Source of the DNA: Curtobacterium sp. ZW137
Lineage (GTDB): Bacteria; Actinomycetota; Actinomycetes; Actinomycetales; Microbacteriaceae
Assembly (NCBI RefSeq): GCF_003762905.1
Contig: NZ_RJKS01000001.1
Location: 992,001-1,056,000, forward strand
Length of the DNA: 64,000 nucleotides
Direction: 5' to 3'
Part shown: in pieces, positions 1-64,000 of the stretch
Numbering within the stretch: the first letter of the stretch is position 1
Layout of the letters: each line of letters begins with the position of its first letter
Notes under the pieces: generated by a model
Told to the model about the DNA's origin: nothing
What the model saw: the letters and a program-made list of their open reading frames with translations, nothing else
The model's database searches: none
Made by a program: the position numbers and the translations under genes

Positions 1-221
1 GTCGGGTCCCAGTCGTTGACACGGATGTTGATCGGGACGGTTCCGAGGAACGAGGCAAGGAGGAACACCACCAGCATCCCCATGGCGGCGATGCGCCACC
101 CGAACCCGCCGTCCGCTCCGGTCACCGCGAGAACGGCGACGGATGCCAGGACGGTCGGGACGATCAGGATCGGTACGACGACCTTCAGGGACTGCACCAA
201 CAGTCTCGGAGCGCGCCCCAC
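1..221 (-). CDS. partial integral membrane protein, possibly DUF1772-like
   Basis: Only the N-terminal part (about 73 residues) lies in the window; the gene runs off the left edge. The first in-frame start after an upstream stop is a GTG at 221. The translation shows two hydrophobic segments (about residues 8-33 and 45-62) followed by a PIN-x-R-x-N-x-W-like stretch, which resembles DUF1772/anthrone-oxygenase-like small membrane proteins. The family assignment is tentative because the C-terminal half is missing. No clear ribosome binding site precedes the GTG. Confidence 0.45.
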   Translation of the reverse strand, partial: MGRAPRLLVQSLKVVVPILIVPTVLASVAVLAVTGADGGFGWRIAAMGMLVVFLLASFLGTVPINIRVNDWDP

Positions 222-422
222 CCGTCGTCATCGCTCCGCTGAACGCACACGCCCTCGACGGCCCGCACGAGCGCACGCTACCGCCCACGATGAATTCTGG
301 TCGTCACTCGATCGGTGCGGACGGGAGGGGCGGGGGTACCCGACCCCGTCCCTCCCGTCCGTCGTTCCGCCCCGCTCCGTCCGGCGCGGGGCGTTCCACC
401 AGTCCCGAAACTGGTGGAGTTC

Positions 423-1481
423 TCAGCGGCGGTACAGGGCGTTGCGTGCCAGCACGGCGAAGTCGCGCAGGAGGTCGAGCTCCACGGCGTCCTCGCCGCG
501 TGGAGAAGGGTCGAACACGCAGACCGCTCCGACGCGGGTCCCGTCCAGGTCCTCCAACGGATGTCCCGCGTAGAAGCGGATCCGTCCCCGCCGCGCGACC
601 TGCGGACGGTTCCTGTCCCATGCGTCCCCGATGACCGTCGGTCCTGAGCGCAGCACGGTCGAACGGCAGAAGGAGTCTTGCAGCGCTCCGGTCCCACGCG
701 GGAACCACAGACTCGCAGCGGACCACTGCCGTCCTGCTGGAAGGAACGTGATCGCTGCCCCTCTGGTGTGGAAGAGCTCTGTCATGTCCTGCACCATCCG
801 GTCGAGGGCGGCGTCGGCCGGGGCATCGACGATGCCCATGCGACGGATGGCGTCGTACCGGTGCTGGACCGGCTGCGGCGTCGAGCGGAGCCATTGGGGG
901 CTCCCGGCGCGGGCACGTTGCTGCTCGAGCAGCAGGTGCGTGACCTCGAGGAACAGCGAAGGGACGGACGTGGTCACGTCGGTGTCCACGCCGAGCACGA
1001 TCAGGTCTTGTCGTGCCTGCTGCAATGCGGTCACGAGCGCGGTCTGGCCCTCCTTGTGCGCGAGTGTGAGCACGATCTCCGTGGTGGGCAGCAGCTGCGG
1101 TCGGAGCTGATCGACCAGGACGAGCGCTTCCTCGACGGCGCTGACGACCGCGCTGTTCGTCGTGCGGCTGTGGACCACGCTGCCGGACAGGCAGACCACC
1201 ACCACGTCGTAGTTGGCGACGTGGATCCCGCTCCCGGCCGAGACCAGCGACTGGCCGGACCAGCTCGACCACGGCACCGCGGTGACGTCGGCACCACGTC
1301 CGGACCGCGCAGCCAAGGTCTCCGCCATCGTCCGCGCGGCGCTGTGGAGCGGCTCATCGGGCGCGAAGACCGCATCACCGAACACGAGGATCCGGTCCGA
1401 GTCCGGGCCGCTCGCCGACGCGGTCACGACGCGTGGCGTGAGCGACCGGTCGGGCAGTTGCGGGGCTCCCAGCATGGTCAT
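423..1481 (-). CDS. GAF-domain sensor-like protein
   Basis: A 352-residue soluble protein. The C-terminal part (about 215-352) fits the GAF subfamily with an SFC motif, an RFYAGHPL motif and a GAVCVFD strand, found in actinobacterial stress or light-response proteins. The N-terminal 150 residues look like an alternating alpha/beta (Rossmann- or flavodoxin-like) fold with ILVFGD and DVVVVCLSG strands, not assignable to a known family by eye. No output domain (ANTAR, kinase, GGDEF) is visible, so a signalling role is inferred only. The ATG at 1481 is preceded by GGGAGGTTGGAG, which fixes the start; longer in-frame extensions run into the divergent araC gene. Confidence 0.75.
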   Translation of the reverse strand: MTMLGAPQLPDRSLTPRVVTASASGPDSDRILVFGDAVFAPDEPLHSAARTMAETLAARSGRGADVTAVPWSSWSGQSLVSAGSGIHVANYDVVVVCLSGSVVHSRTTNSAVVSAVEEALVLVDQLRPQLLPTTEIVLTLAHKEGQTALVTALQQARQDLIVLGVDTDVTTSVPSLFLEVTHLLLEQQRARAGSPQWLRSTPQPVQHRYDAIRRMGIVDAPADAALDRMVQDMTELFHTRGAAITFLPAGRQWSAASLWFPRGTGALQDSFCRSTVLRSGPTVIGDAWDRNRPQVARRGRIRFYAGHPLEDLDGTRVGAVCVFDPSPRGEDAVELDLLRDFAVLARNALYRR

Positions 1482-1670
1482 CTCCAACCTCCCTGTCTGA
1501 GGCAGCTGATCCTGCACGTCTCTGGTTCTTCCGAGAGCACATCGGGTGGTTGACCGCGGCGAACTCGTTGGACCGACCGTAGACAAACCCGTGACCACGC
1601 GCCATCCGTTGCGCGCGGCGTCACCGTCGATCTGCGCGGGTTCGTGCTCGTTGGACGTGAACGCGGCCGG

Positions 1671-1676
1671 TAGAGT
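1671..1676 (+). promoter_or_regulatory. -10 element for leaderless araC-type gene
   Basis: TAGAGT lies six bases before the ATG at 1683 and there is no Shine-Dalgarno sequence. This spacing puts transcription initiation at or next to the start codon, so the mRNA is probably leaderless. No convincing -35 box at the right spacing is visible. Confidence 0.45.
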
Positions 1677-1682
1677 CGCGCC

Positions 1683-2678
1683 ATGACCGGGGCTGCAATG
1701 GAGATGTTCGCCTCGCACCGGGTCGCCGCCAGCACGACCGTGGACGAGGCCGCCGCCGTGCTCAGTGAGGTGTTCCTCCCGGTACAGATCTCCCCGTCTG
1801 CCCCAGGTCCGGGCCTGCGCATGCACCTGAACGCGCTCACCGCTGGTCGCATCACGTTCGGCTACATGCGCTTCCGTGAGGCTGTCCGGATGCACACCGC
1901 GGAACCCGTCGACTACCACCTCGACATCCCCGTTCGGTCGCAGATGACCATGCGTGCTGCCCGGGGGACGCGGTTCCGGGGGACCGCGCAGACCGCTGGG
2001 GTCTTCATGCCGGGCCGATCGGTGGAGCTGGACTGCACCGACTGGTTCGCGCAGGTCGCCATCATGATCCCGCACCGCGACCTGCAGACCGAGCTGGAGC
2101 TCTTGCTGGACGCACCGACCTCGACACCGCTGGAGTTCGACACCGAGTTCGACCTCACCACCGACGGCGGCCAGGCCGTGATGCAGGCCGTCCGGATCGT
2201 CGACGAGGGCGCTCGGCGGACGTCAGGCCCTCTCTCACATCCACTCGCCGTGCGCAGCCTCGAGCAGGTGTTCCTCCACAGCCTGCTGCTCGGGCAGCCG
2301 CACAACTACTCGACGGCGCTCGACATGCCGAGAGGGGGGTCCGGGGCCCGATCGGTCTCGCGCGCCGTCGATCTCCTTCGCGACGACCCGGTGCGGCCAT
2401 GGACGGTCGGGGAGCTCGCGTCCGCCGTGTCGACGAGCGTCCGCAGCCTCCAGGAGAGCTTCCGACGGACACTCGACACCACACCGATGGCCTACTTGCG
2501 ACGGCTCCGGTTGGAGCGGGCACGCGAGGATCTCATCACTGCCAGCCCCGGCAGCATCACCGTGTCCGAGATCGCCGCCCGCTGGGGCTTCCTCCACGTG
2601 AGCCGGTTCGCCAGCACGTACGCCGAACGCTTCGGCGAGCTTCCCTCCGCGACCCTGCGACGCACAGGACGTCCCTGA
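1683..2678 (+). CDS. AraC-family transcriptional regulator
   Basis: 331 residues. The N-terminal 200 residues fit the AraC-binding-like (AraC_binding_2) sensing domain seen in FeaR-like activators; the C-terminal 100 residues are a classical double helix-turn-helix, including VGELASAVSTSVRSLQESF and SEIAARWGFLHVSRFASTY. It is divergently transcribed from the GAF-domain gene 200 bases away, so it may control that gene. A second ATG five codons downstream is an alternative start, but the first sits just after a -10 element and is preferred. The ligand is unknown. Confidence 0.9.
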   Translation: MTGAAMEMFASHRVAASTTVDEAAAVLSEVFLPVQISPSAPGPGLRMHLNALTAGRITFGYMRFREAVRMHTAEPVDYHLDIPVRSQMTMRAARGTRFRGTAQTAGVFMPGRSVELDCTDWFAQVAIMIPHRDLQTELELLLDAPTSTPLEFDTEFDLTTDGGQAVMQAVRIVDEGARRTSGPLSHPLAVRSLEQVFLHSLLLGQPHNYSTALDMPRGGSGARSVSRAVDLLRDDPVRPWTVGELASAVSTSVRSLQESFRRTLDTTPMAYLRRLRLERAREDLITASPGSITVSEIAARWGFLHVSRFASTYAERFGELPSATLRRTGRP

Positions 2679-2766
2679 GTCGGCCTGGCGCAGATGCGCG
2701 GGCCGACCCACGACGTCCCCCACCGCTCGATGGCGACGATGACGTCACTGGATGGCTGTCCGGACT

Positions 2767-2798
2767 GGAGGCTCGTGGCGGCGCCCCCACGAGCCTCC
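2767..2798. terminator. GC-rich hairpin, dispersed family copy 1
   Basis: A perfect 12-bp stem (GGAGGCTCGTGG with CCACGAGCCTCC) lies 90 bases after the araC-type gene. No U-tract follows. It belongs to a family of similar hairpins found after at least five other genes in the window. The remaining ~250 bases between 2679 and 2982 hold no gene; a weaker stem (GTCGGCC/GGCCGAC) starts at 2680. Confidence 0.55.
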
Positions 2799-2982
2799 CG
2801 TCAGCAGTTGGTCACCGGACCGCGCGCCGGACGCGGACACGCGCCGCGCGCGCGGATCGCTGATCGTGAGGAGCACCGCCACGGCTCCTGCGGGGAACCG
2901 CATGGTTCGTTCCGACGCGGTACGAGTCGGCCATGATCGGGAGCAGCGTGGACACCGCGTCGACGCGATCCGAGGAGCACAC

Positions 2983-3990
2983 ATGCGAGTCCTGGCCTTC
3001 CTGGTGACGATCATCGTGACGACCGCGCTCACTCTCGGTGCAGGATTGCTCACCGCGCTGTACCTGCGGGAAGCCCCCGACGCACTGCTCATCGCCGCCG
3101 CCGCCGCGTCACCGTTCCTCGTGTTCGGGCCGCTGGTCATCGGCTCCTGGGCCGCGTACTTCGACGATCAGACGCCGTCCGGCCGCAGCCGGTACCTGCA
3201 GCGCGTCTCCCTCGTCGTGCTCGCCGTCGACGTCGTCGCAGCGGTCGTCGTCGTGGTTACGAGCGTGTCCGCCCGGGCGCCGGTGTGGGTGCCGGTGGTG
3301 CTCGTCGGCGGGGCCGCGGTGCTGTTCGTCGTCGCGCGTCCGATCGGGAGCCGGCTCCGCCGTCTGGAACCACCGATGGTCGCGCTCCATGACCAGGTCC
3401 TCCCCGGTCCGGACGTCATCCGGCGCAAGGTCGTCGTCATCGGCATCACGTTCGTCATCGCCGCGATCGTCTCGGCGGTCGGTGTCGCCGTGCTCGACAT
3501 CCTCGTGCACAACCCTCCCCACGATGCGCTGATCGCGGCTCTGCTGGCGGGGCAGCTCACGTTCCTCGCCACGGCGTTCGCGTCGATCGTCGTCGCCCTC
3601 CCCTTCAGCCGGTTGCTCCGCGATGCCGGCGGGCGCGACGTGGACCGGCTGCGTCGGTACGCGAAGGTGGTGCTCCGCGGCAAGGACATCCCGATCGACG
3701 AGGCCGAGCAGCCGAGCGCGGTGCGGTACGCGCAGGTCGTGCAGCTCGTGTTGCAGTTCAACACGGCGTACATCACGCTCTTCTACGTCTCGATCGCGTT
3801 CCAGCTCGCCAGCGGGATCCTGCGCGGCGACCTGATCACGTTCTCCACCGTCTTCCTCGTGCTCATGGCGGGGTTCCTCGCGTGGGCGCTCCCGTGGATG
3901 ACCATGCGCATCCGCCGCGCGCGGCGGTACGTCGAGGAACACCCGACAGGGGACCCAGCGTGGGAGCCGAAGCCCATCACCTCGCGATGA
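2983..3990 (+). CDS. hypothetical integral membrane protein
   Basis: 335 residues with about eight hydrophobic segments (near 4-26, 36-58, 74-95, 99-117, 147-170, 182-205, 250-272 and 282-300) and a basic, proline-containing C-terminal tail. I do not recognise the family. The ATG at 2983 is preceded by CGAGGAG seven bases upstream, and the translation begins directly with the first membrane segment. In-frame extension upstream has arginine-rich, non-coding-like composition and was excluded. The downstream small membrane protein gene starts 30 bases after its stop, so the two may be cotranscribed. Confidence 0.75.
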   Translation: MRVLAFLVTIIVTTALTLGAGLLTALYLREAPDALLIAAAAASPFLVFGPLVIGSWAAYFDDQTPSGRSRYLQRVSLVVLAVDVVAAVVVVVTSVSARAPVWVPVVLVGGAAVLFVVARPIGSRLRRLEPPMVALHDQVLPGPDVIRRKVVVIGITFVIAAIVSAVGVAVLDILVHNPPHDALIAALLAGQLTFLATAFASIVVALPFSRLLRDAGGRDVDRLRRYAKVVLRGKDIPIDEAEQPSAVRYAQVVQLVLQFNTAYITLFYVSIAFQLASGILRGDLITFSTVFLVLMAGFLAWALPWMTMRIRRARRYVEEHPTGDPAWEPKPITSR

Positions 3991-4020
3991 TCTGCCCGGC
4001 GGGTCTGGCAGGCTGACGGC

Positions 4021-4404
4021 GTGAAGGACATGACGCGCGAGCGAGTGGCCGTATGGGTCCTGCCTACCGTCACGGTCGTCCTCGTGGCCGCGTGCGCTCT
4101 GGTCTGTGCGATCGCGTCCATGCACTTCGCTCGAATCGACGCTGCGTTCCCGGCGGATGGCCGAGGCGTACTCCGAGCCCGAGCTCCGGAAGTCACGGCT
4201 GCCAGTCACCTCCTCAGCCTCACGTGGATGGCCTCCCTCCCGGTGGCATTCGGAGCGACGCTCCTGGCGTCCGCGGCACAAGACCGGTTCCACGCCGAAG
4301 GAGCTGCTCGCGCGTTCGCTCAGATCGCCACGGTCATCGGGGTCGCTGGGTGCATCGGCGGCGTGGTCCTCGCGGTACTCGGATTCCTCGAGATCCTGGC
4401 GTAG
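4021..4404 (+). CDS. small hypothetical membrane protein
   Basis: 127 residues starting at a GTG (or the ATG three codons later). Three hydrophobic segments are visible, near 11-33, 66-84 and 100-122. It follows the previous membrane protein gene by 30 bases on the same strand, suggesting a two-gene unit. No family recognised. The following 150 bases (4405-4556) to the convergent SDR gene contain no supported gene. Confidence 0.6.
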   Translation: MKDMTRERVAVWVLPTVTVVLVAACALVCAIASMHFARIDAAFPADGRGVLRARAPEVTAASHLLSLTWMASLPVAFGATLLASAAQDRFHAEGAARAFAQIATVIGVAGCIGGVVLAVLGFLEILA

Positions 4405-4556
4405 TCGAGGCTCTCCGCACACCGGGCTGTCCCCGCCGCTGTCGTGTTCGCGCCCTGGGCCATGTCGTGGTCACGGAACTGCTCCTGCTCCCGTTGCACC
4501 TTCGCCTTCGCACCGGCTTCCATGTCCGCCGGCGAGCGCGTCTCCTGCTGCCGCGG

Positions 4557-5348
4557 CTACAGAAGACCCGTGAGCACACCACCGTCGGCCCGGACGGCCG
4601 CACCGTTCGTCGCGGAAGCCATCGGGCTCGCGAGGTACGTCACGAGGGCTGCGATCTCGGCCGGTGCGATGAAGCGTTCGAGGAGCAGAGTCCGGTTCTC
4701 GCTGATGATCGCCCGCTGCACCGTCTCGACGGGGAGCGACCGGGTCGCCGCGATCGCCTCGACCGTGGACGCGACACCGTCCGAGTACGTGGGCCCGCCG
4801 AGCACGGTGTTGACCGTGACGGCCGTGCCACGTGTCCGTTTGGCGAGGCCGTTACCGAGGGCGATCATGGCCGCTTTCGTCATGCCGTAGTGGATCATGT
4901 CGACCGGCACGTTGACGCCGGACTCGCTGCCGATGAACACGATGCGACCCCAGCCCCGTTCAAACATCCCGTTGAGCAGGTGTCGTGACAACCGCACACC
5001 GCTCATCACGTTGACCGCGAAGTACCGTTCCCAGTCCTCGTCGGCGATCGAGTCGAAGTCGGCGAGGCCGAACAGTCCGACGTTGTTCACCAGGACGTCC
5101 ACGTGGTCGAGTGCCTCGAGCAGTCGCGCGACCTCGTCGGGATCGGCGAAGTCGGCCGCGATCCCGGAGGGGTCGGTGCCCGGGTGCTCTCGCCGCAGGC
5201 GCTCGACGGCGTCGTCGACGCGGACGCGATCCCGGCCGTTCACGATCACCCGCGCGCCTTCGGCGGCGAGAGCTGATGCGATCGCGTAGCCGATGCCCTG
5301 CGTCGATCCACTGATGAACGCTGTCTTGCCCTGGAGCTGCAGGTCCAC
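4557..5348 (-). CDS. short-chain dehydrogenase/reductase (SDR)
   Basis: 263 residues of classical SDR type. The cofactor loop GSTQGIG (residues 14-20), the NNVG motif and the catalytic Tyr and Lys in HYGMTKAA are all present, so an active NAD(P)(H)-dependent oxidoreductase is expected; the substrate cannot be read from sequence. Translation starts at a GTG at 5348 with GGAGGA three bases upstream. It is divergently transcribed from a MarR-family gene across a 106-base region with two near-identical palindromes, so it is very likely the MarR target. Confidence 0.9.
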   Translation of the reverse strand: MDLQLQGKTAFISGSTQGIGYAIASALAAEGARVIVNGRDRVRVDDAVERLRREHPGTDPSGIAADFADPDEVARLLEALDHVDVLVNNVGLFGLADFDSIADEDWERYFAVNVMSGVRLSRHLLNGMFERGWGRIVFIGSESGVNVPVDMIHYGMTKAAMIALGNGLAKRTRGTAVTVNTVLGGPTYSDGVASTVEAIAATRSLPVETVQRAIISENRTLLLERFIAPAEIAALVTYLASPMASATNGAAVRADGGVLTGLL

Positions 5349-5386
5349 GGTTCCTCCTCGATCGTCCCGCGCCGGACGACGCGATG

Positions 5387-5433
5387 ACTTGCCTGAGCAA
5401 GTACCGTAGAGCGAATGAGTTGCCTGGGCAAGT
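5387..5433. promoter_or_regulatory. two palindromic MarR-type operators
   Basis: ACTTGCCTGAGCAAGT (5387-5402) is a perfect palindrome in its arms, and AGTTGCCTGGGCAAGT (5418-5433) is a one-mismatch copy 31 bp away, about three helical turns. The second overlaps the predicted -35 boxes of both divergent promoters. This arrangement fits autoregulation by the adjacent MarR protein together with control of the SDR gene. Confidence 0.7.
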
Positions 5434-5448
5434 CATTTCCCCTACGCT
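5420..5448 (+). promoter_or_regulatory. promoter of the marR-type gene (leaderless)
   Basis: TTGCCT (5420-5425), a 17-base spacer and TACGCT (5443-5448) form a good housekeeping-type promoter. The ATG at 5455 begins six bases after the -10, so the transcript is probably leaderless. On the opposite strand TTGCCC, a 17-base spacer and TACGGT face the SDR gene and share the same operator. Confidence 0.6.
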
Positions 5449-5454
5449 GTGGGA

Positions 5455-5979
5455 ATGGCGCAGCCCGAGCTCAGTGGCGAGCAACTCGAGACATGGGCGG
5501 CCGTGGCGACGTTGCTCGAGCGACTCCCAGCCGCTCTCGACGCGCAACTGCAGCGGGACAGCGGGCTCACCCACTTCGAACACGGGGTACTCACCGCCCT
5601 CGACACCGCTCCTGATCGGACTCTGCGGATGAGCACCCTCGCCGGGTACGCGAGTTCGACACTCTCCCGACTGTCCCGAGCTGTCACGAGACTCGAACGG
5701 AAGGGGTGGGTGCGCCGTGTCGTCGACCCGACGGACGGCCGGTTCACGCTCGCAGTGCTGACCGACGACGGACACGAGAAGGTCGTGGAATCGACGCCGG
5801 CGCACCAGGCACTCGTCCGACGGTTGGTCTTCGACACGATCAGTACGGCGCAGGCGCGCCAGCTCGGCGCCATCGCGCGGGGTGTCGCGGGCGCGGTGGA
5901 CGCCGCGCCGACGTGGCACCCCCCGCAGGCGGGCGACACTGAGAACGCATCACGCGACGTGCTCGAAGAAGGTCGATGA
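5455..5979 (+). CDS. MarR-family transcriptional regulator
   Basis: 174 residues with the MarR winged-helix layout: an amphipathic N-terminal dimerisation helix, a helix-turn-helix around LRMSTLAGYASSTLSRLSRA, and the wing with KGWVRRVVDPTDGRFT, where the DxR motif is conserved. It faces the SDR gene across two matching palindromes, so it is probably an autoregulated repressor whose ligand may be the SDR substrate. I chose the ATG at 5455 over the GTG two codons earlier because it fits the predicted transcription start. Confidence 0.9.
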   Translation: MAQPELSGEQLETWAAVATLLERLPAALDAQLQRDSGLTHFEHGVLTALDTAPDRTLRMSTLAGYASSTLSRLSRAVTRLERKGWVRRVVDPTDGRFTLAVLTDDGHEKVVESTPAHQALVRRLVFDTISTAQARQLGAIARGVAGAVDAAPTWHPPQAGDTENASRDVLEEGR

Positions 5980-6213
5980 GTGCTTGAGATCGTTCGCCCC
6001 GCGATCAGGCGCGGAAAGCCGAGTGTTCATCGGGGCTGGAGCTCGTCGCGGTCTCACAACCGCACACAGCTGAGAAGGACCTCTTCCCAGCACCGCTGAG
6101 ACGAGCCAGGGCCTCACCGCGCGGCCTGGAACGCTCGGGCGCTTGTGGTCGGGTCAGGGCCGGTCTAGCGTCGAACGCTGTAACGATCATTGTTCACGTT
6201 CGAGGAGCTGCCG

Positions 6214-6789
6214 ATGTCGTATGCCCCGCCGCCAGGCTGGTACCCGGACCCGTCCGGCCCCCGCGGGACCCGCTGGTGGGATGGGGCGCAGTGGACACAG
6301 CATGTCGGACCGCCGACGTCGCAGGTGCCTCGCCCGCCGATTCCCGACACCACGCGAACCGACACGGTCTTCGTGTGGCTCATGGCGTTGCTCCCCCTCG
6401 TCACGGCGCCGCTGCTGCTCGTCTACCAGCCGCACTTCCGGTACGAGTTCATCGGCCCATCACACATCCGGACCATCGACCCGACGTCGATCTACACCGC
6501 CGGGTACGCCATCGTGCAGGGCGTGAGCGTGCTCCTCTACGCCGCGAACGTACTGCTGGCGCTCTTCGACCACCGGGTGCTGAAACGCCGCGGCGTGGTT
6601 CGCCCGTTCTCGTGGCCGTGGGCATTCCTGTCGCCGATCGTCTACGTCATCGGCCGGTACGTCGTGGTGCGCAGAGTCGCCCCGGGACGGGCAATGTGGC
6701 CGTTGTGGGTCTACCTCGCGGTGTTCGTCATCGGCGTGGTCCTCGGCATCACCCGATCGGTAGCACTGTTCCACCAGATGCTCCCGTAG
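6214..6789 (+). CDS. DUF2510-domain membrane protein
   Basis: 191 residues. Residues about 4-30 form a DUF2510 domain (PPGWYPDPSG then RWWDGAQWTQHV), a short tryptophan-rich module common at the N terminus of actinobacterial membrane proteins. Four hydrophobic segments follow. The ATG at 6214 has CGAGGAG eight bases upstream. The function is unknown; it stands alone. Confidence 0.8.
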   Translation: MSYAPPPGWYPDPSGPRGTRWWDGAQWTQHVGPPTSQVPRPPIPDTTRTDTVFVWLMALLPLVTAPLLLVYQPHFRYEFIGPSHIRTIDPTSIYTAGYAIVQGVSVLLYAANVLLALFDHRVLKRRGVVRPFSWPWAFLSPIVYVIGRYVVVRRVAPGRAMWPLWVYLAVFVIGVVLGITRSVALFHQMLP

Positions 6790-6872
6790 CAGCGGCAGCG
6801 CACGACGGAGAGAACGCGCACACGTCAGAGCCGTGTCCGATGCTCGGTCGCTCAGCGACTCCTGGTCGATCG

Positions 6873-7049
6873 CTACAAGCTGCTGAACCCCGTCGCCCAT
6901 GCGACGATCACACCCACGCTGGCGAACACTGCCACCAGCCCCCCGATGATCGCGGCTGATCCCTGTTCATCGTCTTCTGCGACAGCTGCGGGCGATGGGA
7001 TGTGGAGCTGTCCGGTCCTTCCGATGAAGCCTGACCTGCGCGACTCGCA
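6873..7049 (-). pseudogene. possible remnant of a small membrane protein gene
   Basis: The 267-base gap between the DUF2510 gene and the TetR gene contains an open frame of 58 codons with a polar stretch (VAEDDEQGS) followed by a good membrane helix (AAIIGGLVAVFASVGVIVAW) and a TAG stop. No ATG, GTG or TTG lies before the helix, so it is probably a decayed gene end, or chance. Low confidence. Confidence 0.25.
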
Positions 7050-7056
7050 TCAGGCC

Positions 7057-7764
7057 TCAGCTCGTGATGCCGGTGATGATCGCCCCGAGCTTCCACCGGT
7101 GACGGTCGTCCGGGTCGGACTCGTCGAGTTGCGCTCGCAACGCGCGGATCTCCGGGAACTCGGTCTCCGGAAGCGCGTCGTACACCCGCCCGAGGCGGTT
7201 TCGAGCGGCCTGCATCGACGCGTCAGACACATCGGCACGCTCCGCTTCCGCTCGAACTCGGCGTGCCCAGCTGGCTCGCTCGACCGCGGTCGACGCCGTG
7301 TACTGGTCGAGGAGGTCCGCGGCTGCCAGGAGTGACCCTTCAGCCAAACCTCCCCTCCGGAGGAGGGCGAGGACACGTTCAGTGATGGCGAGGGCGTTCG
7401 GGCCGACCTGCGCCTCGACCAGGGCGACGAGAGCGATGTCGTCGTGGGTCGCGAGCACGTGGATCTGATCCGTGACGAGGCCCTCCAATTCGGCTCGCCA
7501 GTCCGCGGGCCCCCCGTGTCCGACCGGCACGTCGGCCAGCGCGAGGTCGTAGGCGGCCTCGAGCAGGTCCTTGCGGTCGGCGACGTAGACGTAGAGCGAC
7601 GCTGCTGCCGTGTCGAGGCGCGTCGCGACCTTCCGCATCGACACGGCGTCAATCCCGGACTCGTCGATGAGCAGCAGCGCGGTCCGGACGATTGCCTCGC
7701 GGCTCAGCGGTGGTTTGGCAGGGCGCGTCCGGGCCGAGTCGGACCGATGAGTGTCGGGCGTCAT
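7057..7764 (-). CDS. TetR-family transcriptional regulator
   Basis: 235 residues. The N-terminal 65 residues form a TetR helix-turn-helix (SREAIVRTALLLIDESG, then MRKVATRLDTAAASLYVYV), and the rest fits an all-helical TetR C-terminal ligand domain. The ATG at 7764 lies six bases after a minus-strand TACGCT, suggesting a leaderless mRNA. It is divergent from the drug exporter gene, and the 90-base region between them contains four CGAAC/GTTCG palindromic elements, so it is probably the exporter's repressor. Confidence 0.9.
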   Translation of the reverse strand: MTPDTHRSDSARTRPAKPPLSREAIVRTALLLIDESGIDAVSMRKVATRLDTAAASLYVYVADRKDLLEAAYDLALADVPVGHGGPADWRAELEGLVTDQIHVLATHDDIALVALVEAQVGPNALAITERVLALLRRGGLAEGSLLAAADLLDQYTASTAVERASWARRVRAEAERADVSDASMQAARNRLGRVYDALPETEFPEIRALRAQLDESDPDDRHRWKLGAIITGITS

Positions 7765-7781
7765 GCGACCAGCGTACGCGG

Positions 7782-7842
7782 CGAACGACGTTCGAGGCGT
7801 ACAGTGTTCGTCACGAACAGTGTTCGCCCCGAACGCTGTTCG
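7782..7842. promoter_or_regulatory. cluster of TetR-type operator palindromes
   Basis: Four overlapping or adjacent inverted repeats share CGAAC/GTTCG half-sites: CGAACGACGTTCG at 7782-7794, TGTTCGTCACGAACA at 7805-7819, TGTTCGCCCCGAAC at 7821-7834 and CGAACGCTGTTCG at 7830-7842. They fill the divergent intergenic region between the TetR gene and the exporter, and the last ends three bases before the exporter ribosome binding site. Confidence 0.7.
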
Positions 7843-7855
7843 CTTAGGAGTCAAC

Positions 7856-9223
7856 TTGGAACACCACAACAATCACAGGTGGGTCGCTCTGGCAGCTGTC
7901 CTCTGCGCAACCGCGATGGATCTCTTGGACTCGACCGTGATGGTCGTCGCTGCTCCCTCGGTGCAGGAAGCAATGCACGGAGGAGACGCCGTCCTGCAGT
8001 GGCTGACCGCGGCGTACACGCTCCCGTTCGGCATCCTGTTGATCCTGGGCGGGCGACTCGGTGACCGCCTCGGCCGCCGCAGGGTCTTCCTCGTCGGCGC
8101 GGCCGGCTTCGTGGTCGCATCACTCGCCTGCGCGTTCGCACCGTCCATCGGCATCCTGCTCGCTGCGAGGGGGCTCCAGGGCGCGTTCGGCGCACTACTG
8201 ATCCCGCAGGGGTACGGCATCGTCGGAGCCCTGTTCCGCGACCAGCGCGAACAGGGCCGGGCGTTCTCCCTCTTCGGCCCGATCAACGCGATCGCCGGGG
8301 TGGGTGGGCCCATCCTCGCCGGAGCGCTCATCGGTTGGGACATCGGCGGGAGCGGATGGCGTGCCATCTTCCTGATCAACGTCCCGATCGGACTCTTCGT
8401 CCTCATCGCCGCGGTCCGGTGTCTCCCGCGCGACGACGGTCGACCCGGTACACGCATCGACGTTGCTGGGGCGGCGCTCGTCGCCGTGTCAGCGGCGCTC
8501 CTCGTCTTCCCGCTGATCCAGGGACGCGAGTCCGGCTGGCCCTGGTGGTCGTTCGTGCTCCTCGCACTCGCGGTCCCCGCCGGATGGGCGCTGGTCCGCC
8601 AGATCCGGGGCAGCAGCGCTCCGATCCTCGAGCCGAGCCTGTTCGGGAAGCCGACCTTCGTTGCGGGGCTCGCCGTCGCAGCCGCCCTGTTCGCCGGCAC
8701 CGGCGGACTCAACCTGCTGCTGTCGCTCTTCCTGCAGCTGAGCGGGGGCCAGGACGCCATCGCCACCGGGCTCGCACTCGCGCCCCTCGCGATCGGCATC
8801 GCTGTCGGTGCGCCGATCGCCGCGCGCCTCCGAGCATCCGTCGGACGACACGGCCTGCACATCGGCTTCCTCGTCGAGGTCATCGGCCTCGTCCTCATCG
8901 CCACGGCCGTGCTGATGGACCAGAACGTCGGCGTGTTCGAGGTCGGGATCTTCGTCACGGGTCTCGGCCAGGGCCTGCTCTTCGGCCCGGTCATCCAGAC
9001 GATCCTCGGCACCGCGGACGGTCACGAGATCGGAAGCGCCGCCGGCGCCATGACCTCCCTGCAGCAGATCGCCGCGGCGCTCGGCATCTCGATCCTCGGC
9101 ACCGTGTTCCTCGCCAGCACCAGCACAGCCTCCATGATCACCGGCCTCGCCGTGGTCATCGCACTCATGGCGTGTGCCGCGCTGCTCGTCCTCCGCATCC
9201 CCACGCACGCCCACACCTGCTGA
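7856..9223 (+). CDS. MFS drug exporter, DHA2 (14-TM) type
   Basis: 455 residues of hydrophobic MFS sequence. Recognisable DHA2 features are the N-terminal DLLDSTVMVVAAPSV segment (motif D1-like), the cytoplasmic loop [14 protein letters not shown] (motif A), and RGLQGAFGALLIPQG (motif C-like antiporter region). It probably exports a toxic compound in exchange for protons. The TTG at 7856 is chosen because TAGGAG lies five bases upstream and the protein begins just before the first membrane helix; an ATG further upstream lies inside the operator region. The next gene starts 15 bases after its stop, so the two form an operon. Confidence 0.88.
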   Translation: MEHHNNHRWVALAAVLCATAMDLLDSTVMVVAAPSVQEAMHGGDAVLQWLTAAYTLPFGILLILGGRLGDRLGRRRVFLVGAAGFVVASLACAFAPSIGILLAARGLQGAFGALLIPQGYGIVGALFRDQREQGRAFSLFGPINAIAGVGGPILAGALIGWDIGGSGWRAIFLINVPIGLFVLIAAVRCLPRDDGRPGTRIDVAGAALVAVSAALLVFPLIQGRESGWPWWSFVLLALAVPAGWALVRQIRGSSAPILEPSLFGKPTFVAGLAVAAALFAGTGGLNLLLSLFLQLSGGQDAIATGLALAPLAIGIAVGAPIAARLRASVGRHGLHIGFLVEVIGLVLIATAVLMDQNVGVFEVGIFVTGLGQGLLFGPVIQTILGTADGHEIGSAAGAMTSLQQIAAALGISILGTVFLASTSTASMITGLAVVIALMACAALLVLRIPTHAHTC

Positions 9224-9237
9224 AAGGCACGCACCTC

Positions 9238-9879
9238 ATGACCACCACCCCTCGAACACGGATCATCGTCCTCGGCGCGGGCGGCCGCACTGGCCGGCTC
9301 GTTCTCGAATCAGCCCTCCACAGAGGCCACCAGGCAGTCGCCCTCGTCCGCTCGCCGGAACGCGCAAACCTCGCCGCCCGTGACGGCCTCGAGGTCATCG
9401 CTGCCGACGCTCGCGATGCCCGCGTCCTGCGGAGCACTCTCCGACCGGGCGATGTCATCGTCTCAGCAGTCGGCCCGTCCGGTCGCAAGTCGAACGGTCT
9501 GTACTCCGCCGTCGCCCGAGCCGTCGTCGACGCGACCGTCGGTGGTAGCCACCGTTTTGTCGGCATCACCTCCAGCGGGGTCCGCGACGACGACCCGAAC
9601 CACCCCTGGTGGTACCGATCGTTCATGGTCCCGTTCATGGAGAACACCTACGGCGATATGCGACAGATGGAATCGACGCTCCGGGCGAGCGACCTGCCCT
9701 GGACCTTCGTCCGGCCGGGGCGGCTCCTCGACGAGGCCCCGTCCGGGAACTACCGGATCGAGGACGGCGAGAACCCGAAGGGCGGCATCAGCATCTCGAG
9801 AAAAGACGTCGCAGACTTCGTCATCTCCTGCGCGGACAACGAACACTGGACCCGCCGAAACCCGACCATCACCACGTGA
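9238..9879 (+). CDS. NAD(P)-binding (NmrA/atypical SDR) protein
   Basis: 213 residues. It begins with a glycine-rich Rossmann motif GAGGRTGRLV and continues as an NAD(P)H-binding protein of the atypical SDR/NmrA type, with SGVRDDDPNHPWW and TFVRPGRLLDE in the usual places. Such proteins act as quinone or flavin reductases or as redox sensors. The ATG at 9238 follows GAAAGG. It lies directly behind the exporter gene and shares its probable TetR control. Confidence 0.8.
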   Translation: MTTTPRTRIIVLGAGGRTGRLVLESALHRGHQAVALVRSPERANLAARDGLEVIAADARDARVLRSTLRPGDVIVSAVGPSGRKSNGLYSAVARAVVDATVGGSHRFVGITSSGVRDDDPNHPWWYRSFMVPFMENTYGDMRQMESTLRASDLPWTFVRPGRLLDEAPSGNYRIEDGENPKGGISISRKDVADFVISCADNEHWTRRNPTITT

Positions 9880-10103
9880 CAGATTCCACGGGTCCCGACC
9901 CCGACGACCTCCGACCCGTAGGTACCGATCGCGCCCTTCCGGCGGGCGGATCCCGCCACGTCCTGCGTCCGTTCGCCGGTGGACGATCGGACCGGCACAC
10001 CTCAAGCCGCCGGCGTCCCGTTCGAGGATCCGCTTTCGGACGGGCTGACCGCCTCGAGCGGTAGACCCCACGGCTCGGAGTCGCCGGTACCGCACGGGCT
10101 TGG

Positions 10104-10739
10104 TCAGCGGCCCATGCCGAGCGCGGACTCGATCCGGCTGATGGTCCGGCGCATCGCGTACTCGTCCTGCGCCGGCTGGTCGTCGGCCACCCACAGGTGG
10201 ACCGCTCCGGGACCCGACGTCCTGGGTGCGAGGCAGACCACGATCCCCCATCGATATGCGACACCGCGCGGTGTGGGCTCCCTGAACACGTCGAAGCCGA
10301 GTACCTCTGAACGGAGGGCGATCGGTGTGCCCTGCCCGTCGTTGCGCGTCGACCAGCTCGTGATGCCAGCCCTGTCGAAGCCGAGGTCGCACGGGAACCA
10401 GACGCGCAGTCTGGGGCTCCAGGCCGTGAGGTCGGCGGCCGTCGATTCCGTCGCGTGCGCGGTGACGAACACGTTGCCGGGATGGGTCTCGGCCTTCTGC
10501 TGTAAGCGCGCCCGCCGGCGGTGGTTGACCTCGGTGGTGACACAGGCGGCGCCGAACCCGAACGTGATGAGGATGCCGAGACGGAGCTCGGTGGACAGGG
10601 CCCGTCCCTCGTCGATGCCGATCAAGACCACGAGGACGACCGTCGCGGCGCCGAAGACGACGGTGATGGCGGCGAGGAGGATCGTCGACGGGCGCACGGC
10701 TCGACAATGCCAGAACCCGAGGTGCGGTGGAATGCTCAC
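10104..10739 (-). CDS. hypothetical protein with N-terminal membrane anchor
   Basis: 211 residues. Two hydrophobic segments lie near residues 18-42 and 52-67, followed by a soluble domain of about 140 residues rich in tryptophan (SPRLRVWFPCDLGFDRAGITSW). No known family recognised. The GTG at 10739 is used; a second GTG 14 codons later (at 10697) gives a protein starting closer to the first membrane helix and may be the real start. Neither has a clear ribosome binding site. The stretch 9880-10103 before it has no gene. Confidence 0.55.
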   Translation of the reverse strand: MSIPPHLGFWHCRAVRPSTILLAAITVVFGAATVVLVVLIGIDEGRALSTELRLGILITFGFGAACVTTEVNHRRRARLQQKAETHPGNVFVTAHATESTAADLTAWSPRLRVWFPCDLGFDRAGITSWSTRNDGQGTPIALRSEVLGFDVFREPTPRGVAYRWGIVVCLAPRTSGPGAVHLWVADDQPAQDEYAMRRTISRIESALGMGR

Positions 10740-10743
10740 ACCG

Positions 10744-11184
10744 TCACAGTGAGCACTGCGCCAGCGGACTGCGAACCGTCCGGTTGACGATTGCTGAACG
10801 GTTGGTGTTGGCGCTCCCAGTCAGCACTGTCAGCCTTGCCCCTGGTCCACAGCCGCCAGCCGTCGGCGGTCCGGATCCAACACCAGCTCCAGCTCTTGGT
10901 GCCGGGTTCCGCGCCGGACGTTCCTCGCTGGTCGATCGTGGACGCCACGCACACCTGATTTCGGTCGGCGACGTAGTGAGCCGTCGCGTCAGGATGCAGT
11001 CGCCGTGTTCGGCCCCCTGGAGGCAGATGCGGGTCATCGTCTCGGGAGACGCGTTCTCGGCGTGCAATCGGCTCAGTTGAGCGTCCGCAGAATGCGACTG
11101 GCCTGCGGAGTCCGCAGTCTGGACGACGTGGTGGCCGATGCTGCCGGTGGCGCCGACGACGAGGACGGTGAGCTGGTCAGTCAT
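10744..11184 (-). pseudogene. truncated/decayed NAD(P)-binding SDR gene
   Basis: The ATG at 11184 has GAAAGG seven bases upstream, directly after the flavodoxin gene. The first 25 residues are a good atypical-SDR N terminus (LTVLVVGATGSIGHHVV), but the normal continuation (G-H-x-V-R-A-L-x-R) is lost and the rest of the 146-codon frame is arginine/proline-rich and unlike a protein. A second frame ending near 10736 carries a tryptophan-rich stretch (KSWSWCWIRTADGWRLW), possibly debris of another gene. The likely cause is a frameshift or deletion. Confidence 0.5.
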
Positions 11185-11195
11185 GGTGTTGCCTT

Positions 11196-11876
11196 TCATG
11201 CCAGGTCGGCGGCGCGGAGCCACCGGTCGACGTCGGTGCCCACTGACGCGCCGCGGACATCTTCACCGCGGACGGCGAGACCCGTCCCGAGACGTGCTCC
11301 GCTGTCGAGACCTCGGTAGAACGATGCGGTGCTGCCGAGGTCGCTGACGGCGTACGTGACGAACGGCCGGAGGTCTTTGCCGGTGAGGTCGACGGCTTCG
11401 ACGAAGCTCGCCATGATCATCGGCGGCTGCACGTTCCAGATGGGACTACCGAGCAGGACCGTGTCGTAGCCGGCAAAGTCGGGCAGGTTCCCGGCGATCG
11501 CCGGGCGCGCGTCGCTGTTCTGCTCGTCAACGTTGCGGGCGACGGTGGGGTCGTACCGATCCGAGTACGCGTCAGCGGCTTCGATCCGGAACACGTCGCA
11601 CTCGACGCGATCGCGGATCAGGTTCGCGAGAACCTCGGTGTTGCCGACGTCGAGAGTGCGGCGTCCGCCGTTCCAGTAGTTCTCCCCGGCGCGGGAGAAG
11701 TACACCAGCAGCGTTCGATCTGGGCTGCTCGGTACGGGGTTGCTGGGTGTGGTCACGGTGCGGCTTTCACGGTCGGAGGTGGTGCAGGCTGCCAGCAGCC
11801 CGGCCGCGGCGGCGCTGATCGTGCCGGCCGCGGCGGTCCACAGGAGCTTCCTGCGGGTGGGCTGCTGGGCGGGCAC
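11196..11876 (-). CDS. exported flavodoxin-family lipoprotein
   Basis: 226 residues. The N terminus has TRRKLL, a hydrophobic segment and LLAAC, which fits a Tat signal peptide ending in a lipobox (Cys near residue 31). The remainder is a flavodoxin fold: LLVYFSRAG phosphate loop, then FAGYDTVLLGSPIWNVQPP. An FMN-binding electron carrier or reductase outside the membrane is inferred. Translation starts at GTG 11876, six bases after the aldo-keto reductase stop, so it is the second gene of that operon. Confidence 0.82.
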   Translation of the reverse strand: MPAQQPTRRKLLWTAAAGTISAAAAGLLAACTTSDRESRTVTTPSNPVPSSPDRTLLVYFSRAGENYWNGGRRTLDVGNTEVLANLIRDRVECDVFRIEAADAYSDRYDPTVARNVDEQNSDARPAIAGNLPDFAGYDTVLLGSPIWNVQPPMIMASFVEAVDLTGKDLRPFVTYAVSDLGSTASFYRGLDSGARLGTGLAVRGEDVRGASVGTDVDRWLRAADLA

Positions 11877-11882
11877 TACGGG

Positions 11883-13773
<1,891 letters not shown>

Positions 13774-13863
13774 CCGCGGCGAATTCGCCCGCTCCTCACT
13801 GCTCTCGCTCGACGACCCGGCCACATCGGCCGGCCTCGCCCGGCCCATCGAAAGGACCCACCC

Positions 13864-14850
13864 GTGAAGTACACCCGCCTCGGCAACTCCGGACTGAAAG
13901 TCAGCAGCATCGCGCTCGGCTGCATGAGCTTCGGCGACCCGGCCAGCGGCCATCTGCAGTGGTCCCTCCCCAAGGACGACGCACTGCCCTACTTCCGGCA
14001 GGCGCTCGACCTCGGCATCACCTTCTGGGACACCGCCAACGTCTACTCCTACGGCGACTCCGAACGCATCGTCGGCGAAGCGCTCCGACAGTTCACCAAC
14101 CGTGACGAGATCGTCCTCGCCACGAAGGCGCACTTCTCCGACAAACCCGGCACCGGCCCCGGCCTGCACGTCGCTGGCTTGTCGCGGAAGGCGATCATGC
14201 AGCAGATCGACGCGTCCCTGACCCGTCTCGGCACGGACTACGTCGACCTGTACCAGATCCACCGCTTCGACCCGGAGACCCCGATCGAAGAGACGATGGA
14301 AGCCCTCCACGACGTCGTCAAGGCCGGGAAGGCCCGCTACATCGGCGCGTCCGCGATGTGGACGTGGCAGTTCGCGAACATGCAGCACGCCGCGGACCTG
14401 CACGGCTGGACCCGGTTCGTGTCCATGCAGGACCAGTACTCCCTGCTCTACCGGGAAGAAGAGCGCGAGATGTTCGGCCTCCTCGCCGACCAGGGCGTCG
14501 GGAGCATTCCCTACAGCCCACTGGCGAAGGGCCGCGTCGCACGTCCCGCCGGCGAGCAGACAAAGCGCTCCTCCGACGATCCGGTCGGGAACACCTTCTT
14601 CGCCGACACCGAACGCGACCGCCCCGTCATCGACGCCGTCCACGAGATCGCCGAGGCGCGGAACGTGCCGATGGCGCAGATCGCGATGGCGTGGGTCCTG
14701 AACAACCCGGTCGTCAGCGCACCCATCATCGGCGCGACCAAGCCCCACCACCTCGACGACGCAGCCGCCGCGGTCGACATCGACCTCGCCCCGGACGAAG
14801 TCACCGCGCTCGAAGCGCATTACCAGGTCCGACCCGCCGGCGGTTTCTGA
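13864..14850 (+). CDS. aldo-keto reductase (AKR11/YajO-like)
   Basis: 328 residues with the AKR barrel signatures: DLGITFWDTANVYSYGDSE (Asp, Tyr), LATKAHF (Lys) and LYQIHRFDPETPIEETM (His). C-terminal MAWVLNNPVVSAPIIGATKP is typical of the YajO/AKR11 group. It differs clearly from the AKR at 11883, so this is not a recent duplication. GTG at 13864 follows GAAAGGA. It lies 90 bases behind the XRE gene on the same strand and may be cotranscribed with it. Confidence 0.9.
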   Translation: MKYTRLGNSGLKVSSIALGCMSFGDPASGHLQWSLPKDDALPYFRQALDLGITFWDTANVYSYGDSERIVGEALRQFTNRDEIVLATKAHFSDKPGTGPGLHVAGLSRKAIMQQIDASLTRLGTDYVDLYQIHRFDPETPIEETMEALHDVVKAGKARYIGASAMWTWQFANMQHAADLHGWTRFVSMQDQYSLLYREEEREMFGLLADQGVGSIPYSPLAKGRVARPAGEQTKRSSDDPVGNTFFADTERDRPVIDAVHEIAEARNVPMAQIAMAWVLNNPVVSAPIIGATKPHHLDDAAAAVDIDLAPDEVTALEAHYQVRPAGGF

Positions 14851-15054
14851 GCACTCGCTGCCACCTGGAGGACGAGGCGGCCTGGCTGCGTGAACGCGCG
14901 ACCAGGCCGCTTCGTCCGCGGGGCCCAGCGGCCGGTCGCGGGGCCTCTCCCCCGTCTCGATAGCGGATCGGCGAACGGACACGCCTCGGGCACTCGGGCC
15001 GAGCGTGGTGCGACTTGTCTTGCTCGCAGCGTTGCGGTCTGCCAGCGTTGGCGC

Positions 15055-16302
15055 ATGGGCGACGACGTGACCACGCTGCGTCGAGTGCCCGGGTTCCGCC
15101 CGTACTGGTCTGCCGCGACCGTGTCGTCGTTCGGATCAGCAGTGAGCGCGGTGTCCGTGCCGGTTCTCGTGGTGACGGTGCTGCACGCTAGCCCGTTCGA
15201 GGTGGGGCTGGTGAACGCTGCCCAGTTCCTGCCGTACGCATTGTTCGGTCTGATCGTCGGCGCGTACGTCGATCGCTTCCGACGGAAGCCGCTGCTGATC
15301 TGGGCGAGTGTCGGTCGGGGAGTGTGCCTCGGTGCGATCCCGGTGCTCTGGGCGGCGGGGCTCCTGAATCTCTGGGTCACGGCGGCAGCACTGTTCGTGT
15401 TCGGCATCTTGTCGGTCGTGGGCTTCGCCGCCACGCAGTCACTTCTGCCTCGGATCGTGCCCCGCTCGCTCCTCCTGGCGGCGAATGCGCGTGTGGATCA
15501 GAGTGACGCGGCAGCGCAGACGGTGGGCCCGGCTCTCGGAGGTGTCCTGGTCAGCATCGTGACCGCCCCGGTGGCTGTAGCGCTCGATGCGGTGAGCTAC
15601 TTTGTCGACGCTGTCCTCATCGCCCGGGTCCAGGTTGTCGAGCAGAAGGCAGCACGCGTGGCGGGTGCGCGGCTGCGGAGCGATATCGCTGATGGTCTGC
15701 GGTGGACGTACGGTCATGCGATGCTCGCGCCGCTGGCGCTGTCGACACATCTTTGGTTCCTCGCCAATGCCGCGGGATTGACGGTCTTCGCGACACTCGC
15801 GCTCCGCACCCTCGCGCTCCCAGCGGCCGTGTACGGGGCAATCCTCGCCGTCAGCGGCGTCGCGATGCTCCTCGGCGCCACTGCAGCGCCGCGCCTCGGC
15901 GCCCGCTTCGGCGCCGGCCGGACGATCATCGCCGCTCGAGCCGCGTACCCGATCGCGTGGGCGGCCATCGCGCTCACGACCGTTGGCCTCGGCGTCGCAG
16001 CACCGCCGGCGACTGTCGTGGTCTTGTTCGTCGCGTTCGCCGTGCACGGCGCTGCCGCGGGCTGCGAGAACGCCAATGAGATGAGCCTCCGCCAGATTGT
16101 CACACCCGACGCGCTTCTCGGTCGGATGAACGGCACGATGCGCAGTGCAAACAGAACCCTTGCGGCTGCGGGAGCAGTGAGCGGCGGCGCTCTGATGACC
16201 ATCGCCGGGGATAGCGTCGCGCTGCTCGCGGTGACCCTCGTGTTCGCTGCCTCCGTGGTCGTGGCGATGTGCTCACCACTCAGGACGAACGCCGTCCGGT
16301 AG
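15055..16302 (+). CDS. MFS transporter, MFS_3/enterobactin-exporter type
   Basis: 415 residues with about 12 membrane helices. The N-terminal region (GFRPYWSAATVSSFGSAVSAV) and loop DRFRRKPLLIWAS fit the MFS_3 group of macrolide- or siderophore-type exporters. The substrate is unknown. The ATG at 15055 places the start just before the first helix; longer upstream frames are arginine-rich and were excluded. No ribosome binding site is visible. The 204 bases between 14851 and 15054 hold no gene. Confidence 0.82.
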   Translation: MGDDVTTLRRVPGFRPYWSAATVSSFGSAVSAVSVPVLVVTVLHASPFEVGLVNAAQFLPYALFGLIVGAYVDRFRRKPLLIWASVGRGVCLGAIPVLWAAGLLNLWVTAAALFVFGILSVVGFAATQSLLPRIVPRSLLLAANARVDQSDAAAQTVGPALGGVLVSIVTAPVAVALDAVSYFVDAVLIARVQVVEQKAARVAGARLRSDIADGLRWTYGHAMLAPLALSTHLWFLANAAGLTVFATLALRTLALPAAVYGAILAVSGVAMLLGATAAPRLGARFGAGRTIIAARAAYPIAWAAIALTTVGLGVAAPPATVVVLFVAFAVHGAAAGCENANEMSLRQIVTPDALLGRMNGTMRSANRTLAAAGAVSGGALMTIAGDSVALLAVTLVFAASVVVAMCSPLRTNAVR

Positions 16303-16376
16303 CCGATCGGCTATCGGACGCCGTCGCTCGCCAGGTGGGTTGCTGAGGGAGGCCGTTCGGGTGAGAGGATCGCTTC

Positions 16377-17033
16377 GTGCCGATCGAGCTTCCCGCAGGA
16401 ATCCTCGCCGTCGTTTTCGACGTCGGCGAGACGCTCGTCGACGAGTCGCATGCTTGGTCGGCTCAAGCGGAGGCGGCGGGCGTCTCACCGTTCACGTAGA
16501 TGGGAGTGCTCGGTGCGATGATCGCGCGTGGTGAAGACCACCGTCGAGTTTGGGCGCTCCTCGGCGTCGAGAAGCCCGCGGGGCGCGTGCTGATTGAGGA
16601 AGCAGACCTCTACCCCGACGCACTGTCGTGCCTTCGTGCGGCCACCGAGTGCGGCCTCGTCGTCGGCATCGCAGGAAATCAGCCGGCGGGAGTGGAGGCA
16701 CAGCTGCGCGCGGCCGGTTTCTCACCACACTTCCTGGCATCCTCCGCGGCCTGGGGCGTGGAAAAGCCCTCACCCGAGTTCTTCGCTCGCGTCGTCGCGG
16801 AGGCAGGCCGCGAGCCCGGGGCGATCCTCTACGTCGGTGACCGGCTCGATAACGACGTCCTACCTGCAAGCGCTGCCGGCATGCGCACCGCGTTCGTCCG
16901 GAGAGGCCCGTGGGGTCATCTTCACGCTGAGCAGCCGGAAGCACATCTCGCGGACATCCGACTCGATACCTTGGCGGACCTCAGCGACGCGCTGGTTGCC
17001 GGACGGTCAGCCGAGGCGCAGGCCACGTCCTGA
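16377..17033 (+). pseudogene. HAD-superfamily hydrolase interrupted by an amber codon
   Basis: From GTG 16377 the frame encodes the HAD motif I region FDVGETLVDES, then meets a TAG at 16497-16499, and continues in the same frame from an immediately following ATG at 16500 for 177 residues. The downstream part contains motif II (VGIAGNQ), the Lys of motif III (WGVEKPSPEFF) and motif IV (YVGDRLDNDVLPA). All four HAD motifs are present but split by one stop, so a single nonsense mutation is the simplest explanation. The downstream piece lacks the nucleophile Asp and would not be active alone. Confidence 0.8.
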
Positions 17034-17420
17034 CACGCAGCAGTCGACTGCGGGTGCGCTCATGGGTGCCCGGTGACCCATCGACTGACGGACGTGCGAA
17101 CGCATCGAGGCCAGATTGTCAATCGTCGTCGCGCTCCGCGCGAAAAGTGCGAACGCGATGCGTGCTGCGTCGAAGCCTCCACTGAGCACACACGAGAGCG
17201 ATGCTCGATGGTGGCCCCGAACTCTGATCCGATCAGCTCGACTTCGCGGACGAGTCTGCGGTTCTTCGCGAAGGCGTCTGGCTGGAGCCTTCGGAGGCGC
17301 AGCGTCGAGGGCCACCGCCAGTGGTCTCACCCGGAACGGGTGTGCCTGCGTGCGACCGCGAGTGTTGGACTGCGGCTCGGACGAACCAGGGCGGTCCGTC
17401 GTCAAGCCCTGAGGAGCGGT

Positions 17421-19772
17421 ATGTCCGACCTGCAGCGTTCCAGTCTCCCCATCCCCGACCTCGCCTACACCGGCACGGTCACTTACGACGCGACCGACCC
17501 GGACACCGCGTTCCCGCCGATCACCCCGGTGCGCCCGCCGTTGGGCGCACCAAACGTGCTCGTGATCCTGATCGACGACACCGGGTTCGGAGCGTCCAGC
17601 GCGTTCGGTGGCCCGGTGCAGACGCCGAACTTCGAACGAGTCGCCGACGCGGGCTTGAAGTACACGCGGTTCCACACCACAGCGCTGTGTTCGCCCACGC
17701 GCGCGGCGCTGCTCAGTGGTCGCAACCACCACACGGTCGGCATGGGCGGCATCACCGAGATCGCCACGTCGGCCCCCGGATACAGCTCGGTCCGGCCCAA
17801 CAACTGCGCCCCGCTCGCCGAGACCCTCAAGCTCAACGGCTACAACACGGCGCAGTTCGGCAAGTGCCACGAGGTACCGGTGTGGCAGGCCAGCGCGATC
17901 GGCCCGTTCTCCGGCTGGCCGAGCCCCGGCAACGGCTTCGAGCACTTCTACGGGTTCCTCGGCGGCGAGACCAATCAGTGGTACCCCGCACTGTACGAGA
18001 ACACCACGCCGGTCGAACCCTGGGGGACCCCGGAGGAGGGCTACCACTTCATGGGCGACATGACCGACAAGGCGATCGCCTGGGCTCGTGAGCAGAAGAC
18101 CCTCGCTCCCGACGTCCCCTCGTTCGTCTACTTCGCGCCCGGTGCCACGCACGCACCCCACCACGTACCCGCCGAGTGGGCCGACAAGTACAAAGGCCAG
18201 TTCGACCAGGGCTGGGACGAGGTGCGCAAGGAGACCTTCGCACGTCAGATTGAGCTCGGCGTGATCCCGGCCGATGCAGTGCTCACGGAACGCAGCGCCG
18301 GGATCCCTGCCTGGGAGGAGATGAGCGACCTCATCAAGCCCGCTCTCGCTCGCCAGATGGAGGTGTACGCGGGGTTTCTCGACTACGCCGACCACCATGT
18401 CGGTCTGCTGCTCGACGCCTACGAAGAGCTCGGCATCCTCGACGACACCCTGGTGTTCGTCATCATCGGCGACAACGGGGCGAGTGCTGAGGGGTCCATG
18501 CACGGCACCACCAACGAGGCGTTCACCATCAACCACATGAACGAGCTCGAGACCGAGGAGTTCGTCGCCGAGCACATCGATGACATCGGCACGCCGCGCT
18601 CGTACAACCACTACGCGGTGGGCTGGGCGCACGCCATGGACACCCCGTACCAATGGACCAAGCAGGTCGCAAGCCACTGGGGAGGCACTCGCAACGGCAC
18701 GATCGTCAGCTGGCCGAACGGCGGCGTCGAACAGGGTGGGATCCGCAACCAGTTCACCCACGTCATCGACGTGGCGCCGACCGTGCTCGCAGCGGCGGGC
18801 ATCCCGGAGCCGAGCTCCGTCAACGGGGTCACGCAGCGGCCATACGAGGGCACTCCGCTCAACTACACGTTCGACGATGCCGAAGCCGAGGAACAGCACA
18901 CCACCCAGTACTTCGAAATGGTCGGCAACCGGGCGATCTACCACAAGGGGTGGACGGCCGTGGCGAAGCACAAGGACCCGTGGGCAGGGTCCACTCACGG
19001 CCTCGACGACGACGTTTGGGAGCTGTACGACGTCGAGCACGACTGGACCCAGTCGCACGACCTGGCCGCAGCCGAACCGGAGAAGCTCGCGCACTTGCAG
19101 CGCCTGTTCCTGATCCAGGCCGCCCGCTTCAACGTGCTGCCGCTCGATATCCGCTCGGCGGAACGGATGAACCCCGACATTGCTGGTCGGCCGCAGCTCG
19201 TGACGGGCACCTCGCAGAAGTTCTACCCGGGGATGAAACGCCTGAGCGAGAACACGACGATCAACATCAAGAACAAGTCGTGGACCGTCTCCGCCCGGGT
19301 GGCGGTCGCGGACGCCGGCGCCGAGGGCGTGCTCATCGCCCAGGGCGGCGCGTACGGCGGCTGGTCGTTCTACGCCACTGGCGGGAAGCTCGCGTTCGCC
19401 TACAACCTGCTCGGAATCGATGTCGACATCGTGCACTCGACCAGTCCGGTGCCGGCGGGCGAACACGATCTCCGTGCCCACTTCGCCTACGACGGCGGAG
19501 GCCTGGCGAAGGGCGGCACCGTGACGCTGTCCGTCGACGACGAGCAGATCGGCGAGGGCCGCGTGCACAAGACGATCCCGTTCCAGTTCACATTCGACGA
19601 GACCGTGGACGTCGGTGTGGACCTGGCCTCGCCGGTCTCGCCCGAGTACGAGGCGAGCAACAACGCCTTCACCGGTTCCATCGAGTGGGTGCGGATCGAC
19701 CTCGGTGATGACGACCATTCGCACCTGATCGACGACGAGCACAAGCTCGCCGTCGCCATGCTCAAGCAATGA
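17421..19772 (+). CDS. arylsulfatase (type I, formylglycine-dependent)
   Basis: 783 residues. The sulfatase signature CSPTRAALLSGRN has the catalytic Cys at residue 90, and metal ligands are visible in IDDTGFG (52-53) and later IIGDNGAS. The C-terminal 200 residues form a beta-rich domain as in large actinobacterial arylsulfatases. It hydrolyses sulfate esters after Cys is converted to formylglycine by a formylglycine-generating enzyme; no such gene lies in the window. There is no signal peptide, so it is predicted cytosolic. The ATG at 17421 follows GAGGAGCGGT. A 932-codon open frame on the opposite strand is only a GC-rich shadow. Confidence 0.93.
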   Translation: MSDLQRSSLPIPDLAYTGTVTYDATDPDTAFPPITPVRPPLGAPNVLVILIDDTGFGASSAFGGPVQTPNFERVADAGLKYTRFHTTALCSPTRAALLSGRNHHTVGMGGITEIATSAPGYSSVRPNNCAPLAETLKLNGYNTAQFGKCHEVPVWQASAIGPFSGWPSPGNGFEHFYGFLGGETNQWYPALYENTTPVEPWGTPEEGYHFMGDMTDKAIAWAREQKTLAPDVPSFVYFAPGATHAPHHVPAEWADKYKGQFDQGWDEVRKETFARQIELGVIPADAVLTERSAGIPAWEEMSDLIKPALARQMEVYAGFLDYADHHVGLLLDAYEELGILDDTLVFVIIGDNGASAEGSMHGTTNEAFTINHMNELETEEFVAEHIDDIGTPRSYNHYAVGWAHAMDTPYQWTKQVASHWGGTRNGTIVSWPNGGVEQGGIRNQFTHVIDVAPTVLAAAGIPEPSSVNGVTQRPYEGTPLNYTFDDAEAEEQHTTQYFEMVGNRAIYHKGWTAVAKHKDPWAGSTHGLDDDVWELYDVEHDWTQSHDLAAAEPEKLAHLQRLFLIQAARFNVLPLDIRSAERMNPDIAGRPQLVTGTSQKFYPGMKRLSENTTINIKNKSWTVSARVAVADAGAEGVLIAQGGAYGGWSFYATGGKLAFAYNLLGIDVDIVHSTSPVPAGEHDLRAHFAYDGGGLAKGGTVTLSVDDEQIGEGRVHKTIPFQFTFDETVDVGVDLASPVSPEYEASNNAFTGSIEWVRIDLGDDDHSHLIDDEHKLAVAMLKQ

Positions 19773-19858
19773 GGACACCTCCGGCGCACTGAGCGCGTCG
19801 ATCATGTCAGAGCCGTGTCAAGTCGTCGCCCACGAGTACGACCCCGACGCTTGGTGGT

Positions 19859-20023
19859 CTATCGCTGCGGGGCGGCGACGACGGCGCGCCCGCCCTCGAG
19901 ATGCGGCACGACGACGACCAGCACGATCACGGTCGCCGCACGGAGCGCGAGAAGCAGCACACCACGAGCACGGCAAGCAAGAGCGGCGGGTGCGTAGGCG
20001 CCTCCAGGCCGACAGCGGACTCG
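19859..20023 (-). CDS. possible small membrane protein (weak)
   Basis: In the 388-base gap after the arylsulfatase a minus-strand frame carries a good membrane helix (GVLLLALRAATVIVLVVVV) followed by a short tail and a stop at 19859. The start is uncertain (a GTG near 20023 is one option) and no ribosome binding site is evident. It may be real or chance. Nothing else is visible in 19773-20160. Confidence 0.22.
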   Translation of the reverse strand, partial: RVRCRPGGAYAPAALACRARGVLLLALRAATVIVLVVVVPHLEGGRAVVAAPQR

Positions 20024-20160
20024 ACCGGAAGCCGATCGGTGACTGAGACAGAGGCCAGCCATATCGGCGGGCGTCCACCTACCACGAGCGTTTCGATAGC
20101 CGATCCTCTGCCGAAACGCAGAGCACTCATCTCGGGCAGTCATCCGGTCCCGTCCGGGAC

Positions 20161-20382
20161 GTGGGTGTCCTCTTCCTTGCGGTCGGAGCGGTGATCTGTA
20201 TCGCCTGGGGCTGTGCCCTCGTGCTTTTCCCGGACCCGATCGCCCGCATTGCGAGGAAGGTCGAAGGAGAGTTCCGGGGACGCCAGATCACTCCGGAGCT
20301 GACGCGGTTCATCGGATGCGTATTCTTCCTCGGAGGCCTCATCGCAGCAGTAACGCTGGTCGTCGGACTCATCAGGCGCTGA
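20161..20382 (+). CDS. small two-helix membrane protein
   Basis: 73 residues beginning at a GTG. Two hydrophobic helices (about 2-24 and 47-70) flank a polar middle segment with KVEGEFRGRQITPELTRF. The composition is convincingly protein-like. No family recognised and no strong ribosome binding site. Confidence 0.55.
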   Translation: MGVLFLAVGAVICIAWGCALVLFPDPIARIARKVEGEFRGRQITPELTRFIGCVFFLGGLIAAVTLVVGLIRR

Positions 20383-20409
20383 CGAGTCAGGTACCCGCCC
20401 GAGGACCGG

Positions 20410-20883
20410 CTACAGCGCACCTCGCGAGTTGAAGGCAGCGAGGATCCTGGCGTCGGTGTCGAAAATATCGACGATGACTACGCAATTCGAGGTCTCGCGG
20501 TCGCCCTCGCCCGCCGCCGCCGCCGGGCCGAGAGTGAGATGCGGGCGGTATCCCTGACGCCAGTAGGCGGGCTCCTCCGGAACGAAACCGGGGAGAGATT
20601 CGAGCTGATCGGCAAGGCGGTTGTGCACGCTGACGGCCTGGTTCGAATCCACGAGACGGACTCGTACGTCGCGATTCGGACCAAAGAGAGCCTGCTCGCC
20701 GACGTGGACCCTCATGGGCGCATCGACGGGCGCGGCTTCGTACACCGCCCGGGCTATCCCGCTGGTCGACGCGGAAGTGACGAAGTTCGACGCGAGGGTG
20801 ACGTGGGCCGGCCATGCTCGGCGATTGATGACAGCACCGACTTCCAGCGGATCAAACAGCGCAACAACGGCGTAGCTTTTCAC
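20410..20883 (-). CDS. 2'-5' RNA ligase / cyclic phosphodiesterase superfamily protein
   Basis: 157 residues with the two H-x-T/S-x motifs that define the 2H phosphoesterase superfamily: HVTLASN near residue 27 and HLTLGP near residue 115, spaced as in LigT-like proteins. These enzymes open 2',3'-cyclic phosphates or act on 2'-5' linkages; the physiological substrate is unknown. GTG at 20883 is the start. It is followed upstream (44 bases) by an acetyltransferase gene in the same direction. Confidence 0.85.
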   Translation of the reverse strand: MKSYAVVALFDPLEVGAVINRRAWPAHVTLASNFVTSASTSGIARAVYEAAPVDAPMRVHVGEQALFGPNRDVRVRLVDSNQAVSVHNRLADQLESLPGFVPEEPAYWRQGYRPHLTLGPAAAAGEGDRETSNCVVIVDIFDTDARILAAFNSRGAL

Positions 20884-20926
20884 GCGCTGACTCTAGGAGA
20901 GGCGGCGAAGCCCGACAGCGGATCGG

Positions 20927-21412
20927 CTACCGGGCAGGACCGCCAAGTGCGGAGCGGAGGGCTTTGAGTTCGCGCATCCACGCGACCTCCCGCTCGAGCT
21001 GGCCGGTTTCGGTGAAGAGGCACACCTGCTGCGTGTCGGACAGCACGGCGGCGAGCTCATCCCGGTCTGCCGGACTAAATCCGAGTTTTTGCCAGAAGGG
21101 CCCCGATCGGCGTGAGAAGAGCCATGCCCGCGTCGCGCCCGAGCTAGCTGCTTCTTCGAGGGCGAACCTCGCGAGACGGGTGCCGGCACCCGCGGTGCGC
21201 CGCGCGCTCGATACCGCGACGCTCCGGATCAAGACGTCCGCACCGTCAGTGCTGGCTTCGTAGCCGGTGCTGCCGACGATGTTGCCATCGTGGTCGCGCT
21301 CTACCCACAGTCGGACCGCGGTCGAGTCGAGCCCAGCGATAGTGAGGTCAGCTTCGCTGAGGAACGCGCGGAGCTCCTGGACATCGTCGTTCGTCACCGG
21401 CGAGTAGGTCAT
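20927..21412 (-). CDS. GNAT-family N-acetyltransferase
   Basis: 161 residues with the GNAT core: strand VLIRSVAVSSARRTAGAGTRLARFAL containing a variant acetyl-CoA loop (R-x-x-G-x-G), then GATRAWLFSRRSGPFWQKLGF as the usual C-terminal F-x-x-x-GF region. Resembles ArsN2-like acetyltransferases, but the substrate is not evident. Start ATG 21412. Confidence 0.82.
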   Translation of the reverse strand: MTYSPVTNDDVQELRAFLSEADLTIAGLDSTAVRLWVERDHDGNIVGSTGYEASTDGADVLIRSVAVSSARRTAGAGTRLARFALEEAASSGATRAWLFSRRSGPFWQKLGFSPADRDELAAVLSDTQQVCLFTETGQLEREVAWMRELKALRSALGGPAR

Positions 21413-21553
21413 GACTCATGCTCTCGCACCGCTCCGCCGATCAGGGATCGGTCTGCGGGACGGGCGCCGGGTACGAGCGATGGTCGGCGCTGAGCTGGCG
21501 CCGCCACGGCCGATCACGGGGTCAGGGGGCGCCAGCGCCGGCGGTGCAGCCGG

Positions 21554-21997
21554 TCACCCAGCCGCGACTACTCCGCCGTCGAGGACGCAGATCAGCACTC
21601 CGAAGAGGCTGGCTATCAGGGCGGGGAGGAGGCCGACCCCACCGATGATCAGCGCTACCCAGCCGACACGATGCCCGGCGGCCCAGCCCCGGACGACTCC
21701 GCGGTGCCCGAGCGCGATCACGGCGAGGGCGGTGGGGAGCGCGGCGATGCCGACGAGACCGACCAGGAATTCTGCTCGAGCGACGGCGACGGGAGGGTCG
21801 TCGAACGGGTGCCGTGGAGCGCCTGTTCCGGCGAGATCTGCCGCAGTGACGCTGTTGGCGACCGAGAGCACAAGCGCCATCAGCGCGGACCAGAGCAGCA
21901 CAAGCCCGAGGGCGACCCAGCCGGCGGGTGTCCGCCCGGATCGGTCGTGGGTGCGGGACTCCGTCGGGTCTTGCTGGTGCCGAAGCCGGTCCGTCAC
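21554..21997 (-). CDS. hypothetical membrane protein
   Basis: 147 residues with four hydrophobic segments (near 27-49, 74-97, 108-127 and 128-145) after a polar N terminus. No family recognised. GTG at 21997 is the start. It is divergent from the LysM lipoprotein gene, 57 bases away. Confidence 0.6.
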   Translation of the reverse strand: MTDRLRHQQDPTESRTHDRSGRTPAGWVALGLVLLWSALMALVLSVANSVTAADLAGTGAPRHPFDDPPVAVARAEFLVGLVGIAALPTALAVIALGHRGVVRGWAAGHRVGWVALIIGGVGLLPALIASLFGVLICVLDGGVVAAG

Positions 21998-22054
21998 ACA
22001 GCGAGACTACGGACCATCGCTGCGGCAGGGCGGTCGGCCGTCACCGTGGTGGTC

Positions 22055-22531
22055 ATGTACGCAGCGAGCCGAGGTGTGTTCGCGTTCGCTTGTACAGCAG
22101 CAGTGATCGCGACAGTGACGAGTTGCTCGGATCCGTCTGGGTTCAACTCGACGGGCGGACCGACCACAGCCGCCACACCGAGTTCCTCCGCAACGCCCCG
22201 AACCACCGCGACAGCTGCGGCCTCGGACCATGGGCCACAAGAAGCGGCAACGGGGGCGGCATCCGGAGGTCCGAACGGATTCGATGACGTGGTCGCCTCT
22301 GGCGACACGGTCGTCGGCATTGCTGGACGCTGTGGACTGTGCACCGCTGATGTGTACCTGGCGAATGAGGACCAGGAGGTTCTCGGGCACGAGCTCACGG
22401 TCGGCCAACACCTCTCGATCAGACGCATGCAGCGAGTGCTGCGCAAACCGCCCGCTGGCCAATCGGCCACTGCGACGCCTCGGCTTCGCCGGGAGCGGAC
22501 ACGTGCCCCGAGGGGTGGTTTGCACGCTTGA
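22055..22531 (+). CDS. LysM-domain lipoprotein
   Basis: 158 residues. The N terminus is a signal peptide ending in a lipobox-like TVTSC (Cys near 24), followed by a Thr/Ser/Ala linker, and residues about 80-125 form a LysM module: SGDTVVGIAGRCG, then YLANEDQEVLGHELTVGQHLSI. It would be an envelope lipoprotein binding peptidoglycan. The last 25 residues are basic and run to within 9 bases of the next gene. The opposite-strand frame over this gene lacks such features. Confidence 0.68.
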   Translation: MYAASRGVFAFACTAAVIATVTSCSDPSGFNSTGGPTTAATPSSSATPRTTATAAASDHGPQEAATGAASGGPNGFDDVVASGDTVVGIAGRCGLCTADVYLANEDQEVLGHELTVGQHLSIRRMQRVLRKPPAGQSATATPRLRRERTRAPRGGLHA

Positions 22532-22539
22532 CTGGGGTC

Positions 22540-23499
22540 ATGCGAGCACTGGTGCTGGGTGGAACTGGATGGCTGGGACGCGCGGTCGTCAAGGACCTCC
22601 TCGCAGCGGGGGCCGATGTCACATGCCTTGCCCGGGGCGAGTCAGGTGACGCGCCCGAGGGAGCACGTCTCGTCCGGGCCGATCGGCGAGCAGCAGGCGC
22701 CTACGGGCCCGTCCATGGCGAGTGGGACGAGGTGATCGAGCTCTCGTACGAGCCCGACCTCGTCGAGCCGGCCCTCAACGTGCTCGCTGACGGTGCCGCC
22801 CACTGGACGCTTGTCTCGACGGTTTCCGTGTACGCGCAGAACGACGAGCCGGGTGCGGACGAGTGGGCCTCGCTCGTGGAGCCGATGAACATGACGGAGT
22901 ACGCGGATGCGAAAGTCGCTGCCGAGCGGAGCAGTGCTGCCCGTCTGGGGTCCCGTCTCTTGATCGGACGACCCGGCCTCATCGTCGGCCCCGGCGACCC
23001 GAGTGATCGATTCGGGTACTGGCCGGCGCGACTCAGCAGATCCGGGCCGACGCTGGTCCCGACAACCTCCGGTCGCTTCGTTCAGGTCGTCGATGTCGCC
23101 GATCTTGCGGCCTGGATCGGCCAGGCCGGACGTGCCGGCCACACCGGCCTCGTCAACGCGGTCGGGAAAGCGGTGGCGATGGGCGATTTCTTCCGACGTG
23201 TGGCGGACGTCGCCGGCCATGACGGTGAGCTCGTCGAGGTCGAGGACGAGACACTCCTCGCCGAGGATGTTCGTTATTGGGCGGGACCTCGGTCCCTGCC
23301 GTTGTGGTTGCCCCTCTCCGATGCTGCGTTCGCTCAGCGATCCGCACGGGCGTTCGACGAGACGGGTGGCCGTACTCGGCCGCTTGAAGCCACGGTGACC
23401 GATGTCCTCGCGGACGAACGCTCCCGCGGAGTTGGCCGGCCACGCCGCTCGGGTCTCACCGCGTCCGAGGAGCACGCGGTCCTCCTCAACGTCCGGTAG
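22540..23499 (+). CDS. NAD-dependent epimerase/dehydratase family protein
   Basis: 319 residues of extended-SDR type. LVLGGTGWLGRAVV is the cofactor loop, TLVSTVSVYAQ and EYADAKVAAE carry the Ser and Y-x-x-x-K catalytic residues, and LLIGRPGLIVGPGDPSDRFGYW is the typical sugar-epimerase-like strand. Substrate unknown. The start may be ATG 22540 (used) or TTG 22528, which would overlap the stop of the lipoprotein gene. Confidence 0.85.
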   Translation: MRALVLGGTGWLGRAVVKDLLAAGADVTCLARGESGDAPEGARLVRADRRAAGAYGPVHGEWDEVIELSYEPDLVEPALNVLADGAAHWTLVSTVSVYAQNDEPGADEWASLVEPMNMTEYADAKVAAERSSAARLGSRLLIGRPGLIVGPGDPSDRFGYWPARLSRSGPTLVPTTSGRFVQVVDVADLAAWIGQAGRAGHTGLVNAVGKAVAMGDFFRRVADVAGHDGELVEVEDETLLAEDVRYWAGPRSLPLWLPLSDAAFAQRSARAFDETGGRTRPLEATVTDVLADERSRGVGRPRRSGLTASEEHAVLLNVR

Positions 23500-23533
23500 G
23501 CGGTCGCCGAACGGACGCCCCGCCCGCCCCGCC

Positions 23534-24697
23534 CTACCGCCCGAGCAGCGGCTCCCGGGACGCCATGCCCGCCGCACTCGCACGCGCGACGGCGTCGGGC
23601 AGCGCCGCCAGGAACGCGTCGACGTCGGCGTCCGTCGAGGTGTGCCCGAGCGTGATGCGGAGCGCCCCGCGGGCTTCGTCCTCGGACAGCCCCATCGCGA
23701 GCAGGACGTGCGACGCTTCCGGCACGCCGGCCTGGCACGCGGATCCCGTGGACACGGCGACGCCGGCTGCGTCGAGGAGGAACAGGAGCGAATCCCCCTC
23801 GCACCCGGGGAACGTGAAGTGCGCGTTGCCGGGCAGCCGGTCGATCGGGTCGCCCCGGAGGACCGCTGAGGGCACTGCGGAGAGCACCCCGGCGATCAGC
23901 CGGTCACGGAGGGCCTGCACGGACGCGTGCGGTGCGGACGCGGCGACCCCGAACGCGATCGCCGCCGGTGCGTCCTGCGTGCCGCTCCGGACCTGCCGCT
24001 GCTGGCCACCGCCGTGGATGAGGGGCTCGACCGTGGCGCGGCGCCCGAGGACGAGCGCGCCGATCCCCACGGGCCCGCCGATCTTGTGCGCAGAGACGCT
24101 GAGGGCGTCGAGTCCGGAGCCGCGGAAGGACACCGGGACCTGCCCGTAGGCGGCGACCGCGTCGGAGTGCACGGGGACGCCGGCGGCGTGCGCCAGCTCC
24201 ACGATCCTGGCGACCGGCTGGATGGTGCCGACCTCGTTGTTGGCCCAGAGGAACGTGACCAGGGCGACGTCCGAGGCGGAGGCGAGCCGAGCCTCCAGGC
24301 CGGAGAGGTCGACGCGACCGTCCGCGTCCAACGGGACCACGTCGACGACGGCGCCGTCGTGGCGCTCCAGCCAGTCGACGGTGTCGACGGTGGCGTGGTG
24401 CTCCCCCGCCGCGACCACGATGCGGGGGCGCGGACGGTCCTGCTGGCGGGCCCAGAACAGGCCCTTGATGGCGAGGTTGATGCTCTCGGTGCCGCCGGAG
24501 GTGAAGACGATCTCGACGGGTTCGGCGTCGAGCGACGCGGCGACGCGGGCGCGGCCGTCCTCGAGCAGCATCTTCGCGCGCTGGCCGGCGCTGTGGATGG
24601 ACGAGGGGTTGCCGACGGTCGCCAGGGCGTCGGTGAACGCGGCGAGCGCCTCGGGCAGGATCGGTGTCGTGGCAGCGTGGTCGAGGTAGACCGGCAT
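23534..24697 (-). CDS. cysteine desulfurase (IscS/NifS family)
   Basis: 387 residues, PLP-dependent aminotransferase class V. Motifs: YLDHAATTP at the N terminus, TSGGTESIN, EHHATVD with the cofactor-stacking His, PLP Lys205 in SVSAHKIGG, and the active-site Cys321 in STGSACQAG. It removes sulfur from cysteine to supply Fe-S clusters or thiolated tRNA. A tRNA-thiouridylase partner is not in the window. ATG 24697 follows AAGGGGG. It is divergent from glgX. Confidence 0.95.
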   Translation of the reverse strand: MPVYLDHAATTPILPEALAAFTDALATVGNPSSIHSAGQRAKMLLEDGRARVAASLDAEPVEIVFTSGGTESINLAIKGLFWARQQDRPRPRIVVAAGEHHATVDTVDWLERHDGAVVDVVPLDADGRVDLSGLEARLASASDVALVTFLWANNEVGTIQPVARIVELAHAAGVPVHSDAVAAYGQVPVSFRGSGLDALSVSAHKIGGPVGIGALVLGRRATVEPLIHGGGQQRQVRSGTQDAPAAIAFGVAASAPHASVQALRDRLIAGVLSAVPSAVLRGDPIDRLPGNAHFTFPGCEGDSLLFLLDAAGVAVSTGSACQAGVPEASHVLLAMGLSEDEARGALRITLGHTSTDADVDAFLAALPDAVARASAAGMASREPLLGR

Positions 24698-24742
24698 GGG
24701 TACCCCCTTTTCGAGCGTTTTCAGGATACCCGCGGGTCCTCG

Positions 24743-24748
24743 TACTCT
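24743..24748 (+). promoter_or_regulatory. -10 element for leaderless glgX
   Basis: TACTCT lies six bases before the glgX ATG at 24755, with no ribosome binding site between them. Confidence 0.4.
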
Positions 24749-24754
24749 TGACGG

Positions 24755-26944
24755 ATGCACGAGATCGCGATGGACATCGACCAGGGGCTCCGCCTCGGTG
24801 ACGGTGCCGCGCACTTCGCGATGCGATCGGCCACCGCGACTTCGGCGACACTCGTCGTTGACGGACGCGGGTCCGTGACGCTCGAGCGGCTGCCGGAGAC
24901 CGACGTGTGGACGGGGTCGCTCGAGGGCGTCCGCCCCGGGGACACGTACCACCTGCTCGTCGACGGGCCGTCGGGGCCACGGGACGACTTCGACCCGACG
25001 CGGCCGCTGCTCGACCCGTACGCGCGGGGCATCGTCCGGACGCCGACCGTGTCCGCGGACGCGGACCAGCACCAGCACCAGCACCAGGACCAGGACCAGC
25101 ACCCGGGCAAGGACCAGGACAGGGACGAGGACCAGCACCAGGACGCCGCTCAGCGTTGGACGAGCGTCGTCGTGGACGACGCCTTCGACTGGGGCGACTC
25201 GGTGAAGCCCGTCATCCCGCTCGACCGCGCCGTCGTGTACGAGGCGAACGTCCGCACCCTGACCGCCGCGAACCACGCGGTGCCGGAGCACCTCCGCGGC
25301 ACCTACGCCGGCGTCGCGCACGAGAGCACCATCGCGCACCTGCAGCGCATCGGCGTCACGACGCTCGAGCTCCTCCCCGTGCACGCGTTCGACACCGAGC
25401 ACTGGCTGCAGGACGCCGGGCGGGAGAACGCCTGGGGGTACAACACCCTCGGGTTCTTCGCGCCGCACGCCGCGCACGCCTCCGCCGATGCCCGGGCACG
25501 GGGAGCGGACGGGGTGCTCCGGGAGTTCAAGGGCATGGTCCGGCTCCTGCACGAGGCCGGCATCCAGGTCGTCCTCGACGTGGTCTACAACCACACCGCA
25601 GAAGAGGGGCTCGGCGGTCCGACGTCCTCGCTCCGCGGCATCGACGGCGCGAACCGGTACCGCTGGGCGTCCGACGACACGTACTTCGACACGACCGGCT
25701 GCGGCAACACCCTCGACACCTCGGTGGAGGCCACCGCGGACCTGGTCCTCGACAGCCTGCGGTACTGGGCGCGCGAGGTGCAGGTCGACGGCTTCCGCTT
25801 CGACCTGATGGCCGCACTCGCCCGCGACGCGTCGCACGTGTTCGACCCGGCGCACCCGCTGCTGGAACGCATCCGGCAGGACCCGGACCTGCAGGACGTC
25901 CTGGTCATCGCGGAGCCGTGGGACGTCGGGCCGGACGGGTGGCGCACGGGGTCATTCGGACCGACCGGAGGCCCCGGCACCGGCACCGGCACCGGCACCG
26001 AAAGCGGCTCCGAAAGCGGCTCCGGCTCCGGCACCAGCGAGTGGAACGACGGCTTCCGCAACACCGTCCGGCAGTTCTGGCTCACCGACATCGCGCAGGA
26101 GCGCCGCTCCGGGGTCCCCGGCTCCGGCATCGGCGCACTCGCCGGCGCACTGACCGGGTCGCGGAGCATCTTCGGGGTCCCCCGCGGGCCGCTCGCGGGC
26201 GTGAACTTCGTGACCGCGCACGACGGCTTCACGCTGCACGACCTCACCGCGTACAACACCAAGCACAACGCGGCGAACGGCGAGGAGAACCGCGACGGGT
26301 CGAACGACAACCGCTCGTTCAACCACGGCGTCGAGGGCGAGACCGAGGACCGCGGTGTCCGTGCGGCCCGGGGGCGGTCGATGCGGAACCTGCTCGGCAC
26401 GCTCTTCCTCTCCGCCGGGATCCCGATGCTCACCGCGGGTGACGAGCGCAGCCGCACCCAGAACGGCAACAACAACGCGTACGTGGTCTCGGAGGACCTC
26501 ACCCCGGTCGGCTGGTCCGACGACGAGGACGCCGAGGCGATGACGGAGACCGTCGCCGCACTCACGGCGCTGCGTGCTGCGCACCCCGCGCTCCGGCCGT
26601 ACCGGTACGGGGTCGACGGGCAGAGCACGCCGAGCGCGTCCCGGATGACCTGGTACGGGCCGGACGGCGGCCCCATGACGGGCGAGTGGTGGGACCAGCC
26701 GATCCACCGCGCCGTGCAGTGGTTCGTCGAGTCGACACCGGAGCACGAGCCGTACGACCGGGTGCTCGTCGTGGTGCACGGCAGCGGTCGGACCCGTGAC
26801 CTGGCCCTGCCGGTGCGGGACGACGTGCTCGCGTACCGCCTGGCGTGGTCGAGCGAGAAGCACCGCGACCACGACCGGCACCGGCCGGCCGGCACGGTGT
26901 TCACCGCCTACGGTCCCGGCATCCACGTCTTCGACGTCCTCTGA
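24755..26944 (+). CDS. glgX: glycogen debranching enzyme (isoamylase type)
   Basis: 729 residues: an N-terminal CBM48-like beta domain (about 1-95), then a GH13_11 barrel. Catalytic residues are Asp350 in GFRFDLM, Glu387 in VIAEPWD and the Asp in TAHDG near 490. It hydrolyses alpha-1,6 branches of glycogen. Two low-complexity insertions are unusual: residues 101-130 made only of D, Q, H, K, E and similar, and residues 403-428 (Gly/Thr/Ser) placed directly before the EWNDG active-site loop. Both arise from hexanucleotide tracts. It precedes glgE and glgB on the same strand. Confidence 0.94.
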   Translation: MHEIAMDIDQGLRLGDGAAHFAMRSATATSATLVVDGRGSVTLERLPETDVWTGSLEGVRPGDTYHLLVDGPSGPRDDFDPTRPLLDPYARGIVRTPTVSADADQHQHQHQDQDQHPGKDQDRDEDQHQDAAQRWTSVVVDDAFDWGDSVKPVIPLDRAVVYEANVRTLTAANHAVPEHLRGTYAGVAHESTIAHLQRIGVTTLELLPVHAFDTEHWLQDAGRENAWGYNTLGFFAPHAAHASADARARGADGVLREFKGMVRLLHEAGIQVVLDVVYNHTAEEGLGGPTSSLRGIDGANRYRWASDDTYFDTTGCGNTLDTSVEATADLVLDSLRYWAREVQVDGFRFDLMAALARDASHVFDPAHPLLERIRQDPDLQDVLVIAEPWDVGPDGWRTGSFGPTGGPGTGTGTGTESGSESGSGSGTSEWNDGFRNTVRQFWLTDIAQERRSGVPGSGIGALAGALTGSRSIFGVPRGPLAGVNFVTAHDGFTLHDLTAYNTKHNAANGEENRDGSNDNRSFNHGVEGETEDRGVRAARGRSMRNLLGTLFLSAGIPMLTAGDERSRTQNGNNNAYVVSEDLTPVGWSDDEDAEAMTETVAALTALRAAHPALRPYRYGVDGQSTPSASRMTWYGPDGGPMTGEWWDQPIHRAVQWFVESTPEHEPYDRVLVVVHGSGRTRDLALPVRDDVLAYRLAWSSEKHRDHDRHRPAGTVFTAYGPGIHVFDVL
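25064..25146 (+). repeat. in-frame ACCAGC/ACCAGG hexamer tract in glgX
   Basis: An imperfect hexanucleotide array (CAGCAC, CAGGAC variants) encodes a stretch of alternating Gln, His and Asp between the CBM48 and catalytic domains. Slippage in units of six would change length without breaking frame. Confidence 0.7.
25975..26036 (+). repeat. in-frame GGCACC/GGCTCC hexamer tract in glgX
   Basis: Tandem GGCACC followed by GGCTCC-like units encode Gly-Thr and Gly-Ser dipeptides just before the EWNDG motif of the catalytic domain. Confidence 0.7.
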
Positions 26945-26982
26945 CCCACGCCGCCCACCATGGGTGCGGACGCGCGTCCACA

Positions 26983-27028
26983 CCGGACGGGAGGCTCGGT
27001 GCCAGGCCGCCACGAGGCTCCCGTCCGG
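26983..27028. terminator. GC-rich hairpin, dispersed family copy 2
   Basis: CCGGACGGGAG (26983-26993) pairs with CTCCCGTCCGG (27018-27028), with further partial pairing towards the loop. It lies 40 bases after glgX and before glgE; no U-tract. Confidence 0.55.
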
Positions 27029-27116
27029 TGCATGGAGGCCCCACTGCCCCGACGAGTTGTCCACAGGTCGCCCGTTCCGGGGAACACGGAGGGCGCCGCC
27101 GGGTAGCGTCGGGTCC

Positions 27117-29117
27117 GTGGCCACCGCAGACCGACCCCGGCGTCCGAAGATCGGGCGCATCCCGATCACCGAACTCGCCCCGAGGACGCCGAACGGCTTC
27201 CCGGGCAAGGCGTTCGACGGCGAGGTGATCACGTTCGGCGCGACCGTCTTCCGAGAAGGACACGGCGTGATCGGCGCCGACCTCGTCCTCGAACGCCCCG
27301 ACGGCGGCACCAGGACCGTCCCGCTGCGGCTCGTCGCCGAGGGCACCGACCGCTACGAAGCGACCGTGCAGGTCGACCACGTGGGCGTCTGGGCCTGGCA
27401 CGTCGAGGCGTACTCCGACGACTGGGACACCTGGCTGCACGGAGCACGCCTGAAGATCGCGGCGGGCGTCGACACCGAAGCGACGCTGCTCGACGGCGCG
27501 GTCCTGCTCGACCGGCTCGCCACCGAGACCGACTCCCCCGCTGCCAGCCGTGCAGCGGCCCGCGTCCGCGACACCGACCTCGACCCCGCCGAGCGCCTCG
27601 CCGCCGTCGACGACCCCCGCATCACCGCCGAGGTCGAAGAAGCGCCGCTCACCTCGCTCCGCACGCACTCCCCCGTGCAGCTGCTCGACGTCGAGCGCAC
27701 CCGCGCCGGCGTCGGCGCCTGGTACGAGTTCTTCCCCCGCAGCGAAGGCGCGAAGCGGAACGCGGACGGCTCCTGGAAGAGCGGCGACTTCCGCACCGCT
27801 GCCCGTCGTCTGCCCGGCGTGGCGCGGATGGGCTTCGACGTGGTCTACCTGCCGCCGATCCACCCGATCGGGCAGACCGCCCGCAAGGGGCCGAACAACA
27901 CGCTGGACGCCGGACCGAACGACCCGGGCAGCCCGTGGGCGATCGGCTCGGCCGAAGGCGGCCACGACGCGATCCACCCGGACCTCGGCACCGAAGACGA
28001 CTTCCGCGACTTCGTCGAGACCGCGAAGAACACCGGGATGGAAGTCGCACTCGACTTCGCGCTGCAGTGCTCCCCCGACCACCCGTGGGTCACCGAGCAC
28101 CCGGAGTGGTTCACCACCCGCGCCGACGGCTCCATCGCCACCGCGGAGAACCCGCCGAAGCGCTACCAGGACATCTACCCGATCCAGTTCGACACCGACC
28201 CGGAAGGGCTCGTGACGGAAGTCGAGCGGGTCCTGCGCCACTGGATCGACCTCGGCATCCGGATCTTCCGCGTCGACAACCCACACACCAAGCCGCTGTG
28301 GTTCTGGGAGCGCGTCATCCGCGAGATCCGCGACGAGCACCCGGACACGGTGTTCCTCGCCGAGGCGTTCACCCGCCCGGCGATGATGCGGGCGCTCGCC
28401 GAAGCCGGGTTCCAGCAGTCGTACTCGTACTTCACGTGGCGGAACACCAAGGACGAGATCGCGGACTACTTCGACGAGCTCGCCCACGAGACCAGCGACT
28501 ACCTCCGTCCGAACCTGTTCGTGAACACGCCGGACATCCTCACCGAGTACCTGCAGTTCGGCGGCCGTGCCGGCTACAAGGTGCGGGCCGCGCTCGCCGC
28601 GACGGGTGCTCCGACGTGGGGCATGTACTCCGGCTACGAGCTCTTCGAGGACGTCGCACGACCGGGCTCCGAAGAGAACATCGACAACGAGAAGTACGAG
28701 TACAAGCCGCGCGACTTCGCCCTCGCCGAAGCCGAAGGCGCGAGCCTGGCCCCGTACGTGACGATGCTGAACCGGCTCCGCTCCGCACACCCCGCACTCC
28801 GGCAGCTCCGGAACCTGCACGTGCACGAGAGCGACGACGACGCCATCGTCGTGTACTCCAAGCACCTCCCCGGACGGTTCATCCGCTCGGGCCGCGACGA
28901 CACCGTGATCGTCGTCGCGAACGTCGACCCCCACTCCGCTCGGGAAGCCACCGTGCACCTCGACCTGACCGCGCTGGGACTCGACCCCGAGCAGCAGTTC
29001 GACGTCCGCGACGTCGTGACCGGCGCCCGCTGGGTCTGGGGATCGTCGAACTACGTCCGCCTGGACGCATTCCAGGAGCCCGTGCACCTGCTCGTCGTGG
29101 AAGGACCGCACCGATGA
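27117..29117 (+). CDS. glgE: alpha-1,4-glucan:maltose-1-phosphate maltosyltransferase
   Basis: 666 residues, GH13_3. The N-terminal beta-sandwich and helical insert are followed by a barrel with catalytic Asp387 in [10 protein letters not shown] and Glu416 in LAEAFTRP, characteristic of GlgE. It adds maltosyl units from maltose-1-phosphate to alpha-glucans. The maltose-1-phosphate source (TreS/Pep2 or GlgM) is not in the window. The GTG at 27117 follows TAGCGT by seven bases, suggesting a leaderless start. Its stop overlaps the glgB start (ATGA), so the two are translationally coupled. Confidence 0.96.
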
Positions 29118-31771
29118 CCACCGACCCGAACGAGGCCGACCGGACCACACCCCGGGACCGCGGACAGGGGCCGAGCGTGCCGCCGGTCCAGCCGCCACCC
29201 CCGCCCGTCGCGGCGCGCCCGAGCTCGTCGGCGCCGACGCCCGCGCCGACCCCGGCGCCCCCGCGCGTCCCGGCGGCCACCGCGAAGCCCGCTCCGCGGA
29301 CCGAACCGCGGACGTCGGCGCCCGGTGAGGACCTGCCGGGTGCTCGCCTGCCGCGCCGTGAGGCACCGGACCGCGGCGTCGAGGAGTCGGCCACGCTCGC
29401 GGGGCACTCCCCCGACGCGGCGCACCCGCGGCACGTGAGCGACGCACCCGACGACCGCAGCGTCCTCGCGGAGCAGACCCGAGCCTCCGGCCCGACTCCG
29501 CCCTCTGCATCTGCCTCTGCCCCTGCGTCGGCGTCGGCTTCGGGCTCGGGCTCGACCGACACGGCGGCTTCCGGCACCGGCGAGCAGACCCACGCCGAGC
29601 CACGTCCCGCCCCCATCGAGGACTGGCTGCGCCAGGCCGTCGCGGAGGGCCGCTGGTCCCAGCCGCACGACGTCCTCGGCCCGCACCCCGTCGACGGCGG
29701 CACGAGCGTCCGCGTCGTCCGGCACCTGGCGCACGCCGTGCGCCTCGTCCGCCTGGACGGCGACGACATCGAACTGACCCACGAGGGCGACGGCCTCTGG
29801 GCCGGCGCGACCTCCGAAGCACTCGGCCGGTACCGGGTCGAAGCGGACTACGACTACGACGAGACGACGGACACCGACGACGCCACATGGACGACCGACG
29901 ACGCGTACCGGTTCCCGCCGACGCTCGGCGAACTCGACCTGCACCTCTTCGGCGAAGGCCGAGACGAACAGCTCTGGCACCACCTCGGTGCGCACGTCCG
30001 CACGATGGACGGCGTCGACGGCGCGGCGTTCTCGGTCTGGGCACCCCGCGCCACCGCCGTCCGCGTGATCGGCGACTTCGAGGGCTGGGAAGGCCGCACC
30101 ACCGCGATGCGCCGGCTCAGCGACCTCGGCGTCTGGGAGCTGTTCTGGCCCGGGGCGCTCGAGGGGCAGCGCTACAAGTTCCAGATCCTCACCGACAGCG
30201 GCTGGGTGGAGCGCGCCGACCCGTTCGCACGCCGCACCGAGGTGCCGCCGCTCACCGCCTCCGTGATCACCAGCTCGGACTACCAGTGGTCCGAGGGCGA
30301 CCGGGCGTGGATGGAGCACCGCGCGAAGACGACCACGCACGACCGGCCGATGAGCGTCTACGAGGTCCACCTCGGCTCGTGGCGCCCCGGCCTCAGCTAC
30401 CGCGAGGTCGCCGACCAGCTCATCGGGCACGTGCAGTACCTCGGGTTCACGCACATCGAGTTCCTGCCGCTCTCCGAGCACCCGTTCGGCGGCTCGTGGG
30501 GCTACCAGGTCACCGGGTACTACGCACCGACGGCCCGCTTCGGCTCCCCCGACGACCTCCGGTACCTCATCGACCGCCTGCACTCCGCGGGCATCGGCGT
30601 GATCATGGACTGGGTCCCCGGGCACTTCCCGAAGGACGAGTGGGCACTGGCGAAGTTCGACGGGCACGCCCTGTTCGAGCACCCGGACCCCCGCCGCGGC
30701 GAGCAGCTCGACTGGGGCACCTACGTGTTCGACTTCGGGCAGCCGCAGGTGCGGAACTTCCTGGTCGCGAACGCGCTCTACTGGATGGAGGAGTTCCACA
30801 TCGACGGGCTCCGCGTGGACGCCGTCGCCTCGATCCTGTACCTCGACTACTCCCGCACCGACTGGCTGCCGAACATCCACGGCGGCCGCGAGTACCTCGA
30901 GGCGATCTCGTTCCTGCAGGAGACCAACGCCACCGCGTACAAGCGCTACCCCGGCATCGTGATGATCGCCGAGGAGAGCACCTCGTGGCCGGGGGTCACC
31001 CAGCCGACGAGTGCCGGCGGGCTCGGCTTCGGCCAGAAGTGGAACATGGGGTGGATGCACGACTCGCTCGAGTACGTGCAGCGCGACCCCGCGTACCGCG
31101 CCTACCACCACGACGAGCTGACGTTCTCGTTCGTGTACGCGTTCAGTGAGCAGTTCACGCTGCCGATCAGCCACGACGAGGTCGTGCACGGCAAGGGCTC
31201 GCTCTACGGCAAGATGCCCGGCGACGAGTGGCAGAAGCTCGCGAACGTCCGGGCGTACCTGGCGTTCATGTGGGCGCACCCCGGGAAGCAGCTGCTGTTC
31301 ATGGGGCAGGAGTTCGCGCAGATCTCGGAGTGGTCCGAGGCCAGCGGGCTCGACTGGTGGCACCTCGACGACCCGGGCCACCGTGGCGTGCAGGACCTCG
31401 TCGCCGCGCTGAACCGGGTGTACAAGGACACGCCGGCGCTCTGGACGCACGACTCCACGGCCGACGGCTTCGAGTGGATCGAGGGCGGCGACGCTCCGCA
31501 CTCCACGATCGGGTTCCTCCGGAAGACCGGGGACGAGCGGCTCGCGGTGTTCGTGAACTTCTCCGGCGTGCCGGTCGAGCGGCGCTTCGGGCTGCCGGTC
31601 GCCGGGCAGTGGCAGGAGGTGCTCAACACCGACGCCGCCGAGTACGGCGGGTCCGGGGTCGGGAACCTCGGGGTCGTCACCGCCGAGGACACCCCGTGGG
31701 CCGGGCGCCCGGCGTCGGCGCACCTCGTGGTGCCGCCGCTCGGCGCGGTCTGGCTGAAGTTGACGCGGTAG
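29114..31771 (+). CDS. glgB: 1,4-alpha-glucan branching enzyme with long disordered N-terminal extension
   Basis: 885 residues, longer than the usual 720-740. The first 170 residues are rich in Pro, Ala, Ser and Thr, with acidic patches, and look disordered. They are followed by an N-terminal domain (about 175-280), a CBM48 ([19 protein letters not shown]) and a GH13_9 barrel with catalytic Asp in [17 protein letters not shown], Glu in [12 protein letters not shown] and Asp in [11 protein letters not shown]. It introduces alpha-1,6 branches, cooperating with GlgE and GlgX in cytosolic glucan metabolism. The start overlaps the glgE stop. Confidence 0.95.
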
Positions 31772-31787
31772 TCGCGACCCCCCCCAC

Positions 31788-31829
31788 GGACGGGAGGCCC
31801 GGTGCCAGCTGGCACCGGGCCTCCCGTCC
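31788..31829 (+). terminator. 21-bp perfect palindrome after glgB, family copy 3
   Basis: GGACGGGAGGCCCGGTGCCAG is followed immediately by its exact complement, giving a 42-base perfect inverted repeat 16 bases after the glgB stop. It is a strong terminator-like hairpin without a U-tract. Confidence 0.65.
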
Positions 31830-31901
31830 GGTACCGGGCTCCCGTCCGGTACCGGGCTGCCGTCCGGTACCGGGCTGCCGTCCGGTACCGGGCTCCCGTC
31901 C
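31830..31901. repeat. four tandem 18-bp repeats
   Basis: Units GGTACCGGGCTCCCGTCC, with C or G at one position, repeat four times at 31830, 31848, 31866 and 31884. The unit resembles the 3' arm of the adjacent hairpin, so the array probably arose by local duplication of that arm. Confidence 0.9.
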
Positions 31902-31912
31902 GGTACGGAAAA

Positions 31913-31951
31913 GCGACAGTGCCCACGCGGATCCCGCGTGGGCACTGTCGC
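31913..31951. terminator. bidirectional terminator between glgB and the thioredoxin gene
   Basis: An 18-bp perfect stem (31913-31930 with 31934-31951) with a three-base ATC loop is flanked by AAAA on the left and TTT on the right. It sits between convergent genes and can terminate in both directions. Confidence 0.75.
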
Positions 31952-31963
31952 TTTCCGGGACTC

Positions 31964-32980
31964 CTAGTAGAGCGCGCTCGCGAGCCGGCGGCGCGCCGCC
32001 ACGACCCGCGGGTCCTCCGCACCGATCAGCTCGAAGTACTCGACGAGCCGGACACGGAGTGCTTCGCGGTCCTCGCCGAACACCGTCGGGACCAGGTCGA
32101 GCAGCCGCCCGAAGGCGTCCTCGACGTGGCCGCCGCTGATGTCCAGGTCGGCGACGGCGAGCTGCGCCGACACGTCCGACGGTGCGCTACCTGCGGCACT
32201 GCGGATCTCGTCCGCGGTCCGGCCGTTCAGCCGGTCGAGCAGCGAGACCTGCGCGAGACCCGCGACGGCCATCTGGTCGTGCGGGTCTTGCGCGATCGCG
32301 GTCTTGTACTCCTGGACCGCGGTGGCGTAGTCGCCCTGCTCGATCGCGTCGTACGCGGCCTGGTGGTGCGGTGGGAGCGGTTCCGGCTCGGGCTCGCCCT
32401 GCTCGGCACCCTCGACCGGGGCGGCAGCGCCGTCCACGGTCACGCGCCCGGAGACACCGTTCTGCTCGGCGGCCTGGAGCACCTGCTCGTAGACGTCGCG
32501 GACCTGCGCCTCGGGGAGCGCGCCGACGAAGAGCCCGAGCGGGCGACCGCCGATGAGCGCGGCGACGGTCGGGATCGACTGCGCCTGGAACGCCTGGACG
32601 AGCTGCGGGTTCGTGTCCGCGTCGACCTTGGCGAGCACGACGCGGCCCGCGTACTCCTCGGTGAGCTGCTCGAGGATCGGCGAGAGCTGCTTGCACGGCC
32701 CGCACCACTCGGCCCAGATGTCCACGATGACGGGGACGATGGTCGAGAGCTGCAGGACGTCCTGGAAGGTGTCGTCCGTGATGTCGACGACGAGCGACGG
32801 GACGGTGACGTCCGCGCCGGTCTCGGATCCGGGGCCGGACGGGGCGCCACCGGGGCCGCCGGCAGCACCGGAGGCGCCGCCGGGCTGCTGCTGTGCTGCC
32901 GGTCGCTGCGCACGGTCGACCAGGGATGACAGGTCGACGGCTCCGCGGAGTCCGGACGGGGTCGGGGGGACGTTCGTCAT
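31964..32980 (-). CDS. thioredoxin-TPR co-chaperone (YbbN/CnoX-like)
   Basis: 338 residues. A Gly/Pro/Ala-rich linker (about 25-55) is followed by a thioredoxin domain with WCGPC (Cys93, Cys96) and a cis-Pro in SIPTVAAL, then a tetratricopeptide-like helical region (about 205-335, AAYDAIEQGDYATAVQEYKTA). This layout matches the YbbN/CnoX family, which links thiol redox control to chaperones. The complete CxxC suggests redox activity. Its ATG overlaps the stop of the upstream membrane protein gene by four bases (ATGA). Confidence 0.92.
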   Translation of the reverse strand: MTNVPPTPSGLRGAVDLSSLVDRAQRPAAQQQPGGASGAAGGPGGAPSGPGSETGADVTVPSLVVDITDDTFQDVLQLSTIVPVIVDIWAEWCGPCKQLSPILEQLTEEYAGRVVLAKVDADTNPQLVQAFQAQSIPTVAALIGGRPLGLFVGALPEAQVRDVYEQVLQAAEQNGVSGRVTVDGAAAPVEGAEQGEPEPEPLPPHHQAAYDAIEQGDYATAVQEYKTAIAQDPHDQMAVAGLAQVSLLDRLNGRTADEIRSAAGSAPSDVSAQLAVADLDISGGHVEDAFGRLLDLVPTVFGEDREALRVRLVEYFELIGAEDPRVVAARRRLASALY

Positions 32981-34719
32981 TGCACCTCACTCGCTGCGGT
33001 CAGGCCCTGCGTGAACCCGAGCAGGACTATCTTGTCGTCCGACCCGACGGCCGGCACGGAGAAGAGCAGCTGGACGCCGTACGTGGCGCTCACGCCCTTC
33101 TTGCTGGAGTCGACACCGGAGAGGGCCTTCACGGCACCCTCGGTGTTCACCTCGGCGCCGGACGCGGTCGGGGTGACCTTCTCGATCTCGTTCAGGTTCA
33201 CCGAGACGAGGGCGCCGGCGCCGTTCGTCGCGAGGGCGATCGCGGTGTCCTCGGGCGACTCGGACGAGTACTCGATCTTCGCGGTGTCCGGCAGCGACGC
33301 GGACTTCTTGTCCTTGTACGCCTTGCCGATCTTCTCGCGGAGGTCGTCGCCCTCGGCCTGGAAGAGGTCTGCGTACTCGCTGTCGGTGTCCTTCGAGAGG
33401 ATGTCGCCGTAGGCGGGTGCCACCTGGTCGGGCGCGAGCGCGAGGAGCTTCGTGTCGGACGCGAGCTGCGCCGTGCCGATCGACACCGGGGCGACGGACG
33501 GCAGCTTGGCGTCGGCCTCGAGGGAGACGTCGTACATGACCTTGTAGTCGTCGCGGGCGGACTCCTGCACGAGCGTCAACGCCTGCGGCGCGGTCTTCGC
33601 GTCGTCGGGGTCGGACGCCACGACGAACACCGTGCGCGGCCAGCTGTCGGTCTGCTGCGGCAGCGACACCGAGATGTCGGACGCCGAGATCGCCGGCGGG
33701 GCGTCGACGTCGGTGTCCTTCGCGCGGATCGCGTAGTTGGCCTCGCGGAGCTCGAGCGCCGGTCCCGTGAAGCGGGTCTCGGCGAGCGTGGAGTCACGGT
33801 CGGCGTCCGCCTTCGTGGCGACGGCGGCGACGCGGGTCACCACGCGGCTGATCTGCTGCCGGGTGGCTGCGGTCGGCTCGGCCTGCTCGGCGGCTCCCGT
33901 GGCGGAGGCCGTCGGGGTCGGGGTCGCCGAATCGGCGCCACCGCCCTGCGGCCAGTACTCGGACGAGCACCCGGTCAGGGCCAGTGCACCGACGAGGACC
34001 ACCGGGACGGCGATCATCGAGCGGCGGCCGCGACGGGACCGCGACGGGACCTGCGCACCGGCGGCGGCTGCACGGCGCGAGGCACGCACGCGCGGCGGAC
34101 GGGTGCCACCGCTCCGACGACGCGGTCCGCGGGAGCGCCGCTGGTGCAGGAACGCCCAGATCAGCAGGGCGATCCCGCCGAGGACGAAGACCCCGCCGGC
34201 GGTCATCAGCGGGCCGACCGAGGGGGTCGCGGTGTCACGCGGCCAGGTCACCGAGACGTCGGCCGGAGCGGCGGACTTGCCGTCGCCCACGATGATCACC
34301 GAGGTGTCCGCGGGCAGACGCACCGTGAACTGCCCGGCGCCGTCGTACTCCTGGTACCAGAGGTCGCTGCCCTTCGGGTCCGGGACGGTCGACTCGCTGC
34401 CGGTCGTCTTCGCGACGAGCTTCGACGTGTCGGCGTCGTAGCGGAGCGTGTTGTGCTCCGCGTCACCGACCCACGCCGTGACGTCGGAGGTCTTGCCGTA
34501 GGCCGCGAACACCGTGCCGGAACCGGCGATGTTGATCCGCTGGTACCCCGGGTTCGCGTTGAGGACGGTGCCCGGGATGACGGTCACCGGCGCCTTCGTG
34601 GTCGTGGAGGACTGCGCGACGATGGACGACGGTGGGGCGAACACGGTCCGCTGTGCCACACCGAGGCCGACGAGCAGCAACCCGATGACGAAGGCGACGA
34701 TCGCCAGGACGAATCGCAC
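32977..34719 (-). CDS. membrane protein with internal lipoprotein-like second half
   Basis: 580 residues in two parts. Residues 1-22 are a signal/anchor helix, 23-165 an exposed beta-rich domain, and 171-192 a membrane helix followed by a very basic stretch. At residue 235 a second signal-like segment begins and ends in a lipobox LALTGC (Cys251); the remaining 330 residues read as a separate exported lipoprotein. No family recognised. It may be a fusion of two once separate envelope proteins, or the second part may have its own internal start. It is translationally coupled to the thioredoxin-TPR gene. Confidence 0.7.
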   Translation of the reverse strand: MRFVLAIVAFVIGLLLVGLGVAQRTVFAPPSSIVAQSSTTTKAPVTVIPGTVLNANPGYQRINIAGSGTVFAAYGKTSDVTAWVGDAEHNTLRYDADTSKLVAKTTGSESTVPDPKGSDLWYQEYDGAGQFTVRLPADTSVIIVGDGKSAAPADVSVTWPRDTATPSVGPLMTAGGVFVLGGIALLIWAFLHQRRSRGPRRRSGGTRPPRVRASRRAAAAGAQVPSRSRRGRRSMIAVPVVLVGALALTGCSSEYWPQGGGADSATPTPTASATGAAEQAEPTAATRQQISRVVTRVAAVATKADADRDSTLAETRFTGPALELREANYAIRAKDTDVDAPPAISASDISVSLPQQTDSWPRTVFVVASDPDDAKTAPQALTLVQESARDDYKVMYDVSLEADAKLPSVAPVSIGTAQLASDTKLLALAPDQVAPAYGDILSKDTDSEYADLFQAEGDDLREKIGKAYKDKKSASLPDTAKIEYSSESPEDTAIALATNGAGALVSVNLNEIEKVTPTASGAEVNTEGAVKALSGVDSSKKGVSATYGVQLLFSVPAVGSDDKIVLLGFTQGLTAASEVQ

Positions 34720-34905
34720 GGATCTCTCTCCCTCCGCGCCGGGGTGGGGGAATCGGCGCGCGAATCAACGGCCCAGGATACGCGAGAGACGCTGGGTGGC
34801 GCATCCCGGGGCACTTTCCACAGGCTCAGACGCGGCCCGAGCGGCACCACTACACTCGACGCGCGGGCGGCACCGAGCCGTCCGGAGGAGCAGCGGGAGC
34901 GACAC

Positions 34906-36720
34906 GTGGCGAACGACGAGGCAGAGTTCGGGACCGAGATGCGGGGGTACCGCAAGGACGACGTGGACCGCGCTCTGAACGACCTGCGTCGCGAGCTCAT
35001 CAAGTCGAACAACGACCGAGCGGAAGCCGCGAAGGAGATCCGTCTCCTGCAGACCCGTCTCACCGACGTGCAGGCCGAGCTCGACGAAGCCGGCACCCCC
35101 ACCTACAGCGGACTCGGCACACGCCTCGAGTCCACGCTCCGCGTCGCAGAAGAACAGTCCACCCGGCTGATCAGCCAGGCCGACATCGACGCACAGCGCC
35201 TCCGTGCCTCCAGCCGCGCCGAGGCCGACCGCACCGTCCGCGAAGCCACCGAAGAAGCACGCGAGACCCTCGAAGACGCCCGCACCCGCGCGACGAACGA
35301 ACTCGCCCGTGCCCGCGCCGAGTCCGCCGACACCGTCGAGCGCGCCCGCGCCGAAGCCGGCATGCTCACGCAGGACGCCCGGAACGAAGCCGCCGCCATC
35401 CGCGGTGCCGCCGTGACCGAAGCCGCAGAGACCCGCTCGGTCGCGATCCGTGACACGAACGCCCTCCGTGCCGGTGTCGAGCACGAGGTCGCCGAGCTCC
35501 GCGAACTCGCCCAGCGCGAAGCTGCGGACGCCCGGAGCGCCGCCGCGGACCTCGACCGCGAGACCGAGCACCGTCGCAGCGTCTTCGATGCCGACCACGC
35601 CCGACGCGTGGACGACCTCGACCGCGACGAACGCACCCGCCGCGAAGCCCTCGACCGCGAGATCACCGACGGTCGCGCCGCGTGGGAGCACGAGCACGCC
35701 GAGCGCAGCCGCGCCCTCGAGCTCGAGATCGCGACCGGGCGCGCGGACCTCGCCGCAGAGGTCGATGGCCGCCGCGCGGAACTCGACGCCGAACTCGCCG
35801 ACCGCAGCCGACTCCTCGACGAGGAACTCGCCGCCGCCCGCGCCGAGTGGGACCGTGAGCTGGCGTCCGCCCGCACCGCGCTCGCGCAGGAGATCGAAGC
35901 CGCTCGCGCGCAGCTCCGCGTCGACGCCGAGCAGACGGCCGCCGAGAACGAGCGCCTGTCGCAGGAGACCGCGGATCGGATCGCCCGCGAGACCGAGGAG
36001 CACCGCAGCCGCATCGAGCGGGAGCGCGCCGAGGCCCTCGCCGCCGCCGAACGCGCAGCACAGGACCACGACGCCGAGCTCGCCGCCCGGCGGGAGCGCG
36101 AGCACGCCGAGGTCGACACCGAGATCGCCGACCGCCGCAGCACCGAACTCGGCACCCTCGAAGCCGAGCGCACCGCCCTCCGTCAGGAGATCGACACCGC
36201 GCGCGCCGACCTCGCCAAGGAACGCGACGAGGTCCGCGCCGAGATCGCCCGGGAGCGTGACGAAGCCCGCACGACGCTCGAGTCCGAGCTCGCCGGTCGC
36301 CGCGACGATGCCGAGCAGGACTACCTGCAGAAGCACCACGAGACGGTCACCGAGACGCAGAAGTACCTGGACGAGGCGAACCTGCAGCTCGCGGAGGCCA
36401 CCCGCCGCGCGACCGAGGCCCGGGAGCGTGCGGAGCGCCTGCAGCAAGAGGCGAACGACCTCGAGCGCACCGGCACCGCTGACGCTGAGGAGCACGCGCG
36501 CACCGTCCTGCACGAGGCGAACGAGCGCGCGCACCGCATCGTCGCCGAAGCCGAGGAGCGCACGGCAGAGCAGATCGCCGAGGCGGAGGACCGCCTCGCC
36601 GCGATCCGCACCGAGCGCGAAGCCGTCGCTGGGTACCTCGAGAACCTCCGGGGCGTGCTGTCGCATGCCGCAGGGGTCGTCGACGACTCCCCGGCCGGGG
36701 TGGACGCCACCAACTCCTGA
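34906..36720 (+). CDS. DivIVA-domain long coiled-coil protein
   Basis: 604 residues. The N terminus has a DivIVA-type motif (MRGYRKDDVDRALNDLRREL) and nearly all of the rest is charged heptad-rich helix (Arg, Glu, Ala, Asp), predicting a very long coiled coil, with a short non-helical tail. This suggests a cytoskeletal or polarity role like Scy/FilP/Wag31 relatives in Actinobacteria; that is inference. GTG 34906 follows GGAGGAGCAGCGGGAG. A -10-like TACACT lies about 50 bases upstream. The 677-codon frame on the opposite strand is a codon-bias shadow. Confidence 0.82.
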   Translation: MANDEAEFGTEMRGYRKDDVDRALNDLRRELIKSNNDRAEAAKEIRLLQTRLTDVQAELDEAGTPTYSGLGTRLESTLRVAEEQSTRLISQADIDAQRLRASSRAEADRTVREATEEARETLEDARTRATNELARARAESADTVERARAEAGMLTQDARNEAAAIRGAAVTEAAETRSVAIRDTNALRAGVEHEVAELRELAQREAADARSAAADLDRETEHRRSVFDADHARRVDDLDRDERTRREALDREITDGRAAWEHEHAERSRALELEIATGRADLAAEVDGRRAELDAELADRSRLLDEELAAARAEWDRELASARTALAQEIEAARAQLRVDAEQTAAENERLSQETADRIARETEEHRSRIERERAEALAAAERAAQDHDAELAARREREHAEVDTEIADRRSTELGTLEAERTALRQEIDTARADLAKERDEVRAEIARERDEARTTLESELAGRRDDAEQDYLQKHHETVTETQKYLDEANLQLAEATRRATEARERAERLQQEANDLERTGTADAEEHARTVLHEANERAHRIVAEAEERTAEQIAEAEDRLAAIRTEREAVAGYLENLRGVLSHAAGVVDDSPAGVDATNS

Positions 36721-36727
36721 GACGGAT

Positions 36728-36762
36728 CCGGTCGGGAGGCCCGTGACGAGCCTCCAGACCGG
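36728..36762. terminator. GC-rich hairpin, dispersed family copy 4
   Basis: CCGGTCGGGAGGC (36728-36740) pairs with GCCTCCAGACCGG (36750-36762) with one mismatch, eight bases after the coiled-coil gene and ahead of the convergent hydrolase gene. Confidence 0.55.
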
Positions 36763-36816
36763 GTCACCGCGCTCAGACGGCCGGTTCCGGGCCCACACGC
36801 GGCCCGGTGCAGGGTC

Positions 36817-37575
36817 TCAGCGGGGCCAGCGGGTCGGCAGCGGTGCGCTGCCCGGGACCACCAGGTCGGCGATCGCGTCGAGCACGATGCGGACGTAGCG
36901 CTCCCCCACCCAGAGGTGCTTCGCACCGGCCACGGGGACGACCCGGACGTTCGGTGCGAGCGCGAAACGCCGGGCGGCCTCCGCCGGCTGCAGGAAGTCG
37001 TCGTGCTCGGGGACCAGCGCCACGACCGGGACCGACACCGCGGCCCAGCGGGCGAGCTCGTCGTCCGTGGTGCGGTGCAGGGGTGGCGACAGCAGGACGA
37101 TCCCGGCAACGGTACCGGCGTCGACGTGCTCGAGCGCGTGCTTGAGGATGACCTCGGTGCCGAAGGACCAGCCGACGAGCCACGGGGTCGGCAATCCGCG
37201 GTCGACGACGTCGGTGACCGCGGCGCGGAGGTCGAAGCCCTCCGAGACCCCCTCACCGAAGGTGCCCTCGGACGTGCCTCGGGGTGAGGACACCGAGCGG
37301 AAGTTGAAGCGGAGCACCGCGATGTCCGCGAGTTCCGGCAGCCGCGCGGCGGCCTTCTTCAGGACGTGCGAGTCCATGAAGCCCTGCGCGGTGGGGAGCG
37401 GGTGCAGCGTGACGATCGTGCCGCGGGCAGGGCGATCGAGCGGCTCGGCGAGCTCCCCGACGAGGGTCAGGTGGTCGTCGGTGATGAGCTCGATGTCGGT
37501 GCGACGGGCCGGCAGGACGGTGGCGGAGCGGATCTCCGTGTCGGGCCCGTCGGTCGGGGTTTCCTCACCGGTCAT
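36817..37575 (-). CDS. alpha/beta hydrolase
   Basis: 252 residues with an alpha/beta hydrolase layout: TIVTLHPLPTAQG oxyanion region, the nucleophile elbow GWSFGT (G-x-S-x-G), and EHDDFLQP and AKHLWVG carrying the probable Asp and His. It resembles the dienelactone-hydrolase/YfhR-like group that lacks a lid. Substrate unknown. Its ATG at 37575 overlaps the stop of the upstream gene (ATGA). Confidence 0.85.
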   Translation of the reverse strand: MTGEETPTDGPDTEIRSATVLPARRTDIELITDDHLTLVGELAEPLDRPARGTIVTLHPLPTAQGFMDSHVLKKAAARLPELADIAVLRFNFRSVSSPRGTSEGTFGEGVSEGFDLRAAVTDVVDRGLPTPWLVGWSFGTEVILKHALEHVDAGTVAGIVLLSPPLHRTTDDELARWAAVSVPVVALVPEHDDFLQPAEAARRFALAPNVRVVPVAGAKHLWVGERYVRIVLDAIADLVVPGSAPLPTRWPR

Positions 37576-37892
37576 GCGGTCCTCCAGCAGTGGGTGTGCC
37601 AGTGGCGGCGGGACGCGAGGTCGGCGGCATCGCCCAGGACCCCGTCGGTGCGCCAGACCACGACGTGCGCGACGCCGGGCAGCACGGCACCGCCGCAGCC
37701 CGGGCAGACGTACTCCTTCTGCGCCGACGCGGCGGAGATCGGCTGCACGGCGTACTCGCGCCCACGACGGACCTCGGTCCGCTTCCACCCGCTCATCAGG
37801 AGGTCGAGGCCGGACTCCTCGGGGTCAGGGGTCGCGACGCGACGATCGTCGACCCGACCACGCGGACGCCGCGGCCGGTTGCTGCGCGGCAT
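37572..37892 (-). CDS. small zinc-ribbon-like protein
   Basis: 106 residues. After a basic N terminus a CPGCGG motif and a C-terminal HWHTHCW motif could coordinate zinc (about residues 65-105). This pattern is common in uncharacterised actinobacterial proteins found beside alpha/beta hydrolases. ATG 37892 chosen; an in-frame extension upstream overlaps the transglycosylase gene end. It is coupled to the hydrolase gene by a four-base overlap. Confidence 0.72.
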   Translation of the reverse strand: MPRSNRPRRPRGRVDDRRVATPDPEESGLDLLMSGWKRTEVRRGREYAVQPISAASAQKEYVCPGCGGAVLPGVAHVVVWRTDGVLGDAADLASRRHWHTHCWRTA

Positions 37893-37905
37893 CCGGAACC
37901 GCCGA

Positions 37906-38874
37906 TCAGTACCAGTTGAAGGACTGGCTGTGACCCCAGGCGCCACACGGGGTGCCGTAGACGCCGGAGATGTAGTTGAGACCCCACGTGATCTGCGTGG
38001 CGGGGTTCGTCTGCCAGTCGGCGCCGGCCGAGGCCATCTTGCTGCCCGGCAGTGCCTGCGGGATGCCGTACGCGCCGCTCGGGTTGTAGGCGTTCACGCG
38101 CCAGCCCGACTCCTTGTTCCACAGGGAGACGAGGCAGTTGTACTGGTCGGTCCCCCAGCCGCGTGCGGTGACGAGCTGGAGTGCGATGGCCTGCGCGCTG
38201 CCCGGGTCGGGGGTCGCTGCGACGGCGGCGATGCTGTTCGACGCGGTGACCGTGGTCTTGGCCGCGGTGCTGTCGGTCGCGGTGTCGGTGTCATCGGTCG
38301 CGGTGACGGCGGGCTTGACGACCTTCGGCGCCGGCTTCGTGATGTCGTAGCCGTCGCGGGTGACGTCGAACGCGGCGTAGGTGCCGTGCGCGGTGTACTG
38401 CTGCGGGACCGCGGGGGCCTTCGTCAGGACGGGCGTGGAGACCGCGGCCTGCGCGACGTCCGCCTGCAGCGGGTTGAAGAGCGAACCGCCGACGAAGCCG
38501 AACACGGCGAAGAAGGAGAGCGCGGGGATCGTGGCGCGCTTGCGCATGAACCCGTTGAGCCCCCGCTCGGAGACCGGCTTGAGGGCCTTCGGCGTGGTGG
38601 TGCGGGCGACGCTCGCGCGGCGCTGCTTCACGATGCGCGGGTCAGCGGGCGTCGCCGGAGCGAGTTCGACCTGCGGACTGACGCGGTTCTCCGCGACGGA
38701 CTTGGGAGCGACGTTCCCGGGTGCCGGCATCGTCGCCGTCGGGTTCGTCTGAGCAACCGAGGTGTCCGCGGTGCGGATTCGGTTCTGTGCCGCGCGGCGT
38801 TCGCTGACCACGGGGTGGTCGAACTGCTGCCGGGTTGCGCGGTCGGATCGAATGTCTGCCGTGTGCCTGCCCAT
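37906..38874 (-). CDS. lytic transglycosylase-like secreted protein
   Basis: 322 residues. A long basic cytoplasmic N terminus (about 110 residues) precedes one membrane helix (IPALSFFAVFGFVGGSLF); the exposed part ends in an SLT-like domain with catalytic Glu in SLWNKESGWRVNAYNPSGAYG followed by IPQALPGSKM. It probably cleaves peptidoglycan at the cell surface. The combination of a long cytoplasmic tail and a short SLT domain is characteristic of Microbacteriaceae-type muramidases, by recollection. Confidence 0.85.
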   Translation of the reverse strand: MGRHTADIRSDRATRQQFDHPVVSERRAAQNRIRTADTSVAQTNPTATMPAPGNVAPKSVAENRVSPQVELAPATPADPRIVKQRRASVARTTTPKALKPVSERGLNGFMRKRATIPALSFFAVFGFVGGSLFNPLQADVAQAAVSTPVLTKAPAVPQQYTAHGTYAAFDVTRDGYDITKPAPKVVKPAVTATDDTDTATDSTAAKTTVTASNSIAAVAATPDPGSAQAIALQLVTARGWGTDQYNCLVSLWNKESGWRVNAYNPSGAYGIPQALPGSKMASAGADWQTNPATQITWGLNYISGVYGTPCGAWGHSQSFNWY

Positions 38875-38963
38875 GAGTCCGTCCAGGATAACGGAACGAT
38901 CACGGAAAGCGAAGCACCGGTGCCCGGCGCGTCGGTTCGCGCGGTCGGCGGCGCGGTTCGGGG

Positions 38964-39512
38964 CTACCGGACCGCGAGCATGACCTCGACGACGGCGTCG
39001 AGGAGGGCGTCCACCTGGGCCTCGCGGTACCCGCCGTGCTTCGGCCGGAACACGATCGAGCGGACCTCGGTGAGGCTGAGCGGCTTGCCTTCACGGAAGT
39101 ACCCGTCGAGCCGCTTGGCGAACGCGTCGACGTCCTTGGGGTGGTACCCCGTCGACAGGAAGTTCACCCGGTGGAAGCGCTGCCCCTCGGGACGTTCGAG
39201 GCGGGCCACCACGTCGGACGCCTTCGTGCGGGCCTCGGCGTACCAGGACTTCTGCCCGACGTCGGCGATCTCGCGCTCGCGCTCCCGGGTGGCGAAGGCG
39301 TCCTCGAGCCGCTCGAGTGCGGCGTCGACGTGCTGCGTCGAGTAGCCGCCCTTCTTCATCGAGAAGGCGGTCGCGCGGATCTTCGCCGCCTCGATGCCGG
39401 GGGCGCTGTCGTTGGCCGTGTAGGCGCTGCGGGCATCCTCGAGGAAACGCTCGACCTCGTCGATGTCGTAACCGAGGACCGAACGGGGAGCTGTCGGGAA
39501 CGTCGTGGGCAC
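38964..39512 (-). CDS. protein with four DivIVA-type repeats
   Basis: 182 residues containing four copies of a G-Y-x4-V-[DE]-x2-L motif: GYDIDEVERFLEDAR, GYSTQHVDAALERLE, GYHPKDVDAFAKRLD and GYREAQVDALLDAV. Each matches the N-terminal DivIVA motif (TIGR DivIVA-repeat type), which binds membranes or polar partners. There is no long coiled coil. Start GTG 39512 used; an in-frame GTG 24 bases earlier is possible. A role in cell division or polarity is inferred. Confidence 0.8.
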   Translation of the reverse strand: MPTTFPTAPRSVLGYDIDEVERFLEDARSAYTANDSAPGIEAAKIRATAFSMKKGGYSTQHVDAALERLEDAFATREREREIADVGQKSWYAEARTKASDVVARLERPEGQRFHRVNFLSTGYHPKDVDAFAKRLDGYFREGKPLSLTEVRSIVFRPKHGGYREAQVDALLDAVVEVMLAVR

Positions 39513-39588
39513 GCCGACATTCTGCCAGCACACTCCCCTGGTGGGAGCTGGACGCGCGGGCAGCGGCTCCGAGGGTCCCGGTCGCGGC

Positions 39589-40587
39589 TCAGTGGTTGAC
39601 GACGAGGTAGAGCAGGTACGCCACTGCCGCGGACGGCAGGATGCTGTCGATCCGGTCGAGCAGCCCACCGTGCCCGGGCAGGAAGGACGAGATGTCCTTG
39701 ATCCCCAGGTCACGCTTGATCATCGACTCGGTGAGGTCGCCGAGCGTCGCGGACCCGGAGATGAGCACACCGAGGACCACGCCCGTCCACCACGGCAGCC
39801 CGAGCATGAGCCAGGCGACCAGGATCCCGACGATGATGCTCGCCGCGACGGAGCCCGCGAAGCCCTCCCAGGTCTTCTTCGGGCTGATCCGGGGGGCCAT
39901 CGGGTGCTTCCCGAAGTTCAGGCCGGTGGCGTAGGCGCCGGTGTCGACCGCGACGACCACGAGGATGAAGCCGACGACCCAGAGCGCACCGTCCTGGAGC
40001 GCGGAGAGCAGCACGACGCAGGCGCCGAGGAGGGTGACGTACGCCTGGACGAACAAGCCGTTCGTCAGGTCACGGAAGACGTTGCCCGCCGACGGCTTCT
40101 GCCGGGCGAACAGGACCTCGACCAGGCGCCACACCGTGATCAGCACGATCCCACCGAGGATGGTGAAGAGCGCTTCGACCTGACCGCCCAGGAACGCCGC
40201 CGGCACCATCGCGATGGCGGTGGCGACGCTCGGGATCCGCGGGACGTCACGGCCGGCGAAGCGCATGGCGCTCGCGAGCTCCCAGACACCGAAGCCGATC
40301 AGGAAGGCGGCGACCACCATGAAGGCGGGCTCCCAGATCAGGAGCGACCCGAGCATCACCACCGCGAACGCCAGGGCGATCGCGATGGCGGCCGGGAGGT
40401 TCCGTCCGGTGCGCGCGGTCAGCGCCTCGTTGCGGGCGTCGAAGGACGCGCGGCGCTGGCGGATCTGCGCCTCGAAGTCCGTCCGAGCGGCGCGGGCCCT
40501 GGCATCGAAATCGTGCCTGAGGCCCTTCGCCGCCGGACGGGGGTCATCTGCTGTGGGGCGGTCAGCGCCCTCGTCACGACGGGGCAT
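39589..40587 (-). CDS. cdsA: phosphatidate cytidylyltransferase (CDP-diacylglycerol synthase)
   Basis: 332 residues. About 60 basic residues precede eight or so membrane helices and the family signature near the C terminus (SGSATLGDLTESMIKRDLGIKD, then LPGHGGLLDRIDS). It makes CDP-diacylglycerol from phosphatidate and CTP in the membrane. Its ATG shares one base with the frr stop (TGATG), so it is coupled to frr, the usual arrangement. Confidence 0.96.
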   Translation of the reverse strand: MPRRDEGADRPTADDPRPAAKGLRHDFDARARAARTDFEAQIRQRRASFDARNEALTARTGRNLPAAIAIALAFAVVMLGSLLIWEPAFMVVAAFLIGFGVWELASAMRFAGRDVPRIPSVATAIAMVPAAFLGGQVEALFTILGGIVLITVWRLVEVLFARQKPSAGNVFRDLTNGLFVQAYVTLLGACVVLLSALQDGALWVVGFILVVVAVDTGAYATGLNFGKHPMAPRISPKKTWEGFAGSVAASIIVGILVAWLMLGLPWWTGVVLGVLISGSATLGDLTESMIKRDLGIKDISSFLPGHGGLLDRIDSILPSAAVAYLLYLVVNH

Positions 40588-41141
40588 CAGACCTCGAGGA
40601 GTTCGGCTTCCTTCTTCTTCAGCGCGTCGTCGATGAGGTCGACGTGCTTCTTCGTGAGGGCCTCGAGGTCCTTGTCGCCGCGGGCGATCTCGTCGTCGGA
40701 GATCTCACCCTTCAGCGCGTCGAGGTCGTCCTTCGCCTTCCGGCGGATGTTGCGGATGACGACCTTGTGGTCTTCGCCCTTGCTCCGGACGAGCTTGACG
40801 AACTCCTTGCGGCGGTCCTGCGTGAGTTCCGGGATCGTCACACGGACGATCTCGCCGTCGTTCGTGGGGCTGGCGCCGAGGTTCGGGAAGGTCGCGATGG
40901 ACCGCTCGATCTCCTTCAGCGCCGTCTTGTCGTACGGCGTCACGATCAGCGTGCGCGCTTCGGGCGTCTGGAGGGACGCGAGCTGCGCGAGCGGCGTCGG
41001 GGACCCGTAGTAGTCGACCGGGATCTTCTGGAAGAGCGCGGCGTTGATGCGGCCGGTCCGGACGGTCGAGAAGTCGTCCTTGGCGACGTCGACGGCCTTG
41101 GCCATCTTCTCGGTGGCTTCGCTCATGACATCACTGATCAC
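40587..41141 (-). CDS. frr: ribosome recycling factor
   Basis: 184 residues, the standard length. Recognised by [30 protein letters not shown] and the three-helix-bundle C terminus. It releases mRNA and tRNA from terminated ribosomes with EF-G. GTG 41141 has AAGGAG seven bases upstream. Confidence 0.98.
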
Positions 41142-41187
41142 GGTGGTTCTCCTTCGGTACGTCGTCGAGTCTAGTCAGCCGAGGAGG

Positions 41188-41907
41188 TCAGTTGCTGACC
41201 ACCGTGCCGATGCGCTCACCGCGGATCGCGGCCTGGACGTTGCCCTCGCCCTCCATGCCGAACACGTGCATCGGCATGCCGTTGTCCATGCAGAGCGAGA
41301 ACGCGGTTGCGTCGACGACCTTGAGGCCCTTGAGCAGCGCGTCCTGGTAGGTCACGTGGTGCAGCTTCTCGGCGGTCGGGTCCTTCTTCGGGTCCGCCGA
41401 GTACACGCCGTCGACGCCGTTCTTGGCGACGAGGACCTCGGTGGCACCGATCTCGAGCGCACGCTGTGCGGCGACGGTGTCGGTCGAGAAGTACGGCAGT
41501 CCCGCACCCGCACCGAAGATCACGACGCGGCCCTTCTCGAGGTGTCGCTCCGCGCGCCGCGGGATGTACGGCTCCGCGACCTGGGTCATGCTGATCGCGG
41601 ACTGCACGCGCGTGGCTGCACCGGCCTGCTCGAGGAAGTCCTGCAGCGCGAGGGCGTTCATGACGGTGCCGAGCATGCCCATGTAGTCGGCACGCCCACG
41701 GTCCATGCCGCGCTGGGAGAGCTCGGCGCCGCGGAAGAAGTTCCCGCCGCCGACCACGATGGCGACCTCGACGTCACGCGCGGCGACGGCGATCTCCTTC
41801 GCGATGCTGCCGATCACGTCGGGGTTCACGCCCAGGGAGCCGGCACCGAAGGCCTCTCCGGAGAGCTTCAGCAGGACCCGTCGTCGTCCGGTCTTCTCGT
41901 CGGTCAT
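41188..41907 (-). CDS. pyrH: uridylate kinase (UMP kinase)
   Basis: 239 residues of amino-acid-kinase fold, with [21 protein letters not shown] and [15 protein letters not shown] motifs. It phosphorylates UMP to UDP. It lies in the usual tsf-pyrH-frr-cdsA order, though a terminator separates it from tsf here. Confidence 0.98.
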
Positions 41908-41977
41908 GTGCTCGCCCTTCGTTACGGAGTCTCGTGGAATCTACTAGCGCCCGGGCGGCCGGTGGGCCGCGGGCGCG

Positions 41978-42014
41978 AAAACGGGGCCAGGAACCGATTG
42001 GTTCCTGACCCCGT
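41978..42014 (-). terminator. Rho-independent terminator after tsf
   Basis: On the minus strand a stem of two perfect blocks (ACGGGG and CAGGAACC with complements, one unpaired base on each side) has a four-base loop and is followed by TTTT. It ends the rpsB-tsf transcript before pyrH. Confidence 0.8.
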
Positions 42015-42024
42015 CATGGGTTCG

Positions 42025-42852
42025 TTACGCGCCGACCTTGACGCGGGCGAAGCCCTGGATCGTGATGCCGGCGTTCTCGGCGGCCTTCGCGACGGAGATC
42101 TTGTTGTCCTTCGCGTAGTCCTGGTCGAGGAGCGCGATGCCCTTGATGAAGGCGTTGACGCGACCTTCGACGATCTTCGGGAGGGCGGCCTCCGGCTTGC
42201 CCTCTTCGCGCGTGATCGCCTCGACGGTCGCACGCTCCTTCTCGATCGCCTCGGTCGGGACCTCGTCGCGCGTCAGGTACGACGGGTTCGCGAACGCGAC
42301 GTGCTGCGCGATCGAGCGGGCCTCGGCGGCGTTGTCACCGTCGTAGGCGACGACGACGGCGATCTGCGGCGGCAGGTCCTGGCTCGTCTTGTGCAGGTAG
42401 ATCTCGAACTTCGAGCCCTCGACACGGCGGACCGTGCGGACCTCGAGCTTCTCGCCGAGCGCCGCGGCGCTCTCGTTGACGACGTCGAGCACCGTCTTGC
42501 CGTCGAGGGGGGCCTCGTTCGCCGAGGCGACGTCGGTGGCACCCGCAGCGGCGACCGCGGCGAGGACCTTGTCGGCGAGGGTGGTGAACTTCTCGTTCTT
42601 CGCGACGAAGTCGGTCTCGCTGGCGAGCTCGACGACGGTGGCGGCACCGTTGTCGGCGGTCGCGACGACGACGCCCTCGGAGGTGGCACGGTCATCGCGC
42701 TTGGCGACGGCCTTCGCACCCTTGATGCGGAGCAGCTCGACGGCCTTGTCGTAGTCGCCGTCGGCCTCGACGAGCGCGTTCTTCGCGTCCATCATGCCGG
42801 CCCCGAGGTCCTCGCGGAGCTTCTTCACGTCCTGAGCGGTGAAGTTTGCCAT
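42025..42852 (-). CDS. tsf: elongation factor Ts
   Basis: 275 residues. The N-terminal UBA-like region with LREDLGAGMMDAKNALVEADGD and the core motif ASETDFVAKNEKF are diagnostic. It exchanges GDP for GTP on EF-Tu. ATG 42852. Confidence 0.98.
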   Translation of the reverse strand: MANFTAQDVKKLREDLGAGMMDAKNALVEADGDYDKAVELLRIKGAKAVAKRDDRATSEGVVVATADNGAATVVELASETDFVAKNEKFTTLADKVLAAVAAAGATDVASANEAPLDGKTVLDVVNESAAALGEKLEVRTVRRVEGSKFEIYLHKTSQDLPPQIAVVVAYDGDNAAEARSIAQHVAFANPSYLTRDEVPTEAIEKERATVEAITREEGKPEAALPKIVEGRVNAFIKGIALLDQDYAKDNKISVAKAAENAGITIQGFARVKVGA

Positions 42853-42897
42853 TGAATGGCGTCCTTTCTGGACTATGCGTGTGTGGAGAGCGGAGTC

Positions 42898-42929
42898 GAG
42901 GGCGCCGGGCCGTGTGGCCCGACGCCCTC
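42898..42929 (-). other. strong hairpin between rpsB and tsf
   Basis: A 14-bp stem with one G-U-type mismatch (GAGGGCGCCGGGCC with GGCCCGACGCCCTC) and a four-base loop fills the 83-base rpsB-tsf gap. It lacks a U-tract, so an attenuator or mRNA processing/stability element is more likely than a full terminator. Confidence 0.55.
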
Positions 42930-42935
42930 GGACAC

Positions 42936-43865
42936 TCACTCGGCGGGGGTGGTCTCCGCAGCGGCCTCGGCCTCAGCGGTCGGCTCGGCGTTCTTCGCCT
43001 CGTCGGCGATCGGCTCGCCGATCTCCTTGGCGGCGACCTGCGCGTCAGCGTCGTTCTCTTCGACGGTGCTGCCCTCGGGCGCGGCGTCGGCGGCCGGGGC
43101 CGTCGTCGTCTCGCCACCGAGGAGCTCCTGCTCCCACTCGGCGAGCGGCTCGGCCGCTTCCTCGTCGGAGCCACCGTTGTGGCGGGTCTTGAGGCCCTCG
43201 GCAGCGGCGTCCGCGATGATGCGGGTCAGCAGGCCGACGGAGCGGATCGCGTCGTCGTTCCCCGGGATCGGGTAGTTGATCTCGTCGGGGTCGCAGTTGG
43301 TGTCGAGGATGCCGATGACCGGGATCCCGAGCTTCTGCGCCTCGTCGACGGCGAGGTGCTCCTTCTTGGTGTCGACGATCCAGAGCGCGCTCGGGGTCCG
43401 CGTGAGGTTGCGGATACCACCGAGGGTCTTGTGGAGCTTGTCCAGCTCGCGCTTCTTGATGAGGAGCTCCTTCTTGGTGAAGCCCTTCGTCGTGTCGTCG
43501 AAGTCGATCTCCTCGAGCTCCTTCATGCGCGCGAGGCGCTTGGAGACCGTCTGGAAGTTCGTGAGCAGACCGCCGAGCCAACGCTGGTTGACGTACGGCT
43601 GGCCGACGCGGGTCGCCTGCTCGGCGATGGAGCCCTGCGCCTGCTTCTTGGTGCCCACGAAGAGGATCGTGCCACCGTGCGAGACCGTCTCCTTGACGAA
43701 GTCGTACGCGCGGTCGATGTAGGCCAGCGACTGCTGCAGGTCGATGATGTGGATGCCCGAGCGCTCGGCGAGGATGAAGCGCTTCACCTTCGGGTTCCAC
43801 CGACGGGTCTGGTGTCCGAAGTGGACGCCGCTGTCGAGCAGCTGGCGGATGGTGACGACGGCCAT
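42936..43865 (-). CDS. rpsB: 30S ribosomal protein S2
   Basis: 309 residues: the S2 core ([44 protein letters not shown]) plus an acidic Ala/Glu-rich C-terminal extension of about 65 residues, frequent in Actinobacteria. ATG 43865 has GGAGGA nearby. The 200-base leader upstream (43866-44080) has no gene but contains short stems that could be an S2 autoregulatory leader; I cannot define one. Confidence 0.98.
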
Positions 43866-44082
43866 GTGCCGTCCTCCTTCTGTGTTTCGGCGCGCAGGCG
43901 TGCTGCGGACCTGTTGCGGTTGTGTCGAACGCGACCGGAGGTCGCGATCCCTGGTGTCCTGGCACACGACCGCCCGCTCGTGAGAGCGGGACCGGTGGTC
44001 GGATGCCGTGCTCGATGACAAGCACTGTGGACACGCGAAGTCAGCGCGCATCAGCGCACTGCTGGAGAAATGCTAACAGAAA

Positions 44083-44119
44083 GGAGGCACGGTGCGGGTC
44101 GGACCCGCACCGTGCCTCC
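44083..44119 (-). terminator. terminator after the sugar transporter
   Basis: A 17-bp perfect stem (GGAGGCACGGTGCGGGT and complement) with a three-base loop, followed on the minus strand by TTTCTG. Confidence 0.75.
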
Positions 44120-44140
44120 AGGCCGGTTCTTCCGGTCTTG

Positions 44141-45583
44141 CTAGGACTTGGCCTTCACCGTGTCACCCTCGGCACTGATGCCCATCTCCTCGAGGGAGCG
44201 GCCCTTCGTCTCGGGGATCTTCGCGATGACGAAGAAGAGCGAGACGAGCGCGAACAGCGCGTAGATGCCGTAGGTCACCGTGAGGTTGAAGCCGGAGAGC
44301 ACCGGGAACGTGATCGTGACGATGAAGTTCGCGATCCAGTTCGCCGCCGAACCGATCCCCAGCGCCGTGGCGCGGATGCGGTTCGGGAACATCTCACCGA
44401 GCAGGACCCACATGAGTGGTCCCCACGTGGCGCCGAACGACACCACGAAGAGGTTCGCGAAGACCAGGGCGATCAGGCCCCATGCGCCCGGGAGGCTCGG
44501 GGCGCCGTCCACGAGCTTCGACTGCGAGAACGCGATCGCGACCATGAGGAGCGACACGAACATGCCCGCGGAGCCGGCCACGAGGAGCGGCTTCCGACCG
44601 ACCTTGTCGACGAGGAAGATCGCGATGAACGTCACCGCGACGTTGACCACCGAGGTGATCGTGGAGATCAGGAACGAGTCGCTCTCCTTGAAGCCGACGG
44701 CCTGCCAGAGCGTCGTCGAGTAGTAGAAGATCACGTTGATGCCGACGAACTGCTGCAGGACGGCGAGGATGATGCCGACCCAGACGATGGGCTGCAGCCC
44801 GAAGCGGTTGCCGCGGATCGAGCCCTTCTTCTCCTTGGCTTCCTTCTCGATGCCGTCCTGGATCTCCTCCAGGCTCGTGTTCACGGTGTCGCGCGGCACG
44901 ATCTTCGTCATGACCTCGCGCGCGTCGTCCTTGCGGCCCTTCGCGAGCAGGTACCGCGGCGACTCAGGCAGCGTGATCGCCAGGATGCCGTAGACCACCG
45001 ACGGGACGATGCCGACCAGGAACATCCAGCGCCACGCCGGAAGACCGGCGACGACCTCGGACGCGCCGCCCGCCGTGACCGCGAAGAACTGGTCGGACAG
45101 GAGCGCGGCGAAGATGCCGAGCGTGATCGCGAGCTGCTGGAACGACGCCAGACGGCCGCGGATCGCCTTCGGGGAGACCTCGGAGATGTACGCCGGCGCG
45201 ATGACCGACGCGGTCCCGATGCCGAGACCACCGACGAGACGCCAGATCACGAAGTCCCACGTGGCGAAGGCGAAGCCGGCACCGATCGACGAGACGAAGA
45301 ACAGCACCGCCGCCCAGAACATCACGCGGGTGCGACCCCAGCGGTCCGCGAGGCGGCCGGCGAAGTACGCGCCGAACGCGCAGCCGATGAGGGCTGAGGC
45401 GACCGCGAAGCCGCTGGCGGCCTCGGACAGGCCGAACTCGCCCTTGATCGCGTCGACCGCGCCGTTGATGACGGACGAGTCGAATCCGAAGAGGAAACCG
45501 CCCACCGCTGCTGCGATGGCGAACGCGGTGACCTTCCCCTTGAACGCACGGTCTTCGCCGTGCCCGGTGGCTGTGTTCGACAC
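44141..45583 (-). CDS. sugar porter (MFS, xylose/glucose:H+ symporter type)
   Basis: 480 residues, 12 membrane helices. Sugar-porter signatures: GGFLFGFDSSVINGA, DRWGRTRVMFWAAVLF, RLVGGLGIGTASVIAPAYISEVSP, PESPRYLL, and QQFVGINVIFYYS in helix 7, followed by PETKGRSLEEM at the C terminus. It imports a monosaccharide with protons; the exact sugar is unclear. GTG 45583 follows AGGAGCATC; an upstream ATG adds an unlikely 13 residues. Upstream lies a repeat-rich region that may regulate it. Confidence 0.93.
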   Translation of the reverse strand: MSNTATGHGEDRAFKGKVTAFAIAAAVGGFLFGFDSSVINGAVDAIKGEFGLSEAASGFAVASALIGCAFGAYFAGRLADRWGRTRVMFWAAVLFFVSSIGAGFAFATWDFVIWRLVGGLGIGTASVIAPAYISEVSPKAIRGRLASFQQLAITLGIFAALLSDQFFAVTAGGASEVVAGLPAWRWMFLVGIVPSVVYGILAITLPESPRYLLAKGRKDDAREVMTKIVPRDTVNTSLEEIQDGIEKEAKEKKGSIRGNRFGLQPIVWVGIILAVLQQFVGINVIFYYSTTLWQAVGFKESDSFLISTITSVVNVAVTFIAIFLVDKVGRKPLLVAGSAGMFVSLLMVAIAFSQSKLVDGAPSLPGAWGLIALVFANLFVVSFGATWGPLMWVLLGEMFPNRIRATALGIGSAANWIANFIVTITFPVLSGFNLTVTYGIYALFALVSLFFVIAKIPETKGRSLEEMGISAEGDTVKAKS

Positions 45584-45731
45584 GATGCTCCTGGTGTTCT
45601 GCCGCCGTGCGGGATGGTGCACGGTGCCCCGGCGGTCGGCTCGATTCGCCGTCCGAGCGGCGTTGCGTGGTCCGGAGCGGCCCCGACGTTACTCTCCGAT
45701 CGGCTGGTGGTCATAACCGGGTTGTGTTCGG

Positions 45732-45804
45732 GGGCGGCGGCGGGGCGGCGGGGCGAGCGGCGAGCGGCAGGGCGGCGGCGCGGGGCGGCGGCGCGGCGGG
45801 GCGG
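45732..45804 (+). other. G-rich tract upstream of the sugar transporter
   Basis: A run of GGCGG and GGGGCGG units over about 70 bases, almost without A or T, on the plus strand. Several GGG runs could fold into a G-quadruplex. It lies in a gene-free 560-base interval (45584-46147). Confidence 0.5.
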
Positions 45805-45806
45805 AA

Positions 45807-45950
45807 CCCGATGCGGAACGACGAGGTCGCTGTCGTACGACATCAGCATCGTCGCTGCTTGCCCGCGCAACGGCCCCGCCCGATGCGGAACGACGAGGTC
45901 GCTGTCGTACGACATCAGCATCGTCGCTGCTTGCCCGCGCAACGGCCCCG
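45807..45950. repeat. exact 72-bp tandem duplication with central palindrome
   Basis: The 72-bp unit starting CCCGATGCGG occurs at 45807-45878 and again at 45879-45950 without a visible mismatch. Each copy contains the 12-bp perfect palindrome TGTCGTACGACA (45831 and 45903) inside a wider inverted repeat with CGACGA and TCGTCG ends. It lies upstream of the sugar porter, which is transcribed away from it. Confidence 0.9.
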
Positions 45951-46042
45951 CGGTGTCGGACGATGCAGACGTACCGGATGCACCCGCATGCGTCGACACC
46001 GCGCCAGTCGAACGACACCCGCGGTGTCGGAAGATGCAGACG
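45949..46042. repeat. second direct repeat pair (23 bp, 71 bp apart)
   Basis: CGCGGTGTCGGA-x-GATGCAGACG occurs at 45949 and 46020 with one mismatch. Together with GTCGACACCGCG between them the copies form inverted arms too. The spacing of 71 bp is close to the 72-bp period of the preceding duplication, hinting at an older, decayed array. Confidence 0.75.
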
Positions 46043-46147
46043 CATGCAGGAACGCCGACTCCCCCACAGCCTGGAGGCTCCTCCCACCATCCACAGATGG
46101 ACCTCCGCCCCGGTGCGCTGCGGCTCCAGCGCACGACGCTGGTTCTC

Positions 46148-46720
46148 ATGAATCAACGATCCCTGGCACCGCCCGCGCTCCTCGTGGCGGCGCTGTTCGT
46201 GGGCGCGGTCGGGCCGCTCGACTCGGCTGCACCGGCACCGGCACCGGCACCGGCACCGGCGAGCGTCACCGTGCGCGTGACCGAACCGGGCGAGACCGAG
46301 CCGCCGTGGATGTGGCCGACCGGGTCTCGCGTGGTCGAGCGCGGGTGGGAAGCCCCCGCGGACGACTACTCGGCGGGACACCGCGGGATCGACGTGGCCG
46401 CGCCGCTCGGGCTCCCGGCGGCGGCGGTCGACGACGGGGTCGTGGCGTTCGCGGGGTCGGTCGGCGGACGCCCGGTCGTGACGATCGACCACGGTTCGGG
46501 GCTGGTGAGCACGCTCGACTCGGTCACGCCACTCGTGGCGAAGGGCGACGCGGTGCGCAAGGGCGATCCCGTCGGTGCCGTCGCCGTGGGGCACTGCCCG
46601 GCGACGGCTCCGTGCGTGCATCTCGGTGCCCGACTCGACGACCGGTACGTCGATCCGACGCCCTACCTGCCCGCCGCGGAGTGGCCGGTACTGCTGCCCG
46701 AGTCGGCGTGGCCCGGGTGA
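46148..46720 (+). CDS. secreted M23-type (LytM) peptidase
   Basis: 190 residues. A signal peptide (LAPPALLVAALFVGAVG) is followed by an Ala-Pro dipeptide repeat from a GGCACC tract, then a LytM domain: GHRGIDVAAP contains the H-x3-D zinc ligands, and CVHLGARL near residue 165 the C-terminal His. It probably acts on peptidoglycan peptide cross-links or as a non-catalytic regulator. ATG 46148 is chosen for the signal peptide; an ATG at 46096 would add 17 residues. This gene beside rpsB is conserved in Actinobacteria. Confidence 0.83.
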   Translation: MNQRSLAPPALLVAALFVGAVGPLDSAAPAPAPAPAPASVTVRVTEPGETEPPWMWPTGSRVVERGWEAPADDYSAGHRGIDVAAPLGLPAAAVDDGVVAFAGSVGGRPVVTIDHGSGLVSTLDSVTPLVAKGDAVRKGDPVGAVAVGHCPATAPCVHLGARLDDRYVDPTPYLPAAEWPVLLPESAWPG

Positions 46721-46784
46721 CCCACTGGTCGCGCGAGACCGAGCCGATCGTGACCGAGGCGGTCGTGCCGGAGCGAGCCGGTCG

Positions 46785-46807
46785 CGCGGGAACGAATTCG
46801 TCCCGCG
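46785..46807. terminator. short palindromic hairpin between convergent genes
   Basis: CGCGGGA (46785-46791) pairs with TCCCGCG (46801-46807) around CGAATTCG, between the M23 gene and the convergent xerC. The flanking 150 bases contain no gene. Confidence 0.4.
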
Positions 46808-46872
46808 GGAACGAGCCGGTCCCGCGACCGAACCGAGACCGAGACCGAGCCGAGTCGCTGACCTGCGCGCGG

Positions 46873-47949
46873 TCAGGCGCGGGGATGGGCCGTGCGGTAG
46901 ACCTCGCGGAGGCGGGCGGAGGAAACGTGGGTGTAGATCTGCGTCGTGCCGAGGCTCGCGTGGCCGAGGAGTTCCTGCACGGCCCGGAGGTCCGCTCCCC
47001 CGTCGAGCAGGTGCGTCGCCGCGGTGTGCCGGAAGGTGTGCGGTCCGCTCGGCCCCTCGCCGGGCAGGTCCTCGAGCAGCCGTGCCACGATCCGGTACGC
47101 GCTCCGGACCCCGAGCCGACCACCGCGATCCCCGAGGAACAGCGCGTCAGTGGCCGCAGCCGATCTCCCCGTCGCGGTGCCCGCGCCCGTGCCCGCGCCC
47201 GCAGCCGCAGACGCAGCGGCAGCGGCAGCGGCAGCGGCAGCGGCAGCGGCAGCGGCAGCGGCAGCGGCAGCGGCCGAGCCTGCGCTCGCGGCCGCGGCGC
47301 GCTCGAGGAGCACCGGGCGGCCTCGCGACAGCCAGGCCTCCATCGCGTCCCGGGCGGGCACGCCGAAGGGCACCACCCGCTCCTTCCCGCCCTTGCCGAG
47401 GACCCGGACGGTGAGCCGCCCGCGGTCCACGTCGGCTGTGTCGATGCCCACCAGCTCGCTCACGCGGATCGCCGCCGCGTAGAGGAGCTCGACGAGTGCG
47501 ACGTCGCGGAGCGCCCCTGGATCGTCCCCCGCCGCACGGGCAGCGAGCCCGTCGAGCAGCACGCGCACCTGGTCCTCGGACACGACGCGCGGGAGGTGCG
47601 ACGCCCCCTTCGGCGCCCGCAACCGCACCCCCGGGTCCGTCGGCAGGAGCCCCGTCTCGCTCGCCCACCGGGTGAACGCGCGGACGGACGACGAGCGCCT
47701 GGCGATGCTCGCCCGGGCCAGTCCCCGCTCGTTCACTTCCCACAGCCAGTCGCGGAGGACGTCGAGCGTCAGCCCGTCGAGCTGTTCGACACCACGGACC
47801 GCGGCCGACCGGAGGAGGTCCTCGAGGTCCCCGCGGTAAGCACGGACCGTCTGTTCGCTGAGCCCGCGCCCGTGGGCGGCGTGCGCGAGGAACGCCTCCA
47901 CGGCCACGTCGAGCCTGCCAGTGGGAGCACCGCCTCGGTGGTCGTCCAT
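46873..47949 (-). CDS. xerC: tyrosine recombinase XerC-like with polyalanine insertion
   Basis: 358 residues against the usual 295-310. N-terminal SAM-like domain about 13-100; catalytic domain with Arg162 ([13 protein letters not shown]), Lys186 (GKGGKER), His305 and Arg308 ([12 protein letters not shown]), His331 ([10 protein letters not shown]) and the Tyr340 nucleophile (QIYTH), so all catalytic residues are present. Between the Lys strand and the HxxR motif an insertion of about 50 residues contains some 22 consecutive alanines, encoded by a GGCAGC hexamer tract. It resolves chromosome dimers with XerD. Next to dprA as in other Actinobacteria. Confidence 0.92.
47214..47274 (-). repeat. 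GGCAGC hexamer microsatellite inside xerC
   Basis: About ten tandem GGCAGC units on the plus strand encode an alternating-codon polyalanine run in XerC. Confidence 0.9.
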
Positions 47950-47982
47950 GCCGCCCAGCGTAGGCGGGTCGTGCACGCGCGA

Positions 47983-49257
47983 TCACGACCGCCTCGCTGG
48001 AGGTGGGACGGCCGCCCAACCGTCGGACCGGCGGTGGACGAGCCCCTGCAGCTCGGCGAGTGCCAGCGCGTCCGTGGCGGCCATGACCGACAGCCCCGAT
48101 CGTCGGGCGACGTCGATGGTCGTGGTCGCCCGGCGGCGTCCGAGCGCGTCGATGACCCGCAGGACCTCCGGGTCCTCGGCCGGCCCGCTGAGGGTGAGCG
48201 CGGTGTCCTCGAACCGGTCCACTCCGGAGTGCGCCGCGATCGCCGCCCGCGCGGGGTCCTCGGGGCGGACGGCCAGCACGGCACGACCGTCGGCGACGAG
48301 CCGGTGACACCCGACGGACGCGGGCGAGGAGAACGCGCCGGGTACGGCGAGGACCGGCCGCCCGAGCTGCGCCGCGTGGTTGGCGGTGTTGAGCGCGCCG
48401 GATCTGGCTGCGGCTTCGACCACGACGACGGCATCCCCGAGCGCGGCGATCAGCCGGTTCCGGGCGAGGAACCGCCACCGTGTCGGCCGGGTGCCGGGCG
48501 GCGACTCCGCGAGGAGCACCCCCTGCCGGCTGACGTTGCGCAGGAGTTCGACGTGCCCCGTCGGGTACAGCTGGTCGATCCCGCCGGCGAGCACCGCGAC
48601 CGTCGGCGTGCCCGCGGCGATCGCCACCCGGTGCGCGACGGCGTCGATCCCGTACGCGCCGCCACTGACCACGGTGCATCCCGCATCGGCCGCGGACGAC
48701 GTGATCTCTGCCGCGGCTTCGGCGCCGGCGAGCGTGTTCGCCCGGCACCCCACGACGGCGAGCGTCGGCGGGTGGACCAGGGGTGACCGGTCGGCGAGCG
48801 GAGTGCCTCGGCTCCAGACCACGAGCGGTGCGTGGGCCTCGAGGTCGTCGAACCGCGTCGGCCAGTCCGGGTCGCCGGGCAGGACGAGCGCTCCGCCAAC
48901 GGTTGCCGCGGCACGGACGACCTCGGCCACGTCGATTCGGTCGGCACGGGGGCGCCACCGCGCGAGCCCGGCGTCGAGCGATGGCTCGAGCGAGTGGAGG
49001 TCGTCGCCCGTGACCTCGCCGGAGTCCCAGCAGGCACGAACGATCGACGAGCCGCGGCCGTTGATCGTGTCGAGCACCAGGCCGAGCGACCGCGACGCTC
49101 CGAGCATCGCGACGAGCCGGCCCGCGGTCGAGTCACCCGGCTCGACGATGGTGCTCCACGCGATGCGCGCGAGGGCGTCGGCGGTGTCCTCGGGCAGGCC
49201 CCACGGCCGAACCGACCGCAGGTCGACTGCTTCGGGTCGGGCCTGAGTCGCCGGCAT
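47983..49257 (-). CDS. dprA: DNA-processing protein A
   Basis: 424 residues. The Rossmann-like DprA core is clear: LAVVGCRANTLAGAEAA, VVSGGAYGIDAVAHRVA, TVAVLAGGIDQLYPTGH, FLARNRLIAALGDAVVVVEA and SGALNTANHAAQLGRPVLAVPG. A C-terminal winged-helix part follows. It loads RecA onto incoming single-stranded DNA. ATG 49257 shares a base with the stop of the comM-like gene (TGATG). Confidence 0.96.
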   Translation of the reverse strand: MPATQARPEAVDLRSVRPWGLPEDTADALARIAWSTIVEPGDSTAGRLVAMLGASRSLGLVLDTINGRGSSIVRACWDSGEVTGDDLHSLEPSLDAGLARWRPRADRIDVAEVVRAAATVGGALVLPGDPDWPTRFDDLEAHAPLVVWSRGTPLADRSPLVHPPTLAVVGCRANTLAGAEAAAEITSSAADAGCTVVSGGAYGIDAVAHRVAIAAGTPTVAVLAGGIDQLYPTGHVELLRNVSRQGVLLAESPPGTRPTRWRFLARNRLIAALGDAVVVVEAAARSGALNTANHAAQLGRPVLAVPGAFSSPASVGCHRLVADGRAVLAVRPEDPARAAIAAHSGVDRFEDTALTLSGPAEDPEVLRVIDALGRRRATTTIDVARRSGLSVMAATDALALAELQGLVHRRSDGWAAVPPPARRS

Positions 49258-50789
49258 CACAGTGCGCTCCGGAGTGCCAGAGCGGCCCTGACCTGCGCCT
49301 CACCCGGACGGTCGACGCCGTCCAGGTCGGCGATCGTCCACGCCAGGCGCATGACCCGGTCCCATCCCCGCATGGTGAGCGTGCCGAGGTCGAGTGCGCG
49401 GTCGAGGAGCGACGTCGCCCCCGGCTCCGAGCGTCCGGCTCTGCGCAGCCAACTGCCCGCGACCTCGGCGTTCGTGCCCCACCCGGTGCCCTCGAGCCGC
49501 GTCGTCATCCGGTCCCGCGCGGTCGCGACGATCCCCCGGGCGCCCGCACTCGTCGGGGTCGCCCCGTCGGCACGTCGGATCGCGCCGGTCGTCACTCGCT
49601 GCACGTGCACGCGGATGTCGATCCGGTCGAGCAGCGGCCCGGACATCCGTCCGAGGTACCGCCGGACGGTCGTCGGGCTGCAGTCGCACGCGGGACCGCC
49701 GAGGTCGGGGCGGGCGCCGGCGTGGCCACACGGACAGGGGTTCGCCGCGAGGACCACCTGACACCGTGCCGGGAACTCGGCGGCGCCGGCAGCACGGTGC
49801 ACGGTGATGCGCCCGGACTCGAGTGGCTGTCGGAGCGCATCGAGCACGACCCGCGGGAACTCGGGGGCTTCATCGAGGAACAAGATCCCCCGGGTGGCCC
49901 GGGACACCGCGCCCGGTCGGATGGTGCCGGACCCGCCGCCGATGAGCGCGACTGCGGATGCGGAGTGGTGCGGGGCTTCCCACGGCGGCCGTGTGGTCCA
50001 CGACCGGGATCCGAGCCCGGCGACGGAGCGGACGGCCGCGACTTCGAGCGCGGCTTCACCACGGAGGTCGGGCATGATGCCCGGCAGCCGTTCGGCGAGC
50101 ATGGTCTTGCCCGCTCCGGGTGGTCCGAGGAGCAGGACGTGGTGCCCACCGGCGGCGGCCGCGATCATCGCGCGGACGCCCACTTCGTTGCCGACGACGT
50201 CGCCGAGTTCCGCGAGCGGCATCGCGGTGTCGGCGGGTGACTCGAGCAGGACCGGGTCGACCTCGACCGGCGGCAGGAGCGCACCCGCGTCGATCGCTGC
50301 CCCGCGGAGTGAGTCGACGCCGTGGACGACGACTCCGGGCACGACCCGTGCTTCGTCCAGGTTCCCGATCGGGACGACCACGCGGTCGGCTCCGGCCGCC
50401 CGTGCCGCGAGGGTCATCGGGATCACGCCCGGGACCGGACGGACTCGACCGTCGAGCCCGAGTTCACCGATGTAGACGACACGGCCGGACGCCCGCGGCG
50501 CGGTGCCCGTGGCGGCGAGCACCGCCATCCCGATCGCCAGGTCGAAGCCGGATCCCCGCTTCGGGATCGCCGCGGGCGTCAGGTTCACGGTGATCCGCCG
50601 TGCCGGCAACGGGCACCCGGCGTTCGTCGCCGCCGAGCGGACGCGTTCCCGGGCTTCGCCGAGGGAGGTGTCGGGCAGGCCGATGATGCTGAACCCCGGC
50701 AGCTGGCTGGTCAGGTGTGCTTCGACCTCGACGAGACGTCCGCTCACCCCGAGCAGCGCGACGGCGGCGGCGCGACCGATCTCGGTCAT
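49257..50789 (-). CDS. comM: YifB/ComM-family Mg-chelatase-like AAA+ ATPase
   Basis: 510 residues. N-terminal Lon-like domain (VEVEAHLTSQLPGFSIIGLPD), then an AAA+ module with Walker A GPPGAGKTMLAERLPGIMP and Walker B ILFLDEAPEF, ending with the Mg_chelatase C domain (SGPLLDRIDIRVHV). ComM is a branch-migration helicase in natural transformation; the assignment of the same role here is by family. It sits between yraN and dprA with overlapping ends on both sides. Confidence 0.94.
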   Translation of the reverse strand: MTEIGRAAAVALLGVSGRLVEVEAHLTSQLPGFSIIGLPDTSLGEARERVRSAATNAGCPLPARRITVNLTPAAIPKRGSGFDLAIGMAVLAATGTAPRASGRVVYIGELGLDGRVRPVPGVIPMTLAARAAGADRVVVPIGNLDEARVVPGVVVHGVDSLRGAAIDAGALLPPVEVDPVLLESPADTAMPLAELGDVVGNEVGVRAMIAAAAGGHHVLLLGPPGAGKTMLAERLPGIMPDLRGEAALEVAAVRSVAGLGSRSWTTRPPWEAPHHSASAVALIGGGSGTIRPGAVSRATRGILFLDEAPEFPRVVLDALRQPLESGRITVHRAAGAAEFPARCQVVLAANPCPCGHAGARPDLGGPACDCSPTTVRRYLGRMSGPLLDRIDIRVHVQRVTTGAIRRADGATPTSAGARGIVATARDRMTTRLEGTGWGTNAEVAGSWLRRAGRSEPGATSLLDRALDLGTLTMRGWDRVMRLAWTIADLDGVDRPGEAQVRAALALRSAL

Positions 50790-51139
50790 GCGATCGCCTC
50801 GACGTGCTCGACGACAGAGCCAGCGCCGAGGACGTGCACGGCGATCGCGTCGATCCGGATGTGCCGCGCCGACGCTTCGGGATGTGCCGCGAACCAGGCG
50901 GGTACGAGGCGCCGCAACCGACTGAGTTTCGCTGCCGTGATCGCCTCGAGCGGATGCCCGGTCGTGGCGCCGGCGCGGGCCTTCACCTCGATGAAGACGA
51001 GATCACCGGAATGTCGGGCGATGATGTCGATCTCGCCGCGGGCACACCGCCAATTCCGTTCGACCACCGTGTAGCCGTGTGCTTCGAGCCATTCGGCGGC
51101 GATCGTCTCGCCGCGGGCTCCCAATGTCGCTGTTCCCAT
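50786..51139 (-). CDS. YraN family (UPF0102) nuclease-like protein
   Basis: 117 residues with the restriction-endonuclease-like core: GEIDIIARHSGDLVFIEVKAR contains the E-x-D...E-V-K catalytic pattern. The molecular role is not settled. ATG 51139; four-base overlap with the comM-like gene. Confidence 0.93.
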   Translation of the reverse strand: MGTATLGARGETIAAEWLEAHGYTVVERNWRCARGEIDIIARHSGDLVFIEVKARAGATTGHPLEAITAAKLSRLRRLVPAWFAAHPEASARHIRIDAIAVHVLGAGSVVEHVEAIA

Positions 51140-51231
51140 GCGGCAAGACTCGCGAAGCCGTCGCAGAACCCAAGCCCGTCACGAAGACCTGTGGACGGCG
51201 GTGCACTCGAGAGCCCTTGTGGAGGAACGAC

Positions 51232-51266
51232 GAAGCCCGGCCGACCATGACGGTCGACCGGGCTTC
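51232..51266 (-). terminator. terminator-like hairpin after lsr2
   Basis: GAAGCCCGGCCGACC pairs with GGTCGACCGGGCTTC (one mismatch) around a five-base loop, 12 bases after the lsr2 stop. Confidence 0.6.
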
Positions 51267-51277
51267 GCGGAGCAGGG

Positions 51278-51625
51278 TCAGTGTGCGGCTGCGTACGCTT
51301 CCTGCACCTGGGTGGAGATACGGCCGCGGGTCGAGACCTCGTACCCGTTCTCCTTGGCCCATTCACGGACCTTCGCGAGTTCTTCGGAATTGCCGCGCTT
51401 CGGCGCGGACTTCGGCGCGGTCCCACCGGTGCGGCGCCCGCTCACCTTGCGCGCTGCGGCGACGTAGTCGGAGATCGCTTCACGGAACTTGTCGACGTTG
51501 TCGTTGCTCAAGTCGATCTCGTAGGTGGATCCGTCGAATGCGAATTCGACGGTACGACCGTCGCCCGCGGTGATCGGTGAGTCGTCGAGGTCGTCGACGA
51601 GCTGAACGGTGACCTTCTGCGCCAT
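51278..51625 (-). CDS. lsr2: Lsr2-family nucleoid-associated protein
   Basis: 115 residues, the normal Lsr2 length. N-terminal oligomerisation domain (VTVQLVDDLDDSPITAGDGRTV, then FAFDGSTYEIDLS) and C-terminal DNA-binding domain with VREWAKENGYEVSTRGRIS, which contains the R-G-R AT-hook-like motif. Lsr2 silences AT-rich and horizontally acquired DNA. ATG 51625 follows AGAGGAG. Its promoter is flanked by AT-rich inverted repeats. Confidence 0.96.
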   Translation of the reverse strand: MAQKVTVQLVDDLDDSPITAGDGRTVEFAFDGSTYEIDLSNDNVDKFREAISDYVAAARKVSGRRTGGTAPKSAPKRGNSEELAKVREWAKENGYEVSTRGRISTQVQEAYAAAH

Positions 51626-51646
51626 TACGTACTCCTCTGCACGGTG

Positions 51647-51682
51647 GATGTATTTCCCGACCAGCGTAGCGGGAAATACATC
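51647..51682 (-). promoter_or_regulatory. AT-rich inverted repeat around the lsr2 promoter
   Basis: GATGTATTTCCCG (51647-51659) and its exact complement CGGGAAATACATC (51670-51682) flank a ten-base spacer containing the minus-strand -10 TACGCT. The AT-rich arms stand out in this GC-rich DNA. Binding by Lsr2 itself (autoregulation) is a reasonable inference. Confidence 0.65.
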
Positions 51683-51732
51683 ACCCACGGAAATGCACTG
51701 GGCGTTTCACAGCGATTCCGTCGAAATGACGA

Positions 51733-52056
51733 TCACTCGTCGAGTGCGAGTTCCTTCGGGAGTTCGAGTTCACGCGAGGTGAGTTCTTCGACATTCACGT
51801 CCTTGAACGTCAGCACGCGGACGGACTTCACGAAGCGGTCGGAACGGTAGACGTCCCACACCCAGACGTCGTTCATCGTCAGTTCGAAGTAGAAGTCGTG
51901 CTCGGTGTCGCGACGCGCGAGCTCCACCTCGTTGGCGAGGTAGAACCGTCGCTCGGTCTCGACCACGTAGCGGAACTGCGCCACGACGTCGCGGTACTCA
52001 CGGTAGAGAGCGAGCTCGACCTCTCGGTCGTAGTCGTCGAATTCGTCGTCATCCAT
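51733..52056 (-). CDS. DUF2469 family protein
   Basis: 107 residues, acidic. Matches the small actinobacterial DUF2469 family (YDREVELALYREYRDVV, FYLANEVELARRD, DVWVWDVYRSDRFVKSV), always found near rnhB and yraN. Function unknown. ATG 52056 used; a GTG three codons upstream is possible. Confidence 0.93.
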   Translation of the reverse strand: MDDDEFDDYDREVELALYREYRDVVAQFRYVVETERRFYLANEVELARRDTEHDFYFELTMNDVWVWDVYRSDRFVKSVRVLTFKDVNVEELTSRELELPKELALDE

Positions 52057-52080
52057 TGCGCCCACAGTCTACGGCGCACA

Positions 52081-52149
52081 CGCGCACCGCGGACGACCTC
52101 ACCCCACGAGCTCATCCGCGCACCGCGGACGACCTCACCCCACGAGCTC
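52081..52149. repeat. 36-bp tandem duplication of the rnhB 3' end
   Basis: CGCGCACCGCGGACGACC and 15 further bases occur at 52081-52113 and 52117-52149. The second copy includes the last codons and stop of rnhB; the first is the duplicate downstream of it. Confidence 0.9.
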
Positions 52150-52833
52150 GTCGAACCCGTCCAGCGCGACGCTCGACGCGGCGTGCAGCCAGCTCTTCCG
52201 GTGCAGCGCGTGCGGCCCGACCGCCCGGATCGCGTCGTAGTGCGCCGTCGACCCGTACCCCTTGTTCGACGCCCACGCGTAGTGCGGGGCGTCGTCGTGC
52301 GCGGCCACCATCAGGGCGTCACGCTCGACCTTGGCGACGACCGACGCGGCCGCCACCGAGGCGCAGTCGCGATCCGCCTTCACACGGACCACGACGTCGA
52401 GCGGCGACGAGACCGGCGCCAACGACGGCGGCAGGGCGCTCGACAACCAGTCGAACGAACCGTCGAGCACCACGATCGCGCCGTCGAACGACACCCCGGA
52501 CGACGCGAGCGACGCCAGCGCACGCGCTCCCGCGAGTCCGAGCGCCGGCATGATCCCCCGCTCGTCGACGAACTCGGCCGACGCCATGCCCACCGCCGTG
52601 CGGGCCCACCGCGTGACGACGGGGACGAGCTCGGTACGACGTGCCGCGGAGAGGAGCTTCGAGTCCGCGAGCCCCTGTGGCACCCGGCGCACGTCGACGG
52701 TGACCGCCGCGACCCCCACGGCGACCGGTCCGGCGATCGCGCCGCGTCCGACCTCGTCCACCCCGATGACCGTCACGCGGCCCTCGGCGAAGTAGGACTT
52801 CTCGAGGCGGAGCGACGGGCGGACGGGGGTCAC
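52135..52833 (-). CDS. rnhB: ribonuclease HII
   Basis: 232 residues. Catalytic motifs: VIGVDEVGRGAIAGPV (Asp, Glu), VLDGSFDWL (Asp) and KADRDCASVAAASVVAKVERD (Asp). It removes ribonucleotides from DNA and RNA primers. GTG 52833 overlaps the lepB stop. Confidence 0.95.
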   Translation of the reverse strand: MTPVRPSLRLEKSYFAEGRVTVIGVDEVGRGAIAGPVAVGVAAVTVDVRRVPQGLADSKLLSAARRTELVPVVTRWARTAVGMASAEFVDERGIMPALGLAGARALASLASSGVSFDGAIVVLDGSFDWLSSALPPSLAPVSSPLDVVVRVKADRDCASVAAASVVAKVERDALMVAAHDDAPHYAWASNKGYGSTAHYDAIRAVGPHALHRKSWLHAASSVALDGFDELVG

Positions 52834-53576
52834 TTGTCCTTCTCCTCCACGCCGGCGAAGACGTCCGGGTAGTCGTCGAGCCAGGTCCACCTGCTGGTCG
52901 GCCAGGAGATCACGAACGCACGCCCGGTGACGTCGGACAGCGGAACGAAGCCCTTGGACGGGGTGTCGCCGTTGTACCGGGAGTCCTTGGAGTCGTAGCG
53001 GTTGTCGCCCATCACCCAGATCGTGCCCTTCGGCACGGTGACGGAGAAGTCGGTCCCGGATGCGCGGGTCTCCCCCGCAGGCAGCTTCAGGTACGGCTCC
53101 TTGATGGGGACGCCGTTGACCGTCATCTGGCCGAGGTCGTTGCAGCACGCCACCTTGTCCCCGGGCAGACCGATCACGCGCTTGATGAGGTGGTCGTCAC
53201 TGTCACCGGTCCCGAGCCCCACCTGGGTCAGGAGCCAGTCGATCGCCTTCGCGGGCTGCGAGGTCGGCGTGACGCTCGGCACCTCGGACCCGGTGAGCCA
53301 TCCGCCCGGGTCCTTGAAGACGACGACGTCGCCACGCTTGAGCGACACCGTGTCGGGGACGAGCTCGTTCACGATCACGCGGTCGTTGATCTGCAGCGTG
53401 TTCTCCATCGACGCGGACGGGATGTAGAACGAGCGGATCAGGAACGTCTTGACGAGGAACGAGACCAGGAGTGCCGCGAGGAAGATGATGAGCAGGTCGC
53501 GGAGGAAGGTCAGGACACCGTTCCGCTGCTTGTGCGGACGGGGCCTGCGCCCCGGTTCCTCGGTGGTGTCGGTCAT
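52830..53576 (-). CDS. lepB: signal peptidase I
   Basis: 248 residues. One N-terminal membrane helix (about 24-46), catalytic Ser56 in YIPSASMENTL, Lys132 in HLIKRVIGLPGD, and the C-terminal GDNRYDSKDSR box. It cleaves signal peptides of exported proteins at the membrane. Confidence 0.96.
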   Translation of the reverse strand: MTDTTEEPGRRPRPHKQRNGVLTFLRDLLIIFLAALLVSFLVKTFLIRSFYIPSASMENTLQINDRVIVNELVPDTVSLKRGDVVVFKDPGGWLTGSEVPSVTPTSQPAKAIDWLLTQVGLGTGDSDDHLIKRVIGLPGDKVACCNDLGQMTVNGVPIKEPYLKLPAGETRASGTDFSVTVPKGTIWVMGDNRYDSKDSRYNGDTPSKGFVPLSDVTGRAFVISWPTSRWTWLDDYPDVFAGVEEKDK

Positions 53577-53609
53577 TTCCGCTCTCGTTCAGAACACAAC
53601 CCGCGCAAC

Positions 53610-53658
53610 GGGCAGAACAGGGCCCACGCGGGCGGGCAGAACAGGGGCCCACGCGGGC
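53610..53658. repeat. two tandem 24/25-bp repeats between rplS and lepB
   Basis: GGGCAGAACAGGGCCCACGC with GGGC, and a copy with one extra G, lie back to back in the 180-base gap between lepB and rplS, flanked by two CCGCGCAACGGG copies. No gene here. Confidence 0.8.
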
Positions 53659-53758
53659 CGGACCCGCGCAACGGGAAAGCCCCCCGTCGATGCACAACCG
53701 TACATGGACGAGGGGCTGCCAGCAGAGTCCGGCTCGCGGACGCTCGCTGTGAAGGCGA

Positions 53759-54115
53759 TCAGTTGTCGCGCTTCTCCTTGATCTTGCGACGGGCCGCCTT
53801 GCCGCGCAGTTCGCGCAGGTAGTACAGCTTCGCGCGACGGACGTCACCGCGGGTGACGACCTCGATGTGGTCGATGATCGGGGAGTGCACCGGGAACCAG
53901 CGCTCGACACCGACCTGGAAGCTGACCTTGCGGACCTTGAAGGTCTCGCCGAGGCCGTGGCCCTGACGGCCGATGACGACACCCTGGAAGACCTGGATAC
54001 GCGAACGCGTGCCTTCGATGATGTTGACGTGGACCTTGACGGTGTCACCGGCGCGGAAGTCCGGGACGTCGGTACGCAGCGATGCTGCGTCGACGTTGTC
54101 GAGGAGTTGGCTCAT
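53759..54115 (-). CDS. rplS: 50S ribosomal protein L19
   Basis: 118 residues, standard length, with [32 protein letters not shown] and [19 protein letters not shown] structural protein at the 30S-50S interface. Confidence 0.98.
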
Positions 54116-54296
54116 GATTGGGTCACTCTCTGCGGACGCACACGGGTCGCCGCGGATCGAATTGGATGAAGTGGTGATGTGCCCGGTGTCGGCGACTCCC
54201 CCGTGGCAGAGTCCAGCCAGGGCACAGCTGTCCATACTGCCACAGAGGTCGCACCGCACAAAACAGCGGAGGCAGAAAACACGGGAGGATGGACGC

Positions 54297-55088
54297 ATGA
54301 TCGAACTCCGCACCCCCGCTGAACTCGACGGACTCCGCGTCGCCGGCCGGTTCGTCGCCGACGTGCTCGACGAGCTCCTCACGACGGTGGACGTCGGCGT
54401 GAACCTCCTCGACCTCGACCGGGTGGCCGCGCGGATGATCGCGGAGCGCGGCGCGGTGAGCTGCTACGTCGACTACCACCCGTCCTTCGGCAAGTCACCG
54501 TTCGGCAAGAACCTCTGCACCTCCGTCAACGACGCCGCACTCCACGGACTGCCGTTCGACTACTCCCTGCAGGACGGCGACCTCGTGAGCCTCGACTTCG
54601 CCGCGAGCGTCGACGGCTGGGTCGCCGACTCGGCCGTCACGGTGCAGGTCGGCGCGCACCAGGCCGAGGACCAGCGCCTCATCGACACGGTGGAACGCGC
54701 GCTCGCGGCGGGCATCGCACAGGCGGCGCCCGGCAACAAGCTGGGCGACGTCTCCCACGCCATCGGCGAGGTCGCGCACCAGGGCGGCTACGACGTCAAC
54801 CTGCAGTTCGGCGGTCACGGCGTGGGCCGCACGATGCACGGCGACCCGCACGTCCCGAACGACGGTCGCCCCGGGCGCGGGCTGAAGCTCCGCCCCGGGC
54901 TCGTCGTCGCGATCGAGCCCTGGCTCATGCAGGGCACCGCCGAGCTGTACCAGGACGACGACGGCTGGACCCTCAAGAGCGTCGACGGGTCCCGTGCTGC
55001 GCACGTCGAGCACACCGTGGCGGTCACCGAGACCGGTCCCGAGATCTTGACGCTGCGTCGCGCCCAGCGCGCAGACGCAACCGTGTGA
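54297..55088 (+). CDS. map: methionine aminopeptidase, type I
   Basis: 263 residues. Metal ligands are visible: two Asp in [18 protein letters not shown], His in [18 protein letters not shown], Glu in VVAIEPW and Glu in HVEHTVAV. It removes N-terminal Met from new proteins. ATG 54297 follows GGGAGG. It is inserted on the opposite strand between trmD and rplS, which are usually adjacent. Confidence 0.95.
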
Positions 55089-55089
55089 C

Positions 55090-55131
55090 GGCCGGGAGGC
55101 TCGTGGCGGCCCCGCCACGAGCCTCCCGGCC
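55090..55131 (+). terminator. 20-bp perfect hairpin after map, family copy 5
   Basis: GGCCGGGAGGCTCGTGGCGG pairs perfectly with its complement around a two-base loop, two bases after the map stop. No U-tract. Confidence 0.65.
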
Positions 55132-55175
55132 GTGGACCGTTTCGTCCCATGCCGCGCGCGCGAGAAAGCGGAAAC

Positions 55176-55212
55176 GCGCGTCGGTGGTCGAAAGAAACGA
55201 CCACCGACGCGC
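55176..55212. terminator. hairpin between map and trmD
   Basis: A 15-bp perfect stem (GCGCGTCGGTGGTCG and complement) with an A-rich seven-base loop, between convergent genes. Confidence 0.55.
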
Positions 55213-55244
55213 GAAACGACTGCCCACGCGCGAAACGACTGCCT
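55207..55244. repeat. two tandem 19-bp repeats
   Basis: ACGCGCGAAACGACTGCCC and a copy ending in T are adjacent, followed by a third partial ACGCGCG at 55245. They overlap the 3' arm of the preceding hairpin. Confidence 0.85.
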
Positions 55245-55275
55245 ACGCGCGGAACCCCCGCGAGACCGCTGGAAC

Positions 55276-55974
55276 CTACGCGCCGTCCTCCGGCAGCAGG
55301 TCCGGCCGGACGCGCCGCGTCCGCTCCAGCTGCTGCTCGTGCCGCCACGCGGCGACGTTCCCGTGGTGGCCGCTCAGCAGCACCGGGGGAACGGACAGGT
55401 CACGCCAGACGGCGGGCTTCGTGTAGGACGGGTACTCGAGCAGGCCGTCCTCGTGCGATTCCTCGACCAGGGACTCGGGGTTGCCGACGACCCCCGGGAC
55501 GAGTCGCCCGACGGCCTCGATCATGGCCATCGCCGCGACCTCGCCCCCGTTCAGCACGTAGTCGCCGAGCGAGAGCTCGACGACGGAGCAGCGCGACGCC
55601 GCCCACTCGAACACACGGGCGTCGATCCCCTCGTAGCGTCCGCAGGCGAACACGAGGTGGTCGGACTCCGCGGCGAGCGACCGGGCGATCGACTGCGTGA
55701 AGGGGGTGCCGGCCGGGGTCGGGACGACGAGCGTCGACGAGCCGTCGGACCGCAGGATCGAGGACAGCGCCTGTGCCCACGGTTCCGGCTTCATCACCAT
55801 GCCGGCACCGCCGCCGTACGGGGTGTCGTCGACGGTGCGGTGCCGGTCGGTGGTCCAGGAGCGGAGGTCGTGCACGTGCAGGTCGAGGAGCCCGCCCTGC
55901 CGTGCCTTGCCGAGCAGCGAGACGTCGAGCACCCCGAAGAACTCCGGGAAGATCGTGACGATGTCGATGCGCAC
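55276..55974 (-). CDS. trmD: tRNA (guanine-37-N1)-methyltransferase
   Basis: 232 residues with the SPOUT knot: [40 protein letters not shown] and [17 protein letters not shown]. It methylates G37 of tRNAs with SAM. GTG 55974, two bases after the rimM stop. Confidence 0.97.
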
Positions 55975-55976
55975 GG

Positions 55977-56579
55977 CTAGAACGTCTCGGGTCGGGACGT
56001 GTCCTCGGGGTCCTCGAACAGACCCTGCGGGGGCGTGACCGTGACGATGCCGGCCGCGATGTCCACGGACGGCACGATCGCGGAGACGAACGGCACGAGG
56101 ACCTCGCCCCGGTCGGGCGTCGACACGGCGAGCAGGTCCTGCGCCGGCAGGTGGTCGACACGGGCGACCGTGCCGACGGTGACGCCGTCACGGACGACGC
56201 TCAGGCCGACCAGCTGGTGGTCGTACCAGGCGTCTTCTTCGCCGGTCTCTTCGTTCGGGTCCTGGTCGACCCAGAGGATCGCCCGCGCGAGCGTCTCGGC
56301 GCCGGAACGGTCCGCGATGCCCTCGAAGAAGGCGACCGGGTGACCGTTGTACCAGCGGAGCTCGTCGATGGCGATGGTCTTCCCCGACCACGGTGAGTCG
56401 TCGGGGACCTGGAGCGTGAAGACCGCTCCGTGCGTGAACCGACGATCCGGGTCGTCGGTGTAGAGCTCGAGCTTCAGACCGCCCTTGAGCCCGTGCGCCT
56501 TGGTGATGCGACCCACCCGGAGTTGGGTCGCCTCGTCAGGAATCGGTGTCGACCACGTCGACCCGCACCCGCTTGCCAT
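55977..56579 (-). CDS. rimM: 16S rRNA processing protein RimM
   Basis: 200 residues from the ATG at 56579. RimM N-domain [21 protein letters not shown], then PRC-barrel with [13 protein letters not shown] and [17 protein letters not shown]. It helps mature the 30S subunit. The start is doubtful: the ATG lies inside the KH-domain gene (44-base overlap), while a GTG at 56516 would remove the first beta strand. Relatives typically begin a few residues before QLRVGRI; here that position has GCG (Ala). Confidence 0.9.
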
Positions 56580-56772
56580 CGGCGAGAGCCGTGACGAGGG
56601 TGCGGAGCGCCTTGGCGGTCCGACCGGCGCGTCCGATCACGCGGCCGAGGTCCTCGGGGTGCACGCGCACCTCGAGGACCTCGCCCCGCGCGGAGGTGGA
56701 ACTGGCGACGCGCACGTCGTCAGGGTGATCGACGATCCCCTTGACGAGGTGCGTCAGCGCGGATTCGAGCAA
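56536..56772 (-). CDS. khpA: KH-domain RNA-binding protein (KhpA-like)
   Basis: 78 residues, a single KH domain with LGRVIGRAGRTAKALRTLV (the GxxG loop is G-R-A-G). A small RNA-binding protein always located between rpsP and rimM. It starts at a TTG five bases after the rpsP stop. Confidence 0.92.
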   Translation of the reverse strand: MLESALTHLVKGIVDHPDDVRVASSTSARGEVLEVRVHPEDLGRVIGRAGRTAKALRTLVTALADGKRVRVDVVDTDS

Positions 56773-56776
56773 GGAA

Positions 56777-57187
56777 TTACGCCTCGGTCGTCTCTGCGTC
56801 AGCGTCGGCCTCGGCCGGAGCGGCCGGGGCCTTCTTCTCCGACTTGGGCTTCAGGACGGCCTTCTTCGACGAGTCGACGACGAAGGCTTCCTTCGGCTGC
56901 TTGACCTGGACCTTGGACTCGGTGTCCTTCTCGCCCTTGAACTTGGCCCAGTCGCCAGTCAGCTTGAGGAGGGCCGCGACCTGCTCGGTCGGCTGCGCGC
57001 CGACGCCGAGCCAGTACTGCGCACGGTCCGACTTGACCTCGATGAACGAGGGCTCCTCGGTCGGGTGGTACTTGCCGATCTCCTCGATGACGCGACCGTC
57101 GCGCTTGGTGCGCGAGTCGGCGACGACGATGCGGTAGTACGGCGCCCGGATCTTACCGAGACGCTTGAGACGGATCTTGACAGCCAC
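56777..57187 (-). CDS. rpsP: 30S ribosomal protein S16
   Basis: 136 residues: S16 core ([37 protein letters not shown]) plus a Lys/Ala/Glu-rich C-terminal extension of about 50 residues. GTG 57187 follows AGGAGCATTT. First gene of the rpsP-khpA-rimM-trmD unit. Confidence 0.98.
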
Positions 57188-57355
57188 AAATGCTCCTGTT
57201 GCGTGTTGTTGTGGTTGAACCGGAACCGCGGGCGTGGGGGCACGCGCGGTGGAAGCTCGAGAGATACGTGATCCGCTGGATAGAGGGTCGAGCGGACACG
57301 TTTCGACCGTTCATTCTTACAGATGTCGGCCCGAGAAGCGAGCCGGGACGCGCCG

Positions 57356-59479
57356 CTACGGTGCGAGTGCGCGCACGGCTTCGAGCGCTTCGGACGTCGC
57401 GCGGACCGCGTCGACGCTCCGGGCGTCGCGTGCGCCGCCGACGACGGCGTACGGCACCCCCGCGGCCTGGAGGCCCGACACCAGTCCGGTGGGGTCGTCA
57501 CCGTCGGTGTCGATCGCCTGCTCCTGCCCCGCGCAGATCACGACGTTGTCCGCCGGGACCATGCGCTCCGCGCCGTCCTCGTCGCGGATCCAGAGCGCAC
57601 CGGGTTCGATGCGCAGGTACTCCTGGACACCGCCGACCATGCGCACCCCGGCGTCGCGCAGCCGGCCGAGGGCGACCCAGCGCGAGGTGAGCCCGACGCC
57701 CTGCCCGAACTTGCCCGAGCGGCGGAGCACGGTGACCTGGTCGCCGGGACGCAGGGTCCGGAGCGCCGTGGGCTGGCGCTGCGGCAGGTCGCCGACGACC
57801 TCGGTCGCCACGGCGAGGTCCCAGCGTGCAGCGAACTCCGCTGCGCGCACGACCTCGTCCGGGGACTCGGTGAGGAACGCGGCCGTGTCGACCCCGATCC
57901 CACCGCCGCCGATGATCGCGACGGTGCCGTCAGGGACACCTTCGCGGAGGGCCTGCTCGTACGAGCGGACGTGCGGCAGGTCGGCGCCCGCGATGTCGAC
58001 GAGGCGCGGGACCACCCCGGCGGCGAGGACCACGGCCTCGCTGTCGGCGAGGTCGGCAGCGGTCGCCGCACGGCCGAGGTGCACGGTGGCACCCCGGTCG
58101 TGGAGCTCGGTGCGCGCGGCCCGGATGGTCGCGGCGTAGTCCTCTTTCCCGGGGACGAGCGCGGCGAGGCCGAACTGACCGCCGAGCGTGTCCGTTGCTT
58201 CCCACAGGGTGACCCGGTGCCCGCGCCGTGCGGCGTCCACCGCGGCGGCGAGACCGGCCGGTCCCCCGCCGACGACGTCGACGCGCTTCGGCTCGGCGGT
58301 GGGCCGCGCCGGGAACGCGACTTCGCGTGCGGCGCGCGGGTTCACCAGGCAGGACACCGGCTGGCCGATGATCGAGCGGTCGAGGCAGGCCTGGTTGCAG
58401 CCGATGCAGGTGTTGACGAGGTCGAATCGTCCGCCGAGGGAACGCGACACGATCTCGGGGTCGGCGAGGAACGGGCGCGCGAGGGCGACGGCGTCGATCA
58501 GCCCGTCCGCGAGCACGGCCTCACCGTCGCGGAGGTCCGTCATCCGGTTCGACGCGATCACCCGGACGTCGGGGTGATCCGAGGCGCGCACCACCCGGGC
58601 GATGCGCTCCGCGTAGGACAGCCACGCCCCGTGCGGCACCGCGGCCTGCACGGTCGGGGTGCGGGACTCGTGCCAGCCGATGCCGACCGAGATGCCGTCG
58701 AGCCCGAGCGGCAGGAGTTCGTGCACCAGGGCGTCGACGTCGTCGTCCGTGGAGGAACCGGGCATCAGGTCGGCACCGGAGAGCCGGATCGTGACTGCGA
58801 GGTCGGGCACTGCGGCACGCACGGCGCGGACGACCTCGACCGGGAACCGCCGCCGCGCAGCAGCCGATCCGCCCCACTCGTCGTCGCGGAGGTTCGTCAG
58901 CGGCGACGCGAACTGGTTGATGAGGTAGCCCTCGGACGCCATGATCTCGACGCCGTCGAAGCCGATGTCCCGGGCACTCCGCGCCGCGGCGGCGAAGTCC
59001 GCGATGGTCTGCTCGACCTCCGCGCCGGTCAGCTCCGTCGGCACCACGCCACGGGCGGCCGCCCACGGCAGCGCGGACGGCGCGACCGCACGCTGCGGAG
59101 CGCCGTGCCGGTCCGTCATGCCCGCGACGAGCGCGTACCGGCCGGCGTGGAACAGCTGCGCGAGGATGGTGCCGCCGGACTCGTGCACGGCCTCGACCGC
59201 GAGGCGGAACCGCTCGTCCGCGCCGTCGACGCCGAACACCGCGAAGTCCGGGCCACCACGCGCTCCGTCGGAGATCGCGATCCCGCCGGTGATGATGCAC
59301 GCGGCACCGCCGGCCGCACGCTCACGGTAGAACGCCGCCATCCCGACCCCGCCGTCGTCGTGCACCTCGAGCCCGGTGTGCATCGACCCCATCACGACCC
59401 GGTTGGGCAGGTGCAGCGGGCCGAGCGTCCACGGGGACGCGACGGTCGCGACGGCGGTGTCGGGAGCGGCGACGGTCAT
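57356..59479 (-). CDS. 2,4-dienoyl-CoA reductase-like flavoenzyme (AnsM/PlmM-like)
   Basis: 707 residues. N-terminal old-yellow-enzyme barrel (about 15-350) with GFDGVEIMASEGYLINQFASP, then a 4Fe-4S cluster motif CIGCNQACLDRSIIGQPVSC, then an NAD(P)/FAD domain with VVGGGPAGLAAAVDAARRG and AIIGGGGIGVD. This is the architecture of FadH, which reduces conjugated dienoyl-CoA thioesters. It is the last gene of the cyclohexanecarboxyl-CoA-type operon, two bases after the SDR gene, where it would reduce one of the ring double bonds (inference). Confidence 0.88.
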   Translation of the reverse strand: MTVAAPDTAVATVASPWTLGPLHLPNRVVMGSMHTGLEVHDDGGVGMAAFYRERAAGGAACIITGGIAISDGARGGPDFAVFGVDGADERFRLAVEAVHESGGTILAQLFHAGRYALVAGMTDRHGAPQRAVAPSALPWAAARGVVPTELTGAEVEQTIADFAAAARSARDIGFDGVEIMASEGYLINQFASPLTNLRDDEWGGSAAARRRFPVEVVRAVRAAVPDLAVTIRLSGADLMPGSSTDDDVDALVHELLPLGLDGISVGIGWHESRTPTVQAAVPHGAWLSYAERIARVVRASDHPDVRVIASNRMTDLRDGEAVLADGLIDAVALARPFLADPEIVSRSLGGRFDLVNTCIGCNQACLDRSIIGQPVSCLVNPRAAREVAFPARPTAEPKRVDVVGGGPAGLAAAVDAARRGHRVTLWEATDTLGGQFGLAALVPGKEDYAATIRAARTELHDRGATVHLGRAATAADLADSEAVVLAAGVVPRLVDIAGADLPHVRSYEQALREGVPDGTVAIIGGGGIGVDTAAFLTESPDEVVRAAEFAARWDLAVATEVVGDLPQRQPTALRTLRPGDQVTVLRRSGKFGQGVGLTSRWVALGRLRDAGVRMVGGVQEYLRIEPGALWIRDEDGAERMVPADNVVICAGQEQAIDTDGDDPTGLVSGLQAAGVPYAVVGGARDARSVDAVRATSEALEAVRALAP

Positions 59480-59481
59480 GG

Positions 59482-60330
59482 CTACGAGGCGTCCGCGGCG
59501 TTCGTGACCGAGCCGTCCGACGGCAGCACCGCGTCGCGGAGCGGCGACGTCGTGTCCGCCCAGTACGGCGGCGCGATGACGGTGAGCCCGCCGTCGACGG
59601 AGAGGACCTGACCCGTGATGTACGACGCCTTGTCGGAGAGCAGGAAGTCCACGGCGTCCGCCATGTCGTCCGCGGTGCCCGGGCGCTGCAGCGGCAGCTT
59701 CTCGTAGACGGTCTCGATCGGCGCCTGGCCGGGGACCTTCGTGTAGAAGTACTCGAGCGAGTCGGTGTCGATGAGCCCGCCGTTGACCGCGTTCACGGTG
59801 ATCTGGCGCGGACCGAACTCGACCGCCATGTACTTCATGTAGGACTCGCTCATCGCCTTCGCGGCACCGAGCGCGGCGTACGTCGGGAACGCACGGAGCG
59901 AGCCGTACGAGGTGACGACGACGATGCGGCCGCCCTTGTCCATGAGCTGTGCGGCGCGCTGGGCACCGAGCACGAACGAGCGGGCGTTCGTGGCGTAGCT
60001 GCGGTCGAGGTGGTGCAGCTTCAGGTCGGCGACCGGCTTGAAGGCGCTCGCGGCGGCGTTCGCGACGAAGTAGTCGAGGCGACCGTACGTGTCGCGCACC
60101 ACGTCGAACAGGGCGTCGATCGACTCCGGCTGCTCGATGTCGACCTGGGCGGTGATCCCGTCGCCACCGGCGGCCTTGACGTCGGCGAGCGACTCCTCGG
60201 CCAGGTCGGCGTTGCCCTTGTACGTCACGACGACGGTCACGCCGCGCTGGCCGAGCTTCTGCGCGAGCAGACGGCCGATGCCGCGGGAGGCGCCGGTGAT
60301 GAGCGCGATGGGTGCGGTGCTGTCGGTCAC
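59482..60330 (-). CDS. chcA: enoyl-CoA reductase of SDR type, ChcA-like
   Basis: 282 residues. N-terminal cofactor motif TGASRGIG; the active site VTSYGSLRAFPTYAALGAAKA has Tyr and Lys six residues apart (Y-x6-K), the spacing of FabI/FabL enoyl reductases rather than the Y-x3-K of ordinary SDRs. ChcA (1-cyclohexenylcarbonyl-CoA reductase) of Streptomyces collinus is a member of this group and reduces several ring double bonds. GTG 60330 follows AAAGGA. Symbol assigned by operon context. Confidence 0.82.
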   Translation of the reverse strand: MTDSTAPIALITGASRGIGRLLAQKLGQRGVTVVVTYKGNADLAEESLADVKAAGGDGITAQVDIEQPESIDALFDVVRDTYGRLDYFVANAAASAFKPVADLKLHHLDRSYATNARSFVLGAQRAAQLMDKGGRIVVVTSYGSLRAFPTYAALGAAKAMSESYMKYMAVEFGPRQITVNAVNGGLIDTDSLEYFYTKVPGQAPIETVYEKLPLQRPGTADDMADAVDFLLSDKASYITGQVLSVDGGLTVIAPPYWADTTSPLRDAVLPSDGSVTNAADAS

Positions 60331-60359
60331 TTGTGTCCTTTGCTGACGTGGTGCGAGAC

Positions 60360-60401
60360 GGACTGGAGGCTCGGGGCGGGCCCGCACCGGGCCTCCCGTC
60401 C
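60360..60401. terminator. hairpin inside the operon, family copy 6
   Basis: GGACTGGAGGCTCGG (60360-60374) pairs with CCGGGCCTCCCGTCC (60387-60401) with two mismatches, in the 86-base gap between the dehydrogenase and chcA-like genes. It may reduce read-through within the operon. Confidence 0.55.
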
Positions 60402-60416
60402 GGTGGTTGGTTGCGG

Positions 60417-61585
60417 CTAGAACCCGGCCTGGCCGGTCACGACGGCGCGGCCGACGACCAGCTTCTGGATCTCGTTGGTGCCCTCTTCGAAGCGCTGCGC
60501 GCGGGCGTCGCGGTACACGCGCTCGATCGCGTTGCGCTTCCAGTAGCCCTGGCCGCCGTGCACCTGCAGTGCCTTGTCCGTGACGCGGGCGAGCATGTCG
60601 ACCGCGACCATCTTGGAGGCGCTGGAGAGCGTGCCGGCATCGGGGCGGCTCTCTTCGTAGGCGCGGGCGGCTTCGAGGACGAGCGCACGCGCAGCGGCGA
60701 TGTCCGCGTAGTTCTCCGCGATGTAGAACTGGATGGCCTGGCGGCTGGAGAGCTTCTTGCCGAACGTCTCGCGCTCGTTGGCGTACTCGACGGCGAGCTC
60801 GTTCGCCCGCTCGGCCAGCCCGACGGCGCTCATCGCGACCGAGACGCGGCTCGGCAGGAGGAAGCCGCCGAGCGCGACCTCGAGGCCCTGGCCCACTTCC
60901 CCGAGCAGCGCGCTGGCCGGGACCGGGGTGTCCGTGAAGCGGAGGATCGCGTGGTCGGTGCCGCGGATGCCCATGGTGTCCGAGTCGTCGATCACCTCAG
61001 CACCCGGCAGCCCGGTGTTCGGCATCAGGAACGCGACGGTGCCGTCCTGGCCCGTCGTGCCCTCGAGCCGGGCCGCGATCAGCCAGTAGTCGCACTTGAC
61101 GCCGAACGTGATGAGGTGCTTCTCGCCGTTCATCACGTAGGTGTCGCCATCATGGCGGACCGTGGTGCGGATGTCCGCGCCGGTGCCGGCCGTGGCCTCG
61201 GTCAGCGTGAACGCGACGAGCTTGTCACCGGCGACGGAGGGCTTGACCACTTCCTCGATCTGCTCGGGGGTGGCGTACGGGGCCATCGCGCGCCAGGTGC
61301 CGTTGATCACGTGCACGAGCATCCGGATCGACGCGTGCGAGCGCGACACGATCTCCATGATCTCGAGGTAGCGCGAGAACGGGATGTCGCGCCCACCGAG
61401 CTCGGTCGGCGCCGCGAGGCTCAGCCAGCCCTTGTCCTTGAGCTCCTGGAAGAGCTCCGGCGCGACCTGGCCGGTGCGCTCGATCTCGTTCGCCCACTCT
61501 TCGCCACGGCCGCGCACCCACTCGGTGACCTCGGCCTTGAGCTGCTGGAAGTCCTGCTCGGCGGCGGTTTCCATCACCATCGTCA

Positions 61586-61589
<4 letters not shown>
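60417..61589 (-). CDS. acyl-CoA dehydrogenase homologue lacking the catalytic Glu (AnsL/PlmL-like)
   Basis: 390 residues, full acyl-CoA dehydrogenase fold: FTLTEATAGTGADIRTTV flavin region, YANERETFGKKLSSRQAIQ, and the FAD loop RFEEGTNEIQKLVVGR. The catalytic base normally found in G-Y-x-x-E-Y-P-V-E-R is replaced here (GYWKRNAIERVYRDAR has Arg), and the alternative helix position used by isovaleryl-type enzymes has no Glu either. It overlaps the fusion gene (ATGA). Proposed role: an oxidation or dehydration step on cyclohexenylcarbonyl-CoA intermediates. Confidence 0.85.

Positions 61590-64000
<2,411 letters not shown>

What the first reader, a model, noticed from the sequence alone, without database searches (positions are those of the whole stretch)
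57356..64000. Complete-looking operon for cyclohexanecarboxyl-CoA from shikimate, without a polyketide cluster
Four coupled minus-strand genes encode, in order, an EPSP-synthase-like/CoA-ligase fusion, an acyl-CoA dehydrogenase homologue, a ChcA-like enoyl-CoA reductase and a FadH-like flavoenzyme. Seen directly: domain order, 1-4 base junctions and motifs. Established: the same enzyme set (AnsJ, AnsK, AnsL, ChcA, AnsM; PlmJK, PlmL, ChcA, PlmM) makes cyclohexanecarboxyl-CoA for ansatrienin and phoslactomycin in Streptomyces, and omega-cyclohexyl fatty acids occur in Curtobacterium pusillum. Inference: here the operon supplies the starter unit for omega-cyclohexyl membrane lipids. It lies next to rpsP in otherwise conserved housekeeping DNA.
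Basis: partly seen in the sequence, partly recalled or inferred. Interest (0 to 1): 0.92.

Follow-up and report, generated by a model that had tools for sequence, protein, structure and literature searches.

The report
Probable cyclohexane-lipid operon in Curtobacterium
A soil and plant bacterium carries a compact set of four genes that very likely turns shikimate into a six-membered-ring building block for its membrane fats; the chemistry is known from antibiotic producers and heat-loving bacteria, but here the set stands without antibiotic-type genes, is shared with species reported to make such fats, and appears to have been lost several times in close relatives.

Summary
The operon is real: minus-strand genes from 57356 to 747 bases past the window end encode an EPSP-synthase-like/acyl-CoA-ligase fusion, an acyl-CoA dehydrogenase homologue, a ChcA/FabL-like reductase and a FadH-like flavoenzyme, beside rpsP. 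The order equals plmJK-plmL-chcA-plmM and recurs in 74 of 80 named loci, including Curtobacterium pusillum and Propionibacterium cyclohexanicum, both reported omega-cyclohexyl fatty-acid species. The genome shows no modular polyketide synthase; a FabF-type gene adjoins the set in 14 of 80 loci. A cyclohexanecarboxyl-CoA primer for membrane lipids is well supported; nothing biochemical was tested. Against: C. flaccumfaciens, C. luteum and Subtercola lobariae hold unbroken copies, yet the tables seen list no omega-cyclohexyl acid. New: 41 of 66 genomes of the genus carry the fusion; the other 25 keep fadH beside rpsP, with genes 1-2 missing in 20 of 20 fetched loci, suggesting repeated loss. The EPSP-like domain lacks five residues kept in E. 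coli and own AroA. New member of a known kind.

The parts
61586..64000 (-). Gene 1 (cut by the window end; runs on to window coordinate 64747): EPSP-synthase-like domain (residues 9-436) fused to acyl-CoA ligase (506-1033), 1053 aa; AnsJ-AnsK / PlmJK counterpart
   Evidence: PF00275 2.7e-79, PF00501 5.5e-64; ligase best NCBIfam: TIGR03208 cyclohexanecarboxylate-CoA ligase, 418 bits, below its cut-off of 792
60417..61589 (-). Gene 2: acyl-CoA dehydrogenase homologue, 390 aa, Glu of the EGT motif kept; AnsL / PlmL counterpart; overlaps gene 1 by 4 bases
   Evidence: Glu in 78 of 79 loci with the gene, one not covered
59482..60330 (-). Gene 3: SDR enoyl reductase with S-Y-x6-K, GTG start, 282 aa; ChcA counterpart, nearest solved structure by sequence B. 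subtilis FabL
   Evidence: 3oic, 5.2e-51; Ser, Tyr, Lys in 74 of 74 loci with the gene
57356..59479 (-). Gene 4: FadH-like flavoenzyme (2,4-dienoyl-CoA reductase family), 707 aa; AnsM / PlmM counterpart
   Evidence: 1ps9 E. coli 2,4-dienoyl-CoA reductase, 1.1e-142; four Cys kept in 72 of 74 loci with the gene, two not covered
56777..57187 (-). rpsP, the gene after the operon; beside gene 4 also in the 25 genomes of the genus without the fusion

Best explanation
The operon makes cyclohexanecarboxyl-CoA from shikimate, and the ordinary type II fatty-acid synthase uses it as primer, giving omega-cyclohexyl membrane fatty acids. Proposed course (inferred): the EPSP-synthase-like domain removes a hydroxyl from unphosphorylated shikimate; the fused ligase makes the CoA ester; the acyl-CoA dehydrogenase homologue, the FadH-like flavoenzyme and the ChcA-like reductase carry out the remaining eliminations, shifts and double-bond reductions; a KAS III then condenses cyclohexanecarboxyl-CoA with malonyl-ACP. 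Shown here: gene content, order, catalytic residues, occurrence in two species reported to hold the lipid, no modular PKS in the genome, FabF-type genes beside some homologous sets. Inferred: each enzymatic step, and that this strain makes the lipid.
For: Order EPSP-ligase-ACAD-SDR-FadH in 74 of 80 named loci, the order of plmJK-plmL-ChcA-plmM (PMC5852498 Table 2, passage). Carriers include C. pusillum ATCC 19096 (L053) and P. cyclohexanicum DSM 16859 (L107), species reported with omega-alicyclic acids (PMC5023266, passages); in PMC12889094 Table 3 the listed acids of C. pusillum DSM 20527 add up to only 47.2% (my sum). Herbiconiux ginsengi, solani and moechotypicola have matches to all five domains (fadH of H. 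solani in two pieces); 'Cyclohexyl-C17:0 may be present' in that genus, and H. oxytropis CPCC 203407, whose locus shows no genes 3-4, is listed with other major acids (PMC10011130, passages). PF00109 in the genome: two ORFs of 422 and 445 aa plus a weak hit to a KAS III. A FabF-type gene adjoins the set in 14 of 80 named loci, its Cys-His-His seen in 13; Pfam-checked in L110, L118, L125, L128. EPSP-like domain: S23->Y, R100->Y, S169 absent, S197->E, K411->I against E. coli AroA, all five kept in the cell's own AroA.
Against: C. flaccumfaciens LMG 3645 (L058), C. luteum JCM 1480 (L071) and Subtercola lobariae (L081) have long open frames over all five domains, yet the tables seen list no omega-cyclohexyl acid for these species. 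FadH is retained without the fusion in 25 of 25 non-carriers. A second KAS III gene does not track the operon. In Actinoplanes (L126) and in unnamed G638 (L192) homologous sets lie a few kb from KS domains in frames of 2467 and 2250 codons, so such sets may also serve polyketides. 6 of the 34 carriers outside the genus in the family draw gave no FadH match at E 1e-140. No enzyme activity or lipid data for this strain.
Confidence: 0.75

Rival explanations
1. The operon makes cyclohexanecarboxyl-CoA (or a partly reduced ring acid), but for a small molecule other than membrane lipid, for instance an acylated natural product or a signal.
For: Some carriers show no omega-cyclohexyl acid in the published tables seen. 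Homologous sets near KS domains in long frames in L126 and L192. In four Streptomyces loci (L118, L120, L123, L124) a further acyl-CoA ligase match follows the FabF-type gene (Pfam in L118).
Against: No modular PKS seen in this genome; housekeeping neighbourhood; occurrence in the two reported omega-cyclohexyl species.
Confidence: 0.12
2. A catabolic set: degradation of cyclohexanecarboxylate or a shikimate-like plant acid, run toward ring opening.
For: The ligase resembles AliA cyclohexanecarboxylate-CoA ligases (TIGR03208; plasmid records annotated aliA at 37-39%); gene 2 has hits far below cut-off to cyclohexanecarboxyl-CoA dehydrogenase models; FadH belongs to a beta-oxidation family and is kept on its own in relatives.
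Against: None of the four genes has a hydratase or hydrolase domain such as the BadK hydratase and BadI hydrolase of the degradation pathway (PMC9795900, passage); the EPSP-like domain has no place in that route; gene 3 is an enoyl-reductase type (FabL, Y-x6-K).
Confidence: 0.06
3. The EPSP-like domain is a second AroA and the rest an unrelated fatty-acid oxidation operon.
For: The NCBIfam aroA model scores it above its cut-off (322.7 against 287.25 bits).
Against: The cell has its own AroA and MurA. Five residues kept in E. coli and own AroA are replaced; S169 is absent and S197 is E in 81 of 81 homologues. It is fused to a CoA ligase in a conserved set.
Confidence: 0.03

Closest known systems
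CHC-CoA genes of the phoslactomycin/lactomycin clusters (plmJK, plmL, chcA, plmM; lmP1-P4)
   Same: Same enzyme types in the same order (PMC5852498 Table 2, passage); that plmJK is an EPSP-like/ligase fusion is recalled, the table calls lmP1/plmJK only an AMP-dependent synthetase and ligase
   Different: Here no PKS, regulator or tailoring genes; lies between ffh and rpsP; no modular PKS seen in the genome. The plm proteins were not fetched, so no identity is given
ansJ-ansK-ansL-chcA-ansM of Streptomyces collinus (ansatrienin)
   Same: Same set as recalled; Cropp et al. 2000 'cyclohexylcarbonyl CoA biosynthetic gene cluster' seen only as a citation in PMC10295569
   Different: As above; J and K separate there as recalled, not checked
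Omega-cyclohexyl fatty acids of Alicyclobacillus acidocaldarius
   Same: Proposed end product; about 51% C17:0 and 33% C19:0 omega-cyclohexane acids in strain 104-IAT; formation from shikimate cited (PMC3035248, passages)
   Different: The Alicyclobacillus genes were not reached here (145 of 225 relatives are not shown)
Five-domain set of Propionibacterium cyclohexanicum DSM 16859 (L107)
   Same: EPSP-ligase-ACAD-SDR-FadH in order, 57/62/71/66/44% identity
   Different: No ffh or rpsP match in the fetched flanks

Membership tests
Cyclohexanecarboxyl-CoA biosynthesis set (Ans/Plm type) | EPSP-like, CoA ligase, ACAD-like, ChcA-like SDR and FadH/OYE-like genes together in this order | tested here: met
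   order as in PMC5852498 Table 2
Cyclohexanecarboxyl-CoA biosynthesis set (Ans/Plm type) | Highest sequence similarity to characterised AnsJ/K/L/M, ChcA, Plm proteins | not tested
   Those sequences were not fetched; the three full-length matches in the family of G638 are 54-58% identical to the fusion
Cyclohexanecarboxyl-CoA biosynthesis set (Ans/Plm type) | Enzymatic conversion of shikimate to cyclohexanecarboxyl-CoA | not testable with these tools
   needs enzymology or labelling
Omega-cyclohexyl lipid pathway | Genes present in species known to make the lipid | tested here: met
   C. pusillum ATCC 19096 (L053) and P. cyclohexanicum DSM 16859 (L107) complete; producers per PMC5023266; Alicyclobacillus not reached
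Omega-cyclohexyl lipid pathway | Genes absent or broken where the lipid is not reported | tested here: inconclusive
   H. oxytropis L101 shows no genes 3-4, but C. flaccumfaciens LMG 3645, C. luteum JCM 1480 and S. lobariae have unbroken frames without a listed omega-cyclohexyl acid
Omega-cyclohexyl lipid pathway | No other obvious consumer of the primer (no modular PKS) | tested here: met
   PF00109 in the own genome: two ORFs of 422 and 445 aa and a weak hit to a KAS III; PF08545 five hits over the cut-off, two strong (96 and 94 bits), three of 29-40 bits not identified
EPSP synthase (AroA) | Residues of the E. coli site as recalled (S23, R100, S169, S197, K411) | tested here: not met
   Y, Y, absent, E and I in the window domain, while the own AroA (L001) has S, R, S, S, K; the own AroA in turn differs from E. 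coli at N94, Y200, D313, N336 and K340
FabL/ChcA-type enoyl reductase | Y-x6-K with Ser in an SDR | tested here: met
   S141, Y151, K158 in 74 of 74 homologues; 3oic 5.2e-51; the NCBIfam FabL model is hit below its cut-off (228.5 against 328 bits)
Cyclohexanecarboxylate degradation (ali-bad) | Hydratase and ring-opening hydrolase in the gene set | tested here: not met
   Pfam of all four genes shows neither; a genome-wide search was not made

The most novel reading that the evidence does not exclude
A PKS-free shikimate-to-cyclohexanecarboxyl-CoA module, in several lineages coupled to its own FabF-type ketosynthase, is a widespread membrane-lipid trait of Actinomycetota (including MAGs labelled Solirubrobacterales, and one 7-kb contig labelled Eremiobacterota), overlooked because routine fatty-acid libraries call the peak C18:1 (summed feature 8) or because it is made only under some conditions. 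In Curtobacterium it is ancestral at the ffh-rpsP site and has been excised repeatedly, leaving fadH behind with another job; close carrier/non-carrier pairs are thus natural knock-outs.
Probability: 0.35. Interest if true: 0.72.

Novelty: new member of a known kind. Interest (0 to 1): 0.55.

Why it matters
Omega-cyclohexyl acids have been known in Curtobacterium and Alicyclobacillus for decades, but in the listings of the ten paper searches made here (open-licence papers only, most subscription journals missing) I saw no title or abstract start that assigns their genes in a membrane-lipid setting. This operon gives a candidate, a genus in which 41 of 66 genomes have the fusion and 25 do not, and closely related carrier/non-carrier pairs, so both the pathway and the use of ring-tipped lipids become directly testable. 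It also shows an AroA-like domain that probably works on another shikimate reaction and that the aroA model would label AroA.

Tried and rejected
Dedicated primer enzyme: the second KAS III gene (C1:470 kb) is found in non-carriers as in carriers, and four carriers (G354, G817, G818, G824) have only the distant KAS III, so it does not track the operon. FabF2 (C1:659 kb) as counterpart of the cluster-linked FabF: the cluster-linked proteins are about equally distant (38-44%) from both own FabF proteins, so rejected. Plasmid-borne copies: 0 of 34 plasmid records with a match cover 80% of the fusion. Modular PKS beside the named loci: a ketosynthase motif in 1 of 80; by search with FabF, a KS in a 2467-codon frame in L126 and a second KS in a 959-codon frame in L129. 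'Only C. pusillum carries it': rejected. A summed-feature-8 misreading as full explanation of the discordant carriers was not adopted: Frondihabitans, a genus with carriers, is listed with major C18:1 and C. flaccumfaciens with 3.6% summed feature 8, but S. lobariae has no such acid listed, and a Herbiconiux strain with 28.1% (CPCC 205763, H. aconitum) belongs to a species absent from the 80 loci. Alicyclobacillus could not be reached: the single named-genome scan kept 80 of 225 relatives.

Limits and faults of my own scripts: the counts rest on the best match per domain, not on full length; one search shows genes in several pieces, as by frameshifts, in L078, L080, L083, L094 and L100. In one search, L191 (G964) shows no FadH match, and L188 and L194 only EPSP-like and ligase. 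The residue columns for own AroA and MurA came from wrong frames and were redone. One search stopped on an error after four loci and was not repeated. The query labelled lipB is a frame from the lipB/lipA stretch and was not used for any claim. Rows dropped: 2 of 52 from the concatenated tree (short contigs); 4 of 52 from the FadH tree, among them the non-carrier L181, whose fadH matches in two pieces. L051 was not given to that call. 5 of 25 non-carriers were not fetched at length.

Full report
What is there. The window is G000:C1:992001-1056000 of a 3.9-Mb genome. Reading on past its end gives four minus-strand genes between a divergent YbdK-type gene and rpsP: gene 1, 1053 aa, EPSP-synthase-like domain plus acyl-CoA ligase; gene 2, acyl-CoA dehydrogenase homologue; gene 3, SDR; gene 4, FadH-like. 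Genes 1/2 overlap by 4 bases, 2/3 are 86 apart, 3/4 are 2 apart. Nearest solved structures by sequence: EPSP synthases for the first domain, acyl-CoA dehydrogenases, B. subtilis FabL, E. coli 2,4-dienoyl-CoA reductase.

Whose genome. A scan of named genomes with an alignment of the EPSP-like domain found 225 relatives and kept the best 80. Of the first 28 rows (90-98% identity) 27 are titled Curtobacterium and one (L051) Microbacteriaceae, so the window's genus is Curtobacterium; its nearest rows on a five-protein tree are two Curtobacterium strains not named to species.

Distribution. Domain 1 at E <= 1e-40 is in 43 of 398 genomes of the family, 14 of 85 genera; the fusion is in 41 of 66 genomes of the genus, one of them (G780, 65% complete) in pieces. 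In a class-wide draw 4 of 394 genomes matched: the own genome, two others with the fusion (G437, G638) and one with the ligase part only (G466). In the family of G638, 5 of 297; I take this family to be Streptomycetaceae because the G1087 contig has the length of the Streptomyces sulphureus contig of L119. In 74 of the 80 named loci matches to all five domains stand on one strand in the same order; four others end at a contig edge, and L099 (Herbiconiux sp.) and L101 (H. oxytropis) show no genes 3-4. These are best matches; in L078, L080, L083, L094 and L100 some genes come in several pieces. Catalytic residues are kept: acyl-CoA dehydrogenase Glu in 78 of 79 loci with the gene (one not covered), SDR Ser/Tyr/Lys in 74 of 74, four FadH Cys in 72 of 74 (two not covered), ligase Gly and Lys of the phosphate loop in 80 of 80.

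Link to lipids. The set matches plmJK-plmL-ChcA-plmM in order (PMC5852498 Table 2, passage). C. pusillum and P. cyclohexanicum, named as holding omega-alicyclic acids in PMC5023266 (passages), carry it complete. In PMC12889094 (section 23 read) the listed acids of C. pusillum DSM 20527 add up to 47.2% (my sums) against 98.2% for C. flaccumfaciens, 96.6% for C. luteum and 98.9% for C. herbarum, in keeping with a large unlisted acid. Herbiconiux 'may' hold cyclohexyl-C17:0 (PMC10011130, passages). The genome's ketosynthase-domain hits are two FabF-size ORFs and a weak hit to a KAS III. In 14 of 80 named loci a FabF-type gene lies directly beside the set: downstream in L115, L118, L119, L120, L121, L123, L124, L128, L129; upstream in L110, L117, L125, L127, L130. 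Its Cys-His-His is seen in 13, L130 being cut by the contig end; open frames are 422-540 codons, except 1112 in L121 and the cut ones in L117 and L130. I read this as the set feeding a fatty-acid-type chain, which is inference. The same scan shows KS domains in a long frame near the set in L126, and in L192 of G638, so such sets can also lie by what look like polyketide genes.

Results against. C. flaccumfaciens LMG 3645 (L058), C. luteum JCM 1480 (L071) and Subtercola lobariae (L081) have long open frames for all five domains, but the tables seen list no omega-cyclohexyl acid for these species (for C. luteum and S. lobariae the table names other collection numbers than the genome record). Either the genes are used only at times, or the acid was missed, or the product is something else. 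C. flaccumfaciens is listed with 3.6% summed feature 8 and Frondihabitans, a genus with carriers, with C18:1 as a major acid; a misread omega-cyclohexyl peak is possible but untested, and H. aconitum CPCC 205763 with 28.1% of it is not among the carriers shown.

Repeated loss. All 25 genomes of the genus without the fusion keep gene 4 beside rpsP. For 20 of 25 I fetched the whole stretch: YbdK-fadH-rpsP in 19, and YbdK-gene 3-fadH-rpsP in one (L184). FadH lies in an open frame in 20 of 20. A concatenated tree of 50 rows needs 7 changes between carrier and non-carrier, a FadH tree of 48 rows 5 (quick trees with some open forks; counts alone cannot tell gain from loss). Loss is favoured because Humibacter and Frondihabitans hold the full set at the same site, and because, of the eight non-carrier stretches printed, six keep by eye what looks like the last codons of gene 3, its stop changed, ahead of fadH; one (L168) shows none and one (L184) still has gene 3. 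In the family draw, 28 of 34 carriers outside the genus have a FadH match at E 1e-140, 26 of them at 58% identity or more; six have none (G008, G091, G155, G250, G349, G395; only two candidates per genome were scored). Non-carriers outside the genus show at most 49%. So this FadH mostly goes with the set but has a further use in Curtobacterium; no second FadH reached E 1e-140 in the own genome, which would explain its retention (inference).

EPSP-like domain. Against E. coli AroA the window domain is 29% identical, against the cell's own AroA 30%. Kept as in E. coli: K22, R27, G96, T97, R124, S170, Q171, Y200, D313, R338, K340, E341, D343, R344, D384, H385, R386. Replaced: S23 by Y, R100 by Y, S169 absent, S197 by E, K411 by I; the own AroA has the E. 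coli residue at all five. N94 is S and N336 is H, but there the own AroA differs from E. coli too, as it does at Y200, D313 and K340, so the comparison at 30% identity has limits. Over 81 homologues: R100 is Y in 81, S169 absent in 81, S197 is E in 81, K411 is I in 80, S23 is Y in 79 with 2 not covered. As I recall, S169 and S197 bind the phosphate of shikimate-3-phosphate, so the pattern fits an unphosphorylated substrate; this is inference.

Verdict. Chemistry and product are known kinds, so I file it as a new member of a known kind, with added interest from the family-wide distribution, the FabF-linked forms and the apparent repeated deletion that leaves fadH.

Noticed in passing
57356-59479 and L132-L156, L168-L187: fadH stays beside rpsP in the genomes of the genus without the gene-1 fusion (25 of 25; one of the 20 fetched also keeps gene 3), in an open frame in the 20 fetched.
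   Followed up: yes
61586-64000 (gene 1, first domain): The NCBIfam aroA model scores the domain above its curated cut-off (322.7 against 287.25 bits), so automatic annotation may list a second AroA in such genomes.
   Followed up: partly
L110, L115, L117-L121, L123-L125, L127-L130: A FabF-type ketosynthase gene directly beside the set in 14 of 80 loci, including MAGs labelled Solirubrobacterales and one 7-kb contig labelled Candidatus Eremiobacterota.
   Followed up: partly
L118, L120, L123, L124: A further acyl-CoA ligase match follows the FabF-type gene in four Streptomyces loci; product unknown.
   Followed up: no
L188 (G1087), L194 (G832): Copies of EPSP-like plus ligase without matches to the other three genes in the fetched 19 kb, in genomes that also hold another copy.
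   Followed up: no
L099, L101, L191: Sets that look incomplete: two Herbiconiux loci without genes 3-4 within the flank, and L191 (G964) without a FadH match.
   Followed up: partly
L004:10873-12003 (plus strand, beyond the window end): A divergent YbdK-type carboxylate-amine ligase gene (named from memory) shares the upstream region with the operon and stays in place in the 20 fetched loci that lost genes 1-2 or 1-3.
   Followed up: partly
G000:C1:470223-471293: A second KAS III gene, present in most genomes of the genus; carriers G354, G817, G818 and G824 have only the distant KAS III.
   Followed up: partly
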